Shown in pieces: positions 1 to 64,000 of a stretch of 64,000 nucleotides of DNA. The stretch is from a virus: IMG/VR virus record IMGVR_UViG_3300024252_000004, positions 186,001-250,000 of that record. One strand, written 5' to 3'. Each line of letters opens with the position of its first letter. Within the stretch, counting starts at the first letter, position 1. The notes under the pieces were generated by a model that saw only the letters and a program-made list of their open reading frames with translations, was not told where the DNA came from and ran no database searches. Both the position numbers and the translations under genes were made by a program.

Positions 1-8
1 CCCACCTG

Positions 9-209
9 ATGAGGCCATGGCAGTCTGTCAGGAGTCTTGGGATTGAAATGGAGACGCCTCTTGGGGCAGTGTATATTTGTCCCCTGGATGACAAGAAGCA
101 TGTAAGGGTAAGAGACACAGAAGGTGTTGAGCATGATTGGCCCTTTGACTATGCTGTTGGCAACGCATTTGTAGCAACATTTTCAGAAAATGATGCCGCC
201 CCATCCTGA
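9..209 (+). CDS. Hypothetical protein, possibly 5'-truncated
   Basis: Unrecognised 66-residue protein. No stop lies in frame before the ATG, so the gene may continue upstream of the window. The sequence is acidic with aromatic residues toward the C-terminus and shows no motif I recognise. It ends just before a promoter-like element, so it is probably the last gene of the preceding block. Confidence 0.55.
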   Translation: MRPWQSVRSLGIEMETPLGAVYICPLDDKKHVRVRDTEGVEHDWPFDYAVGNAFVATFSENDAAPS

Positions 210-214
210 AGGGA

Positions 215-245
215 AGTTTTCTAAATTTCTCACAGGATGTTATAG
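215..245 (+). promoter_or_regulatory. Recurring phage promoter-like element, copy 1
   Basis: Matches the window-wide pattern TTTTCTAAATTT, then CACAGGATG, then TTATA. The TG-n-TATA at the right end resembles an extended -10 box and the left T-rich block sits at -35 distance. It lies in an intergenic gap and reads into the next gene. Confidence 0.6.
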
Positions 246-319
246 GGTTATGTAAGCCCGCACAATGTCAGGAATAGGTCGCCGCCATTCCTTGGCAATA
301 CTTTGTCCCCGAGAATAAA

Positions 320-868
320 ATGCCTCCGTCTATCGTTTGGTATTACCACAATGATGAATGGGTCAAGCTTTACAAGGAGAGTAGCTCTTACTACTTTGTA
401 GATGTATTGACTTATGGTCGAGGAATGTGTTTCGGAGCAGCGCCTTCGAATACATATTCGGATAAGCCAAAGTATATTCCTGGGAAGATCCCTCTCGATC
501 GGGTTAGGGTCTTTACCGAACGGAAAATCTCCATTGATTACGTCGAGGAAGCAGAAAAGGTTCTCTTCAGAGATACTTGCTTCAGCTTCAGTCAAGACAT
601 GGAGGCTATTGAGTGGGGCGGAGAGAGCACGAAGATCACCGTTACTGAGACGGTTACGAAGATCGAAGGCTGGAACAACACTCACGTCTGCTCCTATTGC
701 GAAGAGAGTTCTGTGACTCCAAACGATAGCATTGACCTCTCTGCTGTCACTTGTAACTGCGGAAGCACGGGACGCTTTGTCACAATGGAGCATTGGCTGA
801 GTAGCAGCGGGATCAATGAGATTCCATACGTTGGTCAGACGGTCACCGTTACCAGAGAGGGTAGATAG
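320..868 (+). CDS. Hypothetical protein with C-terminal zinc-ribbon-like cysteines
   Basis: 182 residues, unrecognised. Four cysteines near the C-terminus (C124, C127, C145, C147) are spaced as two CxxC/CxC knuckles, which suggests a small zinc-binding ribbon. It is the first gene after promoter-like copy 1 and is followed almost directly by the next ORF. The ribosome binding site is weak, so the start is uncertain. Confidence 0.6.
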   Translation: MPPSIVWYYHNDEWVKLYKESSSYYFVDVLTYGRGMCFGAAPSNTYSDKPKYIPGKIPLDRVRVFTERKISIDYVEEAEKVLFRDTCFSFSQDMEAIEWGGESTKITVTETVTKIEGWNNTHVCSYCEESSVTPNDSIDLSAVTCNCGSTGRFVTMEHWLSSSGINEIPYVGQTVTVTREGR

Positions 869-869
869 C

Positions 870-1088
870 ATGTCTGCGGAGACTATCTCACTTCAGGAAT
901 TCATGATCGAAGTTCGCAGAATCCTCCGCAAGAACAACTGGTCTGCTGCTTACTTCCTTTGGCACACAATCCACTTTGTATATTCAGAATGTGATCCCGC
1001 AGACTTCCTGTGGTTCTTGCTCGAAGTAAATAAAAGAAAGGCCGGCACGGCCTGCGAAACGTACACACAGACTAAGGAACCAGTATAG
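870..1088 (+). CDS. Small hypothetical protein
   Basis: 72 residues, starting at the ATG after GAGAGGGTAGATAGC, which supplies a Shine-Dalgarno. An in-frame ATG at 816 lies inside the upstream gene and is less likely. The protein has a basic N-terminal helix and an aromatic middle. No family recognised; the spacing suggests co-transcription with the gene upstream. Confidence 0.6.
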   Translation: MSAETISLQEFMIEVRRILRKNNWSAAYFLWHTIHFVYSECDPADFLWFLLEVNKRKAGTACETYTQTKEPV

Positions 1089-1104
1089 GTTCTGAGGAAA
1101 TCTG

Positions 1105-1614
1105 ATGACTGATGGCGAAGGTTTTGATCCCAACAATGTTTTCTCTCTGAATGCAAAGCGAAACTACGGTAGGTCTTTCGAGATTGGCCGGAAGTATGCT
1201 GAGTGCATCATTGATGGTGTTGAAATCAAGCACAATTTCAAGGTTGCAGATCGGGTGGCGTTCACTATGGATTGTTTTAAGGAGGTGATTGACGAGAGTT
1301 ACTCTCTTGAGTTTTCCAGATTCATGATGATTTGTGTTCGTCACAAGATTGATCCCATTCATTCTGCTCTACTCTCTCAGAGTCTTTCCGGCAATGTCTT
1401 TGGTTTCTATACCGTGAAGATTGAGGATGGTAAGGCGCCGGTTCGAGAGTATCCTCGCATTGGAACTTACATGAACGATGGTGTCATTATGGTTTCTGAA
1501 GAGGCTGGGCTTAAGGCCATGAAGTTCTCAAGAAATCTTGGATACCTTATGGTCTCCATTGCTATGGCACTCTCAGGGGGTTTTGTGGCGGTCCTCTTCT
1601 TCATCTTTGGCTGA
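1105..1614 (+). CDS. Hypothetical protein with C-terminal membrane helix
   Basis: 169 residues. The last 28 residues form a single hydrophobic helix ending in FFIFG, so the protein is probably tail-anchored with a soluble N-terminal domain in the cytoplasm. A GAGGAAAT Shine-Dalgarno precedes the ATG. The family is not recognised. Confidence 0.65.
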   Translation: MTDGEGFDPNNVFSLNAKRNYGRSFEIGRKYAECIIDGVEIKHNFKVADRVAFTMDCFKEVIDESYSLEFSRFMMICVRHKIDPIHSALLSQSLSGNVFGFYTVKIEDGKAPVREYPRIGTYMNDGVIMVSEEAGLKAMKFSRNLGYLMVSIAMALSGGFVAVLFFIFG

Positions 1615-1630
1615 AATAAAAGGAGAAGTG

Positions 1631-2035
1631 ATGGCAACGAGTTTTACATTCAGAGATAGGGACGGAAAGACCCTGAGCATTAGCCATGATGGTCCTGTGG
1701 ATATCCTACTTACTCCGAAGGTTTGGAGAAGGGACAGAGAGAACTATCGGATGGTTACGGTTCAAACTGTAGTTGATTTTGCAGAAGACCCTGGCCCTGA
1801 AAATGAAGTGTGCTATAGTGAAATTGCTCATGTCACTGGATGGCATGGTAAGGGTTTCATGGTACGCGTCAAGTCAAGAGAAGATGAGTCTGAGCCTGTG
1901 TTTGCATTCCGTTCGTCCAGTAAGGTTTTCTACCTTCAGGACTACGATGATGACTCTACGGCATACTCTGATGCCATGACCTGGGCAACTGAAAAGATTG
2001 CCCATTACTACGAAATGAATCAGAAAAACTACTAA
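1631..2035 (+). CDS. Hypothetical protein
   Basis: 134 residues, starting at the ATG that follows AGGAGAAGTG. The earlier in-frame ATG at 1538 overlaps the upstream gene and lacks a Shine-Dalgarno. The protein is acidic and beta-rich in appearance. Its stop codon is embedded in the left arm of a 10-bp inverted repeat (2029-2058). Confidence 0.65.
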   Translation: MATSFTFRDRDGKTLSISHDGPVDILLTPKVWRRDRENYRMVTVQTVVDFAEDPGPENEVCYSEIAHVTGWHGKGFMVRVKSREDESEPVFAFRSSSKVFYLQDYDDDSTAYSDAMTWATEKIAHYYEMNQKNY

Positions 2036-2058
2036 GAGAGCGCCGAGACTCTTAGTAG
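2029..2058 (+). terminator. Hairpin overlapping a stop codon
   Basis: CTACTAAGAG and CTCTTAGTAG form a perfect 10-bp stem with a 10-nt loop, and the TAA stop lies in the left arm. No T-run follows directly, so it may act as an mRNA 3'-end stabiliser or a weak terminator. Confidence 0.45.
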
Positions 2059-2098
2059 ATATTAATCGGTAAAACAAAAAACCTGTAGAGGTAAGTCA

Positions 2099-2458
2099 AT
2101 GAATCTTCGCAATCTTAGCGCCATGCTCCTGTTCTCTTTCGCAATGGCGTGTGGTACCATTGAGGGCGTTGCTGACAGGACTCTTGATCCTGACAATGTT
2201 ATTCACAATTACGAGTGGTTCCACGACACGAGTGAGGCCATTGAGGCTCGTCTTCCTCAGATTGCTGACTATGTTCAGTATATTGCAGACGAGACTGATC
2301 CTGCTGAGAAGCAGCGTCTTCGGACGGAGCTTAACGCGATGCGTCAGTCGTGCCGAAGCATGGTGTCTGATTACAACGCGAATTCGAAGAAGGTCAACGT
2401 GTCTATGTTCAAGGGGCGTACTGCTCCTGCCAGCTACTCTCTCTCCATCTGCGACTAA
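2099..2458 (+). CDS. Putative lipoprotein
   Basis: 119 residues. It begins with a short basic segment, a hydrophobic stretch and the lipobox-like FAMAC-G, so type II signal-peptidase processing and lipid anchoring are likely. The mature part is helical and polar. It is followed after 11 nt by a second lipoprotein gene, suggesting a cell-envelope pair. Function unknown. Confidence 0.65.
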   Translation: MNLRNLSAMLLFSFAMACGTIEGVADRTLDPDNVIHNYEWFHDTSEAIEARLPQIADYVQYIADETDPAEKQRLRTELNAMRQSCRSMVSDYNANSKKVNVSMFKGRTAPASYSLSICD

Positions 2459-2469
2459 GGTTTTATACA

Positions 2470-2949
2470 ATGAAGCGTCTATTTTTTGCTGCCCTCTATG
2501 CTCTCACCCTCACTTCGTGTGAGTTTGCTCCGCCTACTGCGTCTGAGAAGCAGGCTCGTAAGGCTCAGAGGGCTGCGGAGACAGTCAATTTCACTGAGAA
2601 TGCAGAGATTGAGAACATTCAGCGTCGTCTCAAGCTGACTTCTTCTCCTGGCCTGACCGGCTATGTCCTGCTTCTGAATGATGCTGGTCAGCCCATCATG
2701 TATGTTGCTACTGAGGGCAAGCTGACCTCTGGTGGTAAGCGTCTGACCAGACCTTATGATCTCAGCGGTACTTATGGACAGATGCCGACCCCTTCTGACG
2801 AGGGAACTTGGAGCGGTGGTGGTTCTCTGCCGTATATCTACTTCTGGTCTGTTAGCGGGCAGTATTACCAGTGGAGTGGAGACTATCTGTTCAGTGACCA
2901 GCCTTTCCGTCTGAGTGTCGAACCTCTTGTGGTTGACATTCAGCGCTGA
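2470..2949 (+). CDS. Putative lipoprotein
   Basis: 159 residues with signal sequence and lipobox LTLTSC-E. The mature N-terminus is a charged helix (about residues 25-55), followed by a compact beta-rich region with many G, Y and W residues. Two successive phage lipoproteins are often superinfection-exclusion or lysis-associated factors; that role is inference only. Confidence 0.65.
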   Translation: MKRLFFAALYALTLTSCEFAPPTASEKQARKAQRAAETVNFTENAEIENIQRRLKLTSSPGLTGYVLLLNDAGQPIMYVATEGKLTSGGKRLTRPYDLSGTYGQMPTPSDEGTWSGGGSLPYIYFWSVSGQYYQWSGDYLFSDQPFRLSVEPLVVDIQR

Positions 2950-2997
2950 GAAGCCTGTAAGGTAGCAAGCGTTTGGTTTCAAGCTGCGGGAGTTCTG

Positions 2998-3321
2998 ATG
3001 TATATTTTGGATCGCAAAACGAAGGTTGAAAACCCGGAAGACTTGGGTGATACAGAATTCGTCATTCTGAAACAGAGTAAGATTGTTCCTTCTTCTGGTT
3101 GGGAAAGTGATCCGGGCTACTCGACTCCACCTCCGGAAGCTTATTGGGAAATCTATCCCTTTGAGTCTCGGGAAGCATGGGAGTCTGCGGTCCTTGCTCT
3201 TGGAAAGAAGAATCTGGAGAGAGCAGAGACGGGCAAGTATGGCAAGCCTGATATCTTTCTTGCTCTTAGGATCTCCGGTTCTGCCTCTGTTCAGACAGTT
3301 GTTCAGTTGGTGAATCGATGA
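2998..3321 (+). CDS. Hypothetical protein
   Basis: 107 residues, unrecognised, with a Pro- and Trp-rich centre. Its TGA overlaps the ATG of the next gene, indicating translational coupling. CGGGAGTTCTG upstream of the ATG supplies the ribosome binding site. Confidence 0.6.
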   Translation: MYILDRKTKVENPEDLGDTEFVILKQSKIVPSSGWESDPGYSTPPPEAYWEIYPFESREAWESAVLALGKKNLERAETGKYGKPDIFLALRISGSASVQTVVQLVNR

Positions 3322-3809
3322 ATGGAATCGTTCTTTTTGACAGAGACCTTGACGAGACTCATTCTTCTAAGGGGAATGAGGAGGTTCTGTTCACCTCGGA
3401 GACTGGCGGAGTAAAGATTAAGTTCTTCTCTTCGGGAACTCTTGAGAGGGCGATTAAATGCTGTGAGCAGCACGGTATGCCTCTTCATATTCTGGTAACC
3501 AGATGGTTTGGATCCAAGGATGCTTTCGCTAAGCATGTGTCAGAGAATGAGACATGGTGGTATGACAAGCTCTACTCCACGAAGGTAAATGTCACACTGC
3601 ACTTGAGCAAGAGACTCTATCATCATCCGGATGGCTTCCTTGACAGGATGGCGAGAGAGTCTCTTGATTTGACACTTCCAACACGGATGTATCTTGGTAG
3701 AGAGCGAGCGATGAGGTTGCAAGACATTCAGACTATGTTGCTGACTAAGGGTTGGTTGACAGTCTCGAATGAGAGCCTTTGGGAAGTGTTGTGTCAGGAG
3801 GATTCTTGA
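3318..3809 (+). CDS. Hypothetical protein
   Basis: 163 residues, unrecognised. The start overlaps the stop of the preceding gene. It is the last + strand gene before a strong bidirectional terminator that separates it from the minus-strand endolysin. Residues 30-55 contain Cys and His in a pattern that does not form an obvious metal site. Confidence 0.6.
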   Translation: MNGIVLFDRDLDETHSSKGNEEVLFTSETGGVKIKFFSSGTLERAIKCCEQHGMPLHILVTRWFGSKDAFAKHVSENETWWYDKLYSTKVNVTLHLSKRLYHHPDGFLDRMARESLDLTLPTRMYLGRERAMRLQDIQTMLLTKGWLTVSNESLWEVLCQEDS

Positions 3810-3856
3810 ACGAAAGAGAGCAGAAGATTTGCTAAGGTAAGTCTCAAACAAACAGG

Positions 3857-3890
3857 AACCCCGGTAGGCTTAGGCTTACCGGGGTTTTCT
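3857..3890. terminator. Bidirectional intrinsic terminator
   Basis: A 13-bp GC-rich stem with a 4-nt loop (AACCCCGGTA paired with TACCGGGGTT at its base) has a T-run on each strand. It lies between convergent genes, so it can end both the + block and the minus-strand endolysin transcript. Confidence 0.85.
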
Positions 3891-3910
3891 GCGTTTGGGA
3901 TATGCTTAAG

Positions 3911-4849
3911 TTATCTTCTTCCTGGGTCAAAGCCGGGAATCATTTTCAAAGCGAAGGCAATGTTAGTGAGGTTATCTGGATCAATCAGCAGATTCTCAAT
4001 ATTATAAGTCTTGCCGTAAAGCTTTACTGCATCTTTGATTGCAGCTTCAGTCTTCTTGCCCCACCAGCCATCAATGTCTCCAACGTTGAGACCCATCCTT
4101 GCACAGTGACTCTGAACTGCTCTAACTCTAAGCTTCCTGTTAAAGTTAACATCAAGCAATGCAGGCTTTTCCTTCACCATTCTTGCTCTTAGATAAATCT
4201 CTAATTGGTTCCAGGGGAATGCAGGCCCGGGGTCAGTCTTTCTTGTAGGAGATACATGCTCATGACCGATGACATTCTCTGGAAGAATGTTATATTCTTT
4301 CATCCAATTCCATACTTGCCAAGCCACAGCTTCTACTTGCTGGTCAGGATACTCTGCCCAAAGTTTATTACTCCAAGCCTTTCTATGGTCGGGGAACTTA
4401 TCCATATCCTGTGCTGTTACCACACGAGTAGTAACTAGTTTACCCTTGGATGATTTATATCTTTCATCACGATAGAATTCCTTATCAGATTGCATAACCT
4501 CTGGAGTTCCTTTGTTTCTGTATACATAGCGAGGAGAGGAGCCATCAAACTCTCCGTCTCCCCAACCAAAGTTAACCATCTCAACACCGAAGGCGTGATG
4601 ATTTATGCCGGAGTATCCGCACCAGCTACTGGAGCCAGCGTGCCATCCTCTGTTCTCATCCTCAAGGTATCTAACAAGCTTGCCGTCTCGTTCAACACAG
4701 AAGTGAACAGAGATGCCTCTGTTCTTCAGCACACTGTGCGTCTGAGGCTCAGTATAGCCGGCAGTATAATGAAGGACGATAGCCCAAGGGGTACGTGTCC
4801 AGCCCCTGCTATATCCTTTTGTTAAAAGGTTCTCTTCTACTTTTCTCAT
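3911..4849 (-). CDS. N-acetylmuramoyl-L-alanine amidase endolysin
   Basis: 312 residues. The N-terminal amidase_2/PGRP-type domain (about residues 10-215) cleaves the amide bond between muramic acid and the stem peptide, leading to host lysis. Visible zinc-ligand motifs are VLHYTAG near residue 27, GHEHVSP near 195 and a downstream DPGPAF. A C-terminal peptidoglycan-binding-like domain (about 235-300, with DGWWGKKTEAAI) targets the wall. There is no signal peptide, so a holin must release it; none is identified here. It shares the minus strand with the ChaB-like gene upstream. Confidence 0.88.
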   Translation of the reverse strand: MRKVEENLLTKGYSRGWTRTPWAIVLHYTAGYTEPQTHSVLKNRGISVHFCVERDGKLVRYLEDENRGWHAGSSSWCGYSGINHHAFGVEMVNFGWGDGEFDGSSPRYVYRNKGTPEVMQSDKEFYRDERYKSSKGKLVTTRVVTAQDMDKFPDHRKAWSNKLWAEYPDQQVEAVAWQVWNWMKEYNILPENVIGHEHVSPTRKTDPGPAFPWNQLEIYLRARMVKEKPALLDVNFNRKLRVRAVQSHCARMGLNVGDIDGWWGKKTEAAIKDAVKLYGKTYNIENLLIDPDNLTNIAFALKMIPGFDPGRR

Positions 4850-4894
4850 AATGTTCCTTTTAGTTAGTTGTGTCGCATCTTCAGTTAGAGGTGC

Positions 4895-5299
4895 TTAATC
4901 TATTGTACTCAACGCGGCACCCTGGCCACCGGGGAGAAAAGCTTGATAGGCGATTTTCCTGACGATTTGCCCGGCATCTTTTTGCCCGAGAGATATCAAA
5001 GTGTTTGAAAGATCGATCAGCTTATCATAAGAGGATTTCTTTTTAGTCTTCTTATCTTGCTTCTTGGTTTCTTTCTTTGTTTTTGTTGGATCGGTTTTAT
5101 GATGGCTCGACTTGAGCTTCTTGTTATTATTAAGGACGCCCCAAGCTTTTGCGTAAGCGGTAGACTCACCATCTCCATCAGCTATAGCACCGTTAAAGAC
5201 GTGGATGAACTGTTTGACTTCTTTCTTGCCAGCTTTAGGGTGACGCTTTTTGATTCGTTTGACTAAAGCCTTCGGCGGATTTTTAACACTATAGGGCAT
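4895..5299 (-). CDS. ChaB-like protein with C-terminal tag helix
   Basis: 134 residues from the ATG giving MPYSVKNPPKAL; a GAGGATAG Shine-Dalgarno precedes it. The first 55 residues resemble the ChaB fold (MPY start, then DGES.TAYAKAWGVL), a small domain common in phages and bacteria. A lysine-rich linker follows. The C-terminus then carries the motif YDKLIDLSNTLISLGQKDAG, which resembles N-terminal motifs in three other proteins here. Probably co-transcribed with the endolysin. The last codons overlap a GGGGAGAAAA repeat on the opposite strand. Function unknown; DNA binding or virion packaging are guesses. Confidence 0.65.
   Translation of the reverse strand: MPYSVKNPPKALVKRIKKRHPKAGKKEVKQFIHVFNGAIADGDGESTAYAKAWGVLNNNKKLKSSHHKTDPTKTKKETKKQDKKTKKKSSYDKLIDLSNTLISLGQKDAGQIVRKIAYQAFLPGGQGAALSTID
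4926..4949 (+). repeat. CCACCGGGGAGAAAA repeat, antisense to a gene
   Basis: Nearly identical to elements at 20607, 50324 and 55585, which lie in intergenic promoter regions. Here it sits inside the 3' end of the ChaB-like gene on the opposite strand, and the sequence after it looks like a decayed promoter element. Confidence 0.55.
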
Positions 5300-5344
5300 G
5301 GTACTTTCTATCCTCACTATTGATTCTCATTATTAGTTGAAAGA

Positions 5345-5375
5345 TTCTTCTCCAAAATTCTTGCAGGATGTTATG
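5345..5375 (+). promoter_or_regulatory. Recurring promoter-like element, copy 2 (diverged)
   Basis: Contains the conserved GCAGGATGTTATG core with a weaker T-rich left half. It lies in the divergent gap between the minus-strand ChaB-like gene and the + strand gene at 5453. Confidence 0.45.
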
Positions 5376-5452
5376 GATTGGCATAGCCCGATGGAATCAT
5401 CGTGGATGATAAAACTATTCATATGTAGTAGAATAATATGGAGAGAGGGACA

Positions 5453-5785
5453 ATGGCTGAAGCTGTTACGGTACATGCTTATAAAGCATCTGGATCCGAA
5501 AGAGAATATACATTTCTATTTGATTCAGATCCTGGCCAAGAAGCAGTAGAGGAACTTCTTGGCAGCTTCGAGGGTGACATCTGGATTACAGACAGATTCC
5601 CATTCATGATGGGCAATATGTATACGCTTCTTAAGGGTGAGAAACCTTTCAACGTCTATGACTTTGATCTTACTCTTGTTGGGGGAGGAGTCATTTCGGC
5701 CGGCACCCAAGTCATGTTTAAAACCTACACCGACATTTTGTGGGAACCAGTAGAGGACGGAAATGAAGAAGGATTTCAAGCTTGA
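5453..5785 (+). CDS. Hypothetical protein
   Basis: 110 residues from the ATG after GGAGAGAGGGACA. An in-frame ATG at 5438 lies before that Shine-Dalgarno. Unrecognised; mixed alpha/beta with several glycine turns. Its end overlaps the next gene by 23 nt, implying coupled translation. Confidence 0.6.
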   Translation: MAEAVTVHAYKASGSEREYTFLFDSDPGQEAVEELLGSFEGDIWITDRFPFMMGNMYTLLKGEKPFNVYDFDLTLVGGGVISAGTQVMFKTYTDILWEPVEDGNEEGFQA

Positions 5786-6101
5786 TAAGGAACTGACTAC
5801 AGATACCGCTGCCTATTTTGGCAGTAGTCATTACGTCGTTCATTATGATCTTGATCCTATCAACCCATTCTCTCTTAACAGACTGATCGTCATTGATGAA
5901 GTCCCTGGCAAAGTAGCTCAGCTATTTGGCAAAAGAACAACTCGTCGTGTTTTTCTTGGCAGGATGAGTTGGCACGAGATTCTTAACGATAAGAGGCTGC
6001 TCTGTCCAAAGCAGATGGAACTTCAGCTATCAGAAATATGTTTCAGTTTGGAGAAGAAGAACAAGAGCAGACTAAAGGCTAAACGAATTAAGAGGACTTG
6101 A
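5763..6101 (+). CDS. Hypothetical protein
   Basis: 112 residues, unrecognised. The N-terminal half is beta-rich and the C-terminal 20 residues are strongly basic, which would suit nucleic-acid contact. It overlaps the preceding gene. A promoter-like element follows it directly. Confidence 0.6.
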   Translation: MKKDFKLDKELTTDTAAYFGSSHYVVHYDLDPINPFSLNRLIVIDEVPGKVAQLFGKRTTRRVFLGRMSWHEILNDKRLLCPKQMELQLSEICFSLEKKNKSRLKAKRIKRT

Positions 6102-6114
6102 AGATCCTATTCGG

Positions 6115-6145
6115 ATTTTTTATAGATTTCTCGTAGGGCGTTATA
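6115..6145 (+). promoter_or_regulatory. Recurring promoter-like element, copy 3
   Basis: TTTTTATAGATTTCTC followed by GGGCGTTATAC. It reads into the gene at 6185 and the tRNA-Cys beyond. Confidence 0.55.
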
Positions 6146-6184
6146 CTGAAGGGAACGAAGCCCCCAACGAATCCCGAGGTTTGA

Positions 6185-6496
6185 ATGGCCACTCCTATTG
6201 TTACCACTGATGATGGAACCTACACCTATTCTACGAGCCTTAGGCGGTGGGTCTGTACGGCTGGGAGAATCCCCGGTATGAGTGGTGGATTCCATCTCAA
6301 TTGCTGTGTTCACCTCACGTTTGGTGCGGAGCTTAGTGCTGTGGCACTCAAGGAAGGGTTCACCCGCGAGGACTTTGGTTTCTTCACGAAGCCTGAGAAG
6401 CCTGAGAAGTCTGTTAAGGTGAAGAAGCTTCGCACTGGAAAGCCCGGTGTTCGTCGCAGCAAGGTCAAGAATTTCGAAGAGCTTTTCAGTCTGTGA
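6185..6496 (+). CDS. Hypothetical basic protein
   Basis: 103 residues. The centre is uncharged with paired cysteines (NCCVH). The C-terminal third is lysine- and arginine-rich with Pro repeats (KPEKPEK). No family recognised. It directly precedes tRNA-Cys in the same transcript. Confidence 0.55.
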   Translation: MATPIVTTDDGTYTYSTSLRRWVCTAGRIPGMSGGFHLNCCVHLTFGAELSAVALKEGFTREDFGFFTKPEKPEKSVKVKKLRTGKPGVRRSKVKNFEELFSL

Positions 6497-6535
6497 TTGA
6501 CTCCCTGAGCCACTTAGGGTACAACTCTCTGTAAT

Positions 6536-6611
6536 GGCGAGATACCCAAGTGGCCTAAGGGGCGCGGTTGCAACCCGTGTATCGTCGGTTCAAATCCGAC
6601 TCTCGCCTCCA
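6536..6611 (+). tRNA. tRNA-Cys (anticodon GCA)
   Basis: Seven-bp acceptor GGCGAGA/TCTCGCC, anticodon stem CGCGG/CCGTG with loop TTGCAAC, T arm GTCGG/CCGAC, discriminator T (as in Cys tRNAs) and an encoded CCA end. All arms are intact, so it should function in translation. Confidence 0.9.
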
Positions 6612-6628
6612 ATGCCTGGAGAAATAGG

Positions 6629-6868
6629 ATGAACGAAGTTAAAGCCCAACGGTGGTATGTGTACCCGGAAGGTGCCGGAAAGGGTGAAGGGAAAGACCTT
6701 TACGATTTCGGTCTTAGGCTCACGTCTTGTGGCACAGATGAAGATCCTCAGGAGCTTCTGGATTCGTGGGACGAATTGAGTAATGATAATCTGATCATTG
6801 TTCTCTGCACACATGATGGATCTGGTTGGCTGCGTGCCACCGATAAGTTGAACCCCACAGTCTCTTAG
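6629..6868 (+). CDS. Hypothetical protein
   Basis: 79 residues, acidic, unrecognised. It starts at the ATG after GGAGAAATAGG, 17 nt downstream of tRNA-Cys, so it shares the transcript with the tRNA. Confidence 0.55.
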   Translation: MNEVKAQRWYVYPEGAGKGEGKDLYDFGLRLTSCGTDEDPQELLDSWDELSNDNLIIVLCTHDGSGWLRATDKLNPTVS

Positions 6869-6900
6869 TGAGAGACGCAAACAAAGTAAAGGAGGCCATA

Positions 6901-7239
6901 ATGGCTAACGCTGAGACTACTCGTAACTTCTGTCAGAACGGCGGACGTGTTGCGCATTTTCACGAGACGGATGATGACGGTCCTCTGATCGCAACCATCG
7001 CATACACTCGCACTGATGAGGGCGAGATCCTCTTCGGTTCCACCATCTATCGCCCGGGTGATGACCCGTGGACGAAGCAGCCTCACACTGAGACTGCCAT
7101 TGGTCGGGCGACTGTGCGTCCTATCTCCATTCCCGATGCTGATATGTCCGGTGCTGAGCGCAAGGTCTATGTGCGGGAGGCTATGAAGACCAACTACCGT
7201 GGTAGTCGAGTTCGGGTTCGGGCAGTCTCGACTGACTGA
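6901..7239 (+). CDS. Hypothetical protein
   Basis: 112 residues from the ATG after GGAGGCCATA, an optimal ribosome binding site. Unrecognised; mixed alpha/beta with a basic C-terminus. The strong binding site suggests high expression. Confidence 0.65.
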   Translation: MANAETTRNFCQNGGRVAHFHETDDDGPLIATIAYTRTDEGEILFGSTIYRPGDDPWTKQPHTETAIGRATVRPISIPDADMSGAERKVYVREAMKTNYRGSRVRVRAVSTD

Positions 7240-7247
7240 ATGAATAT

Positions 7248-7341
7248 GGGGCGGTACGCCATATGTGGACCGCGAGCGAACGACAAACTGTGAGGGGTAA
7301 AGATCCCCTGCTGTAGGGCCCGATCCCTACCTGCCCCACCA
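7248..7341 (+). ncRNA. tRNA-like RNA, non-canonical
   Basis: Acceptor GGGGCGG/CTGCCCC with an A-CCA end and a T-arm-like GTAGG/CCTAC that encloses an 8-nt loop. A stem AGGGG/CCCCT looks like a long variable arm. No anticodon loop with U33 can be formed. It could be a decayed class II tRNA or a tRNA mimic related to the 25-kb array. Confidence 0.5.
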
Positions 7342-7421
7342 TTCGTGACAATGAAGTTTCCGTAGAGTACATCGCTATTTGTAGTGGTAGCTAATACTCA
7401 AACTATAGATAGGAGGTGACT

Positions 7422-7469
7422 GATGGAATTTCTTCTTAGAATTCTGAGACATATGGATTTTCCATTCTA
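7422..7469 (+). CDS. Micropeptide of 15 residues
   Basis: Encodes MEFLLRILRHMDFPF after a perfect AGGAGGTGACTG ribosome binding site. It is short, amphipathic and hydrophobic. It could be a small membrane-active peptide or a leader for downstream control. Support is only the binding site and the isolated position in a noncoding stretch. Confidence 0.4.
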
Positions 7470-7490
7470 ATTGAGTGGGGTCCGTGACTG

Positions 7491-7572
7491 AGCCTAATGC
7501 TTAGGCTATATAACTGCCAAAGAGTCCTGTGCGTTTTGCCTTGTATCGCGGTAGAGAACGACAGTTATATAG
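7491..7572 (+). ncRNA. Structured RNA with 11-bp closing stem
   Basis: CTATATAACTG (7506) pairs perfectly with CAGTTATATAG (7562) around a 45-nt body. An overlapping hairpin AGCCTAA/TTAGGCT shares the left arm, so two folds exclude each other. TCCT in the body can pair with AGGA after the stem. No ORF covers this stretch. Confidence 0.45.
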
Positions 7573-7645
7573 TTAGGACAGGGTATGCCAAGAAAGTAAA
7601 TCAGAGTCATGCACCCGTATGTATACACACAGACGGAGGTGTTAT

Positions 7646-7840
7646 ATGACAAAAGAAGAAGCGATTTTGGTAAGGAATCTTATTGACGGAATGGAAGAGA
7701 AGCGTTGGGGAGGCACTCTGTATGAAGGTACAGAATGTTTGGGCTGCTACATTGTGGTAGACGAAGATGAGACTCAGACGCATGAACCCGACTGCCTTTG
7801 GCATAGGGTCATGGAGATAATCAATAAGGTTCTGGAGTAG
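7646..7840 (+). CDS. Hypothetical protein
   Basis: 64 residues from the ATG after GGAGGTGTTAT. Cys and His residues (CLGC, then H and C) could bind metal. Acidic centre. Unrecognised. It is followed by tRNA-Arg. Confidence 0.6.
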   Translation: MTKEEAILVRNLIDGMEEKRWGGTLYEGTECLGCYIVVDEDETQTHEPDCLWHRVMEIINKVLE

Positions 7841-7868
7841 ATGGGGCGTCGGCCCCTTGCTCCGACAT

Positions 7869-7945
7869 GCGTGCGTAGCTCAGTTGGATAGAGCATCGGT
7901 TTCCTAAACCGAGGGTCGCAGGTTCGAGCCCTGCCGCGCGTACCA
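7869..7945 (+). tRNA. tRNA-Arg (anticodon CCT)
   Basis: Complete cloverleaf: D arm GCTC/GAGC, anticodon stem TCGGT/ACCGA with loop TTCCTAA, T arm GCAGG/CCTGC and encoded CCA. It decodes AGG, a codon frequent in the genes of this window. Confidence 0.92.
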
Positions 7946-8122
7946 TATTTCCGTTCGATGATCGTAGCTCTTTTCTGTAAAGGAATGGGGAGCCGTTAAA
8001 GATCGATAGTGTGTTCTTCCGAGCATGATAGAAAGGTTTAGCTAAGTCTATCGGAGGCCCATTTGAAAAGCTTTGTTTTTCAGAAGCAAATTCTGATTAG
8101 TTAAACTTCAAAGGATATAGCG
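7946..8122 (+). other. Gene-free stretch
   Basis: No ORF with a ribosome binding site. It contains a GGGGAGCCGTTAAAG segment and short inverted repeats but no fold I can support. Probably 3' trailer of the tRNA and leader of the next gene. Confidence 0.35.
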
Positions 8123-8338
8123 ATGCCTACAACTAAGATTGATGTGACTCCAAAGGGTCTTGCATTGCTTAGACTAATGTGGTGGCCGGAAGGTTCCGGA
8201 CCTATTGGGGCTATGCGCTGTATCGTAACTCTGATCAATCTTCTCGCAGAAGAGAAGGGAATTGATCTCGATTCTGTTGTCGTTGAACACAACGGACATA
8301 AATACTCAGGCTCTCCCCCAAGGAGGGTCAAACCTTAA
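8123..8338 (+). CDS. Hypothetical protein
   Basis: 71 residues with an amphipathic N-terminal half. AAAGGATATAGCG precedes the ATG. Not recognised. The 138 nt after it contain two overlapping weak ORFs that I did not accept. Confidence 0.55.
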   Translation: MPTTKIDVTPKGLALLRLMWWPEGSGPIGAMRCIVTLINLLAEEKGIDLDSVVVEHNGHKYSGSPPRRVKP

Positions 8339-8476
8339 GGTAAAGAAATGCTACGTTGTTCTAGATTTTATCGCTGGCGTAATCGTCCAGTATCTCGTTT
8401 TCATGACGACCGTTACAATCATCGAGCCAATCGTCGTTGGCGTCGATAACTCAATACTCCTACTAAGGAACACACA

Positions 8477-8737
8477 ATGAAGAATCGTATTTTCGGAATC
8501 CTGGCAATCTGTCTTGCTATCGGCACTGGATGCGCAGAGTCTAAGGTGATTGATGGTCGCGTTTATCAGCCTTATGGCCTGATTGATGAGCATCAGGTCC
8601 GAGATCCTTGCGTTGAGTACCGTGCTTCTACTGAGAATGTCATTTGGGGCATCCTTCTTGTGGAGACTGTCGTTGCTCCTGTGTTGCTGTTTGGCTATGA
8701 GCTTTACGAGCCCGTTGGCAAGCGGCAGTGTGACTGA
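8477..8737 (+). CDS. Putative lipoprotein with transmembrane helix
   Basis: 86 residues with signal peptide and lipobox IGTGC-AE. A second hydrophobic segment (about 55-72) could span the membrane. First of a run of small envelope proteins up to 9534. Confidence 0.6.
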   Translation: MKNRIFGILAICLAIGTGCAESKVIDGRVYQPYGLIDEHQVRDPCVEYRASTENVIWGILLVETVVAPVLLFGYELYEPVGKRQCD

Positions 8738-8757
8738 TAAATATATAGATTAAGAAG

Positions 8758-9006
8758 ATGCTTCATATTAGATTCCTTTTTCTGCTGATGACAGCTTGTG
8801 CTTCTCCGACTAAGGCGGAGTATGTTGATGCTTATGTGTCGTATCTCTGCTCCTGTAGTGAGAACGAAGAGTGTGAGGGTTACCTATCCTCATTCGAAAG
8901 CTGCGACTATGATCCTCAAGCTGGTCAGGAATGTGTAAGGGATCTGTCTGCACTTGATAACGAGTGTGAGTGGGCTCCCTTGTCTTGCGAATATGCTTGC
9001 CCTTAG
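8758..9006 (+). CDS. Cysteine-rich putative lipoprotein
   Basis: 82 residues. A short signal with lipobox LMTAC-AS is followed by ten further cysteines in CSC, CEGY and CEYAC contexts, which suggests a disulfide-rich periplasmic domain. Function unknown. It sits between another lipoprotein and a small soluble protein. Confidence 0.6.
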   Translation: MLHIRFLFLLMTACASPTKAEYVDAYVSYLCSCSENEECEGYLSSFESCDYDPQAGQECVRDLSALDNECEWAPLSCEYACP

Positions 9007-9020
9007 GAGTTCTGAAAGTG

Positions 9021-9263
9021 ATGATCTATACCGCACTGCTTGCAGATAGAATGGGAAGAACAAAGGTCTTCACGTTCCATGGATCAAAGACAAAGTCAGA
9101 AGCCTACATTGATTTCAGAAAGGCCATTCCTTTCACTGGTTTCGATGGGTTTAGGCTTTTGGCGATTGTGCCAGGAGAGCATGAGGTAACCTGTTGGGAT
9201 ATAACTCATACTTTTCCAAGAGACGTAACAGATACCGCTACGGACTTTATGTCGGAAGACTAA
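9021..9263 (+). CDS. Hypothetical protein
   Basis: 80 residues from the ATG after TAGGAGTTCTGAAAGTG. Unrecognised. Mixed alpha/beta with a WDITH segment near the C-terminus. Confidence 0.55.
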   Translation: MIYTALLADRMGRTKVFTFHGSKTKSEAYIDFRKAIPFTGFDGFRLLAIVPGEHEVTCWDITHTFPRDVTDTATDFMSED

Positions 9264-9300
9264 GCCTCAGGCTCGGTCACAATTTAACTCAGAGAGTTTC

Positions 9301-9534
9301 ATGTCTTTCACTGCTGCTATGATTATGATCCTTGTAGGAATCATTCTCGGCCTTCTGTTCGCTGCTGGTTGCGTGGGGGCCGTCTTTAAGATTGTCTTTT
9401 CGACAAAGGGCGGAACATTTAGTGATGTATCGAGTTTCTTCATCGCAAGTTTCGTTGGAATGGTAGTGTCCATCATGATCTTCTATGCCGGTCTCGTCTT
9501 TGGCGGGCTGGAACTAATTCAGATGTTTTTTTAA
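9301..9534 (+). CDS. Small membrane protein, two helices
   Basis: 77 residues. Two hydrophobic segments (about 5-32 and 46-75) are separated by a short polar loop. A holin-like topology is possible but nothing specific supports that, and the endolysin gene is 5 kb away on the other strand. Confidence 0.6.
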   Translation: MSFTAAMIMILVGIILGLLFAAGCVGAVFKIVFSTKGGTFSDVSSFFIASFVGMVVSIMIFYAGLVFGGLELIQMFF

Positions 9535-9620
9535 CAGGTAGAGATGCCTAAATTTAAACGCTTATATGTTTCGCCCAGGACATATTAAGTTTAATGTATT
9601 CTGGGTAATGGAGAATTAAC

Positions 9621-10013
9621 ATGTCTACTTATAAGAACACCGATCTTTTATCTGCTCTGGCTCAGAAGCTCTCTGCAAATGAGGCTATCTCTGCCATGGG
9701 AACTGCTGAGGCTGTCCTCGTCCCTCTGTGGGAGGGTGACCGTGCTCCCCGTAATCTGTGGGAGCGAGTCTGTGTTGCCTTCGGTGTTACGCTCACTGAC
9801 ATTGCGTGTCTGAAGGTTCGTTACAGCGCATCGTCTGGTTTCGACATTACTGGTGTTAGCTCCAGTGTGCTCCTTGAGCGTATGGATGCTGGTGCTGTTG
9901 TGACGATGGTTGTCAAGGCGATCAAGAAGAACTATGCCAGTACGAATGGTTGGGAGTCTGCCATCGAGTCTGCTCTCGCGGCTGTTGATGAGATTGATGT
10001 TGAGGCTCTCTGA
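9621..10013 (+). CDS. Hypothetical protein, probably abundant
   Basis: 130 residues, alanine-rich and helical, using favoured codons (many GCT and CTG). No family recognised. Its 3' end overlaps a small GAGGCTCT/AGAGCCTC hairpin. It is followed by a gene-free structured stretch. Confidence 0.6.
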   Translation: MSTYKNTDLLSALAQKLSANEAISAMGTAEAVLVPLWEGDRAPRNLWERVCVAFGVTLTDIACLKVRYSASSGFDITGVSSSVLLERMDAGAVVTMVVKAIKKNYASTNGWESAIESALAAVDEIDVEAL

Positions 10014-10239
10014 GGCTTAAGAGCCTCATTGTGTGTAGGCACGCGAGTCGTGCTACCTGAATCCGTGAGTTCCTGTTTGTAGTTGAACGCACTCAAGGCG
10101 AGACGGTCTGGACAATGAAGCCAGAGAACGGTGTCGATGCAAAATTCAACCTCCATCGACTGCACACATAGGCCACATCTTGAAGAGAGCCCTGTTGTAA
10201 GCTAGCAGGCTGATACTTGTTGACTCATAGATGGCCGCT
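10014..10239 (+). ncRNA. Structured gene-free stretch
   Basis: Several stems can be drawn: a bulged GTAG/CTAC-CACG/CGTG hairpin near 10036, TCGATG/CATCGA near 10140, and a possible outer pairing of GTGTGT with GCACAC. It ends in an intrinsic terminator at 10240. It has no coding potential and is probably a small RNA, family unknown. Confidence 0.4.
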
Positions 10240-10268
10240 GGCACACCGGTTAAAGTGTGCCCCCTTTT
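10240..10268 (+). terminator. Intrinsic terminator
   Basis: GGCACAC/GTGTGCC stem with an 8-nt loop followed by CCCTTTT. It closes the preceding gene-free stretch just before the gene at 10296. Confidence 0.7.
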
Positions 10269-10295
10269 CTCTTCGGAAATAACTTGGAGTTCCTG

Positions 10296-10583
10296 ATGTC
10301 TTCTAATGATAGATTCATCCTTAATGTCGGCTGGTTCGATGAGGATTACTACGACTTCATTCCCGAAGATGCTGCCGGACGTGAGTACGAGACAGTAATT
10401 TGCAGAGGGTACAGCAATGACAAGGAGGAATTCGTTAGCACAAGCGATGCGTTTCCGCTGAGTGATGCACTCAATTTCATTCAGTCAATGGCAGAAAATC
10501 CTCCTGCTCGTAATATGACAATTGAGGAACTGAAGCTTGCATATGATGAGCTTAGTGAGAAGGCAAACAATCTCCTTCCTTGA
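10296..10583 (+). CDS. Hypothetical acidic protein
   Basis: 95 residues from the ATG after TTGGAGTTCCTG. A GTG in frame at 10257 falls inside the terminator and is rejected. Strongly acidic N-terminal half with aromatic clusters, helical C-terminus. Unrecognised. Confidence 0.6.
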   Translation: MSSNDRFILNVGWFDEDYYDFIPEDAAGREYETVICRGYSNDKEEFVSTSDAFPLSDALNFIQSMAENPPARNMTIEELKLAYDELSEKANNLLP

Positions 10584-10599
10584 AGCAAAGGAGCGCAAG

Positions 10600-10971
10600 A
10601 TGTCTGACGACAAAAGTAAGAAGCCTATCAACTGGGACGCGGAGCTACGGCAGATTGTCCGCGATGTTGAGAAGAACTTGAGGCTCAATAACAGAAAGCG
10701 TGCCAATTCAAGGGAGCACAAGATGCCAGAAGAGAAAAGCTATTTTGTTGTTAGAACTTATCCAAACCCAGTCAATGGGCAGGACTTCTCTGACATGATC
10801 AGAGTGAAGACTAGTCTTTCTAGGAATGAGCTTATCAAGGCTGCTTCCGAAGAGGTTGGTGGAAATGTAGACTTCGTGTTTGATGCAGATGATGTTGAAG
10901 ACGCAAAGCTCGAATCCAATCCATGTATTGTATGGCTCAAGCCATCAAAGAATTTCTCCCTAGAGTCCTGA
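10600..10971 (+). CDS. Hypothetical protein
   Basis: 123 residues from the ATG after GGAGCGCAAG. The first 40 residues are a charged helix; an internal ATG at 10723 with its own GGGAG could yield a shorter form. The C-terminal part looks like a small alpha/beta domain. Unrecognised. Confidence 0.6.
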   Translation: MSDDKSKKPINWDAELRQIVRDVEKNLRLNNRKRANSREHKMPEEKSYFVVRTYPNPVNGQDFSDMIRVKTSLSRNELIKAASEEVGGNVDFVFDADDVEDAKLESNPCIVWLKPSKNFSLES

Positions 10972-11662
10972 CGGATTCGGGCACAAACAATTTATGATCA
11001 AGAGGCTCGAAAGACAGACAGTGTGCTTGTCTGTTTGTGAAGCCGCCTGTGATGAACAGGTCTTAGAATGGGAAACACACTTCCTTGAGATATGAGTTGC
11101 GTAGAAGCCGACTGGCTACGGCCGACAGGTGGAGCACTTTAAGCTCGCAGGTATCCAATCCTGCCTTGATCACCCTTTTAAAACGAAATGGTCCTCTTCC
11201 GCGCTTTGTAGAGATCCTGCAAAGATTTGAGAATGGAAGAGTGTCAGACCATGGCGGTGACTTGATGACACAAGTAAATTCTCCCCGCCTCCATTTCAAA
11301 TAACAATAAGTTCCACTCCTTTAAAGAGGTTGTGCGCTTAGTTAGACTTGACTCAAAGATGGAATAAAGAGTCTCCCCTTTAAATCTCCGTTGCCCTGCG
11401 GTCTGGTTGGTAACCGACTCCGGGTAATGCAATGACCTCACCAGGGTCAGGTTGTCGTCAAAGTCATATTAGCTGAACGGTCCCAACTTACCGGGAAATC
11501 CCTCGCAAGTGCTTAGACTAATTGTTGCTATGAATCTCCAACCCTCTGCAATTTGCAGGGTAAAAATCTACTGCCGGGTGAGACGCGATTAAGCGGAGTC
11601 CGGCCAACAAACAATCAGCGCATTCCCATTCTCCCGACAAGAATATAAAAAGGTAAATATCA
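10972..11662 (+). ncRNA. 690-nt gene-free structured region
   Basis: No credible gene. It holds many local helices: AGACAGACA/TGTCTGT near 11015, a GCC/GGC hairpin near 11110, a T-arm-like GCAGG/CCTGC enclosing TATCCAAT near 11150, and an ACCCT-GCAA/TTGC-AGGGT hairpin near 11541. The T-arm-like hairpin resembles those of the 25-kb tRNA-like RNAs. Probably one or more noncoding RNAs. Confidence 0.45.
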
Positions 11663-12544
11663 ATGAATAAAATTATTACGCTCCTTCTCGCGTGTTCGCT
11701 TTCCTTTAGCACTCCCGCAGAAGCTGCAACTGATCCTGTTGAGCAGGCTGCATATGCTGAGGCTATTAACGCACTGGAACAGCTAATTGCACAGCAGACT
11801 ACATCTCCATCTATCGCGGGTAAGATTCGTCTTACCGTGATGACTATGGAAGATCAGGCTGCTCGCCATCGAGAGAATCTTAAGAAGCTTATCCCTGGGA
11901 CGGGCTCTTATATTGCTCTCAGGGAAGTCATCCTCAATCAGGAGGCGAGAGCCGCAGCGATTCGTCGTGGTTTGGCGATGGCTGACGCTGCCGGATATCA
12001 GTATATGGCTATTATCAGTAGCCGACTGATCTCGATCAATGGGCTTCTCATGCCTACGCAGGCCCTTCTTGATCAGCTTATCTATGGGCCAGGTTATATG
12101 CCTAGCTATGATAGTGCTGAATGGAATCCTACTGGTCCGGCAGGAGATATTGGCAGTAGCGATCAGACTTGGCTTGTTGGCCTGTTTGATGGGGGGATCC
12201 GAGGCTCTAAGAGTAGTAAGTCTGATGATGTTGAGTGGGCACCGTGGTCCGAGGAAGACCCGGAGTCTGATAATCCCGGCCCTGTTGCGCTTGGTGGCGA
12301 AGATGCTCCGTCAATTACTGCTCAGTCTGAAGGCCCCGTTGGTCCGTGGATGCTGAGCGTTGGGATGGACCCGTACATGGTAGCGACACGCTACCGTCTT
12401 GGACAGCTTTCTGAGCAGTTTGATACACCTCTCGCCTATGGTGTCACTGTGAATGGTGTCGAGATTCTTACCGTGGTTCATGGGGCAGACTACGCAGAGT
12501 CTTTCGATATGAACGGCTCCAGAGTTGACTGGCATATGCTCTAA
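11663..12544 (+). CDS. Secreted protein of unknown function
   Basis: 293 residues with a classical signal peptide ending in PAEAA. Residues 25-130 are helical and alanine-rich. The C-terminal part is acidic and Gly/Ser/Pro-rich, then a beta-rich end. It follows the 690-nt noncoding region, which may be its leader. No family recognised. Confidence 0.6.
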   Translation: MNKIITLLLACSLSFSTPAEAATDPVEQAAYAEAINALEQLIAQQTTSPSIAGKIRLTVMTMEDQAARHRENLKKLIPGTGSYIALREVILNQEARAAAIRRGLAMADAAGYQYMAIISSRLISINGLLMPTQALLDQLIYGPGYMPSYDSAEWNPTGPAGDIGSSDQTWLVGLFDGGIRGSKSSKSDDVEWAPWSEEDPESDNPGPVALGGEDAPSITAQSEGPVGPWMLSVGMDPYMVATRYRLGQLSEQFDTPLAYGVTVNGVEILTVVHGADYAESFDMNGSRVDWHML

Positions 12545-12586
12545 GGGAGACCTTGAAGGATCTGAGTTAGTGCAGAGCAAAACAAG

Positions 12587-12614
12587 AGGATTAGTTTAAC
12601 GACTAATCCTTTTG
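12587..12614 (+). terminator. Intrinsic terminator
   Basis: AGGATTAGT/ACTAATCCT stem, 6-nt loop, then TTTTGTT. It ends the transcript of the secreted protein. Confidence 0.65.
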
Positions 12615-12700
12615 TTGATTCTAAGAAAACAGTTTCGGTTTACCTCCCGGCACAGCTTCTGTGCAAACTATTATTTAATATGTTTCAGTGGGAGGTTTAA

Positions 12701-13855
12701 ATGAGAAGTCTACACATTCTATCTAAGACATTGAGAAGCTTAGGCTTCGAGAAATATGCGCAAGAAGTAGACGGCTTAGCTGAACCAGAAGAATGGGATG
12801 AAGATTGGCATGAGTCAGCAGTAGAGAATCTCGAAACTGAGGAGCGCAAAAGGCTGGAAGAATCTGCGCTATATCTTGATAAGGATAAGATGAATCCGGC
12901 TGGATCATATGTGTCCGGTCTTGATTATGAGATTCTATCAAAGCATGGGCTGATCCCAATAGAAGCAGACGGAGAGGCGTACTTAGGTAATGGCCGTTAC
13001 GGAACCGTTTACAATGTAATTTGGAATGGTAAGCCAGCAGCAGCCAAGTTGACAATGGATGACGAATCCGATGCAAACATATGGGATAAGATTCTTGCCG
13101 CAACTAAGTCTCCTCAGATGGAGTCAGTAGCGAACATATTCCCCGAAGTATATGAGGTCATCCGATCTCATGAATCATCCGATCTCTTTTCGGATTTTGA
13201 TAGCCCAACTTACTCAATCATTGTAATGGAGAAGTTATATCCCTTACCAAAAGAGGTAGCTAAAGTGTGGGGAGGCCCAGGCAAGGTGCCCAGGTTGGGG
13301 CAGTCAAATGTGGAGTATAGGGATATCTATCGTGAAGATGCTTTAAGTGCAGAGATTCAAAAGAGTTTGGCAGAACTGCTTCCGGGGAGAAGTATTGAGC
13401 TTGAGCTTCCGACAATAGAAGAGTTGGAGATTGAGGCTTCCAGGTATGAAACAAGATCTGAAATCATAGGGACTATGGCTTCCAGTATACTTAATATCAT
13501 ATATGAAAAGAATAAAATCATAGAAGATGATTACAGTCTTAGAGAGCCCGTATGGTATGGCGTGTCGGATTACGTTGGGAAACTAAAGCCTTATTTGAAA
13601 AGAGAAGATAACTATAGAGGAGTCCCGGATTACTACAACATCATGGAGGATGATATCGAAGAGGTAAGAAAGGAAGTACCTCCGGAGCATTTGGGTGTTT
13701 TCGATCAGTTACTTAAGCTTCAACGTATGTCGGGGATAAGGTGGCATGATTTGCACAGCAAGAATGTAATGATAGATGCTGATGGAAACATAAAGGTTAC
13801 TGATGTTGGCAACTTTAATGTAGTAGAGAATGAGGAAACTGCCCGCACGAACTGA
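12701..13855 (+). CDS. Protein-kinase-like protein with N-terminal tag helix
   Basis: 384 residues. A kinase fold is visible: glycine-rich loop LGNGRYGTVY (96-105), candidate lysine K116 in AAAKL, hinge-like IIVMEKL, catalytic loop HDLHSKN (349-355) and DVG (368-370) in place of DFG. Protein Ser/Thr phosphorylation is the likely activity. The catalytic loop lies very near the C-terminus, so the C-lobe is truncated or rearranged. Residues 1-20 carry the tag-like helix found in three other proteins here. A GGGAGG ribosome binding site precedes the ATG. Confidence 0.7.
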   Translation: MRSLHILSKTLRSLGFEKYAQEVDGLAEPEEWDEDWHESAVENLETEERKRLEESALYLDKDKMNPAGSYVSGLDYEILSKHGLIPIEADGEAYLGNGRYGTVYNVIWNGKPAAAKLTMDDESDANIWDKILAATKSPQMESVANIFPEVYEVIRSHESSDLFSDFDSPTYSIIVMEKLYPLPKEVAKVWGGPGKVPRLGQSNVEYRDIYREDALSAEIQKSLAELLPGRSIELELPTIEELEIEASRYETRSEIIGTMASSILNIIYEKNKIIEDDYSLREPVWYGVSDYVGKLKPYLKREDNYRGVPDYYNIMEDDIEEVRKEVPPEHLGVFDQLLKLQRMSGIRWHDLHSKNVMIDADGNIKVTDVGNFNVVENEETARTN

Positions 13856-13906
13856 TTTGTTGCTATAGTTATAAGTAGCTTCGAACTACGGGCAGTAAGT
13901 CGAAAA

Positions 13907-13935
13907 TTTTCTAAACTTCTCTTAAGGTGTTATAG
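13907..13935 (+). promoter_or_regulatory. Recurring promoter-like element, copy 4
   Basis: TTTTCTAAACTTCTC then AAGGTGTTATAG. It starts the block that runs from the phosphoesterase through the Nudix gene. Confidence 0.6.
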
Positions 13936-13968
13936 TCTTAGGAAGCCTCCGCCGTTCAGGACAACGCC

Positions 13969-14667
13969 ATGATTCTTAGATATGCAGGTGATACTCACGG
14001 CCGTATTGACGAACTCAAAAGCATGGTTAGTAGCGCCGCAGATGCAGGCATCACCACGATGATTCAGGTTGGGGACTTCGGAGTCTTCACCCCTGATGAT
14101 TGTCCCCTATACAAGTGGATCAAGGAAAGGGCAGAGAGTGCTTGGACTGTAAAGATCATTACCAGTTTTGGTAACCATGACAATTGGAATCTTTACTACG
14201 AGCTTTGCGCTCGATATCCTGATGAGGATCTTCTTGAGATTTATCCTGGCTCTGGAGTCTATGTAGTTCGCAGAGGTTCTGTCATTGAGATTGAAGGTGT
14301 GAAGCATCTCTTTCTTGGCGGAGCATTGTCGAATGACAGACAGAACAGGGTGGAGGAAGTTAGCTGGTGGGATAGGGAACAGCCTTCCGAGGAAGAGTTT
14401 CAGAGATTCTTTGATTCTTGGGAGGCTCATAAGCCTGACACTATCGTTACTCACGATGCGCCACTGAGAGTTCCGTTCAATAGAGCGGGAAGAAACTCAA
14501 ACACAACAGTTCGAATGCTCGACCATGCGCTCAAGCTTTCAGATCATAAGCCTAAGAAGTGGTACTTCGGTCACCATCACAAGCTTAAGAAGTGGAAGAT
14601 TGGCGGCATTAGGTTTCATTGTTGCGGTCTTCACGGACAGTATTGGGACCGAGAGATCAGAGTATAG
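13969..14667 (+). CDS. Calcineurin-like metallophosphoesterase
   Basis: 232 residues with the full motif series: GDTHG (7-11), GDFG, GNHDN, THDAP and GHHH. This two-metal fold hydrolyses phosphomonoesters or diesters, and the substrate cannot be told from sequence. It is followed by the CCA-adding enzyme, so an RNA- or nucleotide-related substrate is plausible. It is one of three calcineurin-type proteins in the window. Confidence 0.85.
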   Translation: MILRYAGDTHGRIDELKSMVSSAADAGITTMIQVGDFGVFTPDDCPLYKWIKERAESAWTVKIITSFGNHDNWNLYYELCARYPDEDLLEIYPGSGVYVVRRGSVIEIEGVKHLFLGGALSNDRQNRVEEVSWWDREQPSEEEFQRFFDSWEAHKPDTIVTHDAPLRVPFNRAGRNSNTTVRMLDHALKLSDHKPKKWYFGHHHKLKKWKIGGIRFHCCGLHGQYWDREIRV

Positions 14668-14688
14668 TTTTAAATAAAGAGGTAACCA

Positions 14689-15441
14689 ATGTCTGACGTT
14701 AGAATCTTTGAGGTTGGTGGACATATTCGTGATAGTATCCTGGGCATTCCGAGCAACGACATTGACTACTGTGTTGAAGCAGAGTCTTACGAGGCAATGA
14801 AGGAATGGATTGAGGCAACTCACCCCAACAGAAAGGGGAAGGATACCGCAATCTTTCTTGAGACTCCCGACAAGTTCACCATTCGTGCGCTAAAGGGTCC
14901 CCGCGATGTAAGAGACTACGTTCTCTGTCGTATCGAGGGGCCATACTCTGACGGTCGCAGACCCGATTGGGTAAAGATGGGGACGTTTGAGGATGACATC
15001 CTCCGCAGAGACTTCACTGTCAATGCTTTGGCAAGAGAAGTTGGTACTGAAGAGATCATTGACATTGTCGGTGGTCTTGATGACATCAAGCGTCGGCGCC
15101 TCAGTTGTGTTGGCGCTGCTCATGAGAGGTTTCAGGAAGATTCTCTGCGAATCATTCGAGCCATCCGTTTCATTATCGTGAAGGGTTTTCAGCCTGACGA
15201 TGAGATTGAGAGTATCCTTTTGAGTGGTGAGTTCGCTTCCAACTTGGCGGCTGTGTCTGTCAACAGACGACGCGATGAACTGCTGAAGTGTATGAGGACT
15301 CATACCGTTGCGACCTTGCGTTTCCTCGGTCAGATCAGTCCTCTCTACACCGAAGCTATTTTCGAGTCTGTTAAGAGTGAGAACAAGGACAGCAAGGCTA
15401 TTGTTGATAAGCTGTGGCTCATGCCAACGATGAAGGACTGA
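14689..15441 (+). CDS. CCA-adding tRNA nucleotidyltransferase / poly(A) polymerase family
   Basis: 250 residues. Head-domain motifs are clear: GGHIRD (10-15), the NDIDY metal pair D24/D26, and the DDILRRDFTVNALA and RFQEDSLRIIRAIRF segments of class II CCA enzymes. It would add or repair the 3' CCA of tRNAs. This matters here because several tRNA-like RNAs near 25 kb and 28.6 kb lack an encoded CCA. It is shorter than cellular enzymes (about 400), with most of the tail missing. A GAGGTAACC binding site precedes the ATG. Confidence 0.85.
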   Translation: MSDVRIFEVGGHIRDSILGIPSNDIDYCVEAESYEAMKEWIEATHPNRKGKDTAIFLETPDKFTIRALKGPRDVRDYVLCRIEGPYSDGRRPDWVKMGTFEDDILRRDFTVNALAREVGTEEIIDIVGGLDDIKRRRLSCVGAAHERFQEDSLRIIRAIRFIIVKGFQPDDEIESILLSGEFASNLAAVSVNRRRDELLKCMRTHTVATLRFLGQISPLYTEAIFESVKSENKDSKAIVDKLWLMPTMKD

Positions 15442-15445
15442 CAGA

Positions 15446-15646
15446 ATGCTTTGGCTTACAGTTCAATATTTCGGTCTGATTCTTATCAACGTAGGTATTG
15501 CGCTTGTAAGTTTCAAAATGGCTTCGAGTCTTCATAAGAAAAAGAATTCTGGAGCGATTGGCGCAGTCATTTCGGGCGTAGTTAATGTGGTCTGTGTCCT
15601 TGCGGTTCTTGCGATCTACTTTAACGCCATGTACTTTGGTCAGTAG
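15446..15646 (+). CDS. Small membrane protein, two helices
   Basis: 66 residues with hydrophobic segments at about 4-25 and 38-62 and a lysine-rich loop between them. Function unknown. It starts 4 nt after the CCA enzyme stop, so it is co-translated. Confidence 0.6.
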   Translation: MLWLTVQYFGLILINVGIALVSFKMASSLHKKKNSGAIGAVISGVVNVVCVLAVLAIYFNAMYFGQ

Positions 15647-15654
15647 GAGATACG

Positions 15655-15846
15655 ATGTCTCACTTCGATGCACTCATTAGCTATACCGGTCAGACTCTTG
15701 ACCTTGCAGAGCAGGCAGCACAGTCTGGTCACCGAGATGTCGCTTTGACTCAGATTGCTTTGGCGGAAGGTCTGTTGAGGCAGGCTTGCCAGGAAGCCAT
15801 CAACTCTGTCACTGATGACACTTCCATTAAGATTGTGGAGCACTGA
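15655..15846 (+). CDS. Small helical protein
   Basis: 63 residues, predicted all-helical (AEQAAQSGHRDVALTQIALA), resembling a short TPR-like hairpin. AGGAGATACG precedes the ATG. Function unknown. Confidence 0.55.
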   Translation: MSHFDALISYTGQTLDLAEQAAQSGHRDVALTQIALAEGLLRQACQEAINSVTDDTSIKIVEH

Positions 15847-15849
15847 CGG

Positions 15850-16140
15850 ATGATGTTTTCATTCTTGGTAGGATTTATTCTTGGACTGTTGGATGACGGC
15901 GGTTACATGCTTAGTGTGGATGCAACCACCAAAGGTCGTGTCCTGCAAGCAGTCTTCTTCTATCTAGTATTCTTCTTCAGTACGATGGGCGCAGTATACT
16001 TCATGACTCAGCAGGATTATGTTGGAGTCTTGGGAGCCGCTTGCGGCGGTGGTCTCGGAGTAGCTCTCGTTGCTTACAAGAATCGCAAGAACAAATCCAC
16101 TTCGAGAGAGGATAAGATTGAGGTAGAATGCAGAGACTAA
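15850..16140 (+). CDS. Small membrane protein
   Basis: 96 residues with about three hydrophobic segments (3-18, 35-57, 66-82) and a basic cytoplasmic tail. It overlaps the Nudix gene by 13 nt. Unrecognised. Confidence 0.6.
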   Translation: MMFSFLVGFILGLLDDGGYMLSVDATTKGRVLQAVFFYLVFFFSTMGAVYFMTQQDYVGVLGAACGGGLGVALVAYKNRKNKSTSREDKIEVECRD

Positions 16141-16808
16141 AATTTGGAGAAAAGAAGCCGGGGCATGGTGAGGCAGTCTTCACTGCTATCATGACAGAGT
16201 CTGTTCAGCCTTGGGAGTTTCATTACGTTAAGCGTGTTGCTCCGATTAAGTGTCCGAGCATGATCATTATCTCAAGATGGGATGGCGCGAGAGGTTTTCC
16301 TGGCGGTTTCATTGACAGCGGAGAGTCCATTAGAGACGCTGCTGTAAGGGAGACCATGGAGGAGATTGGGGTAGAGGTTGACCCAGATAGATTGGAGGAT
16401 GGGTATACTTTTTTTAACAACATATCAGTTCATTTGGTTAAGCTGATAGTTGATGAGAGAGAGTTCCTTGAGATTCTTCAGTCTGCTTGGATTCATTCTT
16501 CTGCTGTTCTTGGTGACATTATCAGCAGGAAGTTTTATCCTGAAGCTCCATTGCTGTTTGATGACATGAGAGATGTTAACTTCTTCACTGAGGTTAACGG
16601 TGTTGAAGCTGTCTATGTCACAGAAATTGACACAGCAAAGTGTTTCCCAAGGTTCCTTAAGAGTCCATTCCCTCCGACCATGATTGAGCAGATGGCTCTG
16701 CTTTGCAGGGACCACAAATGGGGAGACGAAGAGACCATGATCAGATGGTTCGCTGAAGGCGGGCATGATTATTTGAGTCTCATTGCCGAGGATACTGCGC
16801 CGGAGTAG
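16128..16808 (+). CDS. Nudix hydrolase
   Basis: 226 residues. The Nudix box is complete (GGFIDSGE then REtmEEIGV, about residues 62-84). The preceding GFPGGF resembles the NUDT16-type subgroup that removes RNA caps or hydrolyses dinucleotides; that subgroup assignment is inference. Phage Nudix enzymes can act on nucleotide pools, NAD-capped RNA or alarmones. It is the last gene before a promoter element. Confidence 0.85.
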   Translation: MQRLKFGEKKPGHGEAVFTAIMTESVQPWEFHYVKRVAPIKCPSMIIISRWDGARGFPGGFIDSGESIRDAAVRETMEEIGVEVDPDRLEDGYTFFNNISVHLVKLIVDEREFLEILQSAWIHSSAVLGDIISRKFYPEAPLLFDDMRDVNFFTEVNGVEAVYVTEIDTAKCFPRFLKSPFPPTMIEQMALLCRDHKWGDEETMIRWFAEGGHDYLSLIAEDTAPE

Positions 16809-16814
16809 GTAGAA

Positions 16815-16844
16815 GTTTTCTACGAAACTCATGGGACGTTATAG
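16815..16844 (+). promoter_or_regulatory. Recurring promoter-like element, copy 5
   Basis: GTTTTCTACGAAACTC followed by GGGACGTTATAG. It reads into the gene at 16885. Confidence 0.55.
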
Positions 16845-16884
16845 GCATCCGAGGTGTAACGCTAAACTCTACGGAGAAAATCGC

Positions 16885-17376
16885 ATGTCTGTTATGAATC
16901 CTATCAAGGACGCGGCCACCCTTTACAGTCATCTTGAAAAGGATTGGCGAAGCTTTCACGAGACCTTTTCCAAGATGGGAGTGACCCTTCGTGATATGGG
17001 GGAAGAGGGCGAAGGTGTCATGGTGATGGCAAAGAGCCTTGTCTCCAATGGCATTCTCGATGAAGTGATCGGGGCAATGACCAACGAGAAGCTTGCGAGT
17101 CTTGCTGACTCTGTGGCTTCCACGATGGAATCCGGTGGAAGAGATAAGAACTATGTCTTTGGCATGGTGAATCTTCGAGGCTCTCTGGACCTTTACCTCT
17201 TCCGTCCTGTGACCGGAGAAACTATTTCGGTTACTGCGGGACTTCCTGATTGTGGCGATGAAATTGCTGGGCAGTTGTATCTGACTGTCTGGATCAGCAA
17301 GAACATTGAGCGTTACGCTGCACAAAATGACGCCATTGTATTTAGTGAGCTTACTGATTTCCTGTGTGGAATCTGA
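16885..17376 (+). CDS. Hypothetical protein
   Basis: 163 residues from the ATG after GGAGAAAATCGC. The first half is helical with many Met residues and the second half is beta-rich. Unrecognised. An upstream in-frame ATG at 16831 lies inside the promoter element and is rejected. Confidence 0.6.
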   Translation: MSVMNPIKDAATLYSHLEKDWRSFHETFSKMGVTLRDMGEEGEGVMVMAKSLVSNGILDEVIGAMTNEKLASLADSVASTMESGGRDKNYVFGMVNLRGSLDLYLFRPVTGETISVTAGLPDCGDEIAGQLYLTVWISKNIERYAAQNDAIVFSELTDFLCGI

Positions 17377-17400
17377 ATAATTAACCAAGTGGTATGACCT

Positions 17401-17910
17401 ATGCGATTTAAAGTAATTTTTTCTGACGATGAAACTCTCAACATTGATGCCGAGACTCCGAATGCTGCTTTCAAGGAGGCACAGACGAAGAATGGTGTTG
17501 GTCGCTTTGTGACCAGGATTTGTGCTCGGGGTAATAGTTCTCACATCTATTATGTCAATGGTGAATTCGTCGATCCGTATGCAGAAGCCTCTCGCATTCT
17601 TGGAGAGGTTGACCTTCAGATTATCATCAAGCGAATCCGTCCCAGCTTTTCTCGGCTTGATACTTCACGAGACGTAAAATTTGACGGCATCTATTACACC
17701 ATGAAGTCCGTTGGGAATGGTCCGGGTAGTTTTATCACTGACATTCGGGACTATAACAACCATGCGGTAGTTCTTCGCCGAGTGATTACTTCTGTTACCA
17801 TTCAGGACTTTGTCCCTGTGGTTCATGAGTTCAAGGATATGGTCTGCATCCACTGTGAAGGCGACCTGTTTGAGATTGAGAACCCCAACGGAGAATGCGG
17901 TGGGAAGTAG
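17401..17910 (+). CDS. Hypothetical protein
   Basis: 169 residues, unrecognised. The N-terminal 50 residues look like a small ferredoxin-like or phage KTSC/DUF-type domain. A CIHCEGD near the C-terminus may be half of a metal site. It overlaps the next gene. Confidence 0.55.
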   Translation: MRFKVIFSDDETLNIDAETPNAAFKEAQTKNGVGRFVTRICARGNSSHIYYVNGEFVDPYAEASRILGEVDLQIIIKRIRPSFSRLDTSRDVKFDGIYYTMKSVGNGPGSFITDIRDYNNHAVVLRRVITSVTIQDFVPVVHEFKDMVCIHCEGDLFEIENPNGECGGK

Positions 17911-18130
17911 AGAAGAAAGAATCAGAATCTATAAGGATTTGGAGCCAGACGATCATGTGATGACTCTTGATGATTTTCGGGAAACCGTTAAGTCAGGAGG
18001 CTTCATTGATTACGATGGTTATGCTTCTCCTATGAAGGATGGAAAGGTTCATCAGGTAGTTGTCTACCCTTCAGACGTTCCATTCTTTAACTTCGAAGAC
18101 TTTACTCACATAGTTTGGTATAATAGGTAG
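17900..18130 (+). CDS. Small hypothetical protein (GTG start)
   Basis: 76 residues from a GTG preceded by ACGGAGAATGC, which decides the start. Acidic, aromatic-rich, unrecognised. Confidence 0.5.
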   Translation: MGSREERIRIYKDLEPDDHVMTLDDFRETVKSGGFIDYDGYASPMKDGKVHQVVVYPSDVPFFNFEDFTHIVWYNR

Positions 18131-18135
18131 TAGAT

Positions 18136-18660
18136 ATGGATGATGTTCTATTCGATCTCGGTGAAGACAAGGCTGTTAAGCCTAAGATTAAACCCAAGAT
18201 TTATACGTCTGGTGGTAAGGGCAAGAAGCAGTGTCAGAACACTGACTGCGGTGTTTTTGTTGGTGTCAGGACGAAGCTCTGTCCGATCTGCGGAACAGAG
18301 TTCGTCAAGAAGGCTCCGCAGAAGGCAGCTCTCAATCCTGCTAAGGATGCTGAGAGCGAGACAGATTCGCATTACTGCCCGAGAACGATTGTTAAGACCT
18401 CCCGGCCTTACGATGCAATCGTGCTGATCCCTTCCGGTCTCTGTCCTATTGTTCCAACAAAGGATGACCTGACTGAAGAGGGAATCATTCTGTGGGCTGA
18501 GGCTGTAAGAGATTGGGGACTCTCTGAGAAGAAGGACTATCTGACAGGTAGAGCTATCCTGTACTACGCTCGTCATACGTTCAACATCTTCTCTGATGAG
18601 TATAAGCAGATTCGTTCCGTACTGACTGTATGGGAGGAAGGCACAAGTGAAGTTCGGTAA
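18136..18660 (+). CDS. Zinc-ribbon protein
   Basis: 174 residues. A four-cysteine ribbon (CQNTDC, then LCPIC) spans about residues 33-56, after a Lys/Pro-rich leader. The remainder (about 85-174) is a helical domain. Probably binds nucleic acid or protein; family not recognised. Confidence 0.6.
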   Translation: MDDVLFDLGEDKAVKPKIKPKIYTSGGKGKKQCQNTDCGVFVGVRTKLCPICGTEFVKKAPQKAALNPAKDAESETDSHYCPRTIVKTSRPYDAIVLIPSGLCPIVPTKDDLTEEGIILWAEAVRDWGLSEKKDYLTGRAILYYARHTFNIFSDEYKQIRSVLTVWEEGTSEVR

Positions 18661-18727
18661 ATTCGAAATTCATTGGCTGGTCGTTGTTTCTGCGATGATT
18701 CTACTCTTCCTTCATCTAAACATTTAA
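18647..18727 (+). CDS. 26-residue membrane peptide (GTG start)
   Basis: Encodes a single hydrophobic helix (LVVVSAMILLFLHLNI at its end) after GGGAGGAAGGCACAA, a strong binding site. It overlaps the zinc-ribbon gene by 14 nt. It could be a small regulator of a membrane protein. Confidence 0.5.
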   Translation: MKFGKFEIHWLVVVSAMILLFLHLNI

Positions 18728-18775
18728 AGGTGTCTGACTAAGTAATTTATTCTGCACTGAGAAAAAAGGTGCATA

Positions 18776-19543
18776 ATGAATAACGTAATTGTCTTTGGAG
18801 ATATACATGGCAAAGCACACCTGCTTACCAAGTTCCTAAAGAAAGTCAGAAAAGAATACGGATATGATGTTGAGCTTTGGAGTTGTGGTGACCTCGTAGA
18901 CAGAGGCGGTACAGAGAAAGAAGTTATCGACATCTGTTCTAAAGAGGAAATCAAAGCAGTAATTGGAAACCATGACCTTTGGATGATTGAACTGATAGTT
19001 CACCAAAGGTTTAATCCTAACATGATTAAGATGCTGGATGCTTATTCTACTCTCGAATCGTATGGAGTTGATTGGCGTAAGCTCATAGCGGATCTTGGTT
19101 GGACAGATGGTTGGGCGACCATTGGGGCAGAGTTCATTAAGGCGTTACCAGAAGATCACATCGGTTACATACTGAACATGTATGATGTCGGTATGATTGA
19201 TTGGCTGGATGACAAGACCTATTGGATCCTGCACGCTGGCCTGCAAACCAGTATTGCGAAGAAGCATAAGAAAAAAGATGGCGACATCGCCATGATGAAA
19301 CGTCTTACCAAGAATGACCATGGCAGTATCCTCTGGGGCCGACCAGACTTCTGGGGCGCAGAGGATAACCTGTATCACTTTGACAATGGAGTGCAGATAT
19401 TCGGTCACTCGTACACTAAGCGTCCTGTAGTAAAGGACCACTTCATTGCACTTGATACGATCGGGTGGGGCAAAGCAGACAAGTGGACTCTGTCCGGAGT
19501 AGTTCTTCCAGAGCAGAAGGTGATACAGGTGAAGGAGGACTGA
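18776..19543 (+). CDS. PPP-family serine/threonine phosphatase-like protein
   Basis: 255 residues. Motifs GDIHG (8-12), GDLVDRGG (38-45), GNHDLW (63-68), a histidine in HAGLQ and GHSYT match the lambda phosphatase/ApaH branch of metallophosphatases. Removal of phosphate from proteins or cleavage of diadenosine tetraphosphate are the known activities of that branch. The kinase-like gene at 12.7 kb and PP2C gene at 29.3 kb suggest protein phosphorylation control. Confidence 0.82.
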   Translation: MNNVIVFGDIHGKAHLLTKFLKKVRKEYGYDVELWSCGDLVDRGGTEKEVIDICSKEEIKAVIGNHDLWMIELIVHQRFNPNMIKMLDAYSTLESYGVDWRKLIADLGWTDGWATIGAEFIKALPEDHIGYILNMYDVGMIDWLDDKTYWILHAGLQTSIAKKHKKKDGDIAMMKRLTKNDHGSILWGRPDFWGAEDNLYHFDNGVQIFGHSYTKRPVVKDHFIALDTIGWGKADKWTLSGVVLPEQKVIQVKED

Positions 19544-19544
19544 G

Positions 19545-19937
19545 GTGTTATCAGAAGATCGCCTTGTCATGTTCCTGTTCGAGTCTACGGCAGACAAAGT
19601 TTTGAAATGGTTCTACGATAAAGATGGTAACTTCTACCATGTTAAGTTGAAAATCTATTACGAAACAGAATGTTATGCTTCGCCTGTAGGGAGTGTTGTT
19701 CTGGCAAGGGGTGTCTTAACTGACTACAGCTTTGTCCACATAAAAATTCAGCTTCAGGAAAACAGGATACATCTGCGTCATTTTCACAATGATGATAGTC
19801 TAACTCAGGATGAGTATCCTGAACTGATCTCTCTGTACTATATGGTAACGGAGTTTTCTCGCAAGATGATCTTAAATTTTCTTGATGTTCAGATGTTTAC
19901 TTTGAGCGTTAATGGTTCGTATCACATAGTAGAATGA
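19545..19937 (+). CDS. Hypothetical protein (GTG start)
   Basis: 130 residues from a GTG just after AAGGAGGACTGAG, which overlaps the end of the phosphatase gene. Beta-rich and aromatic. Unrecognised. Confidence 0.55.
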   Translation: MLSEDRLVMFLFESTADKVLKWFYDKDGNFYHVKLKIYYETECYASPVGSVVLARGVLTDYSFVHIKIQLQENRIHLRHFHNDDSLTQDEYPELISLYYMVTEFSRKMILNFLDVQMFTLSVNGSYHIVE

Positions 19938-19949
19938 GGATCAGATTAT

Positions 19950-20570
19950 ATGAAGGCTTTTACATTTAGACTCTTTGATGTTCCTGTTCAGGTTCGTTGG
20001 GGATTCCTTGCCATGATGGTGTTCTGTGGGGTCCTCACTAATAGTATTACTATTCCAATTGTGATCGCACTGAGCATTTTGGGTCATGAGTTTTCCCACA
20101 TTCTGATGGGAAGAAGGTTCGGATATCACACTCAAAGAGTTATGTTGTTTTTTCTTGGTGGCGCAGCCATGATGGAAGAGAGGAAAGGCTCTTACAAGGA
20201 ACACTTTTGGATTGCAATTGCAGGTCCACTGTTTAACTTTGTTACTGCGATTCTAGCATTGGTTCCGTACATTCTTTTCTCATTGCCGGATGTTCTAACT
20301 TTTGTGCTCAGTGTAATCTTTGGTATCAATGTCCTCATTGGGGCATTCAATATGATTCCTGCGTACCCACTGGATGGTGGCAGGATTCTTAAGAATGGAT
20401 TGTGTCTCATGGGATGTAAGGAAGATACTGCCACTAATGTGGCGCACGTTGTCGGGCTGCTGTTCGCCATTCTGTTCATCGGTTATGGCTTTGTCAGACT
20501 CGATCCGGGTATGCCAATCATCGGAGGCTTTGTTGCGTACTACATTCTGAGGGAGAGAGACATCTTCTAA
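19950..20570 (+). CDS. Site-2 protease (M50) family intramembrane metalloprotease
   Basis: 206 residues, about five membrane helices. The zinc motif HEFSH (46-50) lies in the second helix and the partner motif NMIPAYPLDGG (about 137-147) supplies the aspartate. This is the minimal SpoIVFB-like core without a PDZ domain. It would cut a membrane protein within the bilayer, such as an anti-sigma factor or a phage or host small membrane protein. No substrate is evident. Confidence 0.87.
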   Translation: MKAFTFRLFDVPVQVRWGFLAMMVFCGVLTNSITIPIVIALSILGHEFSHILMGRRFGYHTQRVMLFFLGGAAMMEERKGSYKEHFWIAIAGPLFNFVTAILALVPYILFSLPDVLTFVLSVIFGINVLIGAFNMIPAYPLDGGRILKNGLCLMGCKEDTATNVAHVVGLLFAILFIGYGFVRLDPGMPIIGGFVAYYILRERDIF

Positions 20571-20588
20571 TCAATTTAGAATCGTCGC

Positions 20589-20606
20589 GAGGGGTTTTCA
20601 CCCCTC
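20589..20606 (+). terminator. Hairpin (possible terminator)
   Basis: GAGGGGT/ACCCCTC stem with a 4-nt loop. No T-run follows; instead comes CACGGGGAGAAAAAG, so it may act with the adjoining repeat. Confidence 0.4.
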
Positions 20607-20620
20607 ACGGGGAGAAAAAG
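20607..20620 (+). repeat. CGGGGAGAAAAAG repeat
   Basis: Shares GGGGAGAAAA with elements at 4926, 50324 and 55585. It lies 40 nt upstream of promoter-like copy 6. Confidence 0.4.
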
Positions 20621-20650
20621 ATGGCGTGCTCCAGAGCCGTAATAGATAAA

Positions 20651-20680
20651 ACTTTTCTACATTTCTCCTGAGGTGTTATG
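20651..20680 (+). promoter_or_regulatory. Recurring promoter-like element, copy 6
   Basis: ACTTTTCTACATTTCTCC then GAGGTGTTATG. It starts the deaminase/TilS/intron-tRNA block. Confidence 0.6.
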
Positions 20681-20766
20681 CTCAAGCATGGGAAGTGATC
20701 GGCCATACTGTCGCGGAAAAAACTTCTGCCAATAGTGTAGATACTTCGACAAAATAACGGCAGAGA

Positions 20767-21162
20767 ATGAAAAGAATAAACAACATTCATTCGTTCGTTG
20801 GAACCGGCGCTTTCCAAACTGGGAAAGAGATGGCTCTTTCGAATGGAGAAGATTTTCATCTGGCGGCATTCCTTAAGCGGAGCAAGTCTCTTATCAGGAT
20901 TGGTGTCAATCGCAATGTCTCTCATGCTCGATTCATTAGGGTTGAGGATGGAGAGGTGTTGTCATTTCTTCATGCTGAAATGGATGCATTGATTGCTGCC
21001 CGTCCTGGCGACACATTGGTTGTCGTTAGATGGACGAAGGGCGGTGAAGTTTCAATGAGTCGTCCTTGCGAACACTGCCAGCGCTTCATTGCGAAGGCTG
21101 GAATCACTCGTGTCATCTATTCTGGATGGAATGGTGACTATTTCTCTGAGAGGTTCATGTGA
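20767..21162 (+). CDS. Zinc-dependent cytidine/adenosine deaminase family protein
   Basis: 131 residues. The zinc motifs are HAEMDAL (about residues 69-75) and PCEHC (about 99-103), typical of the CDA/dCMP/TadA superfamily. The substrate could be free dCMP or cytidine, or tRNA. The next gene is TilS, overlapping by 4 nt, and two nearby tRNA-like RNAs have an A at the wobble position, so a tRNA role is worth considering. That is inference. Confidence 0.78.
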   Translation: MKRINNIHSFVGTGAFQTGKEMALSNGEDFHLAAFLKRSKSLIRIGVNRNVSHARFIRVEDGEVLSFLHAEMDALIAARPGDTLVVVRWTKGGEVSMSRPCEHCQRFIAKAGITRVIYSGWNGDYFSERFM

Positions 21163-21800
21163 AAAGAATTGAAATTCTTGGAGACATTCCTCGAAGAGTG
21201 GGTCTTGCATGTTCTGGTGGCGTTGACTCAATGGCGGTTGCTGATTTCCTTATCAAAGGCGGGCGGCAAGTCATTCTGATCAATTTCGATCATGGCACGG
21301 AGTACGGCGGAAGAGCAAGAGAAATGCTCAAGGCGTATTGTGAAGACAAGAATCTTATGAGGGTTTTTCCTAAGACATTCGATCCACCACCCAATGGTGT
21401 ATCTGTCGAAGCTTATTGGCACAAGCTACGGTATGAGTTTTACCGTCACATTGCACAGACAATGAAGCTTGATGCAATCATCACCTGTCATCACTTGGAT
21501 GATCAGGTGGAGACATGGATTATGACAGCAGCGACGGGTAATCCGAGGCTGATTGCTCATAGCAACAACGAGACCAAGGTAATTAGACCCTTTCTTTTGA
21601 CGAGGAAGAGTGTCTTTGAATCGTGGTGTGAAAGAAAGGGGGTTCCTTACCTTGAGGATCCTTCTAACGAAGATACGAAGTACACTCGCAACCTTGTGAG
21701 GCACGAAGTTGTGCCAGCTATGCTGAAGGTTAACCCTGGAATGCATAAGGTTATTGCGAGAAAGGTTAGGGCTGCGTATGATAAACGTAGCGAGCGGTAG
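21159..21800 (+). CDS. tilS: tRNA(Ile)-lysidine synthase
   Basis: 213 residues. PP-loop SGGVDSMAV (19-27), HHLDDQVET (about 111-119) and the EDPSNEDTKYTRNLVR segment identify the N-terminal ATP-pyrophosphatase core of TilS. TilS converts C34 of a CAU anticodon to lysidine so the tRNA reads AUA as isoleucine. C-terminal substrate-binding domains of long TilS proteins are absent, as in short-form enzymes. It sits 26 nt upstream of a tRNA gene with a CAT anticodon, its obvious substrate. Confidence 0.87.
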   Translation: MKRIEILGDIPRRVGLACSGGVDSMAVADFLIKGGRQVILINFDHGTEYGGRAREMLKAYCEDKNLMRVFPKTFDPPPNGVSVEAYWHKLRYEFYRHIAQTMKLDAIITCHHLDDQVETWIMTAATGNPRLIAHSNNETKVIRPFLLTRKSVFESWCERKGVPYLEDPSNEDTKYTRNLVRHEVVPAMLKVNPGMHKVIARKVRAAYDKRSER

Positions 21801-21862
21801 ATAAAAATAGTTTAAAAAGAATTGATGGACCATAGCTCAATTGGTTAGAGCAGCAGTCTCAT

Positions 21863-22637
21863 CTGAACCTTGATTTTCGGTTCAAATCTGAGTACAATTT
21901 CCTTACGGAGATTTGTATAATGATTGTGGTCAAGGTAAAGCCAGTCAGAATTCTGAATGGTTATCGTGTAATCTATAATCCTGAATACCACAGGGCCATG
22001 TCCAGTAATAATTGGAGTGGTTATGTTTATGAACATATTGTAGTTGCAGAAGAAATGATAGGCAGAAATTTGAGAGAGGAAGAGGTCGTTCATCATTTAG
22101 ATGGTGATCGTTCTAACAATCGAATAGAAAATCTGCTTGTACTTTCTAATGCTATGCACGCTAAGCTTCATGGTTGGCTTGAAAATGGTGGCGTATTTAA
22201 GGAGACTGAATACGTTAAGAGGGTGAATTCAGAGAAATCTAAGGAAGTAAGAACAATCAATAGGTTTTGCAAAGTCTGCAAAAAAACATTGCAGGCTAAA
22301 GAGAAACTTTATTGCTCAAACAAATGTCGAGGCATCGGAACTCGTAAGGTTGAAAGACCTTCGAGTGAAGAGTTAGCAAAAGACATTGAGAGTATGAGTT
22401 GGCTCGCCATTGGAAGAAAGTATGGTGTTAGCGATAACGCTGTAAGAAAATGGGCAAGGTCTTTTGAGCTTCTATGACAATTCTGAGCCAAGCCAGTCAG
22501 GCGTGACTGGAAGGTGCAACGACTAGTTGGTGTCAGACGAACTTCTGACGTAATACAACATTAGCGCCCTCCACCCTAACGTGTAATGACGAGGGTGATG
22601 ATATAGTCTGCGGAGTTAGGAAACTAACACAAACGGG
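21863..22637 (+). other. Group I intron in a tRNA anticodon loop
   Basis: 775 nt inserted directly after U36. The exon ends in T and the intron ends in G, as required for group I splicing. The catalytic-core signature is visible as GGTGCAACGACTAG near 22513 and GATGATATAGTCTG near 22598 (the P7 strands GACTA and TAGTC). An HNH endonuclease ORF sits in the 5' half. Confidence 0.88.
21920..22477 (+). CDS. Intron-encoded HNH homing endonuclease
   Basis: 185 residues. The HNH core is VYEHIVVAEE, VVHHLDGDRSNN and NLLVLSNAMHAKLH (about residues 37-90). A CKVC/CSNKC zinc finger (about 115-135) and a helix-turn-helix IGRKYGVSDNAVRKW (about 165-180) would recognise the target. It would cut intronless tRNA alleles to spread the intron. 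Confidence 0.87.
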   Translation: MIVVKVKPVRILNGYRVIYNPEYHRAMSSNNWSGYVYEHIVVAEEMIGRNLREEEVVHHLDGDRSNNRIENLLVLSNAMHAKLHGWLENGGVFKETEYVKRVNSEKSKEVRTINRFCKVCKKTLQAKEKLYCSNKCRGIGTRKVERPSSEELAKDIESMSWLAIGRKYGVSDNAVRKWARSFELL

Positions 22638-22697
22638 AAACTGCGGGTTGTGGGTTCAAGTCCCACTGGTCCTACCATTTAAAACGGAGTAAGTTCA

Positions 22698-22937
22698 ATG
22701 AGAGTTACAGAAGCACCAGTTGGTGAGATAGACTTTGATTGGACCAACTTCTCTAATGTTTCTATCAAAAGAAGGTTGCCACATTCTTTTTTGCTTAAGT
22801 GTGTTCAAGCACATGAGAGTGGAGAAAGCTATGTCGATCACCTGACGGATGGAGGCAACAGAATTGTAGGAAGATTGACCCCTGAAGGTCATATCGACTA
22901 CATTATTAATCCAGAAGAACACATGGTAAAGGAATAA
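22698..22937 (+). CDS. Small hypothetical protein
   Basis: 79 residues following the split tRNA. Beta-rich, unrecognised. GGAGTAAGTTCA precedes the ATG. Confidence 0.55.
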   Translation: MRVTEAPVGEIDFDWTNFSNVSIKRRLPHSFLLKCVQAHESGESYVDHLTDGGNRIVGRLTPEGHIDYIINPEEHMVKE

Positions 22938-22938
22938 G

Positions 22939-23112
22939 ATGTTTAGCGGTAAGACTCAAAGGACTCTTGAGGCTATCATTTGGTTCATGATAGTAGGTGT
23001 ACTTGCATTTATCCTTGTCACGCAGGTCAAAGCCTGCGTCACCTGTGACGATGTGCTTGTAAAGACCATGTGGAATACCTACGCTTGCGTTGACGAATCT
23101 GCTCTAAAGTAG
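22939..23112 (+). CDS. Small membrane protein
   Basis: 57 residues. One hydrophobic helix (about 13-29) follows a basic N-terminus. The outside part has four cysteines (ACVTC, YAC), probably disulfide-bonded in the periplasm. It starts 1 nt after the upstream stop, with GGAATAAG as binding site. Confidence 0.55.
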   Translation: MFSGKTQRTLEAIIWFMIVGVLAFILVTQVKACVTCDDVLVKTMWNTYACVDESALK

Positions 23113-23131
23113 ATAAGGGTAAGGAAATCAG

Positions 23132-24646
23132 ATGAAGATTATGAATGCACGGTTTGGTTTCGCTACCAATAGCAGCAGCACGCACAGTGTGATCGTACTA
23201 CCTGAAGGCACACCTATGCCTGCCACAGACGAGTGGGAGAGTTTTGGGTGGCAATACTTCACTGCCGCTGACGAGGAGTCTAAGCGTAAGTATGCAATGC
23301 TTACTATTCAGAGCACAATCCGTAGGGTGCTGAGTAAATCCGGTCTATTTAACTGGCAGGACAAAGGTGATATGTCATCTTACCTGATGAATGCATGGTT
23401 TGATGCAGGTATAGACCTTGAGAACTATGACCGCTATACGAACATGGAAGGTAGCATTGACCACCAGTCTTTGACTGGTTTGCCGATGCGTTGGGACGGA
23501 AAGATGATTGACATTCCATTCGCTAAGGCGTTCATGGATGCAATGGTCAACTCCAATGTTATTATCCTTGGTGGTAATGACAATGATGATCGTACCCATC
23601 CCCTTTCTTATTCGGGAGAGGCTTGGGATCTTATCGAGAAAGCGAATCTGCCCCTTGATGGCCTTTCTTCAAACGTTGTTAGGTTCGATGCAGAATACAA
23701 CTACTGGACCTCATTCAATAGAAGTAATGGGGCCAAGCTAAGGTTCCGTATCTCTGGCGATGAGCCTATTGAGAAGTCTTCATACCCTGAGCTTGTAGAC
23801 ATTAAGATTACGGATATGTGTCCGTATGCGTGTGCGTTCTGTTACATGGGCAGTACGAGTTCTGGCCTTCATGCGAAGGCAGAGACCGTCAATGCTTTCA
23901 TCAGAGAGCTTTCGAGTAAGAATGTTTTTGAGATTGCCATTGGTGGCGGAGAGCCAACGATGCATCCGTACTTCGTTTCGATTCTGAAGTATGCAAGACT
24001 CAATAACATTGTTCCGAATTTTACCACGAAGAATCTTTCGTGGCTCAGAGATCCTACTCAGTGGGTAGATATCATTCGGGAGTGTGGAGCATTCGCTTAC
24101 TCTGCGGACTCTAAGAAGGACGTAGTAAATCTTGTGAGCCTGCTTGATACCAATGGTATCTCTCGTAGCAAGGCGACCATCCAGATTATTCCAGAAGTCC
24201 TAAGTACGTGGGCTCTTGACGGCATCCTTCGTGAGGCCGGGAGTTATGGTATGACTGTGACTCTTCTTGGTTATAAGACAACCGGAAGAGGTGCAGAGTA
24301 TGCCGAGAACAAGCTTGACACCGACTGGCTGAGTGTCGTGACAGAGATTCAAGAAGAGGGTTCGAAGCTTCCGAGGATTGGTATTGATACTATCCTTGCA
24401 GCAAGCACAGACCTATCGGATTTTGATCCTAAGCTTTACACTCTTGAGGAGGGTAAGTTCAGCATGTATATTGATGCCGTAGGTGTCAAGGCTGGTCCGA
24501 GTTCCTTTGCGAATGAGGATGAGTTTGTTAGTCTTGGTGAGAAGCCAAGATACGCTGGATATCCAAAGCCTGGATACGTTACAGAGCTTAAGCTCCCCCA
24601 TAATGATTGGAATGATTCACTCTGGGAAGCGTTTCGTTCCTACTAG
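23132..24646 (+). CDS. Radical SAM protein with N-terminal NSSS motif and extension
   Basis: 504 residues. The [4Fe-4S] cluster motif CPYACAFC has cysteines at 230, 234 and 237. GGGEPT (about 273-278) is the SAM-binding glycine motif, and the barrel runs to about 440. The first 215 residues are an extra domain that begins RFGFATNSSSTHS, a motif seen at the start of many uncharacterised proteins (the NGFVSNSSSSSF type). The reaction is unknown. Peptide or protein modification is possible, with the N-terminal serine motif as substrate or recognition element. Confidence 0.8.
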   Translation: MKIMNARFGFATNSSSTHSVIVLPEGTPMPATDEWESFGWQYFTAADEESKRKYAMLTIQSTIRRVLSKSGLFNWQDKGDMSSYLMNAWFDAGIDLENYDRYTNMEGSIDHQSLTGLPMRWDGKMIDIPFAKAFMDAMVNSNVIILGGNDNDDRTHPLSYSGEAWDLIEKANLPLDGLSSNVVRFDAEYNYWTSFNRSNGAKLRFRISGDEPIEKSSYPELVDIKITDMCPYACAFCYMGSTSSGLHAKAETVNAFIRELSSKNVFEIAIGGGEPTMHPYFVSILKYARLNNIVPNFTTKNLSWLRDPTQWVDIIRECGAFAYSADSKKDVVNLVSLLDTNGISRSKATIQIIPEVLSTWALDGILREAGSYGMTVTLLGYKTTGRGAEYAENKLDTDWLSVVTEIQEEGSKLPRIGIDTILAASTDLSDFDPKLYTLEEGKFSMYIDAVGVKAGPSSFANEDEFVSLGEKPRYAGYPKPGYVTELKLPHNDWNDSLWEAFRSY

Positions 24647-24655
24647 GAGAGAAAT

Positions 24656-24826
24656 ATGTGTAAGAGTAATGAAGAGTGCGAGCACAAGAAGGTTCATCCT
24701 TTGAGTAAGCTTATCTACTCCAACTTTGTTCTGACCAGATTTACCGCTGCCGGCGGAGGAGTGTTTGCATTCGCGCACTCTTGTCTGCACATCGTCATGC
24801 ATGGATTTGGTTTTCCCTGTCCATAA
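24656..24826 (+). CDS. Small hydrophobic protein
   Basis: 56 residues. CKSNEEC at the start and HSCLHIV later give Cys/His pairs around a weak hydrophobic helix. AGGAGAGAAAT precedes the ATG, 9 nt after the radical SAM gene, so it may be its partner or substrate. That pairing is inference. Confidence 0.5.
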   Translation: MCKSNEECEHKKVHPLSKLIYSNFVLTRFTAAGGGVFAFAHSCLHIVMHGFGFPCP

Positions 24827-24860
24827 GGGGCTCCTTCGGTTCTGCGGCGCGATACTTCAA

Positions 24861-24891
24861 ATTTTTCTAAATTTCCTGTAGGACGTTATAT
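24861..24891 (+). promoter_or_regulatory. Recurring promoter-like element, copy 7
   Basis: ATTTTTCTAAATTTCC then AGGACGTTATATT. It lies 100 nt upstream of the tRNA-like RNA array and is its most likely promoter. Confidence 0.65.
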
Positions 24892-24990
24892 TCTACCATC
24901 GATGGAGAAAAAACGGAAGCGCATTTGACTTTCAACAAAAACCTTCGTATAACAACAGCACGAGGGTAGTTAATACCTTCCAAAAATTCC

Positions 24991-25126
24991 GGGGCTGTGG
25001 AGAAATTCGCAATTCAGTTTGAAGCCTCGCTCCTTACGTGGAGCAACCCACAGCAAACTCACAAGCATAGTAACTCGTTTACCTGAAAAGTAGAAGATTG
25101 TTGGTGCAAATCCAGCCGGCCCCACC
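24991..25126 (+). ncRNA. tRNA-like RNA 1 with inserted hairpin domain
   Basis: Acceptor GGGGCTG/CGGCCCC with ACC end and T arm GTTGG/CCAGC close the molecule. The centre holds a hairpin: AGTTTG/CAAACT (25016, 25054), an internal loop with CCTC on one side and AACCCACAG on the other, then GCTCC/GGAGC. ACAAGCATAG follows. The same hairpin domain and ACAAGCA occur in RNAs 3, 6 and 8. There is no usable anticodon arm. Confidence 0.6.
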
Positions 25127-25150
25127 GAACACATTTTAAATAAGTATTAA

Positions 25151-32276: not shown

Positions 32277-33437
32277 TTGAAAGAACTTGTGACACTATAC
32301 GCCAGAGACTCAAAGAACAGAACCAAGCAGTGGGGAGTATACTCCGAAGAGTTTGAAGATGGTACGGCAAGATATGTCGTAACTCATGGTCTCATGGACG
32401 GGAAGAAGCAGTCGAGCCCAAAGTATATTAAGCAGGGTAAGAACATTGGTAAGTCTAACGAGACTACACCTTACGAGCAAGCATGTTCCGATGCTCAAAG
32501 CAAATGGAACAAGCAGATCGATAAGGGATATGTTCCAGATCCTGATAACATTCCTTGGGCTTGGGAGCTTGAAAACTATCTTCCAATGCTCGCTCACAAG
32601 TATGAAGAGAAGGGGCTTAAGCATATTAAGTTCCCTTGTGCTATTCAGCCGAAGCTTGACGGCTTCAGAGGTGTGGCAGGTAGGCGACCGGGTCCTGACA
32701 TTGTATTGTGGTCAAGAGCAAGGAAGACTTTCTCTGCTCCTAACCTGATCATTGCGGAGCTTGAAGCAACAGTTGAGCCTAACGGTAACCGTGATGGCGA
32801 AATCTATAGGCACGATTGGAGAAGCCCTACTAATGAGCCTGATTTTCAGAGGATGTCATCGGCGGCTAAGAAGCGTAAGCCTGACACTGACTCTCTTGAA
32901 TATCATGTTTACGATAGACCTATTCCAGAAGATCCAGATGCTACGTTCTACGACAGATTCTATAAGCCTGCCTTCATTGATGGGACCATCGTTGAGACTG
33001 AGCATGTAAAGATTGTAGAAACAATCATCGTGAACTCTTTCGAAGAGATCATGGAGTATTATGAGCTATGGACCTCAGGTGATCTTCCTTACGAAGGTTT
33101 GATGGTTCGTAACCTTGATAGTGTGTACTCTTACGATAACAGAAGCGTTGATCTTTTGAAGATTAAGCCTCTTGATACTGACGAGTTCGAGATCATTGGC
33201 GGGAAAGAAGCGACGGGACGTGATGAAGGAACTGTAGTTTTCCTCTGTGTGACAAAGGATGGCGTAGAGTTTGATTCACGTCCGAAGGGTTCTTATGAAC
33301 AGAGGGCAGAGTACTTTACGAATCTTGATGGATACGTTGGACAGATGTTAATGGTGGAGTTCAATGGCTACACAAACTCTGGTATCCCTCGATTCAATCG
33401 TGGTGTAGGAATCAGGCCCGATTGGGATATCTCGTAA
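32277..33437 (+). CDS. ATP-dependent DNA ligase with N-terminal WGR-like domain
   Basis: 386 residues from a TTG after CAGGGAGAATAC. Residues 1-80 resemble a WGR domain (KQWGVYSEEF...YEQACSDAQSKWNKQ). The ligase core has motif I QPKLDGFRG with the adenylated lysine near 127, motif IV YEGLMVRN, motif V DLLKIKP and a C-terminal OB fold. It seals nicks in DNA; the WGR domain is otherwise known in PARP and some ligase-like proteins. The stop overlaps the next ATG. Confidence 0.85.
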   Translation: MKELVTLYARDSKNRTKQWGVYSEEFEDGTARYVVTHGLMDGKKQSSPKYIKQGKNIGKSNETTPYEQACSDAQSKWNKQIDKGYVPDPDNIPWAWELENYLPMLAHKYEEKGLKHIKFPCAIQPKLDGFRGVAGRRPGPDIVLWSRARKTFSAPNLIIAELEATVEPNGNRDGEIYRHDWRSPTNEPDFQRMSSAAKKRKPDTDSLEYHVYDRPIPEDPDATFYDRFYKPAFIDGTIVETEHVKIVETIIVNSFEEIMEYYELWTSGDLPYEGLMVRNLDSVYSYDNRSVDLLKIKPLDTDEFEIIGGKEATGRDEGTVVFLCVTKDGVEFDSRPKGSYEQRAEYFTNLDGYVGQMLMVEFNGYTNSGIPRFNRGVGIRPDWDIS

Positions 33438-33664
33438 TGTTTTCTCGGTCCAAGGGTAGTTCTCCTGTTAAGTGCGCCGACAGAACTAAGCGTTGGTATG
33501 TTGATGATAAGCTTCATCGACTTGATGGACCTGCCATTGAGTACACCAACTGAGCTAACTATTGGTATGTTGATGGCGTGCAGTACAGCTTAGCTGATTA
33601 CCTTGATCTTGTCTCCGAGGAAGTCCTTGAAGACATTGTGTTAAACCACTTACCGGGATTTTAA
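33437..33664 (+). pseudogene. WYVDG-repeat protein gene with in-frame TGA
   Basis: An ATG overlapping the ligase stop opens a frame with two repeats, RWYVDDKLHRLDGPAIEY and YWYVDGVQY. The two are separated by an in-frame TGA at 33551-33553. Reading resumes without a frame change and continues to TAA at 33664, just before the JAMM gene. The repeat spacing fits if the TGA replaces a glycine codon (GGA). It is either a single-base nonsense mutation or a read-through site. Confidence 0.65.
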
Positions 33665-34042
33665 ATGAGCATTGAAACGGCAGTAGTATTCGGCAATGAT
33701 ATGGAGGCGATCCATTGGCATCTTCCTGCTGGAAGGTCAGCATCTTATATGCCTGACTCAGCAGATTTGTGGTCAGTGTTGATGAAGAACAAAGAACAGG
33801 TAATGGGAGTAGCCCACTCTCACCCTGGTTATGGTTCTCCTGCTCCGTCATGGACAGACATCACTACCTTCTCTGGTTGTGAACTTGGGCTCGGCAAACG
33901 CCTTCTATGGCCAATCATTTCAAGAAACAGGGTCTCCTTCTATATGTTTGAAGGCCCTCATAAGTATAATTACAGAGAGGTCTTTGTCGATCAGGAATTG
34001 TTCTGGTTGCCAAAGCTGATAGAATTTTCTTACAATATATAA
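33665..34042 (+). CDS. JAB/JAMM domain metalloprotease
   Basis: 125 residues. The JAMM zinc site HSHP (51-54), S62 and D65 is complete, with an upstream glutamate in MEAIHWH. JAMM enzymes remove ubiquitin-like tags or process modifier precursors. The next gene encodes a small protein ending in PFGV, and an E1-like gene lies 2 kb downstream, so it may mature or remove a ubiquitin-like modifier. The domain stands alone, without the NlpC domain of tail proteins. Confidence 0.8.
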   Translation: MSIETAVVFGNDMEAIHWHLPAGRSASYMPDSADLWSVLMKNKEQVMGVAHSHPGYGSPAPSWTDITTFSGCELGLGKRLLWPIISRNRVSFYMFEGPHKYNYREVFVDQELFWLPKLIEFSYNI

Positions 34043-34060
34043 TTAGACAAGGAGGTAGCA

Positions 34061-34345
34061 ATGACTACACTTAATGAGCTTAGCGCTCTGAACGAAGATG
34101 AAGCAACACTGAACATCACTTGGGGTGGAGAGAATGGAAACCTCTCTGATCCTATTCCATTCGGAGCATCCACTACTGACATCAAATCTTGGGCATCCGA
34201 GGCTGTTAGTAACGGAAATGTCGCAGGAATTGCGGAAGACACTAACGTGGACTTTGGCGACTTCATTGTTGACCGTTATAGGGCGTCCACTGAGAAGCCT
34301 TACAATTCTGTTTTCCTTAGGCCCAAGACTCCGTTCGGTGTCTGA
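34061..34345 (+). CDS. Possible ubiquitin-like modifier
   Basis: 94 residues. A beta-hairpin-like ATLNITWGG start, a central helix and a final beta strand FLRPKTPFGV would suit a beta-grasp fold. The penultimate glycine would be exposed by removal of one residue. Its place between a JAMM and an E1-like gene is the main support; sequence evidence for the fold is weak. CAAGGAGGTAGCA precedes the ATG. Confidence 0.4.
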   Translation: MTTLNELSALNEDEATLNITWGGENGNLSDPIPFGASTTDIKSWASEAVSNGNVAGIAEDTNVDFGDFIVDRYRASTEKPYNSVFLRPKTPFGV

Positions 34346-34578
34346 TGTCCAGCATCGTTGATATAGCTGCACTGAGCGAGAAGCTAAACCTCACAGAGGA
34401 ACAGAAGCTTCTGCTCAGTGCGGCTATGGAAGAGATCAGAAACAAGTATGCGAAGGTCGAGAATGAAGACAAGTCTTCAATGGCGATACGTATGTATTGC
34501 AACGGCGTTGCTGACGGTTTGAATCACGCATACAAAATCGTCAATGGTATTGATGATGACTATAACTTAAAGACTTAA
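34345..34578 (+). CDS. Small helical protein
   Basis: 77 residues, predicted helical throughout (LSEKLNLTEEQKLLLSAAMEE). Its ATG overlaps the preceding stop. Possibly an adaptor in the same module. Unrecognised. Confidence 0.55.
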   Translation: MSSIVDIAALSEKLNLTEEQKLLLSAAMEEIRNKYAKVENEDKSSMAIRMYCNGVADGLNHAYKIVNGIDDDYNLKT

Positions 34579-34589
34579 GAGGTAACTCC

Positions 34590-35969
34590 ATGGGTTCGTT
34601 TGATGCCACTTGCATCCTATCTGATATCGGCATCAGTTATGGTGACGAAGTTTATGTATTCCTTTTGTGTTCCGGTAATGGCGGACGAACAATGGGTGGA
34701 AACAGATCTTGGTATCCTATCACATATGGTGTGCCAGGAACCTATGCTGACTATGGAAGAGTATCTCTTAACGGAGAATACCCTCAGCATATTCTTGATA
34801 CACTTGCACAATTTGTTGTGCCTTTTGAGCAGGGAAGCAATTCGTGCCATGAGCATGCGGTTGATCCTAATGCTCTCACTTGGAATTCCCTTGAGGAGGC
34901 AGATAGGCAGAGTAGGCTTTGGGCGCAGAGAGCGCCCGTCAATTATATGAAAATGAATAATGCCGAGGAAGAGTGGAAACACCCCATTCAGAAAATCTGC
35001 GATGATAATGACATTAGCATTCGCGTCTTCCCCGTTGCCCTATCTGGTAGCACATTTCTCTATGGAGAAATTGAGATATGGGAATCAGATAAGCAGAAGG
35101 AGATAGAGGATAAGCTGCGCGCCTGTCCTGAATTCATTAACTCTCCTTATCAAGTTGTTTCCGTTCCGAAAGCAGGTGTAGGTTACTCCGAGGAAAACAA
35201 ACCTGCTCTCGATAGCGAAGATGGTTGGTACAGAGGATTGCTTTTTGCTCCGAAGTTGAAGCAGCATAACCTTGGTTCCTTCTTCGGCTATACCCCTTCA
35301 GATGAAAGGGTTCGGGTAGCAATTGGCTACGTCCGCAAAGATGTATTTGATGCCCTTATAGTTCTTGACAGGGAGTCTGTGGAGATTGCTTCACTTGTCA
35401 GAGAGAAGGTTGAAATTTGTCAAGAATATGAAGCAAAGAAAGTTTCCAACCATTGGGACCCTGATAGCAAGTATTATCTTAGGGATGTGCTTAGAAGTCT
35501 GAAGCCTAATGCTACTTACGGTACGCGAAGGGGTTTGTCGTATGGAGGTGAGGGGCACGGAATGTCTGAGACTATCCTCACTGAAATGATTTACAGCTCT
35601 CCAGTTGATACATTCGAGCCATTCAATGGTTGGGTGCGAGCGATTGATATGTATAACAAAAGCCAATACTCCTTAAGAAAAGGGCTGCAACCTACGGTAG
35701 ACTATGCCGGTAGTCAATGTGCCAGTGAAGACTGGCCGGACCAGCTTGAGTTTCACCAGAAGATGGCCAAGATTTGTGAGGCAGCAATACAGGAGAACTT
35801 CTACATCTGTGTCGGAACGATTGGGATGACTGATGGTGTAGACTTTGATAGTTTCGATGATTTCAAAATTTGGGCTAACGAAGCTATGTTTGATGGCAAG
35901 AATCCCAATTTGACTTATAAAGAAGCAATGCAAGCTCTCAAAGATAGCAAAGTTTTCAAGCAAGAATAA
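34590..35969 (+). CDS. Hypothetical protein of the E1/JAMM neighbourhood
   Basis: 459 residues, unrecognised. The N-terminal 60 residues are glycine-rich. A SCHEHAVDPN stretch (Cys/His) and GYSEENKPALDSEDGWY are notable. It lies 10 nt upstream of the E1-like gene and so probably works with it; it could be a target, carrier or E2-like partner, but no catalytic motif supports one choice. Confidence 0.55.
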   Translation: MGSFDATCILSDIGISYGDEVYVFLLCSGNGGRTMGGNRSWYPITYGVPGTYADYGRVSLNGEYPQHILDTLAQFVVPFEQGSNSCHEHAVDPNALTWNSLEEADRQSRLWAQRAPVNYMKMNNAEEEWKHPIQKICDDNDISIRVFPVALSGSTFLYGEIEIWESDKQKEIEDKLRACPEFINSPYQVVSVPKAGVGYSEENKPALDSEDGWYRGLLFAPKLKQHNLGSFFGYTPSDERVRVAIGYVRKDVFDALIVLDRESVEIASLVREKVEICQEYEAKKVSNHWDPDSKYYLRDVLRSLKPNATYGTRRGLSYGGEGHGMSETILTEMIYSSPVDTFEPFNGWVRAIDMYNKSQYSLRKGLQPTVDYAGSQCASEDWPDQLEFHQKMAKICEAAIQENFYICVGTIGMTDGVDFDSFDDFKIWANEAMFDGKNPNLTYKEAMQALKDSKVFKQE

Positions 35970-35979
35970 GAGGCGAAAT

Positions 35980-36552
35980 ATGAATATTGGACTCGTAGGC
36001 GTTGGAGCATTGGGATCTAATCTTATGCTCTTCGCAAGGAACGTTAACGCTGACTGGACGGTCGTTGATTTCGATAGGGTCGAGACAAAAAACGTTATGT
36101 CTCAATTCCATACTAAGATGAGCCTTAGGCAAAACAAGGCGAATGCTTTGGCTAAGTCAATGAAGGCTCTGTTTGGAATTAAGATTAAGGCTATCCCCCA
36201 CAAGTTGACTACGGATAACGTAGACGCATTGCTTGGCAAGGCTGACCTTGTGATTGATTGTCTTGACAATGGAGAGTCCAGGCGTGTCATCCAGAAGTAC
36301 GTCAGAGACAAGAACATTCCCTGTCTTCATGGAGCCCTCGCGGCGGGTGGAGCATTTGGTCGTGTCGTATGGGATGACAGCTTCTTCATTGATGACGAGA
36401 CAGGAGAGGGACAGGCAACCTGTGAAGACGGAGAGCATCTGCCATTCATTGTGCGGACCTCAACCTGTCTTGCGGAATCTGTAAGACTCTTTGTGAACGA
36501 AGGGAGGATGGCCAATTGGCAAATCTCTCCCGCAGGAACAGTAAGGCTTTGA
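35980..36552 (+). CDS. ThiF/E1-like adenylating enzyme
   Basis: 190 residues. Rossmann GVGALGSN (7-14), acidic VDFDRVETKN (about 29-38) and VIDCLDN (about 88-94) are the core of the E1/MoeB/ThiF fold. Such enzymes adenylate the C-terminal glycine of a ubiquitin-like protein. Candidate catalytic cysteines lie in QATCEDGEH and RTSTCLAE. It ends a block before a strong terminator. Confidence 0.82.
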   Translation: MNIGLVGVGALGSNLMLFARNVNADWTVVDFDRVETKNVMSQFHTKMSLRQNKANALAKSMKALFGIKIKAIPHKLTTDNVDALLGKADLVIDCLDNGESRRVIQKYVRDKNIPCLHGALAAGGAFGRVVWDDSFFIDDETGEGQATCEDGEHLPFIVRTSTCLAESVRLFVNEGRMANWQISPAGTVRL

Positions 36553-36580
36553 TTTGATGCGTTGTTAGATTAAACCTCGA

Positions 36581-36616
36581 AAGGGCTCCGGCACCACACA
36601 AGATGCCGGAGCCCTT
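36581..36616. terminator. Bidirectional intrinsic terminator
   Basis: AAGGGCTCCGGCA/TGCCGGAGCCCTT is a perfect 13-bp stem with a 10-nt loop. Two AT-rich hairpins (ACTCAT/ATGAGT and CTATTGA/TCAATAG) follow to 36671. It separates convergent genes. Confidence 0.85.
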
Positions 36617-36741
36617 CGTAAAACTCATTGATAATCATGAGTAAAAAAGTTTAAAACGCTATTGATAATCAATAGATTCTGAGCCATAGCTCCAGATGTT
36701 TTTCTATTGCAGCTACGGTAAAATATAAGGGTGAGGGGAGT

Positions 36742-37347
36742 TTAGCTCTCTGCTTGAATGAGGGCTTGAAGACCTTTATCGGCAGTATTTAGGAGTAGCT
36801 CCGCAGCCCAAGAGATAATCATTTTGAACATATCATCGCTGTGTTTCACAAGCAGATCCCCATGAGGTATATCGGAGATTCTTTTCGTAACCTCATTGGA
36901 CTTCAGCCTTGTGAAGACGGATTGAATTTGTCCTTGATGGTTCATAATCTTTTGAGCTATTGGCTTAAGAAACTTTAAGTCACTTACCTTATATGCTTTG
37001 GTGACGTACTTAGCAATCTTTGATGCGTCACCAAAGCCTGATACCATTGATACGATCGATACAGCAGCGTTAAAGGTTGATGTAATCGTGACACCTTCGG
37101 AGAGATATAGACCGGCGTTGGCCAAGTCTGCAATCTCTCCTGCACCTGGGATAATGCCGAGCATATCTAATATGATATGAGTTCCACCTTTTAGAACCTT
37201 AGGATCTAATTCGTCGAACTGTTTCTTGTTAAACTGTAATTGTTTATCTGACGGTTCCCAGGATAATTTTAGTAGACTAACCTCTTCAGCTTCTGCCTTA
37301 AGGTTTAGTTCTTCTAAGCTACGTTGTAGGTTCTTAAGTCTATCCAT
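36742..37347 (-). CDS. Tag-helix protein with pre-toxin-like hydrophobic motif
   Basis: 201 residues from the ATG after GAGGGAGATCAA. It begins MDRLKNLQRSLEELNLKAEA, which fits the tag-like helix found in three other proteins. Residues about 50-85 (LGIIPGAGEIADLANAGLYL) match a motif common before the toxin domain in polymorphic toxins. The rest is helical. It could be a virion-packaged effector or a membrane-active protein; both are inference. It is alone on the minus strand. Confidence 0.6.
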   Translation of the reverse strand: MDRLKNLQRSLEELNLKAEAEEVSLLKLSWEPSDKQLQFNKKQFDELDPKVLKGGTHIILDMLGIIPGAGEIADLANAGLYLSEGVTITSTFNAAVSIVSMVSGFGDASKIAKYVTKAYKVSDLKFLKPIAQKIMNHQGQIQSVFTRLKSNEVTKRISDIPHGDLLVKHSDDMFKMIISWAAELLLNTADKGLQALIQAES

Positions 37348-37391
37348 TTGATCTCCCTCAACATAGCGAAACATATTAGTAAAGGATAAAT

Positions 37392-37886
37392 ATGGGTAAA
37401 GATATCGAGCATTTCTATGCCAAGTATGGTGTGTCACAGGTAAGAGATCAGAGTTACATAGATGAGTTCAAAGAACTGCTGGAAGCAGTCTTCGCTGCCG
37501 AAGAGAAGATTCAGTTGATTGTGTTCAGAGGATACACTCCATCATTCAATGATGGTGACCCGTGCCGACATAGTTCTGGCATCTCCGTACTAACGACTGA
37601 TGGTCTGGAAGATGATGATGAGATCGTTTGGCCTGACGTGGAGGAGCACTACGATGATACGATAGAAGATGCCGTATTGCTTGACGAAGTGTTTGGAGTG
37701 AGGCTTGCTACGCCAGTCTCTTCTCACATTTTTGATTCAACAACAGCCATTAGCAAAAAGGTTGATAGAGTAATCTATGGCAATGATTTGGCGGATATAA
37801 TCTACGACACTAACTATCTTGTGAAGGTATATCGCACAGCGAATGGCATCACAATTGAGCATAAGGAGTATCACTGTGGCTGGTAA
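37392..37886 (+). CDS. Hypothetical protein, tandem paralogue A
   Basis: 164 residues. It shares IVFRGYTPSFNDGDPCRHS with the following gene and has the same overall length and order. Acidic. Function unknown. It overlaps the next gene by 11 nt. Confidence 0.6.
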   Translation: MGKDIEHFYAKYGVSQVRDQSYIDEFKELLEAVFAAEEKIQLIVFRGYTPSFNDGDPCRHSSGISVLTTDGLEDDDEIVWPDVEEHYDDTIEDAVLLDEVFGVRLATPVSSHIFDSTTAISKKVDRVIYGNDLADIIYDTNYLVKVYRTANGITIEHKEYHCGW

Positions 37887-38397
37887 ATTTGACGAACTAT
37901 ATGACAAGTATGTGAAAAGCGAAGTTGTGAAGGAGCAGTTTAAGGCTGATCTTGACGAGCTATTGCTCGCGACCTTTGAGGCTTACCCTACCCTTCGGAT
38001 GATAATCTTTCAGGGTATGACCCCTGCTTGGCAGGATGGAGAAAGGTGTGAACATAGCGAGGAGATTATGCTCGTATGTGATGATGGCCTCTATGATAGC
38101 GGCTTTGCTTCGGATTACAGTTTCGATTCTAATGAGTTTACCGATAAGTACGGAGACAAGGCCGAGAGTATGATCGGGAAAGTTCTTAAGTTTCCTGGAG
38201 CAGAAACTGTCTATGTAGAACTTCCAGTTAATGTTGGACCACACCCTAAGAAGCTACCCAAAATGGAAAAGGTGAAACAAATCCTTAAGGCTCAACTTCT
38301 TACTACTTTGATCCATGACACTGATTATGTCTTAGCGATTACAAGAACAGAAGAAGGATACGACTCTAACGTTCAGGAATGCTGGGATGAATACTAA
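37876..38397 (+). CDS. Hypothetical protein, tandem paralogue B (GTG start)
   Basis: 173 residues from a GTG after AAGGAGTATCACT. IIFQGMTPAWQDGERCEHS matches paralogue A, indicating tandem duplication. The conserved Asp, Cys and His could be a catalytic or metal site. It overlaps the next gene. Confidence 0.6.
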   Translation: MAGKFDELYDKYVKSEVVKEQFKADLDELLLATFEAYPTLRMIIFQGMTPAWQDGERCEHSEEIMLVCDDGLYDSGFASDYSFDSNEFTDKYGDKAESMIGKVLKFPGAETVYVELPVNVGPHPKKLPKMEKVKQILKAQLLTTLIHDTDYVLAITRTEEGYDSNVQECWDEY

Positions 38398-39004
38398 ACC
38401 ATATACATTCCTGGCGCTTGATAAGAGGCCAGTGAAGTATATAGAGCCGCCTACATGGGACTCTATTAAAGATCAACGTAGCTTTAAGTATGCCGCGTTG
38501 GATTTTGTAATGCGGAATAGTACGGAGCCTATCAGGGCCATTTTGAAGCAGATGCCTATCGAGGGTAATCATCGTTATGTCGTAGTGGATGTTAAGTTGC
38601 ACGACATAATTGAGGGACAGTTTCCATGTCTGCCGGGATGGCACATGGACTGTACCCTAAACCCTTGGCATGATACTAAGCCTGACGTTCACCATATCTA
38701 TGTGGTTGGCGCAGGATGCAGGACAAGATTTCTTGCAGAGGATTTCACCATGGAATTTCCTACTGTGATTCCTGCACAGGTTAAGACTCTTATGAACTCA
38801 GTTGAGCATAAGAGTTGGAAAGCAGAAGAGGCTCATGTATATCGCTATGATAGATTCGGACTCCACGCTCCGTCCGTCGCTGAGTCAACCGGAAAGAGGA
38901 TGCTCATTCGGGTGACAGAAACCGATCTTATCAGACCGAACAGACGATATTTTTCTAAATTTACCACAGGACGTTATAAGGGTACGAGCCGTAGCCGCAG
39001 ATAA
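38387..39004 (+). CDS. Hypothetical protein, possible 2-oxoglutarate oxygenase-like fold
   Basis: 205 residues. GWHMDCTLNPWHD (about 84-96), LHAPS and GKRMLIRV suggest the HxD...H...R pattern of Fe(II)/2-oxoglutarate enzymes, but the match is loose. The last 20 codons overlap promoter-like copy 9, giving an unusual basic tail that may be a by-product. Confidence 0.5.
   Translation: MNTKPYTFLALDKRPVKYIEPPTWDSIKDQRSFKYAALDFVMRNSTEPIRAILKQMPIEGNHRYVVVDVKLHDIIEGQFPCLPGWHMDCTLNPWHDTKPDVHHIYVVGAGCRTRFLAEDFTMEFPTVIPAQVKTLMNSVEHKSWKAEEAHVYRYDRFGLHAPSVAESTGKRMLIRVTETDLIRPNRRYFSKFTTGRYKGTSRSRR
38949..38979 (+). promoter_or_regulatory. Recurring promoter-like element, copy 9 (inside a gene end)
   Basis: TTTTTCTAAATTTACC then ACAGGACGTTATAAG. 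It lies within the 3' end of the preceding gene and reads toward 39038 and the hairpin-rich gap. Confidence 0.55.
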
Positions 39005-39037
39005 AAGCGGTCCCCGTCCCTTTGCAGTGAGTGATAA

Positions 39038-39211
39038 ATGGAAAAGGTCACACTTTGGTATGAGATCGTGGATGGACAGGATGGTAGTGCTGAGCTTTTT
39101 TGGTATTTTGATCGCCCTAAGTGGCGCGAGTATCAGATGAACACTGGATCAGTAGAAACCTTTGTTGGTTCCGATATTCATAAAGAAGCTGCTTTTGGAT
39201 ACGATGATTAA
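39038..39211 (+). CDS. Small acidic protein
   Basis: 57 residues, Trp- and Tyr-rich (LFWYFDRPKWREYQ). The start has no strong binding site (AGTGAGTGATAA), so it is less certain. Unrecognised. Confidence 0.45.
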   Translation: MEKVTLWYEIVDGQDGSAELFWYFDRPKWREYQMNTGSVETFVGSDIHKEAAFGYDD

Positions 39212-39214
39212 ATC

Positions 39215-39350
39215 TTCAGCCGAATGTAAAGGCTGAATGAAGACCGAGCAACACTATACATATAGCGGGACAATGCTTGGTCTTCTGGGAGAGGAACGAA
39301 GAGGTCGCTCTGCTAACTTGGCGGCTTAGCAGAGAGGGTGGGTCTCTTCA
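39215..39350 (+). ncRNA. Three-hairpin structured region
   Basis: TTCAGCC/GGCTGAA, then GAAGACCGAGCA/TGCTTGGTCTTC (12 bp), then CTCTGCTAA/TTAGCAGAG inside an outer GAAGAG/CTCTTC. All stems are near-perfect. It is gene-free; it may be a small RNA or the leader of the gene at 39376. Confidence 0.5.
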
Positions 39351-39375
39351 TCAATTTGGATAAAGGAAGTGTGGC

Positions 39376-39744
39376 ATGGAGCTTGGAACAAATGTTCAGA
39401 ATGAACTTGGTGCAATCCAGTCACTGAATGCCAAAAATCAACTGACGATAGATAATCTTCGTGAGCTTTGGTCTCAAGTCTTCAGACTCAATTTGGGCAA
39501 AAATTCTAATATGACGTTCAGTCCGGAAGGTTGGAATCATATCACCATTCGTTTCTACAACTTCGGAATGGTCGTAAGTGCCAGAAAGGAACCAAAAAGA
39601 TGGAGCGCCGATTGGTTCTGTGGAGCCAGCGGAGAAACGTGTGGCTTCTATGTGAGAGAGGAATCCACTTTCGAAAAGCAGTATGGTTCGTTTGAAGATT
39701 GCACAGAAGTAATGGAACTCGTTCTACAGTTTCTACAAGAATAA
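39376..39744 (+). CDS. Hypothetical protein
   Basis: 122 residues, helical start then beta-rich, CGASGETCGF in the centre. Unrecognised. First gene of the AAA+ module. The binding site AAAGGAAGTGTGGC precedes the ATG. Confidence 0.55.
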   Translation: MELGTNVQNELGAIQSLNAKNQLTIDNLRELWSQVFRLNLGKNSNMTFSPEGWNHITIRFYNFGMVVSARKEPKRWSADWFCGASGETCGFYVREESTFEKQYGSFEDCTEVMELVLQFLQE

Positions 39745-39757
39745 AGTAGGTTAAGAT

Positions 39758-42037
39758 ATGTCTGACGCACTAGTTAATGCTCTCCTTGATAACTCAAAGG
39801 CTGGCAACCCACGGCACTATGCCGCTGTCATTAGAGCTACGGAATCTGAAGAGGTTGCCGTTCTAAAGGCTCAGCTTGACAATCTCAAAGAGCAGATGGA
39901 GAATGCCGCAGCTTCCAGTGAAATCTTTGGAAGCATTCGCAATGCCATTCTTGGCACTGGATATGCTCGCCGCAGAAAGGCGACGAAGGATGACCTGTTC
40001 GGCAGTCTTTCTGCTGCTCCTATGGCTGGAGCTAACACAACTATCATCGATATTGTGACCTATCAGACTGCATTCATTGGTTCGTTCTCTCGTATGATCT
40101 ATGAGGGTGCCGAACTTGTTTGCAATTCGAATATCATTTCCTTTGATCAGGCTAAGACTGATCTATCGGAACAGCTTGGAGAAGACTCTAAGGTGATCGG
40201 TAAGAGTAGGGCTGATGCTATCCTTGCTAAGCTGGGGAACGCAGAGAAGGATGCGCTACAGTCTCTTGCACTGGAGCAGCAGGTAAATGCCAGCGCAGTT
40301 ACTAACTTTATGACAGGAGTTAGAAGGCTTGGTCAGGCTCTAATGATGGGTGAGGACTACTGCGCAAACATGCTTAACAGCTTTGATGGTTACTACAACC
40401 GTCTTCGTCATCGTCACACCGAGGAAGGCATTGTCGTGCAGCCTTGGCATGGAATCCCATGTCCCGTCCTCACAGACGTGGCTATCAATGTCTGGGATAA
40501 TTTGGACCGTGCCGGAGAGATTGAAGGCGGAGCTTCTACTCGTGAAGAGATTGGAGTTTATACCGTTAGGCGAGCTAAGGCTATGATTGAAGCCTGTCAT
40601 TCTCTGAGGGTTATGTTTGCCAACGCTAATGACTTCTTTGCGATGGAGCTTGAAGATATCAGAGCTACTACCACTGCCCTGCGGTCTACTGTTGTAGCAC
40701 TTGATACGATTCTTGGCAACAGTGTCTGGAAGTATTCGCCTTACAAGTTCGATGCATACGCCAAAGAGCTTTCCGATGCTTATATCGACATGAATCTGCT
40801 CGACATCCCTCCCGAGGGAAGGACTAAGGAAGCACTGGATAAGTCTGAGACTTTCGCGCTTAAGCATAGGAATGATTGTATTGCAGATATTGCAGCAATG
40901 ATTGCCTCCGAGCGTCCCGTTGATGAGATTGTTGAGGTTGCACTAGAACTGAAGCTCGAAGAGAAGGCATTCCTTCTTGAAGAGAATAGTTTCTTTGTGT
41001 GCAAGATCGGAACGGGGAACTCCTTCCTTGGTGAAGCTCCCGGTGCTATCGAAGTGATGCCGGGAGAGAAGCCTACCGCAAACCTTGACAGGATTTGGGG
41101 CTCTGGCTTTGACGAAATGCGTCATTACATCGCAGGTCTTCATACTATCAAGAAGTGGGCTCCGCTATATCTCGCAACAAGTCCAAGCTTCAGTACGGAC
41201 AAGAGCAACGTTCTTCTTGTTGGACCACAGGGTTGTGGTAAGACTGAGCTTCTGAGGGCAGTTGGTGCAGACAATGGATCCATTTCCATCTTTGCTACTG
41301 GCTCTGACTTTCTGACCTGTTGGATGGGTGAGGCTCAGAAGAACCCAAAGCGTCTCTTCAATGAGGCACGAAAGCTTCAGAAGGCTTCTGGTCGTGATGT
41401 CAATATCCTTATTGATGAGATTGATCAGGTGCTTAAGAAGGGAGATGGAAGCTCCGGTAAGGTTGACCTGTCTCTTGAGTTCCAGAACCTAATGGATGGT
41501 GTGGTTGCATACCCTGGCATTAGAATCTGGGGAGCTACTAACTTCCCCGACCTGATTCCTACTCCTATGCTTCGACGCTTTGCTCGTGTTGAGATTGTCG
41601 GAGAAATGGATCAGGAAGATAGAGAGCAGACTCTCAGATACTACATCGGCAACTTTCTTCCCACTACTGAGGATTGTGAGGATAAGTACGAAGGTTGGGC
41701 CAGAGGTCTTGAAGGTGCGACTGGAGACATTCTTCGCAAGGTTGCAGACGATGTTTGGCGCGGAACCGTTCGCTCTCTGATTGATGTGAATGAGGATCTT
41801 GCAGAAGAGATTGTCACGTACCTTGTCGATACCTACGGAGAACGCTTCTCCGCTCAGGATCTTTCTGACGAGGATAGAGAACTTATCAAGGAAATGATGG
41901 GCGAGCACAAGGTAGGTCCCCTTGTCGTACAGTCCTGTATCACTAAGCTACTTGGCAATCAGGCAATCAAGGATCAGATTGCCGGTGCCAGCAATACTTA
42001 CGCTCTCGCCAGACAGATGAAGCGTAAGAGTCAGTAA
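39758..42037 (+). CDS. AAA+ ATPase
   Basis: 759 residues. Residues 1-460 are helical with no recognised domain. The AAA+ core follows: Walker A GPQGCGKTE (about 488), Walker B ILIDEID (about 549), sensor GATNFPDLIPTPMLRRF with the arginine-finger region (about 590). The layout is closest to FtsH/CDC48-type ATPases, though no protease site is present. It may unfold or remodel proteins or complexes. It is encoded with a paralogue of a protein from the second E1-like module, so the modules may act together. Confidence 0.78.
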   Translation: MSDALVNALLDNSKAGNPRHYAAVIRATESEEVAVLKAQLDNLKEQMENAAASSEIFGSIRNAILGTGYARRRKATKDDLFGSLSAAPMAGANTTIIDIVTYQTAFIGSFSRMIYEGAELVCNSNIISFDQAKTDLSEQLGEDSKVIGKSRADAILAKLGNAEKDALQSLALEQQVNASAVTNFMTGVRRLGQALMMGEDYCANMLNSFDGYYNRLRHRHTEEGIVVQPWHGIPCPVLTDVAINVWDNLDRAGEIEGGASTREEIGVYTVRRAKAMIEACHSLRVMFANANDFFAMELEDIRATTTALRSTVVALDTILGNSVWKYSPYKFDAYAKELSDAYIDMNLLDIPPEGRTKEALDKSETFALKHRNDCIADIAAMIASERPVDEIVEVALELKLEEKAFLLEENSFFVCKIGTGNSFLGEAPGAIEVMPGEKPTANLDRIWGSGFDEMRHYIAGLHTIKKWAPLYLATSPSFSTDKSNVLLVGPQGCGKTELLRAVGADNGSISIFATGSDFLTCWMGEAQKNPKRLFNEARKLQKASGRDVNILIDEIDQVLKKGDGSSGKVDLSLEFQNLMDGVVAYPGIRIWGATNFPDLIPTPMLRRFARVEIVGEMDQEDREQTLRYYIGNFLPTTEDCEDKYEGWARGLEGATGDILRKVADDVWRGTVRSLIDVNEDLAEEIVTYLVDTYGERFSAQDLSDEDRELIKEMMGEHKVGPLVVQSCITKLLGNQAIKDQIAGASNTYALARQMKRKSQ

Positions 42038-42050
42038 AAGAGAGGCAATC

Positions 42051-43550
42051 ATGAATGAGCTAAGAACTTCTGCCGAGAACATCGGTGTGTATCGAGGATT
42101 CTATAATCGGCAGTACAATGGGGGCGGAAGGCTTGTAACTAGCGGCGCAGGATATACTGACCGTGAGAATGACGATGCGGTCATTAAGCTGATCACTGGC
42201 AACAAAAAGGCTGGTCCATTCGGAGAACTGTATCTGGAAAACCGAGCAAAGGTTATTCGCTATGGCGATACCTTTACGGTTCACACCCCTGGATTCTACA
42301 TCTATCGCAACATGCGCAAGAGAACTAAGGGAAAGTTTAACGTAATCCTCTTTACTCGGGTAGGTACATTCGACTCTTGGTCGATTTACGATAAGCTCGA
42401 TCGCTACGGTGATTCGTTTGCTGAGTTTGGAATCTTCGGAGAAAATGAACTATTTTCCGGTGAGGAATTCGAGAGATCCACACTTAAGTGTTGCATCCCT
42501 TACGGTGGTTATGGCACTCCGACGAGCCCGGTCCTCCTAGTTGCTGACATATACGGTCAGACGCTATACACTCAGTTGATGAGTAAGATTCTCGGAACGG
42601 AAAATGTCGAAGAGGCAGCCGAAGAGGTTGTCGATGAGATCAGGGTTGAGTCTGAGTATGCCTTGTTTAATGGGTACATTCCCGTCTTTGCTTCGAACAA
42701 TTCAGTTATCACTGTTAAAAGCGATGGCACAGTTGAGGACTTCAAGTTTCCTTACTCTCCAGATGCAGATCCGTCTAGTGTTGCAGGGAACATTAAGGAT
42801 GGCACAGCCTATTGGGGACGCAGAAGTATCATGAGGCACTGGAATTCCGATTATGATGACTATTCTCCTGCCGAGTTTATCTTCTACGATGAGTTCAAGA
42901 ATGAGATTGTTTGGTGCGATCAGGCACAGGAAGAGTTCGCTGCATTCTGTGATACAAACCAGAAGGTGATGAAGGCTTCCTTTGATGAAAGAACCGACAG
43001 ACTGCATGATGATCCGCTGAGGGATCTGTTTGTCGGATACCTTGAGGCGATGAGTCCTATTGCGTTTAAGGAGTACATGAATGATTACTTCAAGAAAAAG
43101 GGACTCCCTAATCTGGAAGTAACGGAAGTGTGGCCAGCCATGTGCTGCGGTGGAAAAACCGTACACGATTGGGACACAGGCCATAGTGAGTTTATGACCT
43201 CAAAGGATATGGGGTATTACATTGAGGTTGCTTATAACGGTAAGAAAATCATTGGTGGGAACTCCGGAACCTCTTTCTCCTGGCTTGCCGTAAAGCATCA
43301 GAGGGAGAAGGATAGGGTCAGACTGATTCACTCCAGTCGTTGTCAGCACATCTCTTCGTGGTCCAAGCATACAACTGATCAGGGTTACGCTCACTGGGAG
43401 ATTTCGGACTGGATTACTGGTCCGATGGCTGAAGAGTCCCGGCTTAAGATCGGAGATTGCCCTGCTGTCTTCATGGGTCGTGACTCTACTGGTAAGTCCA
43501 GAAAGAAGCTTGCGATGGAGACTCTGAGGGCAAGGATGGCGAATCTCTGA
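42051..43550 (+). CDS. Large module protein, paralogue of 51608
   Basis: 499 residues. Shared blocks with the protein at 51608 are TPGFY near the start, a helical LSP...F middle region, E.TE.WP, SSWSK..., W..SDWITGPMAE and a basic end AMETLRARM. No catalytic motif recognised. It starts 13 nt after the AAA+ gene, and its stop overlaps the next ATG. Confidence 0.6.
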   Translation: MNELRTSAENIGVYRGFYNRQYNGGGRLVTSGAGYTDRENDDAVIKLITGNKKAGPFGELYLENRAKVIRYGDTFTVHTPGFYIYRNMRKRTKGKFNVILFTRVGTFDSWSIYDKLDRYGDSFAEFGIFGENELFSGEEFERSTLKCCIPYGGYGTPTSPVLLVADIYGQTLYTQLMSKILGTENVEEAAEEVVDEIRVESEYALFNGYIPVFASNNSVITVKSDGTVEDFKFPYSPDADPSSVAGNIKDGTAYWGRRSIMRHWNSDYDDYSPAEFIFYDEFKNEIVWCDQAQEEFAAFCDTNQKVMKASFDERTDRLHDDPLRDLFVGYLEAMSPIAFKEYMNDYFKKKGLPNLEVTEVWPAMCCGGKTVHDWDTGHSEFMTSKDMGYYIEVAYNGKKIIGGNSGTSFSWLAVKHQREKDRVRLIHSSRCQHISSWSKHTTDQGYAHWEISDWITGPMAEESRLKIGDCPAVFMGRDSTGKSRKKLAMETLRARMANL

Positions 43551-43753
43551 TGACTAAGATCATTCTGCGATTTCCGAACGTTTCCAAAGAGGACCTGAAA
43601 AAGAAACTTGATCCTGCGGTTGAGAACTTCAATCTCTCCGCAGAGTATCAGGACGAAGAGGTTGCTATTGTTGGGCCGGAAAGAGCTATCAATGCTATCC
43701 AGCAGGCTTATCTAACTCAGAAGCTGATGAGTGATCTGGGAGTAAGGTTCTGA
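43550..43753 (+). CDS. Small alpha/beta protein
   Basis: 67 residues, beta-alpha-beta layout (ILRFPNVSKEDLKKKLDP). Coupled by ATGA to the preceding gene. It may be a small partner of the AAA+ module. Unrecognised. Confidence 0.55.
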   Translation: MTKIILRFPNVSKEDLKKKLDPAVENFNLSAEYQDEEVAIVGPERAINAIQQAYLTQKLMSDLGVRF

Positions 43754-43790
43754 TCCGATAAGGATCGTCCTTCAAACAATGGGGTTCACG

Positions 43791-44081
43791 ATGTATGGTG
43801 TCACTTTTGAATTCGCAGAGAAGGCAAAGCATTTTGTCTCCTACCAGTATGATAACTGCAAGATTTATATTCCAAGAAGCTATGTAGACGAACGATATAC
43901 GAAAATGGGCCTTCCGTATTTCTGGTCGTATAAAGATGACGGAAGCTTTAATATGAGTTGGTCGAATATGTCTCACGAATATATATGTTACGGAAAATTC
44001 TATTCCATTTTGAACGAAGATGAGAAGCTGGAATTTGCTTCAGATATTATGCCAGAACTAGAGAAACTTTGTAGACGTTAG
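43791..44081 (+). CDS. Hypothetical protein, member of a small paralogue family
   Basis: 96 residues from the ATG after GGGGTTCACG (ATG at 43779 is an alternative). The final helix LNEDEKLEFASDIMPELEKL resembles the ends of the proteins at 26399 and 47406. Function unknown. Confidence 0.5.
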   Translation: MYGVTFEFAEKAKHFVSYQYDNCKIYIPRSYVDERYTKMGLPYFWSYKDDGSFNMSWSNMSHEYICYGKFYSILNEDEKLEFASDIMPELEKLCRR

Positions 44082-44121
44082 GTGATCACGCAGGTTATCT
44101 TCCGTTGTTACTGAGGCAATA

Positions 44122-44730
44122 ATGTTTACTTCATACGGAAGACTAAGGTATGATCCTAAGTTTCGTAAAAGGTTTGATCCCTGGTGGGCGCTGCTTGAGT
44201 GCAACGACCATGACTATAACCTTTACAGGTGGCTAATCAAACAGAGAAGGTCCTACAAGATGCACTCTGCTGACTGGCTAAAAATGGTCGGACTGCCGGA
44301 GAGTGATAAGGTATGGACGGTTGATGTCCCTTACGGTCCAGTAGTGAGGCCAGCTTGGGGGACACATATCTCTGTTGTTAGAGGTGAGAAGCCTTCAAAC
44401 CCTGATGCTTGGAGAAAGTATCAGGGCAAGAGGTTTAAGTTCACTTACGATCCTGAGTATATAAACACTAACGGTAGACACTGGTGGTTCAGGACACATT
44501 GTCCTGAGCTTGAGGAAGTAAGAGTCGAGCTTGGCTTAACTCCTCAGCCAACATATGTTCATCGGTATACGAAGAGAACGAAGATCAATCACATGCATCT
44601 AACATTCGGGAAGAATGTAGAGACTCCTTCATACAAAGCCCTCAAGAAAAATGCGAGAGCAACCTCTCGAAAGGCTCCGAAGAAAACCCAGCCAGAAGTG
44701 GTTGTTCATCGGCGCAGGCGACGCAAGTAA
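44122..44730 (+). CDS. 2H phosphoesterase-like protein, paralogue of 30329
   Basis: 202 residues. HISVVRGEKP (about 74-83) and HLTFGK (about 157-162) are the two HxS/T motifs. YDPEYINTNGRHWWFR matches the protein at 30329. The C-terminal 40 residues are strongly basic, which suggests RNA or DNA contact. Likely a phosphodiesterase acting on RNA ends or cyclic nucleotides. Confidence 0.6.
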   Translation: MFTSYGRLRYDPKFRKRFDPWWALLECNDHDYNLYRWLIKQRRSYKMHSADWLKMVGLPESDKVWTVDVPYGPVVRPAWGTHISVVRGEKPSNPDAWRKYQGKRFKFTYDPEYINTNGRHWWFRTHCPELEEVRVELGLTPQPTYVHRYTKRTKINHMHLTFGKNVETPSYKALKKNARATSRKAPKKTQPEVVVHRRRRRK

Positions 44731-44733
44731 GGA

Positions 44734-44765
44734 ATTTTTCTAAATTTCCCCTAAGATGTTATAGG
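44734..44765 (+). promoter_or_regulatory. Recurring promoter-like element, copy 10
   Basis: ATTTTTCTAAATTTCCCC then TAAGATGTTATAGG. It lies ahead of the HNH gene and the bypass-containing phosphoesterase gene. Confidence 0.6.
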
Positions 44766-44843
44766 AAAATGAGGGGGGGCACCATATCTTTGAGCCTTCT
44801 ATTGACCTACTAATATTCACCTTTCACATAGTGAGAGGTGAAT

Positions 44844-45506
44844 GTGCCAAAAAAGAAATTCAGTTGTAAAAACTGTAATACGGTCACAGAAAGATATAGG
44901 AGCACGGTAAGAAATCCAGACAAAGTCTTTTGTTCTAAAGAATGTAAAGGCTCTTGGCAAAAAGGTAAGACTACCGGAAAGGATAATCCAAACTATCGCG
45001 GCGGACTACACTGCGAACAATCCTACTGCAAGTGTGGTTCTGAGAAAGACTATAGAAGTGAGCAGTGCATGAACTGTCGTTCTATCGTTTTCAATATGGA
45101 TCAAATCCTGTTGGCAATAGCGAATAGTAAGAGCTACAGTGAAGCTTCAGTCAATCTTGGAATGTCGCGAACATACCTAACGAAATATATCAAAGAGCAC
45201 AAATTAGATATAGCACACTTTAGGCCGGGAAGAAATAGGGAGATTCCTAACGAAGAGTTATTCTCAAAATCTTTTTCGAGAAGAAATAACACGGTTAAAA
45301 AAAGAATAACTAGAGATAAACTGCTTGTCAATTCCTGTTTGTGGTGTGGAATTACAGACACTTGGAATGACAAGCCTATAACATTAGAACTTGATCACAT
45401 CAATGGTGATCCTACTGATAATCGTATTGACAATTTGCGTTTACTGTGTCCTAATTGCCACAGCCAAACTCCCACGTCGAAAGGTAAAAACAGTAGAAAA
45501 AAATAG
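44844..45506 (+). CDS. HNH homing endonuclease (free-standing)
   Basis: 220 residues from a GTG after GAGAGGTGAAT (an in-frame GTG at 44838 is possible). The N-terminus has treble-clef fingers (CKNC, FCSKEC, CKCGS, CMNC). A helix-turn-helix follows, then the HNH core LELDHINGDPTDNR with NLRLLCPNCHSQT. It lies 11 nt upstream of the phosphoesterase gene that carries a 14-nt palindromic insertion, the same neighbourhood as mobA and gene 60 in T4. Confidence 0.87.
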   Translation: MPKKKFSCKNCNTVTERYRSTVRNPDKVFCSKECKGSWQKGKTTGKDNPNYRGGLHCEQSYCKCGSEKDYRSEQCMNCRSIVFNMDQILLAIANSKSYSEASVNLGMSRTYLTKYIKEHKLDIAHFRPGRNREIPNEELFSKSFSRRNNTVKKRITRDKLLVNSCLWCGITDTWNDKPITLELDHINGDPTDNRIDNLRLLCPNCHSQTPTSKGKNSRKK

Positions 45507-45517
45507 GAGGTGCCGCT

Positions 45518-46167
45518 ATGTCAGGTCAGAAGACTTTTTTCACTTCTGACCTCCATTAGCTGGAGGTCACTTTTTTCATCACAATATAATTAAATATTCT
45601 AACAGACCTTATCGTGATTCGCATGGCGAGCCTGATGTGAATGCAATGAATGAGGGAATTGTTAATAACTGGAATGAAGTAGTTGGTCCTAAAGACCGAG
45701 TATTTATCCTGGGCGATGTAGCAATGGGCGGAATGTCTAAAGCTCCTTACCTCGCAGAATACCTGCGTCGTCTTAACGGTGACAAATATTTGGTTCCTGG
45801 CAACCATGATACTTACATTCTCAATAGCGAAGAATGTATGGAAGAGCTAACCTTGCTTCCTGCCGTTTACGAACTGAAGATTCCAGATGACACTCTTCCT
45901 AAGCGAAAGAATGGTCGTATGAAGCGTCAGACGATTGTTCTGTGTCACTACTCTATGAGAGTATGGCACAAAAATGGCAAGGGTGCTTGGCATCTATTCG
46001 GCCACAGTCATGGCAGCATGGATGGCATCGGACTATCTTTCGATGTTGGTTTCGACGGACCATACTCTAATCATCGCCCTATGAGTTATGAGCAGGTTCG
46101 CGACGTTATGAGTAACCGAGAAATGGCTCTACTTGATCATCACGGCGAACATACAAGCTACCATTAA
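45518..46167 (+). CDS. Metallophosphoesterase with putative translational bypass
   Basis: The ATG follows a strong TAGGAGGTGCCGCT site and gives 13 codons, ending TSDLH at CAT (45554-45556), followed at once by TAG. The family pattern DLHFxHxNII resumes in another frame at TTT (45571). Skipping 14 nt (45557-45570) from CAT to CAC restores all residues: D11, H13, H16, then GDVAMG, GNHD, HYSMR and GHSHG, 211 residues in total. A perfect 8-bp hairpin (45548-45568) contains the take-off codon and the stop. Without bypass a GTG at 45637 would give a protein lacking the first metal ligands. It may instead be a pseudogene. Confidence 0.75.
45523..45568 (+). promoter_or_regulatory. Overlapping hairpins at the bypass site
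   Basis: AGGTCAGAAG/CTTCTGACCT (10 bp, 45523-45552) and GACCTCCA/TGGAGGTC (8 bp, 45548-45568) share GACCT and exclude each other. The second places CAT and TAG in its 3' arm and loop. They may drive ribosome take-off, or act as an attenuator. Confidence 0.6.
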
Positions 46168-46177
46168 GAGGTGTTCT

Positions 46178-47395
46178 ATGCAGTTCGAGGACTTCTGTAA
46201 AGCTCTCAACGAAAGCAAGTGGCGAGGCTGGATTCACGAAGTTGGATTCGGCCTCCCTTTGCAGGCTTCTTATCTCGATGTTCCTGGGGCTTCCGCTACC
46301 ATTATCAGTACAGGCTGTCTGTATGATAAAAGTGTGCAGGGTCTTGGGAGTATTCGTTCTGTAAGCAGAGAAGGCGCCACAAGGTTTGCTGCTGGCTTCA
46401 TGGAAGGTCAGTTGGGCAAGCTCCCTGAGTCTTATGAGGACCTGTTCAGCATCGCTGTGAGTGGGGCACACAAGACTGCTGAGAAGCGTGGTGATAGTCA
46501 TGCCTGGATCTCTCTCATTACTGTCTCCACCGGATTTGAGCTTGATGGAGAAGAATGGAATGTGCATGTAACCTTCGATAAGGATGAGTTCGAAGACAGA
46601 AAGGTTGCCGGTCAAGTGCTGGCACAAATCTGTCAAGACCTTATGTGTTCGGTCTTTAAGCTTGACGTTTGGACAGTCGATAGGTTCATCCGAAAGTATC
46701 GTGATGCTTCCGGCTTCTCTGTCGATGTTGTCAGTAATCATTTCCCTGGAAATTGCCTGACTCTTGAGCAGCAAATCTCTTTGGCAGGAACAGGTAAGCC
46801 TGTCTTCATCAGAGAAGGTAAGCTTGTTCGTCCGACTGACATTCTGAGAGAGAAGACCACAATCTACAGGGGTTCATTCAATCCTCCGACCAAATCTCAC
46901 GATGCTATTGGTGGCGATGCCATCTATGAAATCGTCATCTATAATGCTCGAAAGGGTATGGCCGACTTGGGAGACGTAGCACACAGAGTTAGAATGCTCA
47001 ACGCTATGGGCAAGACAGTTATGATCACCTACTCTGAGGCATTGTTTTCAGAGATTGATTTTGTCTTGAGAAGGATTGTTGACGCAAACTATAGTTATAT
47101 TGTTGGAGTTGATACTTTCAATGCAGTTGTAGACCCGAAGTGGTATGACTATTACCCTTACGAACTTGAAACTTTCAAGAACGGTAGTCGCTTTATCGTA
47201 GCTGGAAGAGACGATGCTCCGATCAAGAAAACTGTCATTGCGGAGTACATTCAATACGAAAGGCTAACCGGTGTTGAGTATGATCACGCCATTAGTTCTT
47301 CGAGAGTTAGAGGTGGAGAGAGCAATCTCTGTCCCGAATCAGTTCAGAAATACATTGCTGATAACAAGTTGATAAACTATCCCGCAAAGTCTTAG
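46178..47395 (+). CDS. CinA-C / nicotinamide-nucleotide adenylyltransferase fusion
   Basis: 405 residues from the ATG after AAGAGGTGTTCT. The N-terminal part (about 1-190) resembles the CinA C-terminal NMN amidohydrolase (VPGASATIIS, SVSREGATRFAAG, ISL ending). The C-terminal part (about 225-405) is a nucleotidyltransferase: GSFNPPTKSH replaces the usual GxFxPxHxGH, with GVDTFNAV and the SSSRVRGG signature. Together they would turn NMN into nicotinate mononucleotide and adenylylate it, feeding NAD synthesis. It may repair NAD depletion by host defences; that role is inference. Confidence 0.68.
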   Translation: MQFEDFCKALNESKWRGWIHEVGFGLPLQASYLDVPGASATIISTGCLYDKSVQGLGSIRSVSREGATRFAAGFMEGQLGKLPESYEDLFSIAVSGAHKTAEKRGDSHAWISLITVSTGFELDGEEWNVHVTFDKDEFEDRKVAGQVLAQICQDLMCSVFKLDVWTVDRFIRKYRDASGFSVDVVSNHFPGNCLTLEQQISLAGTGKPVFIREGKLVRPTDILREKTTIYRGSFNPPTKSHDAIGGDAIYEIVIYNARKGMADLGDVAHRVRMLNAMGKTVMITYSEALFSEIDFVLRRIVDANYSYIVGVDTFNAVVDPKWYDYYPYELETFKNGSRFIVAGRDDAPIKKTVIAEYIQYERLTGVEYDHAISSSRVRGGESNLCPESVQKYIADNKLINYPAKS

Positions 47396-47405
47396 GATTT
47401 TTCAA

Positions 47406-47720
47406 ATGACTATTACCCGAAAGAATGATCCGGATCTTCGTTTTGATTTTCTGACTTCAGAAAAATATCAGTTTAATCCGAGCGACTATGATACGACCGG
47501 TCATTACTCTGCTGACAGAAAGGCACTTCTAATCCCAGGTGTCTATGATGTGAAGGATCCTCAGAAAAAAAACGGGAACGTTACTTATCTTTTTAAAGCA
47601 AGAGATAATGGGCGAGCAGTTCGAAAGCGCCTTTGCTTGGGAGAATTCGCAGCACTTCTGAACGAAGAAGAGAGGGCGGCTTTTGCAATGATCGCAGAGG
47701 AATTGACCGTCGGATTCTGA
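47406..47720 (+). CDS. Hypothetical protein, small paralogue family
   Basis: 104 residues. The last helix LLNEEERAAFAMIAEEL matches the ends of the proteins at 26399 and 43791, and the N-terminal half is basic and beta-rich. Function unknown. Confidence 0.55.
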   Translation: MTITRKNDPDLRFDFLTSEKYQFNPSDYDTTGHYSADRKALLIPGVYDVKDPQKKNGNVTYLFKARDNGRAVRKRLCLGEFAALLNEEERAAFAMIAEELTVGF

Positions 47721-47746
47721 TGATTATTAATATCTTTTTATACCTT

Positions 47747-47766
47747 CTGTGTGATGATTCACACAG
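47747..47766 (+). terminator. Short hairpin before a promoter-like TATAAT
   Basis: CTGTGTGA/TCACACAG (8 bp, 4-nt loop). GGTATAATTAAAAGG follows at 47774, so the hairpin may end the previous transcript and a separate promoter may start the next. Confidence 0.45.
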
Positions 47767-47802
47767 AGATTCACGGTATAATTAAAAGGTGGAAGGTACA
47801 TA

Positions 47803-48078
47803 ATGAAAAGAGTTCTTTATGCTGAAATTGAGGCACTGAACATTAATGCTTGGGTTACCAGCCTTGGTGTGCCAGAGGACTCTGTTTCTATCGTGGAGTT
47901 TCTGCTGACTGGTCACTATAAATCAGAGAGACTTGAAGTCTCTTGGGAACCGAGCGAAGCTGTGGAGATTTATCTGCTTGCTCTTTGGAGTGCAGGATTC
48001 GGAGGCCATCATCACTCTAAGAGTGTAGCGAAAGCTGCCGTAAAGAAGCACATCTTCGGATCAGATTTCCTATTGTAA
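47803..48078 (+). CDS. Hypothetical protein
   Basis: 91 residues. GGTGGAAGGTACATA precedes the ATG. Helical C-terminus with GGHHHS, a possible metal-binding cluster. Unrecognised. Confidence 0.55.
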   Translation: MKRVLYAEIEALNINAWVTSLGVPEDSVSIVEFLLTGHYKSERLEVSWEPSEAVEIYLLALWSAGFGGHHHSKSVAKAAVKKHIFGSDFLL

Positions 48079-48087
48079 AGGTGAGGT

Positions 48088-48321
48088 ATGGACGACGAGA
48101 ATGATGACATTTTTGAGGAAGAAGATTCCGGAACACTAATGTATCACGTTGTCTTTAAGGGAGGTGGTATGCTCAGAGTAGAGCTTCCCATTGATGAAGT
48201 ACCTCAGTCTAAAGATGAATTGGTTCTGGCCAGAAACGTCAGTCCAGTAGTTTACTACACAGGTGCGATTCTTGACTGGAATCAAGTTGCTGCTTGTGTT
48301 CCCGATTACTCTACAGTATGA
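48088..48321 (+). CDS. Acidic hypothetical protein
   Basis: 77 residues; the first 16 are almost all Asp and Glu, then a beta-rich part. It ends adjacent to the minus-strand HNH gene. Unrecognised. Confidence 0.55.
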   Translation: MDDENDDIFEEEDSGTLMYHVVFKGGGMLRVELPIDEVPQSKDELVLARNVSPVVYYTGAILDWNQVAACVPDYSTV

Positions 48322-49011
48322 TTAATAAGATTTGCCATCTTTATATCTTTCGCGCCTCTTATATCTTCCCATGCCTTTGTTCTTACCTTTATAAGTATCA
48401 GTCTGAGCATGACAATTTGGACAGATTAATCTAAGATTCGATAAAGAATTGTTTTCTGAGTTACCATCGATGTGATCTAATTCAATCGGCATTGGTAACT
48501 CATTCCATTCTAACAAATCGCACACAGAACATTTGCTTCCGTTGTGTTTTAAAAGATATCTTTTTCCAACTACCGCAGAAAACTTTCCAGATGCTATTCT
48601 TTTCTCAAGATCAAAATCATGCTGGCAATAGTTTGAGCAATACTTTGCAGAACCTCTCTTGGTTTTTTTGCCGCAATTTACACAATCTGATGCGGGTTTA
48701 CCATTTCTGGTGACGCCTACATTGTGAAATGAAGCAGAGCAGCTATGAGAACAAAATTTGGAATTAGCTTTAGCGTAGTTGGTGAATGAATTGCTGCAAC
48801 CTAAACAAATATATTCTACGAGAACTTCATTAAATAAACTCCTGCATTGACCTGAACAAAATGAATGCGTAAGATTTTTTCGAATGGAACGCAAAACTGA
48901 ATGCTTATTTATGCGATAAGCTTCATCGCATTGATCACACTCAAGAGTTACAATTTCTCTTGATTTGAAGTCTGATAACCACTCTCTGATGTTATCATCT
49001 GAATATTTCAT
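48322..49011 (-). CDS. HNH homing endonuclease (free-standing)
   Basis: 229 residues. Five or more CxxC treble-clef fingers (CDQC, FCSGQC, CLGC, FCSHSC, CVNC, YCSNYC) precede the HNH core CSVC, IELDHIDGNSENNS, NLRLICPNCHAQ. It is on the minus strand between + genes, as expected of a mobile insert. It lies 13 nt from tRNA-Thr; its recognition site may be in or near that tRNA. Confidence 0.88.
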   Translation of the reverse strand: MKYSDDNIREWLSDFKSREIVTLECDQCDEAYRINKHSVLRSIRKNLTHSFCSGQCRSLFNEVLVEYICLGCSNSFTNYAKANSKFCSHSCSASFHNVGVTRNGKPASDCVNCGKKTKRGSAKYCSNYCQHDFDLEKRIASGKFSAVVGKRYLLKHNGSKCSVCDLLEWNELPMPIELDHIDGNSENNSLSNLRLICPNCHAQTDTYKGKNKGMGRYKRRERYKDGKSY

Positions 49012-49024
49012 GTCTTCCTTTTAT

Positions 49025-49102
49025 GGCCGTCTAACTCAATTGGCTTAGAGTACCTACCTCGTAAGTAGGAAGTTTCCGGTTCGAGCCCGGAGTCGGCCTC
49101 CA
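49025..49102 (+). tRNA. tRNA-Thr (anticodon CGT)
   Basis: Acceptor GGCCGTC/GTCGGCC with one T-T mismatch, D arm ACTC/GAGT, anticodon stem CCTAC/GTAGG with loop CTCGTAA, T arm TCCGG/CCGGA, discriminator T and encoded CCA. It decodes ACG. Confidence 0.9.
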
Positions 49103-49180
49103 TATGCTTTATCTTAAGAAAATAATAGAAGTATCACTTCATTAAAAATAAATTGCTCCATAACATATAGGAAAGCTATA

Positions 49181-49588
49181 ATGGCTAAATACGATATGTC
49201 TCCACACATCAGAAACCTTGATAATTTCGTCGGCTGGATCTTTATCCGCACTGTTACCAGAGAGGCTGAAAAGAATCTTGGTGATGGCGGAAAGTTCTGG
49301 GAACAGTTCCCTGGAATGCGGGAGGCACACAAAGCAGGAGAGATTGATATCTCTCTGACGATTCAGGGTGTTGAAGTAGACTTTGTCGATGTGATGAATC
49401 AGGTTTACGCAGAGTACCGTAAGGCTGTCGCCGATGACTCTCGCACTCTCGCCAAGACTCTTATCTCTGACGAGTTGTCTGATAAGATTGATCTTATCAA
49501 GGACATGCTTGACGAGGTTGAGTCTAAGATTGCGGAAGAGATTCCTGAGGATAAACTGGCGAACATTAGAGAATGGCATAGCGATTGA
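49181..49588 (+). CDS. Hypothetical helical protein
   Basis: 135 residues, predicted mostly helical, with a coiled-coil-like end (LIKDMLDEVESKIAEEI). Unrecognised. The codon choice suggests reasonable expression. Confidence 0.6.
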   Translation: MAKYDMSPHIRNLDNFVGWIFIRTVTREAEKNLGDGGKFWEQFPGMREAHKAGEIDISLTIQGVEVDFVDVMNQVYAEYRKAVADDSRTLAKTLISDELSDKIDLIKDMLDEVESKIAEEIPEDKLANIREWHSD

Positions 49589-49611
49589 CTATGCTATAAC
49601 TTAGGAGTTCA

Positions 49612-50043
49612 ATGACCGAAGGAACCATAGGATTTACGGGAACAAGAGAAGGCTTGACTAATCTTCAAGTTTTCGAATTGGCCCGGTTGTTTGTGATAAA
49701 TTCAGAGCTATACGATACGTTCATACACGGGGACTGTATCGGTGCTGATGCTGACGCAGACCACATTGCGTACTCATTGGGTTACGCAATTAAGATGAGA
49801 CCATGTACTCTCGAAAGTATGAGAGCTTACTGTCGATCCGGTATAATAGTAGCAGAGCCAATGCCTCCCTTGGAGCGAAATAAGTTAATCGTCGGTGATT
49901 CGAATCTGATGATTGCTTGCCCCAAGGAAATGAAAGAGGTTCGTCGCTCTGGTACTTGGGCGACAATTAGGCACTCTATCAAGATGGGCACTAAATTGGT
50001 TATCATATATCCTGATGGTAGTCTGGAGGTAAAGAATGACTAA
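49612..50043 (+). CDS. SLOG-superfamily nucleotide-binding protein
   Basis: 143 residues. GFTGTREGLT (7-16), HGDCIGADADA (about 38-48), RNKLIVGDSNLMIACP and RSGTWATIRHS are the SLOG/DprA-like Rossmann signature. SLOG proteins bind nucleotides, nucleotide-derived second messengers or NAD-like ligands and occur in defence and counter-defence systems. Ligand unknown here. Coupled to the next gene. Confidence 0.72.
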   Translation: MTEGTIGFTGTREGLTNLQVFELARLFVINSELYDTFIHGDCIGADADADHIAYSLGYAIKMRPCTLESMRAYCRSGIIVAEPMPPLERNKLIVGDSNLMIACPKEMKEVRRSGTWATIRHSIKMGTKLVIIYPDGSLEVKND

Positions 50044-50260
50044 GAGTAGAGAAGAGTTTTTGCATAGAAAGAGTTTGATCCTGGGTAAGATGTTCCGCGA
50101 GGCTTATGAGCGTTGTGGCAAAGATCATCAAATCACTAAGGATCTTCTTGAAAGATATTGCAATACTCGCAGAGAGCTACCGGGTGAAGGGAATGACGGT
50201 CAACGTCAGTCTACAAGACTTGGAGCGTATGAGGCTTTCCAGTCAACGCAAGAAGGCTAA
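50036..50260 (+). CDS. Small basic hypothetical protein
   Basis: 74 residues, charged and helical, starting inside the SLOG gene end. Unrecognised. It ends before a strong terminator. Confidence 0.55.
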   Translation: MTKSREEFLHRKSLILGKMFREAYERCGKDHQITKDLLERYCNTRRELPGEGNDGQRQSTRLGAYEAFQSTQEG

Positions 50261-50283
50261 GAAAGAAACACATTCTGCATAGC

Positions 50284-50316
50284 AAAAAAGGGACACTGTA
50301 ATGGTGTCCCTTTTTT
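50284..50316 (+). terminator. Intrinsic terminator
   Basis: GGGACAC/GTGTCCC extended by A-T pairs to 13 bp, with an 7-nt loop and TTTTTT tail. A textbook terminator. Confidence 0.88.
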
Positions 50317-50320
50317 CGTG

Positions 50321-50345
50321 GCCGCCGGGGAGAAAAACTTGATAG
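50321..50345 (+). repeat. GCCGCCGGGGAGAAAAA repeat
   Basis: Same element as at 4926 and 55585, here between a terminator and promoter-like copy 11. The alignment with 4926 extends over about 30 positions, including CTTGATAG. Confidence 0.55.
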
Positions 50346-50348
50346 CGG

Positions 50349-50379
50349 ATTTTTCTACATTTCTCACAAGACGTTATAC
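50349..50379 (+). promoter_or_regulatory. Recurring promoter-like element, copy 11
   Basis: ATTTTTCTACATTTCTC then ACAAGACGTTATACT. First of two tandem copies ahead of the second E1-like module. Confidence 0.62.
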
Positions 50380-50456
50380 TAAGCCAGCAGCACGGCGCTG
50401 CAAACAACGTACAGCATCGGGCAAGCGGAAAACGAAACAAACTGTCGATAGACGAA

Positions 50457-50487
50457 AGTTTTCCAAATTTCCCACAGGATGTTATAC
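50457..50487 (+). promoter_or_regulatory. Recurring promoter-like element, copy 12 (tandem)
   Basis: AGTTTTCCAAATTTCCC then ACAGGATGTTATACG, 108 nt after copy 11. Two tandem copies suggest strong expression of the module that follows. Confidence 0.62.
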
Positions 50488-50530
50488 GATGGTGTCGGGT
50501 GAGCCGATAACGATTAAGGAGCGCGAAAGC

Positions 50531-50911
50531 ATGTCAAGTCGCAATGCAAAGTGGGATAAGGCGGTCAGTGATAAGACGCCTCTGAACCCAGAAGATACTC
50601 TCGCTTACTACGAGAATGTTCAGCTTGACCCCACCGCTGGTCTTTCCAGCCGTGACCGTGCTCGAATTGCTGGATGGATGAGTGCTACGAAGAATAGCTC
50701 CAACCAGCCTGATACTGTCGAGCTTTCAGATGGCGACAAGAGATACCTTGCCCGTCTGGACAAGAGAGCTAACGCTCTCCCCGCTGACAACACACAGTTT
50801 ATACAGCCGGTTGATTACTACAAGCTCCTTGGAGACGCATGGGACAATATGTACGTGTGGTTTAAGGGGAACAGTTGGCCAAAGGCCCGACCGGTTACTA
50901 CAGAGTCTTAG
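50531..50911 (+). CDS. Hypothetical protein
   Basis: 126 residues from the ATG after AAGGAGCGCGAAAGC; the long upstream frame crosses both promoter elements and is rejected. Helical, basic at the start. Unrecognised. First gene after the tandem promoters. Confidence 0.6.
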   Translation: MSSRNAKWDKAVSDKTPLNPEDTLAYYENVQLDPTAGLSSRDRARIAGWMSATKNSSNQPDTVELSDGDKRYLARLDKRANALPADNTQFIQPVDYYKLLGDAWDNMYVWFKGNSWPKARPVTTES

Positions 50912-50980
50912 AGAGAAGAAGGAAAGGGTTGCTATTTTGACCTTGACCAATTAATTAAAACAAAAGAAAGGAAATTACAT

Positions 50981-51448
50981 ATGTCTGCTGAATTCGATCT
51001 TCGTCCCGATGACCTCGTCATCATTCGTCTTACCCTTCGCGGTCGCGATGGCGGTGCTGCCGTCAACGTGAATGAGACCCCTACTGTTGCTGATCTCGGC
51101 CTCGGTCAGGATGCTCCTACCGTCGAGCCCCCAACGCTCGATACTGCCGAGTACGCTCGCCTGCTTTCTGCTGGCGGAAGTGATGCTGAGGCTGCCCTTC
51201 GTATGCTCGCTGAGTTTAACGAGGCAACCGCTGACTTCATGGCTGCTGGTGGAACCCCTCCTGCTGAGTCTCTGGCTCAGGCAGTGGTTGACTGGGTCGT
51301 TGAGACCCGTCCTGGCGGACACAAGTTCGTTACCACTGACTCCGCAGACGGCTACGTGATCTCCGCTCGTGAGATCAACATCCACCAGGTTAGCCTTGGT
51401 GATGATGACCGTGCCTTCCGTGTCACCGCTGTCGGTACTTGGGGCTGA
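50981..51448 (+). CDS. Hypothetical protein ending in glycine
   Basis: 155 residues, with highly favoured codons (many GCT, CTC, GAC), so probably abundant. A beta-rich start, an Ala-rich helical middle and a final beta part ending GTWG. The C-terminal glycine and the E1-like gene 1.6 kb downstream make a ubiquitin-like modifier role conceivable, but no fold evidence supports it. AAAGGAAATTACAT precedes the ATG. Confidence 0.55.
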   Translation: MSAEFDLRPDDLVIIRLTLRGRDGGAAVNVNETPTVADLGLGQDAPTVEPPTLDTAEYARLLSAGGSDAEAALRMLAEFNEATADFMAAGGTPPAESLAQAVVDWVVETRPGGHKFVTTDSADGYVISAREINIHQVSLGDDDRAFRVTAVGTWG

Positions 51449-51502
51449 TTAACTGAGCGTAAAGCTTAGTTAGTCGCGAAGGGTCAAAAATAGCTAAACA
51501 CT

Positions 51503-51540
51503 GGGGGTCGGTAGTTCGGAAGTTCTACCGACCCCCTTTG
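51503..51540 (+). terminator. Intrinsic terminator
   Basis: GGGGGTCGGTAG/CTACCGACCCCC, a perfect 12-bp stem with a 10-nt loop, then TTTG. It isolates the abundant protein gene upstream from the module downstream. Confidence 0.85.
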
Positions 51541-51607
51541 TCCATTCTTCTCTAAAGAATAAAACATTAAACATAACACCAATAACCTTTACTCATAGGT
51601 GATTAGA

Positions 51608-53020
51608 ATGTCCGATATTGGTAAGCTTTGGTCCACGGTAGACGTAGACCTTGAAAAGTATAAGGCCGGCACAATGCCGGAGGTTCGCAGGAGCGGCAGT
51701 TACAGTAACTGCAATTGTTCCGAGTGCCAGAGTCTTAAGGCTCTGCGTGACAATATTCTCGCCGCACGAAACGGAAGTACATTCTTCGGCATCTCCCGAG
51801 ATGTGCAGGCAAAGGTCGAAAAGGTCAAGATGTCTCTGGTCGTAGAGACTCCAGGCTTCTATAGTCTTGGCCCTATCTCGGATCAGACGAATGGTATCTT
51901 CGATACGGTCTACTTCTCCGAGCCCGGAAAGTATTCTTTCGTCAAGATTTACAAGGCCGCACGCAATGCTCCAGATGGTCTGATGCTCATTGACGATGAG
52001 ATCAGCGCTGCCTTTGGAGAGGGTGGAATTACGTCTGCTTACAGAGAGGCTTTCGGAAAGGTCTTTGTTATGGGAGAGCTTGCCGGCGATGCTTGGGGCG
52101 CTCTGAAGAATAAGATCAATCTCGCTATCCAGGGTGTTGTGCCTGAGGAAGATGAGCCTATTCTCGAAGAGGTTAACTTCGATGGAGTGTTTCTGGTCAA
52201 TGACCGATACATCCCGATGTTCTACTTCAATGACACCTTCACTATCATCACGAGTGCCGATGGTAATAGTAAGAAGTGTGAGTCCATCCCTGGTCTTCCC
52301 ACTGATGATGCGACTAAGTCGATGAACTACATCAAGAGCATCGCCAAGAAGCTTCCTAAGTGCTTCGGCTTTGCTGATGATAAGCACGCGATCCCATTCG
52401 TCTATGATACCGAGACGCATTCTCTTGCGACTGGTGTTGGGATCTCTGATGTCATTCATTGCCTTGTGAATGAGAATAAGGATAAGTTCTCTGAGGCCAT
52501 TCAGAATGTCTTTGGTCACGTTCTGAGTCCGCTTGAGTTTATTGATGCAGTGAAGCAGGACTTCGCAGTCAATGGTGCAGATGAGTTTGAGATCACCGAG
52601 TTCTGGCCTAAGCATGTTACGGCACGCTGGTCGGAGTGGGAGACTCACGATAAGCTGGACCACTCTGTTACCTTCTCTGGCTATCTTGCAGGAGTTAGTT
52701 TCCAGGGTAAGCCTCTGGTTGGGAAGAATGGTTCTCAGCGTGGAGACATCCACATTCGTTTCAACCCTGAGACTGGCCGTCCTTGGCTTATGAAGTCTCC
52801 CTGGTGTCAGCGAATCAACTCTTGGTCTAAGAAGAATCATGGAGTTATCGATCAGCTTTATGATATCTGGGCTCTCGCTGACTGGCTGTCCGGTCCCTTC
52901 GCTGAAAAGTGCAACCTCAACATGAAGTCTGCTCCTTGTGTCTTTGCTGGAAACAAGATGGTTGACCGAAAGAAGAGTGCTCTTGACAAGCTTCGTGCCA
53001 AGCTTAACGCTGTAGGCTGA
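51608..53020 (+). CDS. Large module protein, paralogue of 42051
   Basis: 470 residues from the ATG after ATAGGTGATTAGA. A CNCSEC near residue 35 may bind metal. It shares TPGFY, F.TEFWP, INSWSKK, DWLSGPFAEKC and a basic end LDKLRAKL with the protein at 42051, so two modules arose by duplication. One copy is next to an AAA+ ATPase, this one to an E1-like enzyme. Function unknown. Confidence 0.62.
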   Translation: MSDIGKLWSTVDVDLEKYKAGTMPEVRRSGSYSNCNCSECQSLKALRDNILAARNGSTFFGISRDVQAKVEKVKMSLVVETPGFYSLGPISDQTNGIFDTVYFSEPGKYSFVKIYKAARNAPDGLMLIDDEISAAFGEGGITSAYREAFGKVFVMGELAGDAWGALKNKINLAIQGVVPEEDEPILEEVNFDGVFLVNDRYIPMFYFNDTFTIITSADGNSKKCESIPGLPTDDATKSMNYIKSIAKKLPKCFGFADDKHAIPFVYDTETHSLATGVGISDVIHCLVNENKDKFSEAIQNVFGHVLSPLEFIDAVKQDFAVNGADEFEITEFWPKHVTARWSEWETHDKLDHSVTFSGYLAGVSFQGKPLVGKNGSQRGDIHIRFNPETGRPWLMKSPWCQRINSWSKKNHGVIDQLYDIWALADWLSGPFAEKCNLNMKSAPCVFAGNKMVDRKKSALDKLRAKLNAVG

Positions 53021-53066
53021 AGCTTAGTTTCCCCGCTACATAACACTAACTATACAGGTGTAACAA

Positions 53067-53858
53067 ATGCTACGTAGACCCACTATTGCCATCGTTGGCT
53101 GTGGCTTTATCGGCTCGCATCTTGCAGACGAGCTTGCTAAGCTTTTCTACTCTCAGGATGTATTCCCTTTCCACTTCCTCTTCATTGACTATGATGAATG
53201 GGAGGACCGGAACGCTGCGAACCAGAATGTGTCTTACGAGATCGCAAATAGTGAAGAGCCTAAGGCTATCACTTGCGCTCGGTATGCCAATCAGTACCCG
53301 AACAACGAGGGCAAAGCTGTCGTTGAGAAGCTGACTCATGCAAATGCTGCTGAGCTTCTAAAGGATGCTGTGCTTGTCATTGATGCAGTGGATAACATTC
53401 CTACTCGTCAGATCCTTTGGGCTATGGGTATTGGTGGAGCTACTGCTCCCTGTATGCATGTTGGTATCTCGCGGAAGGGTGACGGTATCATCAACTGGTC
53501 TTCGACCAAGCTTGATACCTTCCCTTTCAACCCGGTTGCAATGGCCGGTCGTGATCTCGCTGAGCAGGATGTCAAGGAGCCGCCTTGTGAAATGTATAAG
53601 TATCGTGCCTCTGGCATGGTTCTTTTCCAGGCAGCAGCTAAGGCTGTATCCTTCTTCTTCGGAAAGGATCCTTGGAATTATCTTGAGTGTGATGGGGTCA
53701 CTGAGCGTGGAACCATGACTTGCTGGACTACCAGTGTTGAGAACGGAGCGAAGCTTCTGACAGATGATATGTATCTGGATATGGAAGAGGGCTTTTTCCC
53801 TGTTGATTGGCGGGACGTTGACTTCCACGCTATCAACGCAGAAACGGACGAGGACTAA
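53067..53858 (+). CDS. ThiF/E1-like adenylating enzyme, second copy
   Basis: 263 residues. Rossmann GCGFIGSH (11-18), FIDYDEWEDRNAANQN (about 39-54) and LVIDAVDN (about 100-107) match the E1 fold, including the acidic and Arg/Asn residues that bind ATP. The C-terminal part with ERGTMTCWTTS holds a candidate cysteine. It is encoded 3 nt upstream of the zinc-ribbon protein at 53861. It is more divergent and longer than the copy at 35980. Confidence 0.8.
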   Translation: MLRRPTIAIVGCGFIGSHLADELAKLFYSQDVFPFHFLFIDYDEWEDRNAANQNVSYEIANSEEPKAITCARYANQYPNNEGKAVVEKLTHANAAELLKDAVLVIDAVDNIPTRQILWAMGIGGATAPCMHVGISRKGDGIINWSSTKLDTFPFNPVAMAGRDLAEQDVKEPPCEMYKYRASGMVLFQAAAKAVSFFFGKDPWNYLECDGVTERGTMTCWTTSVENGAKLLTDDMYLDMEEGFFPVDWRDVDFHAINAETDED

Positions 53859-53860
53859 AC

Positions 53861-55486
53861 ATGACTAATCGTAATTGGGGCAGGTCGAGTACGCCCACAA
53901 AGAAGACTGCTCACGCAAAGATCACGATCTACAGTGGCGAGATTCCAGAGGATGATAATACTGATGATTCCACTTGGGAGGTCGAGGGTGAGTATTACGT
54001 CGGAGAGCAGAGGCTCGGACAGGCTATTGACAATGCTGTTGATGTCCTTCAGGTCTACTCCGATGTAATCAAGGATGACAACAAGTCGTACAAGATGCCT
54101 ACTGGTAAGGACACTATTCCTAACCTCTTCATGAAGAAGGGAAGTGTTCCTACTAAGAGGACTTGGACCCGAAATGTTGCTTGCTGTGCATACAATGCAA
54201 CTGACGGCTACATGAAGCACTGGCTTGGTCGCCAGTTTGATCGGGATGATAGGGATTGGTACTGTCGCCACCATTTGGTGACCCCTGATGGTCTCCCTCA
54301 GGAGTTCAGTTTCACTGTGCTTCAGCAGCTTGTTGAGGCTTATGACTGTGGTATCAAGGGGATTCAGGTTCCACGAACCAGTCGTCGCTTTGATGAGCAG
54401 AAAATCTTCATTGAGGCTCTCGGCGCAAACCCTCTCTTTAAGGTGAATGGAAACACCACCAACGAAGAGGCTTATGAGGTTCTTTATCCCGAGGCAGCTA
54501 TTCCTATCTTCCTTGAGAAGGAAGGTCTGGATGATACTCCGAAGGGTCGTGCCGAGCTTAAGAAGCGTGTCTTTGACACTTGGCGATTCGAGTGTATTGA
54601 TATGCCCGATCTCGGTGCAGTCATCATGCGGCAGTTTTCTTTGAGCATGGTAGGACACAATGGTGGTTCTAACTACTATGGTCCTCGCTCTAAGTTCTCG
54701 GTGAATGATGATACTGATAAGTGGCTGATGGCTGTGCAGTTTGCAGAGCTTAAGGACATCGACTATCTTGTTCCGCTGGAGCTTGAGGCATACAAGGAGT
54801 ATGACGGTACTCTGATCTATGATTGGTGGGGAATCAAGTGCGATGCTTCTAAGACTCTTAGAGGTTACGCTCCCAAGTATCAGAGCACCAGTTCTTACCG
54901 AAGCGGCTATGGCGGCGGCAGCAGCTACAACGGTGATACTTCCGGCTCTGGCAAGGGAAAGACTGATTACTTTGTTCCTCCACTTCGGGCTCTTGGATAC
55001 GATGCTTCACAGATTCTTCTGATGTCTTGGAAGACTGCTCGGACCCTAAAGGAAGGTAAGATTTCTGCGAAGGGTACGGTCATTAAGAGTGATGGTACTT
55101 GGCTGTCTGAGAAGGATAAGAGTTCTTCCTCTAAGGATGGAGGACAGATGAAGCTTATCACGGACAAGGAGAATGTTTCGACAGAGGTGAAAGTCCTCGC
55201 TTACCCGCCTCTGTGTGAGGGTTGTCAAAAGAATCCAGGCGATACGGTCTATGATATCAATGATAACCTAAAGTGTGAGAACTGTGGTGATCTTGTCGAG
55301 GCGTACCTCGTTCCCAGGAACAACCTTCTGAGCGGCTGGACTGCTGTTAGCGAGCGAGCACTGTCTCAGCTTGATGACGACAGTGATGACGACCTTGAGG
55401 ATTGGGAATACCAGTGGCTTCTTGGGGGCGATGACACCGATGAGATAGATTTCAGTGGAGACTCTGGGAACATTCACCTTCCTTGA
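53861..55486 (+). CDS. Large hypothetical protein with zinc ribbon
   Basis: 541 residues. A Gly/Ser-rich linker (about 345-365) separates a large N-terminal part (with CRHH and CCAYN segments) from a C-terminal ribbon CEGC...CENCGD (about 450-475) and an acidic tail. Coupled to the E1-like gene. It might be a carrier or ligase-like partner in a modification pathway; nothing direct supports that. Confidence 0.58.
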   Translation: MTNRNWGRSSTPTKKTAHAKITIYSGEIPEDDNTDDSTWEVEGEYYVGEQRLGQAIDNAVDVLQVYSDVIKDDNKSYKMPTGKDTIPNLFMKKGSVPTKRTWTRNVACCAYNATDGYMKHWLGRQFDRDDRDWYCRHHLVTPDGLPQEFSFTVLQQLVEAYDCGIKGIQVPRTSRRFDEQKIFIEALGANPLFKVNGNTTNEEAYEVLYPEAAIPIFLEKEGLDDTPKGRAELKKRVFDTWRFECIDMPDLGAVIMRQFSLSMVGHNGGSNYYGPRSKFSVNDDTDKWLMAVQFAELKDIDYLVPLELEAYKEYDGTLIYDWWGIKCDASKTLRGYAPKYQSTSSYRSGYGGGSSYNGDTSGSGKGKTDYFVPPLRALGYDASQILLMSWKTARTLKEGKISAKGTVIKSDGTWLSEKDKSSSSKDGGQMKLITDKENVSTEVKVLAYPPLCEGCQKNPGDTVYDINDNLKCENCGDLVEAYLVPRNNLLSGWTAVSERALSQLDDDSDDDLEDWEYQWLLGGDDTDEIDFSGDSGNIHLP

Positions 55487-55528
55487 CAATTCGTTACGGT
55501 TCAAGCAGTAGACGTAACTCTTGATTAA

Positions 55529-55565
55529 CAAGAAGAGGGTAGACCAAGTGTCTATCCTCTTCTTG
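55529..55565 (+). terminator. Intrinsic terminator
   Basis: CAAGAAGAGGGTAGAC/GTCTATCCTCTTCTTG, 16 bp with one wobble and a 5-nt loop. It ends the second E1-like module. The T-run is short, so termination may be partial. Confidence 0.72.
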
Positions 55566-55582
55566 CCGTTTGATTCTGCCCC

Positions 55583-55606
55583 GCCCACCGGGGAGAAAAA
55601 GCTGAT
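55583..55606 (+). repeat. GCCCACCGGGGAGAAAAA repeat
   Basis: Matches the elements at 4926 and 50321, again between a terminator and a promoter-like element (copy 13). Confidence 0.55.
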
Positions 55607-55633
55607 TCGCGGCTCTTGGCGGGGGTTAGTTTA

Positions 55634-55665
55634 AATTTTTCTGACTTTCCCATAGGACGTTATAG
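55634..55665 (+). promoter_or_regulatory. Recurring promoter-like element, copy 13
   Basis: ATTTTTCTGACTTTCC then ATAGGACGTTATAGG. It leads into the kinase/CoA block. Confidence 0.62.
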
Positions 55666-55693
55666 GAAGCCAAAGGATTTTTAAGGTAAAACA

Positions 55694-56212
55694 ATGAAGA
55701 AGATATGCTACATTATGCGGGGAGTTCCAGGTTCTGGAAAAAGTACTGCCGCCCGTTCAATTGCTCGAACAGCACCGCCCGGAAAGGTTGGTGAGTTCTG
55801 GCATCACATTGGCGAGTTTGGTCCTGATCAGCGTTGCGCTCTATACTTCGGTGAGCCTGACGGTGATATCTTTTCTGCCGTTCATTCTGCGGACGATTAC
55901 TTTCTCAACGAGGAAGGGGTCTATGTGTTCAACAGGATGGCACTAGGAAAGGTTCACTCCAAGAACTTCAAGTCTTTCAGGGAGTCTTGTGAGCTTGACA
56001 TTCCTATTGTCATATGTGACAACACGAACCTTAGGCGGAAAGAGTGGAAGAAGTACGCAGCCTGCGGGGATAACCGAGGATATATCGTCGCCTTTGTAGA
56101 GATGCCTCTTCCAAATCCTCAAGTTGCAGCAGAGAGAAACTCACACGGAGTTCCACTTGCTGACATCAAACGAATGATTAAGAATTGGGAACCATTTAAT
56201 GGGAAAATATAA
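55694..56212 (+). CDS. P-loop kinase of the polynucleotide-kinase / N4BP2-like family
   Basis: 172 residues. Walker A GVPGSGKST (10-18), SADDYF (about 62-67), ICDNTNLRRKEWKKY (about 112-126) and a final RNSHGVPLADIKRMI...WEP are characteristic of AAA_33 end-kinases related to T4 PNK. It probably transfers phosphate from ATP to a 5'-OH nucleic-acid end. The RlaP-like nucleotidyltransferase follows within 800 nt, pointing to RNA repair. It overlaps the next gene by 14 nt. Confidence 0.78.
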   Translation: MKKICYIMRGVPGSGKSTAARSIARTAPPGKVGEFWHHIGEFGPDQRCALYFGEPDGDIFSAVHSADDYFLNEEGVYVFNRMALGKVHSKNFKSFRESCELDIPIVICDNTNLRRKEWKKYAACGDNRGYIVAFVEMPLPNPQVAAERNSHGVPLADIKRMIKNWEPFNGKI

Positions 56213-56471
56213 TTGGCGTAAGCTACTATTTAAGCCTTTCGGCATCCTTGTAGTTATCTTGAGGCACATAACCTCATGGTACATTGCTCCAATATGGGCC
56301 TTCTGCTTTCCCTACTTTGTAGGTGATGAAAGCTTCCTTCTGAGTGCCGCAATGGCGCTCGTTGTTGGTTTTGGATCGTACAAACTGTGGTCAGATTACG
56401 AGCCAGAACTGGATGGACAGATTACTATTGACGAATTGAAAAATCCTGTTAAGGATGATTTGTCTGAGTAG
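56199..56471 (+). CDS. Small membrane protein
   Basis: 90 residues with two hydrophobic segments (about 13-38 and 45-62) and an acidic cytoplasmic tail. It overlaps the kinase gene. Unrecognised. Confidence 0.58.
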   Translation: MGKYNWRKLLFKPFGILVVILRHITSWYIAPIWAFCFPYFVGDESFLLSAAMALVVGFGSYKLWSDYEPELDGQITIDELKNPVKDDLSE

Positions 56472-56512
56472 TTTTAACAACGGTACTAGATCCTAGACAA
56501 GGGTTATCGAAA

Positions 56513-56845
56513 ATGGGTTTGCGTTTCTACTCAGGTTCTCCGTTTGAACCTGAGCATGTGTATGTTCCTGAGTTGATCCCAGAAGGTGAACCGCTCGCCT
56601 ATGGGAACACTAGGGCGGTTTGTTTGATCCTTGAGGATTTGAATCAGGTTAATCAAGAATTTGATCTCGGCATTTCCTTAAGTGGAAGCGATTGTGCATT
56701 GGATCCTATTTCTGCTGATGATGCTTTGAGGTTGGCTTCTGCGCTGGAGATTTATCTATTGGATGTTCTCAAGCAAGATAGGCTTGATGGGCCGAAATTT
56801 CTTATCACAAGCGTTCTTAATGAGCCTCAGGGGGCCGATAGATAG
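56513..56845 (+). CDS. Hypothetical acidic protein
   Basis: 110 residues, unrecognised, with a helical C-terminus. A possible 33-codon ORF (56847-56948) follows but its start is TTG with poor spacing. Confidence 0.55.
   Translation: MGLRFYSGSPFEPEHVYVPELIPEGEPLAYGNTRAVCLILEDLNQVNQEFDLGISLSGSDCALDPISADDALRLASALEIYLLDVLKQDRLDGPKFLITSVLNEPQGADR

Positions 56846-64000: not shown

Follow-up and report, generated by a model that had tools for sequence, protein, structure and literature searches.

The analysed window, i.e. the whole stretch of 64,000 nucleotides (G000:C1:186001-250000), belongs to a 395,127-base virus record of a jumbo phage that is rich in tRNA genes (43 Rfam tRNA matches). One tRNA-like gene at 28615-28688, for which ARAGORN gives a two-base anticodon, can be drawn with an anticodon stem of 5 bp and a 6-nt loop or of 4 bp and an 8-nt loop. 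The ORF located directly 5' of a metallophosphoesterase (MPE) gene matched Pfam HNH_3 (3.4e-07) and HNH (6.9e-05) as well as PHROG 10822, HNH endonuclease (1.5e-38). An HNH domain lying between phage genes fits a free-standing homing endonuclease, whose cleavage activity is putative. The stop codon of this ORF (45504-45506) lies 11 nt upstream of the MPE start codon, ATG 45518, as stated in the preliminary description of this DNA. A second HNH ORF in the window (48322-49011, minus strand) is flanked immediately by the end of the gene at 48088-48321 and, on its other side, by a tRNA-Thr gene at 49025.

A split phosphoesterase gene

The MPE gene is divided into two ORFs by a short coding gap (Table 1). 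The sequence and the ORFs confirmed that the 13 codons from the ATG end at CAT (45554-45556, the proposed take-off codon), followed directly by TAG (45557-45559), and that the gene continues 14 nt later in another frame (-1 relative to ORF1), with FFHHNIIKYSNRPY starting at 45571, right after CAC (45568-45570). ORF2, the first 22 codons of which include no start codon, matched PHROG 547 phosphoesterase (8.5e-40) and Pfam Metallophos (9.1e-06). The constraint 3' of the break, the loss of which would indicate a pseudogene, was retained, as ORF2 kept 18 of the 19 alignment columns invariant in eight other homologues. The MPE catalytic motifs DxH, GD, GNHD, H and GHxH are all present, DxH only when ORF1 and ORF2 are joined. 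Deleting exactly 14 nt rebuilds DLHFFHHNII, i.e. the metal-binding motif DxHFxH of the family. The homologues carry an unbroken FFTSDxHFGHxNII, so the 14 nt of the window are extra, and the earlier claim that their removal restores the family spacing holds. The joined product has a computed length of 211 residues (13 + 198), in agreement with the length given previously, and a predicted junction peptide TFFTSDLHFFHHNIIK.

Table 1. Features of the split MPE locus, in positions of the window
Feature	Position	Strand	Basis or remark
HNH homing-endonuclease-like ORF, 222 aa	44838..45506	+	directly 5' of the MPE gene
Shine-Dalgarno (SD) GGAGGT of the MPE gene	45506..45511	+	sequence
ORF1, 13 codons MSGQKTFFTSDLH, MPE N-terminus including the metal-site D	45518..45556	+	translation; homologues xFFTSDxHFGH
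5' stem-loop AGGTCAGAAG / CTTCTGACCT, 10 bp	45523..45552	+	common to all nine gapped genes
Second hairpin TGACCTCCA / TGGAGGTCA, 9 bp, loop TTAGC, around the stop	45547..45569	+	not common to relatives
Coding gap TAGCTGGAGGTCAC, 14 nt	45557..45570	+	stop TAG, SD-like GGAGGT 45562-45567, proposed landing CAC 45568-45570
ORF2, 198 codons of MPE, all remaining catalytic motifs	45571..46167	+	PHROG 547, Pfam Metallophos

The gapless comparison for the window gene relied on homologues of approximately 50% identity or less, in which the 14 nt were absent, as the check proposed earlier had asked. The sequence collections searched contained no close DNA relative of the phage, whether carrying or lacking the 14 nt, and in a synteny comparison with XacN1 the neighbouring genes were non-homologous. 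A search of the phage's own genome for further copies of the gap or the hairpin returned only chance-level partial matches. The pattern TGACCTCCA-N5-TGGAGGTCA had 32 matches in viral contigs, which were not treated as relatives.

Two hairpins flank or enclose the break. The upstream 10-bp hairpin was present as described, and the one around the stop was also found, with 9 bp instead of the reported 8. The SD sequence of the gene has an alternative predicted pairing with ACCTCC at 45549-45554. The 64 kb contain 14 perfect inverted repeats of at least 9 bp, including both hairpins, in comparison to 0 to 3 in first-order Markov copies. With arms of at least 8 bp and loops of 3-12 nt, 22 perfect inverted repeats were counted across the window (1-64000) and 3 to 12 in the Markov copies.

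Gapped phosphoesterase genes in other viral contigs

Eight further MPE genes with the same architecture, all from uncultivated virus contigs, were identified, giving at least nine distinct gapped genes together with the window. The gap was found in none of 60 phage records sampled evenly from 1,518. In the common build, a short ORF that terminates within SDx(H) or immediately behind it is followed by an immediate stop, a gap of 5, 6, 11 or 14 nt and the rest of the gene with the catalytic residues. The gaps measure 14 nt and 11 nt once each, 6 nt twice and 5 nt five times, and removal of each restores DxHFxH. The stop is the first codon of the gap in every case (TAG in seven genes, TGA in one and TAA in one), and ORF2 is open and intact in all nine, also where an endonuclease is absent or present only as an HNH relic. 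With three stop codons and seven different gap sequences among nine genes, the gap is not a single inherited sequence.

A viral-contig search with a homologue alignment returned 80 loci, of which 77 read through D-x-H; in each of the other three, the x codon was immediately followed by TAG and the gap occupied the same position. L067 (GAC ATC TAGCGAGGATC CAC, 11 nt), L100 (GAC TCC TAGCT CAC, 5 nt), L116 (GAT ACT TAGCT CAT, 5 nt) and, from a second search, L414 (GAC ACC CAC TGAAT TTT, with TGA as the stop) were found without demanding a stop or a gap. Two pattern scans that demanded TAGC yielded, among the matches listed, at least L250 and its near-twin L380 (GAC CTT TAGCTA CAT), L381 (ACT TAGCT CAT) and L385 (ACG TAGCG CAT). 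An alignment of the near-twins over 5,500 positions contains five mismatches and one gap, none of them in the element or the MPE gene. Scanning the collected loci for a hairpin, stop and ORF in succession detected the majority of the MPE cases again and also revealed L008 (CAT TTT GGT TAA GGT CAT), a candidate glycine stop-hop whose break is shifted two codons downstream. The same scan returned a GroEL-like gene in L173, which was rejected because its own frame is uninterrupted.

On a quick family tree of 129 sequences (LG+G4, L008 left out), the gapped genes were scattered and unclustered, with eight changes for eight gapped rows. This scatter means repeated origin of the gap or its repeated transfer by homing. 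Long-term retention is seen in no lineage, which is the weak point of the functional case. The suggestion that the 14 nt are a very recent mobile palindromic insertion became less likely, given that the gaps of the relatives are non-palindromic and differ in length, sequence and stop codon.

Stems, flanking codons and neighbouring endonucleases

In each of the nine gapped genes, 0 or 2 nt separate the end of a predicted stem from the stop downstream of it. The minimum free energy of the 60 nt before the stop ranged from -14.1 to -31.8 kcal/mol (mean -20.8), whereas the corresponding 60 nt 5' of the His codon averaged -6.9 (sd 3.5) in 148 intact homologues, five of which reached -14.1 or lower; kinship among the sequences makes the Mann-Whitney value (P = 4e-7) a guide. 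Within this homologue set, every gene without D at its place has the gapped architecture. The stem pairings are built from different letters (TCT-GAC/GTC-AGA, TCA-GAC/GTC-TGA, TCG-GAC/GTC-CGA and GCG-GAC/GTC-CGC). In most gapped genes the 3' arm consists of the (T)SD or AD codons and the 5' arm varies accordingly, so that the structure is maintained despite sequence change. The outer stem is common to L116 and L381, whose inner stems are wholly different (CCAAG/CTTGG versus AGAATC/GATTCT). Several stems include G-U pairs and thus fit an RNA structure better than a DNA palindrome. The stress previously laid on the hairpin around the stop did not carry over to the relatives, which share only the upstream hairpin; a stem-loop containing the take-off codon and the stop measures 9 bp in the window, and inspection of the short-gap relatives revealed none.

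The codons flanking the gaps are also related. The take-off and last gap codons are CAT/CAC, ATC/ATC, CTT/CTA, GGT/GGT, ACT/GCT (twice), ACG/GCG, TCC/GCT and CAC/AAT, with 18 of 27 bases matching versus 8.5 expected (permutation P = 0.0003) and the middle base matching in all nine pairs (permutation P = 0.0003). The match arises partly because the gap begins with TAGC where x is Thr or Ser. Landing by the same tRNA would apply to CAT/CAC in the window and to ATC/ATC, GGT/GGT and CTT/CTA; the five 5-nt gaps fit less well, and in L100 and L414 the tRNA would re-pair only poorly with the +5 codon. Both long gaps (14 and 11 nt) contain an internal SD-like motif and a landing codon read by the same tRNA at all three positions. 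By analogy with T4, these two cases suggest that an SD-like motif and same-tRNA landing may be what a longer slide needs (PMC5009743).

A homing endonuclease gene or relic adjoins five of the nine gapped genes versus about two of 121 intact loci (Fisher P about 1e-5); the flanks compared were of unequal length, the number of intact loci is an estimate, and endonucleases were recognised by simple motifs and by similarity to four proteins. The two intact cases are HNH genes. Apart from the window, L067 and L100 carry related endonuclease-like genes (33% identical, with a weak NUMOD3 match and a VRDHIY motif) that end 45-49 nt before the H codon. All that remains in L381 is a C-terminal HNH relic, which has 71% identity to the window HNH protein over 28 residues. 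In L385, a LAGLIDADG gene (L385:3590-4219, LAGLIDADG_3 1.3e-10) lies downstream of the gapped gene on the opposite strand. No endonuclease was recognised in the contig sequence examined for L116, L250, L414 and L008. In a different locus, an HNH gene (L068:896-1297, minus strand) was observed upstream of an intact, ungapped phosphoesterase gene.

For T4 gene 60, a review of recoding regards the gap as a possible protection from the spreading endonuclease (PMC5009743). By the same logic, the MPE gaps probably mark alleles resistant to homing endonucleases, and the neighbours suggest that three endonuclease families may have converged on the most conserved DNA of the MPE gene. A TATAAT-like box upstream of the L067 endonuclease gene (L067:60-115) is closely followed by AGTGACCTACACTTTGGTCAC. 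The translation of AGTGACCTACACTTTGGTCAC would be SDLHFGH, the same motif as in the MPE target. Autorepression through an operator is known for I-TevI. By analogy, AGTGACCTACACTTTGGTCAC could be an operator for autorepression, or else a remnant of MPE.

Proposed ribosome hopping and its alternatives

The gapped architecture is real and very probably one of a recurrent class, and we consider it probable, from the sequences compared, that the gap in the window is crossed by a programmed ribosomal hop. Ribosomes would start at 45518 and translate MSGQKTFFTSDLH until TAG enters the A site. The peptidyl-tRNA-His would then release CAT, while the stem-loop would re-form behind the ribosome like a zipper and draw the mRNA forward, and the SD-like GGAGGT in the gap may hold the mRNA. 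After re-pairing of the tRNA with CAC 14 nt on, translation would resume with FFHHNII, and the resulting enzyme of 211 residues would have its DxHFxH metal site intact. Homing endonucleases that target this stretch of conserved DNA probably have their recognition site interrupted by the gap, and the hop would preserve the function of the enzyme. A hop is favoured because skipping alone re-establishes the D-x-H-F-x-H spacing in each of the nine genes. Eight further genes of the same architecture, interrupted at the same motif, strongly strengthen the case for the bypass element proposed in the preliminary description, although the joined protein is still a predicted one.

The main rival is recurrent inactivation, in which endonucleases cut the DxHFGH codons, faulty repair leaves short resistant inserts and the gapped copies are recent null alleles. 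Endonuclease genes or relics beside five of the nine genes, a break that always falls at the same motif and the scatter on the tree are all compatible with it, and the second hairpin of the window could be a template-switch product. Ordinary decay is nevertheless disfavoured because the stop is the first gap codon, with a hairpin before it, in all nine genes. Recurrent inactivation explains neither these stops nor the stem ends 0 or 2 nt before them, nor the G-U wobbles of several stems and the codon matches. The homologue set of the fold comparison contained no disrupted copies lacking the hairpin, and ORF2 is intact even beside an endonuclease relic or none, so we regard this explanation as unlikely. 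A translational switch, with the hairpin and the short ORF serving as a leader-peptide element and initiation further downstream, e.g. at GTG 45637, giving a shorter MPE, draws on the hairpin covering the start codon or the SD in several copies. It is a very doubtful reading, as a start codon lies upstream of the hairpin in L116, L381, L385, L414 and L008 and the short product would lack DxHFxH, which is invariant in the family.

Recoding by another route, either removal of the gap from the RNA or a -1 shift that reads through it, would be in keeping with the length of seven of the nine gaps, 2 modulo 3, as expected for a common -1 step. Such a shift leaves a D-xxx-H spacing or worse, with loss of the metal site, and no shift explains the two 6-nt gaps, which are in frame with a stop. 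Slippage by -1 at the T6 run before the stop was rejected, as TGA follows after two codons. We know of no splicing that removes 5 nt, and these two routes are together distinctly improbable. For a group I intron remnant, gaps of 5-14 nt would be too short to hold an intron core. An assembly or sequencing artefact in single metagenomic contigs is a concern for the window record, which has no second copy in the collections. Recurrence makes it very unlikely, and the least probable reading weighed here, since the architecture is common to nine contigs and one element is identical in two of them (L250 and L380).

Relation to known recoding systems

To our knowledge, ribosome hops in phages are so far firmly known for one T4 gene only. 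The MPE genes resemble T4 gene 60 in several respects (PMC5009743, PMC3014915, PMC11194080): a stop right after the take-off codon (UAG in T4) and a 5' stem-loop upstream of it, both in all nine genes, a same-tRNA landing codon with an SD-like motif before it in the window, an HNH homing endonuclease gene just upstream and an insert near the 5' end of the gene. The T4 gap, in contrast, spans 50 nt (14 in the window, 5-14 in the relatives) and is preceded by 46 codons (13 in the window, about 9-26 overall). Here the stop follows the stem after 0 or 2 nt, and a different gene is involved, with nine unclustered examples versus one. Bypassing in T4 depends on a nascent-chain signal, KKYK, 25-30 residues from the P site (PMC5009743, PMC11194080), and falls below 10% without it (PMC11194080). 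With about 9-26 codons before take-off, a tunnel signal of the KKYK type is excluded and the hairpin would have to do more. The likeness to T4 gene 60 put forward earlier therefore stands for the layout but not for the mechanism, given chains of about 9-26 residues and gaps of 5-14 nt. Judged from its sequence, the MPE hop would work like the T4 bypass or a stop-hop and fall outside the T4 type if a nascent-peptide signal is taken to define that type.

Synthetic stop-hops of this kind work in E. coli, as far as the review account of Weiss et al. 1987 goes (PMC5009743). In that account, matched codons flank a stop and 9 nt are decoded as one amino acid; L250 (CTT-TAG-CTA) and L008 (GGT-TAA-GGT) are likewise in frame, and steps of +5 and +6 are comparable. 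The differences are that the MPE genes are natural and have an upstream hairpin. In the other gapped genes the steps are +5, +11 and +14. The byp elements of Magnusiomyces capitatus mitochondria, compared here by their description in PMC5009743, are also short nucleotide blocks that interrupt genes and are corrected in translation, whereas the present cases concern phage genes of one family, with one site, an A-site stop and homing endonucleases nearby. A bypass proposed for the terminase of Streptomyces phage Hau3 similarly involves a phage gene and a short gap, but also a UUA codon and other features (PMC5009743). The one proposed for the tape measure gene of mycobacteriophage Corndog shares an HNH gene inserted upstream in a phage gene, but its mechanism is not settled (PMC4351075). 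According to a 2016 recoding review, shorter counterparts of the T4 gene 60 bypass had long been presumed and hardly found, and no natural in-frame stop-hop was known (PMC5009743). We found no report of a hop in phosphoesterases in the open-licence literature.

There is about an even chance that natural short hops, including in-frame stop-hops, form a widespread class with many origins at one active-site motif, serving resistance against several unrelated homing endonuclease families (HNH, NUMOD3-type and LAGLIDADG) and driven in common by a hairpin abutting the stop. Nine candidates with a simple common layout would extend an isolated case to a class whose minimal design can be tested, consisting of a hairpin, a take-off codon, a stop and a landing codon. 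If the link to endonucleases is true, selfish nucleases can drive repeated evolution of recoding at the most conserved codons of a gene.
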